From Erysipelotrichia bacterium (GTDB lineage: Bacteria > Bacillota_I > Bacilli_A > Erysipelotrichales > Erysipelotrichaceae), in assembly GCA_009916335.1 (NCBI GenBank), contig SAAR01000139.1, positions 1 through 8,841 on the forward strand: a stretch of 8,841 bases of DNA, given 5' to 3'. Below are positions 1 through 8,841 of this stretch, piece by piece. The translations under genes were made by a program, and so were the position numbers. How positions within the stretch are numbered: the stretch's first letter is position 1; each line of letters begins with the position of its first letter. The notes under the pieces are model-generated. The model was not told where the DNA came from. It saw nothing but the letters and a program-made list of their open reading frames with translations, and made no database searches.

Positions 1-32
1 GTATTTACATCATACGTTATTAATACCATCAT
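1..32 (-). CDS. cas2: Cas2, 5' end only (type I-C)
   Basis: The gene starts at 32 on the minus strand and leaves the window after 11 codons, reading MMVLITYDVNT from an incomplete last codon. This is the first beta-strand of Cas2 with its conserved aspartate (TYDV), and MMVL(I/V)TYDV is the usual opening of type I-C Cas2 proteins. Cas2 forms the central dimer of the Cas1-Cas2 integrase that inserts new spacers. An AGGTGA ribosome site (46-41) directly follows the cas1 stop codon and lies 8 nt before the ATG at 32; a second ATG follows at 29. The 14-nt gap to cas1 indicates one transcript. The identification rests on a short stretch plus context, but both agree. Confidence 0.88.
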   Translation of the reverse strand, partial: MMVLITYDVN

Positions 33-46
33 CAGAATCATCACCT

Positions 47-1072
47 CTATGAGATAAACGGTGGATATTCATCCAGATCACCACGAATATGTCTTGACAA
101 CAGTTGTGCTTGAACATAAGGAATTAGTCCAATCGGAATCGTCTCTTTTATGAAAGGATGTGTAATTTCGATTTGTTTCCTTTTTTGCCATTCGGTTAAT
201 ATTTTCTCTCTTCCTTTTTCGTTTAAAAGGACTGCATCATTTTCTTTCACTTCAAAATCACTCTTTGATATTTGATTACGATTAATCATAGTCAATACCA
301 AGCGATCAACCATGTATGCCCTCAATTCTTCTATCATATCTAAAGCTAGACTTGCCCTTCCTGGTCTATCAGTATGGAAAAAACCTACGTAACTATCTAA
401 CCCTATAGTTTCTAAGGCTGCTTGAACCTCGTACGTAAGCATGCTATATAAAAAGGATAACATAGCATTGACCCTATTCATAGGAGGTCGCTTACTTCTC
501 ATAACAAATTTGAAATCCTCTTGCTGACTCAATATTAAAGAATCGAATTGTTGAAAGTAAATCCTAGCAGCATCACCCTCGACACCTCTTAAACTCTCTT
601 TTTCTCTAATATCATTCACAACTTGGATTTGGTTATATAAGTAATCTGTTACCTTTTGGATCTTCTGGGAATCAATTTTATCTGGGTGATCTCTCAGTAG
701 TCTTAAATATACCTTCCTGCTGTTAATTAACTTAGCTTCAATGCACCGCTTGGCAATCATCAAAGAGCGATCATCATCCGATATCCGATATTGCGTCCGT
801 CTTAAAAGAACGTTCCCATTTGTAACACCAATAAACTTCCCGCAAAATCTACCATTAGGAGTTAAAAAGGTAATTGAAATATTGTTTTCATTGCATAATT
901 TTACAACACCAGGACTTGCTCCGACGTAATTAAAACATACGATACCTTCAAGTATATGTATTGGGAATCTCCGAATGGTCTTACCATCTTCTTTGATAAT
1001 TATATTCTCGCCGTCACGAGCAAGATAGTATTCTTCATTTGTTATGTATAGCGTATTTAACAGTTTTCTCAT
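47..1072 (-). CDS. cas1: Cas1 integrase (type I-C)
   Basis: This 341-residue protein is the catalytic subunit of the spacer-acquisition complex; it joins prespacer ends to the leader-repeat junction together with Cas2. It has an N-terminal beta-rich dimerisation domain (about 1-90) and a helical catalytic domain. The metal-binding residues are visible: E165 in RGVEGDAAR, H233 in FFHTDRPGR, and the acidic pair D245/E248 in ALDMIEELR. The length is normal and nothing is truncated. The start at 1072 overlaps the cas4 stop in an ATGA arrangement, with GAGGA six nt upstream (1083-1079), so translation is probably coupled. The cas2 ribosome site begins just after its TAG stop. Cas4-Cas1 adjacency is typical of I-C, where Cas4 works with Cas1 to choose and orient PAM-bearing prespacers. 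Confidence 0.97.
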   Translation of the reverse strand: MRKLLNTLYITNEEYYLARDGENIIIKEDGKTIRRFPIHILEGIVCFNYVGASPGVVKLCNENNISITFLTPNGRFCGKFIGVTNGNVLLRRTQYRISDDDRSLMIAKRCIEAKLINSRKVYLRLLRDHPDKIDSQKIQKVTDYLYNQIQVVNDIREKESLRGVEGDAARIYFQQFDSLILSQQEDFKFVMRSKRPPMNRVNAMLSFLYSMLTYEVQAALETIGLDSYVGFFHTDRPGRASLALDMIEELRAYMVDRLVLTMINRNQISKSDFEVKENDAVLLNEKGREKILTEWQKRKQIEITHPFIKETIPIGLIPYVQAQLLSRHIRGDLDEYPPFIS

Positions 1073-1740
1073 GTCAAATCCTCATCCAATCGCTGCGACA
1101 TATAATTTGCTATGCTTACTTTTTTCTTAGTTATTCTAGGCATACAAATATCAACAAGAGAGCATTCTTTGCAATTTTTTGATATTTCTGCGGGTGTAGT
1201 GATATTCTGTTCATAAAGATGATGCATTTCATTCGATAGGTGAAAAACTAAATTTCTCAGCTCTTCAGTAATGTCCACTTCTATCTTCTTATTTGTTTGA
1301 TTATAGTACAGATAGGATTTTGGAATTTTTATATTTAACTTTTCCTCCAAGCAAATAACTTCCGCCACCAGTTGGACGATATCACGTAAATCTTTTTTTT
1401 GTTTTCCCCGCTTAAATTCTACGATTACAGGAGACCATTTCCCCCTCTTACCAGGTACCGAAATTCCATTTATGTCATCTTTTGTAAATTCTACAACATC
1501 TAACACACCACTCAAACCTAACAGGGATGAGGCAACCGGCATGGCTCTAGAAAAAAATCGGTCTTTCCTTTTTTCCTTTACATACGGATTATCCGCTTTC
1601 GTATGAAGCAATTGTCCTTCCATCGTCCATCTGTTTTCGCTCCATTGCTGTTCAATGTGTATTAAGCACCACTGCCGTTTGCAAAAGTAAAAATGCTGTA
1701 TCCCTGACAGCATCAGAAAATCATCGCTATCATAGACCAT
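1069..1740 (-). CDS. cas4: Cas4 PAM-selecting nuclease
   Basis: This 223-residue RecB-like nuclease carries a 4Fe-4S cluster; in type I-C it trims prespacers and enforces PAM selection with Cas1-Cas2. C20 (FYFCKRQW) together with C190, C193 and C199 (CKECSLVDIC) forms the four-cysteine cluster site. The nuclease core shows D81 (GVLDVVEF), E108 and K110 (VIVEFKRGK) and Q123 in the following helix. The frame is open up to 1833, but I place the start at 1740 (MVYDSDDFLMLSGIQHF), because Cas4 homologues begin near this motif and the longer version adds 31 non-homologous residues inside cas7. The start overlaps the cas7 end by 11 nt and has only a weak ribosome site, so coupled translation is likely. 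The stop overlaps the cas1 start by 4 nt. Confidence 0.94.
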   Translation of the reverse strand: MVYDSDDFLMLSGIQHFYFCKRQWCLIHIEQQWSENRWTMEGQLLHTKADNPYVKEKRKDRFFSRAMPVASSLLGLSGVLDVVEFTKDDINGISVPGKRGKWSPVIVEFKRGKQKKDLRDIVQLVAEVICLEEKLNIKIPKSYLYYNQTNKKIEVDITEELRNLVFHLSNEMHHLYEQNITTPAEISKNCKECSLVDICMPRITKKKVSIANYMSQRLDEDLT

Positions 1741-2578
1741 ACATATGTTCAAACTTAAGACCCAGCAATCCTGCTTCCTCAATTTTCTTTTCATCCAAAT
1801 GGATTTGATAGTCTTCATAAGAATGAACGTCAAACGAATCCAATTGCTTATAAGTTAACATATCAAACACTTTAGAACTTGATATCACACCTAACTTAGA
1901 AGGATGTGTGAACCAGTATATCTCTTTCACATCCATGCTCCCTTCAGGTCTTGCAGAAGAAGAATCGTTTACAAAAAGAGTACGAAGACTTTCCTTAAGT
2001 ATATCAACATCTTCATTCGAAAAGCCGGTTTTTTCTGCAAAATAAGCATTTATGCTTCCTTTAATCAAGTATACTCCGTACTCCACAAATGGTTTTGTTC
2101 CCATGGTATCTGAAGATCTTCCCTCTGCCTCCATTCCGTTTGTGCTACGAGTGATTTGCATTGAAGTAATATTTACAGGAGAGAGACTTTTGGCCATGCT
2201 GATTGATACTGGACCACGTATGCCAATCGATTTTTTGTCGAATGTAATAACCTGTCCGAAACTTCTTACGTCGAGCCATTCATCGCATGCTCGTTTATAG
2301 ATTTCATCATCAATGTCTTTAGGTGAAAATAAATTTTGATATCTTTTTTGAAGAGAACGGAATCCATCGTCAATACGATCATTAGACTTTACAAAAATAT
2401 TATATCCCATATCCTGCATGCGATTGCGAATTTTCCTTTTAATACTGACATCACTCATTACTCCTAGGCCCTCTAAGTCGGTTCTGGGATAATTTCCATT
2501 TAATGGGTCCCCATTAGGATTAGCGTCCACAACTTGTACTGTTACAATAAAATCAACCTTTTTTTCAAACTTCGTCAT
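1730..2578 (-). CDS. cas7: Cas7c (Csd2) backbone subunit of type I-C Cascade
   Basis: This 282-residue RAMP protein coats the crRNA spacer as the repeated backbone of the I-C effector. Its thumb flips out every sixth guide base, which bears on the 7928 guide described below. Family hallmarks are DANPNGDPLNGNYPRTD (residues 18-34), RGPVSI (121-126), NITSMQITRS (136-145), RSSDTMGTK (154-162), the AEKTGF segment (181-186) and NDSSSARPEGSM (204-215). The length is normal. A very strong site, GGGGAGGA (2594-2587), lies 8 nt before the ATG and inside the end of cas8c, which overlaps by 14 nt. This site is one of the strongest in the operon, in keeping with the need for about seven Cas7 copies per complex. 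Confidence 0.97.
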   Translation of the reverse strand: MTKFEKKVDFIVTVQVVDANPNGDPLNGNYPRTDLEGLGVMSDVSIKRKIRNRMQDMGYNIFVKSNDRIDDGFRSLQKRYQNLFSPKDIDDEIYKRACDEWLDVRSFGQVITFDKKSIGIRGPVSISMAKSLSPVNITSMQITRSTNGMEAEGRSSDTMGTKPFVEYGVYLIKGSINAYFAEKTGFSNEDVDILKESLRTLFVNDSSSARPEGSMDVKEIYWFTHPSKLGVISSSKVFDMLTYKQLDSFDVHSYEDYQIHLDEKKIEEAGLLGLKFEHMYGL

Positions 2579-2948
2579 GATTATTTTCCTCCCCTTGATT
2601 CATTTTTTTTGTATAAGTTTGTTTTTTTTGAGCGTAGTAACCGAAAATAAAATCTTCGTTCAATCTTGAATTTTGTTGTCCACTGCTTAAATTTAACTCA
2701 TTGATTGCATTAGTCACTTCTGACAGCAAAGCATCATAGTAATAATAATATTTATTGTTTTTTTTCAATCGATCCAGGTAAGGTCTGATTCTCTTGATAA
2801 GTATTCCGTACGTTTTTTGAGGTGACTGCATATATGTCGCCCAAAGTTTTTCAGCGTTAGTAATTTTATCACTACTTGTTGCAGTCGTTTCGATTAGTTC
2901 AATTACAGCCAGTAACCTACCATACAAGTAATCCCTACTATTATTCAT
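2565..2948 (-). CDS. cas11c: Candidate Cas11c small subunit translated from inside cas8c
   Basis: Type I-C effectors are known to contain a small subunit, Cas11c, made by internal initiation near the 3' end of cas8c and in the same frame. Here an in-frame ATG at 2948 would give a 127-residue helical protein beginning MNNSRDYLYGRLLAV, a good match in size and position to the known case. A strong Shine-Dalgarno sequence, GGGAGGA, sits at 2977-2971. Its spacing does not fit the ATG well (22 nt), so an in-frame TTG at 2957 (13 nt) is an alternative. The purine-rich GGACGAG next to the ATG could also serve. The existence of Cas11c follows from the family; the exact start is my inference. Confidence 0.55.
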   Translation of the reverse strand: MNNSRDYLYGRLLAVIELIETTATSSDKITNAEKLWATYMQSPQKTYGILIKRIRPYLDRLKKNNKYYYYYDALLSEVTNAINELNLSSGQQNSRLNEDFIFGYYAQKKQTYTKKMNQGEENNHDEV

Positions 2949-4502
2949 CTCGTCCAACTTACTTGTCACTTCCTCCCGTTTGTAATCCCATTTATATTTT
3001 TTTAATACAGAACATGCAGTGTTTAACAGCGTATCCCATCCTTCTTTGTAAGCAATGCGTTTCGATAGATTATTCATTGTCTTATTCACAATATCCATCG
3101 GTATTTTTTTCCCATCCACTATAGATGGCAGCAATCGCTCCACAGTTTTTTTCCGCAAGGCATCATCATACATTTCAATGCGTTTTGAATCTTTATTAAA
3201 ATGTCCATATGTAACATTGGCAATTTGAGACAATGAAGGTGTCTTTACTTTTAGATATTTCCCATAACCATACTGCCAATTTGTTGTTGCATACCAGTTG
3301 CTGACGCGAGTGGTCAAATCCCCCATAAATATTTCCCTGAAATATTTGACGGATATTCTTCCATTACTAACTTTATCAATAATTAGTACATAGAAACGTA
3401 AGCTATCAAAGTCTTGGTATAAAGCAGAATGTGTACTCAGCATTTCCCCACGGATATGATCATTTACAATCTGCGCTTTGTTAGAAGTTATCGTATATTC
3501 TTCCGTGTCATCCCAAAAAGATAACGAATCATCCTCAACTTGAGCCTGTGAAAATGTTTGTTCACCCATAAAATCATAATCATAGTCCTGCAAATCTACA
3601 CTCGGCCAAGTTACGACCCTAGAACTAGCATCCAGCATGTGACTGGTACTTTTATTTTCCAGTAGATACTTCAACATATTATGAATTTTCTGAGAGGTGA
3701 CATATCCCACTTTGGTAACAGAAGAACCATCCTCGAATCGACCATAATACGTCTCAATGTGGTTACTAACTGAAATTAATTTCGCATTCCCCATAAGGCC
3801 GCGGTGTTTTTTAGTACAATAGGTTTGTAGCCCACTAATATCACATATCTCTTTTGGTAATTTGTCTAATTCACTTTCAACAAAGCTGATATAGTTTTTA
3901 TGTAATTCCTTATCCTTTGAAACTTTCCGGTTTCTTTTTGACTTTGTTTCAATGCAAAATGTAATAAAATCTTTCGAGGATAGAGTGAAATTACTATCAT
4001 CAGCCGATACCATAATTTTATTAGCATCGATTTTATATGCTGAACGAGGATAAAGATAGAGTATTATGTCGCTTAAGAGGGTATCTTGTTTCAGATATTT
4101 CCATATACTGTTCAATACGATATTTCCATTGTCTCCATCATTAAAGTTTACCCATTTTTCAAGATTCGAAATGTACGCATCAAATTTTTCTTGTGAAAAA
4201 GCGCTAGTGATATAGGATAATTCATCACACAGAGGATGTGGTGCCTTATCATTTGCCCTTGCAACAGAAGCTTCCGTTACGGGGAAAATGATAATTTCAT
4301 TTTTTTCAAGGTAGTTCGCCCTTAAAAAGTCTCCCTCTTCGCTTAGTGTTATTTCAATGATATCTTTTCCGTTATTAGAGCGTTTGTTAGTATGAAATAT
4401 CGGTAGCAATACTGCACTATTATTTAAATTATCCACATCATCAACCAAATCGCTCTCTTCACAACTCAGATAAGTTTCATATAAAGCAGTAAATACATTC
4501 AA
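2565..4502 (-). CDS. cas8c: Cas8c (Csd1) large subunit of type I-C Cascade
   Basis: This 645-residue large subunit recognises the PAM and starts DNA unwinding in the I-C effector. The assignment rests on the APHPLCDELSYI segment (about residues 87-98), the GYVTSQKIHNMLKYLL segment typical of Csd1 proteins, the C-terminal helical region with DYLYGRLLAVIE, and the position between cas5 and cas7. The start codon is TTG at 4502-4500. It is supported by GGAGGAGGTG (4520-4511), exactly 8 nt upstream; the nearby ATG at 4498 is in another frame. The ribosome site lies in the last codons of cas5c, whose stop is 5 nt before this start. Sequence conservation in this family is low, so finer domain limits are uncertain. 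The 3' part probably also encodes Cas11c separately. Confidence 0.95.
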   Translation of the reverse strand: MNVFTALYETYLSCEESDLVDDVDNLNNSAVLLPIFHTNKRSNNGKDIIEITLSEEGDFLRANYLEKNEIIIFPVTEASVARANDKAPHPLCDELSYITSAFSQEKFDAYISNLEKWVNFNDGDNGNIVLNSIWKYLKQDTLLSDIILYLYPRSAYKIDANKIMVSADDSNFTLSSKDFITFCIETKSKRNRKVSKDKELHKNYISFVESELDKLPKEICDISGLQTYCTKKHRGLMGNAKLISVSNHIETYYGRFEDGSSVTKVGYVTSQKIHNMLKYLLENKSTSHMLDASSRVVTWPSVDLQDYDYDFMGEQTFSQAQVEDDSLSFWDDTEEYTITSNKAQIVNDHIRGEMLSTHSALYQDFDSLRFYVLIIDKVSNGRISVKYFREIFMGDLTTRVSNWYATTNWQYGYGKYLKVKTPSLSQIANVTYGHFNKDSKRIEMYDDALRKKTVERLLPSIVDGKKIPMDIVNKTMNNLSKRIAYKEGWDTLLNTACSVLKKYKWDYKREEVTSKLDEMNNSRDYLYGRLLAVIELIETTATSSDKITNAEKLWATYMQSPQKTYGILIKRIRPYLDRLKKNNKYYYYYDALLSEVTNAINELNLSSGQQNSRLNEDFIFGYYAQKKQTYTKKMNQGEENNHDEV

Positions 4503-4507
4503 TTTAT

Positions 4508-5263
4508 CTACACCTCCTCCATTTTACATTTTTCGTATTCCTCATCTACTGATGTTATTCCATCAAGCATAAAATTTTTGATAGAATAATCTCTGAGTTC
4601 TTGACGAATTACGCACTCCTCAGGTCGCCCGAATGTAATCACACCTTCATGCATCTGAATAGCTGAAAAGTTGGATACTAATTTTCCAGCTGAAGATTCA
4701 TCATATGATTCTCCTGGATAAGAAAATGAATGAAACATAATCCCAAAATTAATAGATTTGTCATGATAGTAAGGGACTGCATCTTGATAGTCAGTCGCGC
4801 TTATTCTTTCTACCGCTCCAATGCATTCCCTAGTCCCAATAAAAACATCCCGTCGTCCACCTCTGTCTAGTGAACGCAACAATATTTGTTGATGCTTTAT
4901 CTCTTGTCTATCGTTCTTCAAATCAGGACGATTAAGATTCCATTCAAAATGAAATTTCACCAAGTATTCAACTTTTGTGAGATACGTATAGTAACTAAGA
5001 TCATTGCCTCCGTTTCCGGTCGTAATTATCGGCCGCATACCCATCGTTTCAGTCTGGATTGGATTCATCACTTTCAATTCATCGATAAAAAAAAGCAGTG
5101 TTGGCTTCCAATAAATACCCTCTGTAATTCCTTTCATAGCCTGATATGTAGGGATTGGATAGGTAAATTTCTCTCCTCCCCCTTTTGTGACCGGATCCGT
5201 AAATAAAGCATATTCTCCTGTCAAGCGATAATAAAAAGGTTTCGACTTAAATTGTCTATCCAT
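4508..5263 (-). CDS. cas5: Cas5c (Cas5d) crRNA-processing endoribonuclease
   Basis: Type I-C lacks Cas6; this 251-residue RAMP protein cleaves the repeat at the base of its hairpin, leaving an 11-nt 5' handle, and stays on that handle in Cascade. The residues matching the catalytic Tyr/Lys/His set known for Bacillus halodurans Cas5 appear as Y40 (PTYQAMKGI) and K123-H124 (EIKHQQI). The GGRRDVFIGTREC segment (135-147) is also typical. The length is normal. GGAAGGAG (5278-5271) precedes the ATG by 7 nt, and cas3 ends 20 nt upstream. The short repeat at 7905-7927 keeps the handle this enzyme would leave, so Cas5c is the expected processing enzyme for that RNA. Confidence 0.96.
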   Translation of the reverse strand: MDRQFKSKPFYYRLTGEYALFTDPVTKGGGEKFTYPIPTYQAMKGITEGIYWKPTLLFFIDELKVMNPIQTETMGMRPIITTGNGGNDLSYYTYLTKVEYLVKFHFEWNLNRPDLKNDRQEIKHQQILLRSLDRGGRRDVFIGTRECIGAVERISATDYQDAVPYYHDKSINFGIMFHSFSYPGESYDESSAGKLVSNFSAIQMHEGVITFGRPEECVIRQELRDYSIKNFMLDGITSVDEEYEKCKMEEV

Positions 5264-5283
5264 TTTTTACTCCTTCCTTTTCT

Positions 5284-7764
5284 TTACGGTAAAAGCAATT
5301 GCAATGCACTTATGTTTAATCCAATTTTTTCATCGTAATATTCCTTCAACAAAATATTTATCGAGCCATCCATTAACTCTTCAACGTAATCTTTCATTTT
5401 ACCTATATCATACACCTGTATTGTATACGGTTGCAATTTTTTTAAAACTTTTTTCACATTATTGAATTCATATTTTTGTATTGATTCATGTAGTTCTTCT
5501 ATGTAATCCAATACGTCGCTATGGGTATCTGAAAAGAAATAAGGAACTATGACTGTGACGGTTTCTTGTTTAATCAGATCAAAACTTTTACCAGCTGTCA
5601 AAAAAGATTGCGCTATAAACAAAGAATTATTCAGTTCATTGCAACTATCCCGGGCTTCTTTGTTGTATCCTAATAATTCTATCAAGTTAGTTCCATTCGT
5701 GTTGTAACCCATTAACGAGGTCTGATTTGCATAATGTTTTTCATAATACAATTCCTGTAATTCCTCTAAATGGAATATTTGGTCGTTATCCGTAATGTTC
5801 AATTGATTCATGGCATATAAGCTTGCATTCCTTGCTTCTTCAATTTCTTTTAGACTCTTCAAATTTTCTTCTTCGTATTTAAAAATTTTAAATAAACCAC
5901 GAGATAATTTACCGTTTCGATTACAGCGACCGGCTGCCTGAATCAAAGAATCCACTCCGCTTAAGGAACGGTAGACAACATTAAAGTCAAAATCCACACC
6001 AGATTCAACTAATTGAGTGCTGACCACGATAATTTTTTCAGGATCGGTCACTTCTTTAAGAGTAATCTTTTCAGTGTAATCCTTAATTTCATTAATAATT
6101 TTAATCCTATGTGCCGCACATAAATTAGTGGTTAAATAGAATATCTTAGACTTACTAACTTTTTTTAATTCTTCGTATAAGGTTAGAACAGCTTTTTTTG
6201 TATTCAGGATTATCAAGACACTTTTATAGTTGCTTAAATCATAGTTTATCTTATATATGAGTTCACTTGTATTCAATGTCTGCTGATTTTTCCCTATTAA
6301 ATTATACGCATCTACTCTGGCAAAACTCTTTTTCATTGTTTCATCAAGAATTGCCAAATCAGCGTTGAAATTAGAATTCTGAGTATATTCTATTGGATAG
6401 TCTAGTTCCGAATAATCTAAGGTAGGTTGAGTGGCAGTACACAAAACAATATTGGTCTTCATGATAGTACTCATAAAGTTCATCATCAGATTGAAATGAT
6501 ACAGCACATTAACTGGCAAACTTTGGACCTCATCAATAATAATTATGCCATCAATGAATTGATGGAACCGTCGAATATTACTGCTCTTATCTTTAAACAT
6601 CGTTTGAAAAAACTGAACCATTGTTGTTAGTACCACTGGGCTGTTCCATGAATCAATCAAATACTGTTTTTGTCGATAATCTAAAGTTGAGGATTCCTCA
6701 TCTGAATTAGTGTCTCTTTCGCTTATGATGTTGGAATGATGCTCCAAAATATAATCTGAATCAGATAATGTTTTTTTTATAACCGCAGCATTTTGTTCGA
6801 GAACAGATAGAAAGGCAGTTATGTAAAAAATGCGTTTTTTATTGTGCGAACAAGCGTTGTTTATAGCATAGCGCAAAGAAGCATGAGTTTTGCCAGATCC
6901 GGTTGGCATTTCCAGTTTGTATATGCCATAATTATTTTGTATGCCGGCAACACGAAGCTGTTCCGAAAGAAACACACGATTTTTATTAAGCTCACTCGGA
7001 TTTTCAGATTCACTAAATTGCCGTGCGATATTTTCAACTTCTTGTAGGCTTCTTTTGAAAAAATCCTCCTTTTCAGTTTCATCTATCTTCTTAGTTCTAT
7101 CGTCTTCAAATACATTCGCAGAGTCGTAAATATCACCCTCTTTTAATATTGATAATCCCAACCGAACAATGCAGTGTAAATAGTACGCATAGGCGTTCTT
7201 TAGTAATTTTTTATTTTTCTGATTGCATAATTTAAGTATTTTACTATCTATTGTCTCAAATTCCATTAAAGCATCAGAATAAAAGTCCTCCAAAGTTTTC
7301 CCTTTTTGCTTGAATATATCTTCCTTCAATTGATTCACGAATGGTATGACGTCCTCTTCAAAATGATACTCTTCAGTTTTATCGTATGTTATCCGTCTCT
7401 TCATAATGTAATCGCATTCAAAATTTACCACATCAAACAAACCATGATGTGAAAAAACTATGTACTGGATAATTTCGTTCATTACCTTCTGAGATCTTTT
7501 AATTGGACTTTTCCCTAAAACATTAACAAGGTATTTCCCACCTGCCGAAGAATGGTTCACCCGGTCTTTTGTTCCATTGTTGATATAATGCTGAAAACGA
7601 CGATCCGCCTTACCAAGATCATGCAGTATCCCTACTAAATACATAAAGTTGGATAATTCAATATGAGCACCTGTCTCTTCACAATATTCAGCAACGGAGA
7701 ATAGATGCTCTGATAACGATTGTTTTTTCCCATCTGTATTTGATTCTCTATGTGCAATTATCAT
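5284..7764 (-). CDS. cas3: Cas3 HD nuclease-helicase
   Basis: This 826-residue protein is recruited to Cascade-bound DNA, unwinds it 3'-5' and degrades it. The N-terminal HD nuclease shows H48-D49 (ILHDLGKADRRF), H71 (NHSSAG) and H106-H107 (FSHHG). The SF2 helicase shows Walker A PTGSGKT (287-293), Walker B DEVQ (411-414), motif III TAT (443-445), VESGVDFDF (586-594) and motif VI QAAGRCNRNG (609-618). All are intact, so the enzyme looks active. The frame is open to an ATG at 7800, but I choose 7764: AGGTGA (7775-7770) precedes it closely and MIIAHRES fits Cas3 N-termini, whereas the upstream ATG has no ribosome site. It is the first gene of the operon, so the promoter and RNA target upstream control the whole set. 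Confidence 0.96.
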   Translation of the reverse strand: MIIAHRESNTDGKKQSLSEHLFSVAEYCEETGAHIELSNFMYLVGILHDLGKADRRFQHYINNGTKDRVNHSSAGGKYLVNVLGKSPIKRSQKVMNEIIQYIVFSHHGLFDVVNFECDYIMKRRITYDKTEEYHFEEDVIPFVNQLKEDIFKQKGKTLEDFYSDALMEFETIDSKILKLCNQKNKKLLKNAYAYYLHCIVRLGLSILKEGDIYDSANVFEDDRTKKIDETEKEDFFKRSLQEVENIARQFSESENPSELNKNRVFLSEQLRVAGIQNNYGIYKLEMPTGSGKTHASLRYAINNACSHNKKRIFYITAFLSVLEQNAAVIKKTLSDSDYILEHHSNIISERDTNSDEESSTLDYRQKQYLIDSWNSPVVLTTMVQFFQTMFKDKSSNIRRFHQFIDGIIIIDEVQSLPVNVLYHFNLMMNFMSTIMKTNIVLCTATQPTLDYSELDYPIEYTQNSNFNADLAILDETMKKSFARVDAYNLIGKNQQTLNTSELIYKINYDLSNYKSVLIILNTKKAVLTLYEELKKVSKSKIFYLTTNLCAAHRIKIINEIKDYTEKITLKEVTDPEKIIVVSTQLVESGVDFDFNVVYRSLSGVDSLIQAAGRCNRNGKLSRGLFKIFKYEEENLKSLKEIEEARNASLYAMNQLNITDNDQIFHLEELQELYYEKHYANQTSLMGYNTNGTNLIELLGYNKEARDSCNELNNSLFIAQSFLTAGKSFDLIKQETVTVIVPYFFSDTHSDVLDYIEELHESIQKYEFNNVKKVLKKLQPYTIQVYDIGKMKDYVEELMDGSINILLKEYYDEKIGLNISALQLLLP

Positions 7765-7769
7765 GATTG

Positions 7770-7778
7770 TCACCTCTT
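7770..7778 (-). promoter_or_regulatory. Ribosome binding site deciding the cas3 start
   Basis: On the minus strand AAGAGGTGA ends 5 nt before the ATG at 7764. No comparable purine-rich site lies before the ATG at 7800. This places the translation start at 7764 and leaves about 50 nt of untranslated leader if transcription starts near 7815. Confidence 0.8.
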
Positions 7779-7815
7779 GATGGTAATATAGCATACTCAT
7801 TTTCTAATTGCAATA

Positions 7816-7835
7816 ATTAATATATATAAATAGAA
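7816..7835 (-). promoter_or_regulatory. Protospacer-like operator with TTC PAM in the cas promoter
   Basis: Read on the minus strand, 7835-7833 is TTC and 7832-7816 is TATTTATATATATTAAT. The spacer-like sequence at 7928-7944 is TATTTCTATATCTTAAT, so 15 of 17 bases agree and the only mismatches are guide positions 6 and 12. Type I effectors do not pair every sixth guide base, and TTC is the known type I-C PAM. Beyond position 17 the agreement falls to chance. This is the pattern of a site that is bound, but should be too short for full R-loop formation and Cas3 cutting. Both sequences are AT-rich, which raises the chance background. Confidence 0.82.
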
Positions 7836-7845
7836 TCTTTATAAT
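7817..7845 (+). promoter_or_regulatory. Probable promoter of the crRNA-like RNA
   Basis: TTAATA (7817-7822, 4 of 6) and a perfect TATAAT (7840-7845) are separated by 17 nt, predicting a start near 7852 and a transcript of about 145 nt ending at the terminator. The -35 lies inside the guide-matched site, so effector binding there could repress the RNA as well as the cas operon. Confidence 0.5.
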
Positions 7846-7850
7846 GAAAA
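7821..7850 (-). promoter_or_regulatory. Probable cas operon promoter
   Basis: On the minus strand TTTTCA (7850-7845, 4 of 6 to the -35 consensus) is followed after 16 to 18 nt by TATATA-type -10 elements within 7828-7821. Transcription would start near 7815. The run of TA dinucleotides makes the exact -10 ambiguous; a weaker alternative uses TTGTTA at 7860-7855. Whichever is used, the guide match at 7816-7832 covers the -10 or the start region, so effector binding there would block RNA polymerase. Confidence 0.5.
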
Positions 7851-7869
7851 TCCCTAACAAATAAAAAAT

Positions 7870-7898
7870 TTGAATTTCCTTTACCTATCATGTAATAT
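7870..7898 (+). promoter_or_regulatory. Alternative promoter just before the short repeat
   Basis: TTGAAT (7870-7875) and TAATAT (7893-7898) are 17 nt apart, each 4 of 6 to consensus, and would start transcription at about 7905, the first base of the repeat. It is weaker by sequence than the 7817-7845 promoter. Mapping the 5' end of the RNA would decide between them. Confidence 0.3.
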
Positions 7899-7903
7899 TA
7901 CAT
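7890..7903. repeat. Perfect 14-bp palindrome next to the short repeat
   Basis: ATGTAATATTACAT is its own reverse complement and ends one base before the repeat. It may be a protein operator overlapping the alternative -10. In a longer transcript it would form a small hairpin (stem AUGUA/UACAU) 5' of the repeat. No regulator can be named from it. Confidence 0.6.
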
Positions 7904-7904
7904 T

Positions 7905-7927
7905 GTCGCGTATGCGTGGATTGAAAT
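7905..7927 (+). CRISPR. Solitary shortened type I-C CRISPR repeat
   Basis: The 23-nt element starts GTCGCG and ends GCGTGGATTGAAAT, whereas ordinary type I-C repeats are about 32 nt of the form GTCGC, variable stem, GCGTGGATTGAAAT/C. About nine internal bases are missing, so the hairpin shrinks to CGC/GCG around a GTAT loop. What remains is what Cas5c needs at the 3' side: the base of the stem and the 11-nt handle TGGATTGAAAT (7917-7927). There is only one copy in the window, so it is not an array. It reads away from the cas operon. Confidence 0.85.
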
Positions 7928-7933
7928 TATTTC

Positions 7934-7951
7934 TATATCTTAATAGATATA
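7934..7951 (+). repeat. Inverted repeat inside the guide
   Basis: TATATCT (7934-7940) and AGATATA (7945-7951) are perfect complements around the loop TAAT. The 5' arm lies in the part of the guide that matches the cas promoter. The 3' arm covers guide positions 18-24, where the target match ends. In free RNA this 7-bp AT-only hairpin could hide much of the guide; it might also be a DNA operator. Confidence 0.6.
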
Positions 7952-7954
7952 AGT

Positions 7955-7995
7955 GCCCGTGCAGAATTTTCATGTTCTGCACGGGCTATTTTTTT
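7955..7995 (+). terminator. Strong intrinsic terminator of the crRNA-like RNA
   Basis: GCCCGTGCAGAA (7955-7966) and TTCTGCACGGGC (7975-7986) form a perfect 12-bp stem around an 8-nt loop, followed by TATTTTTTT (7987-7995). The T-run is only on the plus-strand side, so it serves plus-strand transcription. The only plus-strand candidate upstream is the repeat-guide unit. The stable stem would also protect the 3' end of the RNA. Confidence 0.93.
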
Positions 7996-8098
7996 GTTCT
8001 GTAATACTAATTTTTCAGAGTCAATTGTCCTAAGCTCAGCAATTTACTATTTCATGAGTCTCCTCAATTTGTTAATCTCCAATTTTTGGGTTTAGTCG

Positions 8099-8134
8099 TT
8101 TTGAGTCTTTTTATCATTGTTTCCTTTTGAGTCT
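8099..8134. repeat. Short direct repeat TTTTGAGTCT
   Basis: TTTTGAGTCT occurs at 8099-8108 and 8125-8134, 26 nt apart start to start, and a related GAGTCT occurs at 8056-8061. Their role is unknown. They could be remains of duplicated sequence or binding sites. Confidence 0.4.
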
Positions 8135-8195
8135 CTTTCCGTCATAAACACCACCGCTCAGTGATTTCCATACTATAAAGCATACATCTATATAG

Positions 8196-8208
8196 TTTGA
8201 TAATCAAA
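8196..8208. repeat. 13-bp palindrome TTTGATAATCAAA
   Basis: The arms TTTGAT and ATCAAA are perfect around one central base. On the minus strand it overlaps a possible -35 (TTGATT, followed after 17 nt by TATGCT). It may be an operator, but no gene downstream is convincing. Confidence 0.4.
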
Positions 8209-8278
8209 TCATTTTCATCACTTTTCTCCATCATTTCCACTTCTTAATTCCGCTCATATCATTTCCCCGCCCCATCTA

Positions 8279-8293
8279 AAAGTGCTACACTTT
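8279..8293. promoter_or_regulatory. Inverted repeat upstream of the right-hand promoter
   Basis: AAAGTG-CTA-CACTTT is a perfect 6-bp-arm inverted repeat ending two bases before the -35 at 8296. The position suits a regulator site for the gene at 8399. No matching regulator gene is in the window. Confidence 0.35.
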
Positions 8294-8295
8294 AG

Positions 8296-8324
8296 TTGAT
8301 ATAAAAGCAATCATCAGGTTTAAT
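8296..8324 (+). promoter_or_regulatory. Sigma-A-type promoter of the 8399 gene
   Basis: TTGATA (8296-8301) and TTTAAT (8319-8324) each match consensus at 5 of 6 positions with 17-nt spacing. Transcription would start near 8331, giving a leader of about 68 nt before the ATG at 8399. Confidence 0.65.
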
Positions 8325-8398
8325 TATGTACAGTCCACATGGGGCACTCACAACGACTTTCAAATCAGAATCATCCTCAGGAATGGAGAGAAAAAACT

Positions 8399-8841
8399 AT
8401 GGATACGATCAGCAATTATGTAGATTCCGTCTTCGCACAGTTACCAACCACTCCCGAAGTATCAGAGCAAAAGAACGCCATGCTAACGAAAATGCAGGAT
8501 AAGTACCAACAACTGAAAGCTGAAGGCAAAAGCGAGCACGAGGCAATCAGCGGCGCCATAGCAGCTCACGGAAACATCGATGACTTCACCTCATCGTCCA
8601 CAGCATCCGCTTCGGCTGCACCTGCAGCAACCCCTGAAAACGAGGTCTTCCTTTCTCCCGAACAAGTCGACGAATACATCAATCATCGCCACCACTTCGC
8701 TTGGGCGATGGCGACCGGTGTTTTCTTGTGCATCATGGGGCCGGCCAGCCTGTTCCTTGGCCAATACCTCACCGGTTTCAGGGGAGGCCGCACGAGTGAA
8801 TTGTTGGATATCCTGACGATTGTCCCGCTGTTCCTCTTTAT
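8399..8841 (+). CDS. Membrane protein with permease-prefix-like N-terminus, 3' end missing
   Basis: A reading frame starts at the ATG at 8399 and runs to the window end without a stop, giving the first 147 residues (MDTISNYVDSVFAQLP...). GGAGAG (8385-8390) lies 8 nt upstream. Residues 1-63 form a charged helical domain, with NYVDSVF near the start and a KYQQLKAEGKSEHEAI..AIAAHGNID pattern. It resembles the permease prefix domains found before membrane regions in Bacillota. A low-complexity Ser/Ala/Pro linker (64-80) leads to a second short soluble part. A membrane segment follows at about 100-122 (WAMATGVFLCIMGPASLFLG), and a second starts near 135. The function is unknown; such proteins are often paired with PadR regulators, but none is seen here. 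Its G+C content is clearly above that of the cas operon, so it is probably native chromosome beside an acquired CRISPR block. Confidence 0.75.
   Translation, partial: MDTISNYVDSVFAQLPTTPEVSEQKNAMLTKMQDKYQQLKAEGKSEHEAISGAIAAHGNIDDFTSSSTASASAAPAATPENEVFLSPEQVDEYINHRHHFAWAMATGVFLCIMGPASLFLGQYLTGFRGGRTSELLDILTIVPLFLF

Follow-up and report, generated by a model that had tools for sequence, protein, structure and literature searches.

The window analysed here, a stretch of 8,841 nucleotides of DNA, carries a stand-alone repeat and a short guide upstream of cas3, and together these very probably encode a crRNA-like RNA, a CreR (cas-regulating RNA) of type I-C. Judged from sequence, this RNA would direct Cascade to a TTC-flanked target beside the cas3 promoter, and the cas operon would be repressed without cutting by Cas3. 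The sequence supports this reading through a repeat whose handle and stem base are retained, a guide set in register with it, a TTC beside the target, the pattern of pairing, a terminator, open cas genes, and relatives in which changes in the guide are compensated in the target.

Six genes on the minus strand, all of which match their families in a profile search, make up a type I-C operon: cas3 (5284 to 7764; TIGR01587 and TIGR01596), cas5c (4508 to 5263; TIGR01876), cas8c (2565 to 4502; TIGR01863), cas7, also called csd2 (1730 to 2578; TIGR02589), cas4 (1069 to 1740, the coordinates of the stretch scanned, with the ORF start not fixed; TIGR00372), and cas1c (47 to 1072; TIGR03640). The cas3 start at 7764 was placed by its ribosome site, and the ORF could open at 7800. 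Outside the window, a 101-amino-acid ORF beyond cas1c resembles Cas2 by eye, and the CRISPR array has 30 copies of the 32-nucleotide repeat GTCGCACTCTACACGAGTGCGTGGATTGAAAT in the stretch read, with spacers mostly of 33 to 36 nucleotides, one of 42, and three gaps that are partly or wholly masked. Cas3 is 100% identical to Cas3 of Trichococcus flocculiformis DSM 2094, and the genome of the window is that of a Trichococcus. For cas3, a promoter scan predicted TTGCAA-17-TATATT on the minus strand (7785 to 7813, with the −35 at 7813 to 7808), with TG ahead of the −10; this promoter would be weak as sole evidence, since the scan found 7 such sites against 3.5 (standard deviation, 1.6) in shuffles.

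Divergent from cas3, on the plus strand, the degenerate stand-alone I-C repeat GTCGC-GTAT-GCGTGGATTGAAAT occupies 7905 to 7927, as identified from the array repeat and a genome search. Its 23 nucleotides correspond to the array repeat minus 9, with the first 5 and last 14 nucleotides retained and the hairpin tip gone. The last 14 nucleotides, with at most one mismatch, have a single match on that strand with the whole genome searched. A further match to the repeat end, with one mismatch, lies on a different contig of the genome (G000:C39:56794-56807). As the repeat stands single, the element differs from an ordinary array, with its at least two full repeats and spacers. The 5′ handle TGGATTGAAAT, which we take to be 11 nucleotides long, is expected at 7917 to 7927 on the plus strand. 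By a simple measure the repeat hairpin of the window has 3 bp, no better than shuffles (mean, 3.3), and by folding it has 4 to 5 bp.

A strong intrinsic terminator, whose hairpin (7955 to 7986, plus strand) leads into a T run, was found by terminator prediction and folding, and the region from 7904 to 7993 folds far better than shuffled sequence (z of −6.55; 0 of 200 shuffles), which is largely owed to this terminator. Just upstream of the repeat, a possible promoter for the RNA, TTGAAT-17-TAATAT (7870 to 7898, plus strand), was read by eye; it is weak by consensus (8 of 12) and was not listed by the promoter scan. A perfect 14-bp palindrome, ATGTAATATTACAT, lies over its possible −10 at 7890 to 7903 and could be an operator. 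The guide can also fold on itself at 7934 to 7951 (7 bp as predicted), and this structure might interfere with pairing ahead of loading. An Rfam search of 7500 to 8400 gave nothing that reaches its gathering score, the best hit scoring 23.3 where the cut-off is 59.

The part of the guide that matches the target, TATTTCTATATCTTAAT (7928 to 7944, plus strand), starts with no gap behind the repeat end GGATTGAAAT. The protospacer-like target, TATTTATATATATTAAT, is found at 7816 to 7832 on the minus strand, with a TTC PAM directly 5′ of it (7833 to 7835, minus strand). The earlier note had aligned the guide with 7832 to 7816 at 15 of 17 positions, with mismatches at guide positions 6 and 12 only, in register with the repeat end and with TTC immediately 5′ of the target; its letters and coordinates are correct, and we confirmed the mismatches, the register, and the PAM. 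That pairing is lost from position 18 also agrees with our data, the match falling off past 17 in the window and standing at background in the relatives described below. The assignment of the match to the cas3 promoter stands as regards the promoter region, but the target is placed a little upstream of the predicted −35, off the hexamers.

No other place in the window, on either strand, matches the 17 bases of the guide as well, the runner-up reaching 13 of 17. In dinucleotide shuffles of 7765 to 7903, the check that the earlier note had proposed, a TTC-flanked match of 15 of 17 was seen in 0 of 20,000 and one of 14 or better in 11 of 20,000, so its estimate that chance would give such a match in well under one case in a thousand is borne out once the PAM is required. 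Without this requirement 15 of 17 was reached in 11 of 5,000 shuffles, and the PAM therefore carries part of the weight in this AT-rich region. When we scored 15 positions with 6 and 12 omitted, a scheme adopted with the finding already known, and required TTC, none of 20,000 promoter shuffles reached all 15, and shuffling the guide gave this score 3 times in 20,000.

We then compared type I-C loci, picked by Cas5c score, from three overlapping samples: the order (395 genomes, 31 of them with Cas5c), the class (398 genomes, 53 with Cas5c), and the phylum (398 genomes, 103 with Cas5c). The 97 loci comprise 29 from the order, 60 from the class or phylum, the window's own, and 7 named loci; one of the 97, L017 from T. 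flocculiformis DSM 2094, duplicates the window and carries its element. From the order, 29 of 31 were taken, the remaining two being the window's genome and its near-duplicate G003; from the class, 39 of 53 matches were examined and 14 low-scoring ones left out; from the phylum, 28 of 103 genomes were used and 75 left out. Relatives of the element were collected blind to targets, by the handle alone: TGGATTGAAAT with at most one mismatch, GAAA fixed, and no neighbor at array spacing. This rule returned 64 stand-alone handles, compared with 13 when the same sequences were reversed, and the 52 that lie upstream were kept, the 12 dropped being the one in L017 and 11 downstream of the cas5 start. 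For each, the best site within 600 nucleotides of the element was scored on the 15 positions with no PAM demanded.

This best local site reached at least 12 of 15 in 36 of the 52 elements, compared with 271 of 2,436 for unrelated guides on the same regions (9 of 2,436 with TTC). The 5′ triplets of the 36 strong sites were TTC in 31, CTC in 2, and TAA, ATT, and TTT in 1 each, and once TTC and at least 13 of 15 were required, 29 of 52 own guides remained, against 2 of 2,436 unrelated ones. The other 16 candidates had no strong match within 600 nucleotides; some unmatched elements look genuine by eye (L067, L086 at 5325, L108, L133, L141, and L018). A [CT]TC site scoring at least 12 of 15 was present for 34 elements, and of the 96 nonduplicate loci 34 yielded a qualifying element and 62 yielded none. 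The combination on which the earlier note relied (register, TTC, mismatches at flipped positions, and loss of pairing at 18) recurs at loci with different guides.

The pattern of pairing could be read with sites chosen on one part of the guide and examined on another. Of the 24 elements with TTC sites picked on guide positions 9 to 11 and 13 to 17, all match at positions 1 to 5, 7, and 8; the share that match is 17% at position 6, 33% at position 12, and about 30% on average at positions 18 to 30. Sites picked on positions 1 to 5 and 7 to 10 (n = 33) match at 82 to 94% for positions 11 and 13 to 16 and at 52% for position 17, dropping to 12 to 42% for 18 to 30. Across the 34 elements there are no mismatches at positions 1 to 5 and 7, 28 at position 6, 22 at 12, 17 at 17, and 19 to 29 at each of positions 18 to 30. 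We considered selection for a mismatch at position 6 and rejected it, as its 28 mismatches in 34 compare with about 24 in 34 on average at positions 18 to 30 and free drift suffices.

Differences between the guides of relatives were matched by the target in both loci in 91 of 108 cases at paired positions (1 to 16 without 6 and 12) and in 2 of 38 cases at positions 6 and 12; neither the elements nor these comparisons are independent, the 34 falling into 16 clusters, one of them with 14 members. In the sister Trichococcus loci L056 and L057, the guides differ at positions 6 and 12 only. Each sixth guide base is described as flipped out in class 1 complexes in the cited part of PMC11127173, and free positions 6 and 12 are therefore a signature of reading by Cascade.

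The targets of the 34 elements lie upstream of cas3 in 15 cases and between cas3 and cas5 in 19. In orientation, 21 of the 34 guides, the window's among them, share the sense of the cas strand, and the other 13 target the opposite strand. In 15 of the 21 cas-sense cases, again with the window, a −35 starts 17 to 32 nucleotides past the target start, a count that has no shuffled control and asks that one of the two best promoter candidates per locus fit; at this spacing, a Cascade body extending beyond the paired part would cover the −35. At three loci with opposite-strand targets (L112, L114, and L115), the PAM adjoins the cas5 ribosome site. A hairpin of at least 4 bp at the repeat base is kept in 29 of 34 elements, against 39% in shuffles, and 21 of 34 have a terminator-like hairpin behind the guide, its first base at guide base 16 to 47 (counted without a shuffled control).

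Some individual loci depart from this layout. In L107 (1565 to 1643) the best target, 15 of 15 with TTC, is directly upstream of the element itself, before a 252-amino-acid ORF that is not cas3, and the element may control its own RNA or that ORF. In L085 (5309 to 5413, cas5 on the plus strand) a 34-amino-acid ORF follows the target, and then a hairpin ahead of cas5. The element at oriented position 539 in L135 has a best match of 14 of 15 that is flanked by TTT, which the excerpted text of PMC10865793 gives as a PAM used by Neisseria I-C too.

A second use of the same RNA design appears in one genus (g37), which we infer to be Enterococcus. In 8 of its 12 loci (L063, L066, L068, L069, L071, L073, L075, and L076), with elements upstream of cas3, the target precedes a hydrophobic ORF of 27 to 62 amino acids, with the guide matching either the start or the promoter region of this small ORF and not the cas promoter. 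By eye, a terminator-like hairpin and its T run come after the ORF, and then promoter-like sequence for cas3. The ORF seems to be its own transcription unit. This layout makes the locus a candidate type I-C CRISPR-regulated toxin-antitoxin pair with the ORF as putative toxin. Matches of the small ORFs to Pfam were weak, all below the cut-off (best E value, 0.0049), with a membrane-toxin model at 0.052, and were set aside. We take very short hydrophobic ORFs at L060:2380-2472, L066:2231-2323, and the end of ORF L076:1320-1574 to resemble Fst-type toxins. Four loci of the genus have no small ORF, and two of these carry a MazF/PemK-like gene in its place, in the regions L067:2190-2761 (PF02452; E value, 4.9e-23, in a profile search of L067 only) and L072:2188-2780 (both with cas5 on the plus strand), each adjoined by a MazE-like ORF as judged by eye. 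L067 retains the stand-alone repeat, and its guide has no good local match.

The Enterococcus-type loci bear on the window, where a CreA-type antitoxin RNA would have Cascade keep a toxin gene repressed and would thereby punish any loss of Cascade, with cas not the regulated gene. That 8 of 12 such loci aim the same design at a small hydrophobic ORF speaks for this; in the window, however, the target begins about 50 nucleotides from the cas3 start with no ORF between, and the nearest promoter-like site drives cas3, which makes an antitoxin there improbable. We consider a decayed array remnant without function, matching by chance, to be improbable to the same degree. The repeat is indeed single and shortened, no second repeat was found, and guide and target are AT-rich, but the shuffle results, the terminator, and the recurrence of own-locus matches with compensation in relatives all argue against decay. 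If guide and target were instead inverted operator copies for a DNA-binding protein, one could account for two similar 17-bp sequences that flank a divergent promoter region with the 14-bp palindrome (7890 to 7903) between them. Such a protein is nevertheless very improbable, given that TTC adjoins the target only, the match starts exactly at the repeat end, the free positions are 6 and 12, and the sequences vary by locus yet keep their pairing.

An antisense RNA pairing with cas mRNA would fit an RNA that is divergent from cas3 and near its 5′ end. The target, however, is upstream of the predicted −35, and the guide is of the same sense as cas3, as for 21 of 34 targets, so that pairing with cas3 mRNA is impossible and this explanation is extremely improbable. 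A solitary I-C repeat unit could also inhibit the CRISPR system by repeat mimicry, as a Racr would, and an RNA of this kind, RacrIC1, is known from the cited part of PMC10651486; the element sits in a host cas locus rather than a phage and its guide matches a cas promoter, and we regard mimicry as very improbable. Reading of the guide by Cascade would predict recurrence together with uncompensated positions 6 and 12, which neither a relic nor a protein operator nor an antisense RNA would, and this prediction is supported by the compared sequences. On the evidence given for each, we rejected the relic, protein-operator, antisense, Racr, and CreTA readings of the window.

CRISPR-derived regulatory elements were reportedly described by Shmakov et al. 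in 2023 (NAR) as stand-alone repeats with spacers that partly match cas promoters, and the window has just such a repeat and spacer. Cas9 is likewise said (Workman, 2021) to be autoregulated by a natural single-guide RNA whose limited pairing guides the effector to its own promoter; the window effector is predicted to be guided in the same way, whereas the Cas9 system is of type II and its RNA is, reportedly, unrelated. For RacrIC1 we know of no promoter-matching guide. As described, after Liu et al. (2023, Cell Host Microbe), in the cited parts of PMC13131331, PMC12737573, and PMC12948488, a CreR is a crRNA-like RNA of the cas locus that is partly complementary to its own cas promoter, and PMC13131331 reports them for types I-B, I-E, and V-A. 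The window element shares these features, with predicted autorepression by the effector: its repeat-like sequence is within the cas locus and outside the array, its guide has limited, PAM-flanked complementarity to the promoter region of its own cas genes, and guide and target are conserved jointly among relatives. It differs from the CreRs in those parts of the reports in being of type I-C, with Cas5c as processor and one repeat plus a terminator, and in that its repression is predicted.

CreA, the RNA antitoxin of CreTA, has in the excerpt of PMC9458426 a degenerate repeat, or two of them, and a spacer-like portion by which Cascade is guided to a promoter. The window element has the same composition and is also aimed at a promoter, but the gene predicted to be repressed is cas3 and not a toxin, no ORF being found between target and cas3; as far as that excerpt goes, the Enterococcus-type loci are nearer to CreTA. 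With RacrIC1, a phage RNA anti-CRISPR, the element has in common that it is a solitary I-C repeat; unlike the phage-encoded inhibitor described in the cited part of PMC10651486, it is chromosomal and lies within the cas locus. A cas-regulating RNA of type I-C was not among the literature matches listed, a search with the primary CreR papers outside its scope, and we do not claim absence from print.

For the type I-C CreR that we favor, the following course can be proposed. The RNA would start near 7905 and end at the terminator, and Cas5c would cleave it beneath the shortened hairpin and keep hold of the handle. Cascade would unwind the target as far as about position 17 while its body covered the −35, and this short R-loop would fail to license Cas3; to judge from type I biology, about 17 paired positions would be too few for Cas3 cutting. 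In the portions cited, Cas5c processes I-C crRNA and holds its 5′ handle (PMC7684278), and an engineered I-C Cascade with the PAMs TTC and TTT silences a promoter that it overlaps (PMC10865793). The outcome would be negative feedback, in which more Cascade lowers cas transcription. On the pattern of published CreRs, the RNA would vie with array crRNAs for Cascade, and the brake would be released by anti-CRISPRs.

Beyond the window, we see about an even chance that these elements form a phylum-wide class of I-C single-repeat guide RNAs, often ended by a terminator and read by Cascade over some 17 positions, each sixth base being free, and mostly acting as cas brakes and, in the Enterococcus version, as the antitoxin of a small membrane protein in a type I-C CRISPR addiction module. 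If our reading of the window is true, RNA-guided cas autorepression would extend to type I-C, which the cited part of PMC7684278 calls one of the most prevalent bacterial subtypes. The relatives would then be a natural record of the pairing needed for Cascade action without cutting, at positions 1 to 5, 7 to 11, and 13 to 16 or 17, so that the threshold between binding and cutting becomes directly testable, and natural short guides would be on offer for silencing with native I-C systems. It also predicts that anti-CRISPRs disabling the I-C Cascade would increase cas expression in these bacteria.
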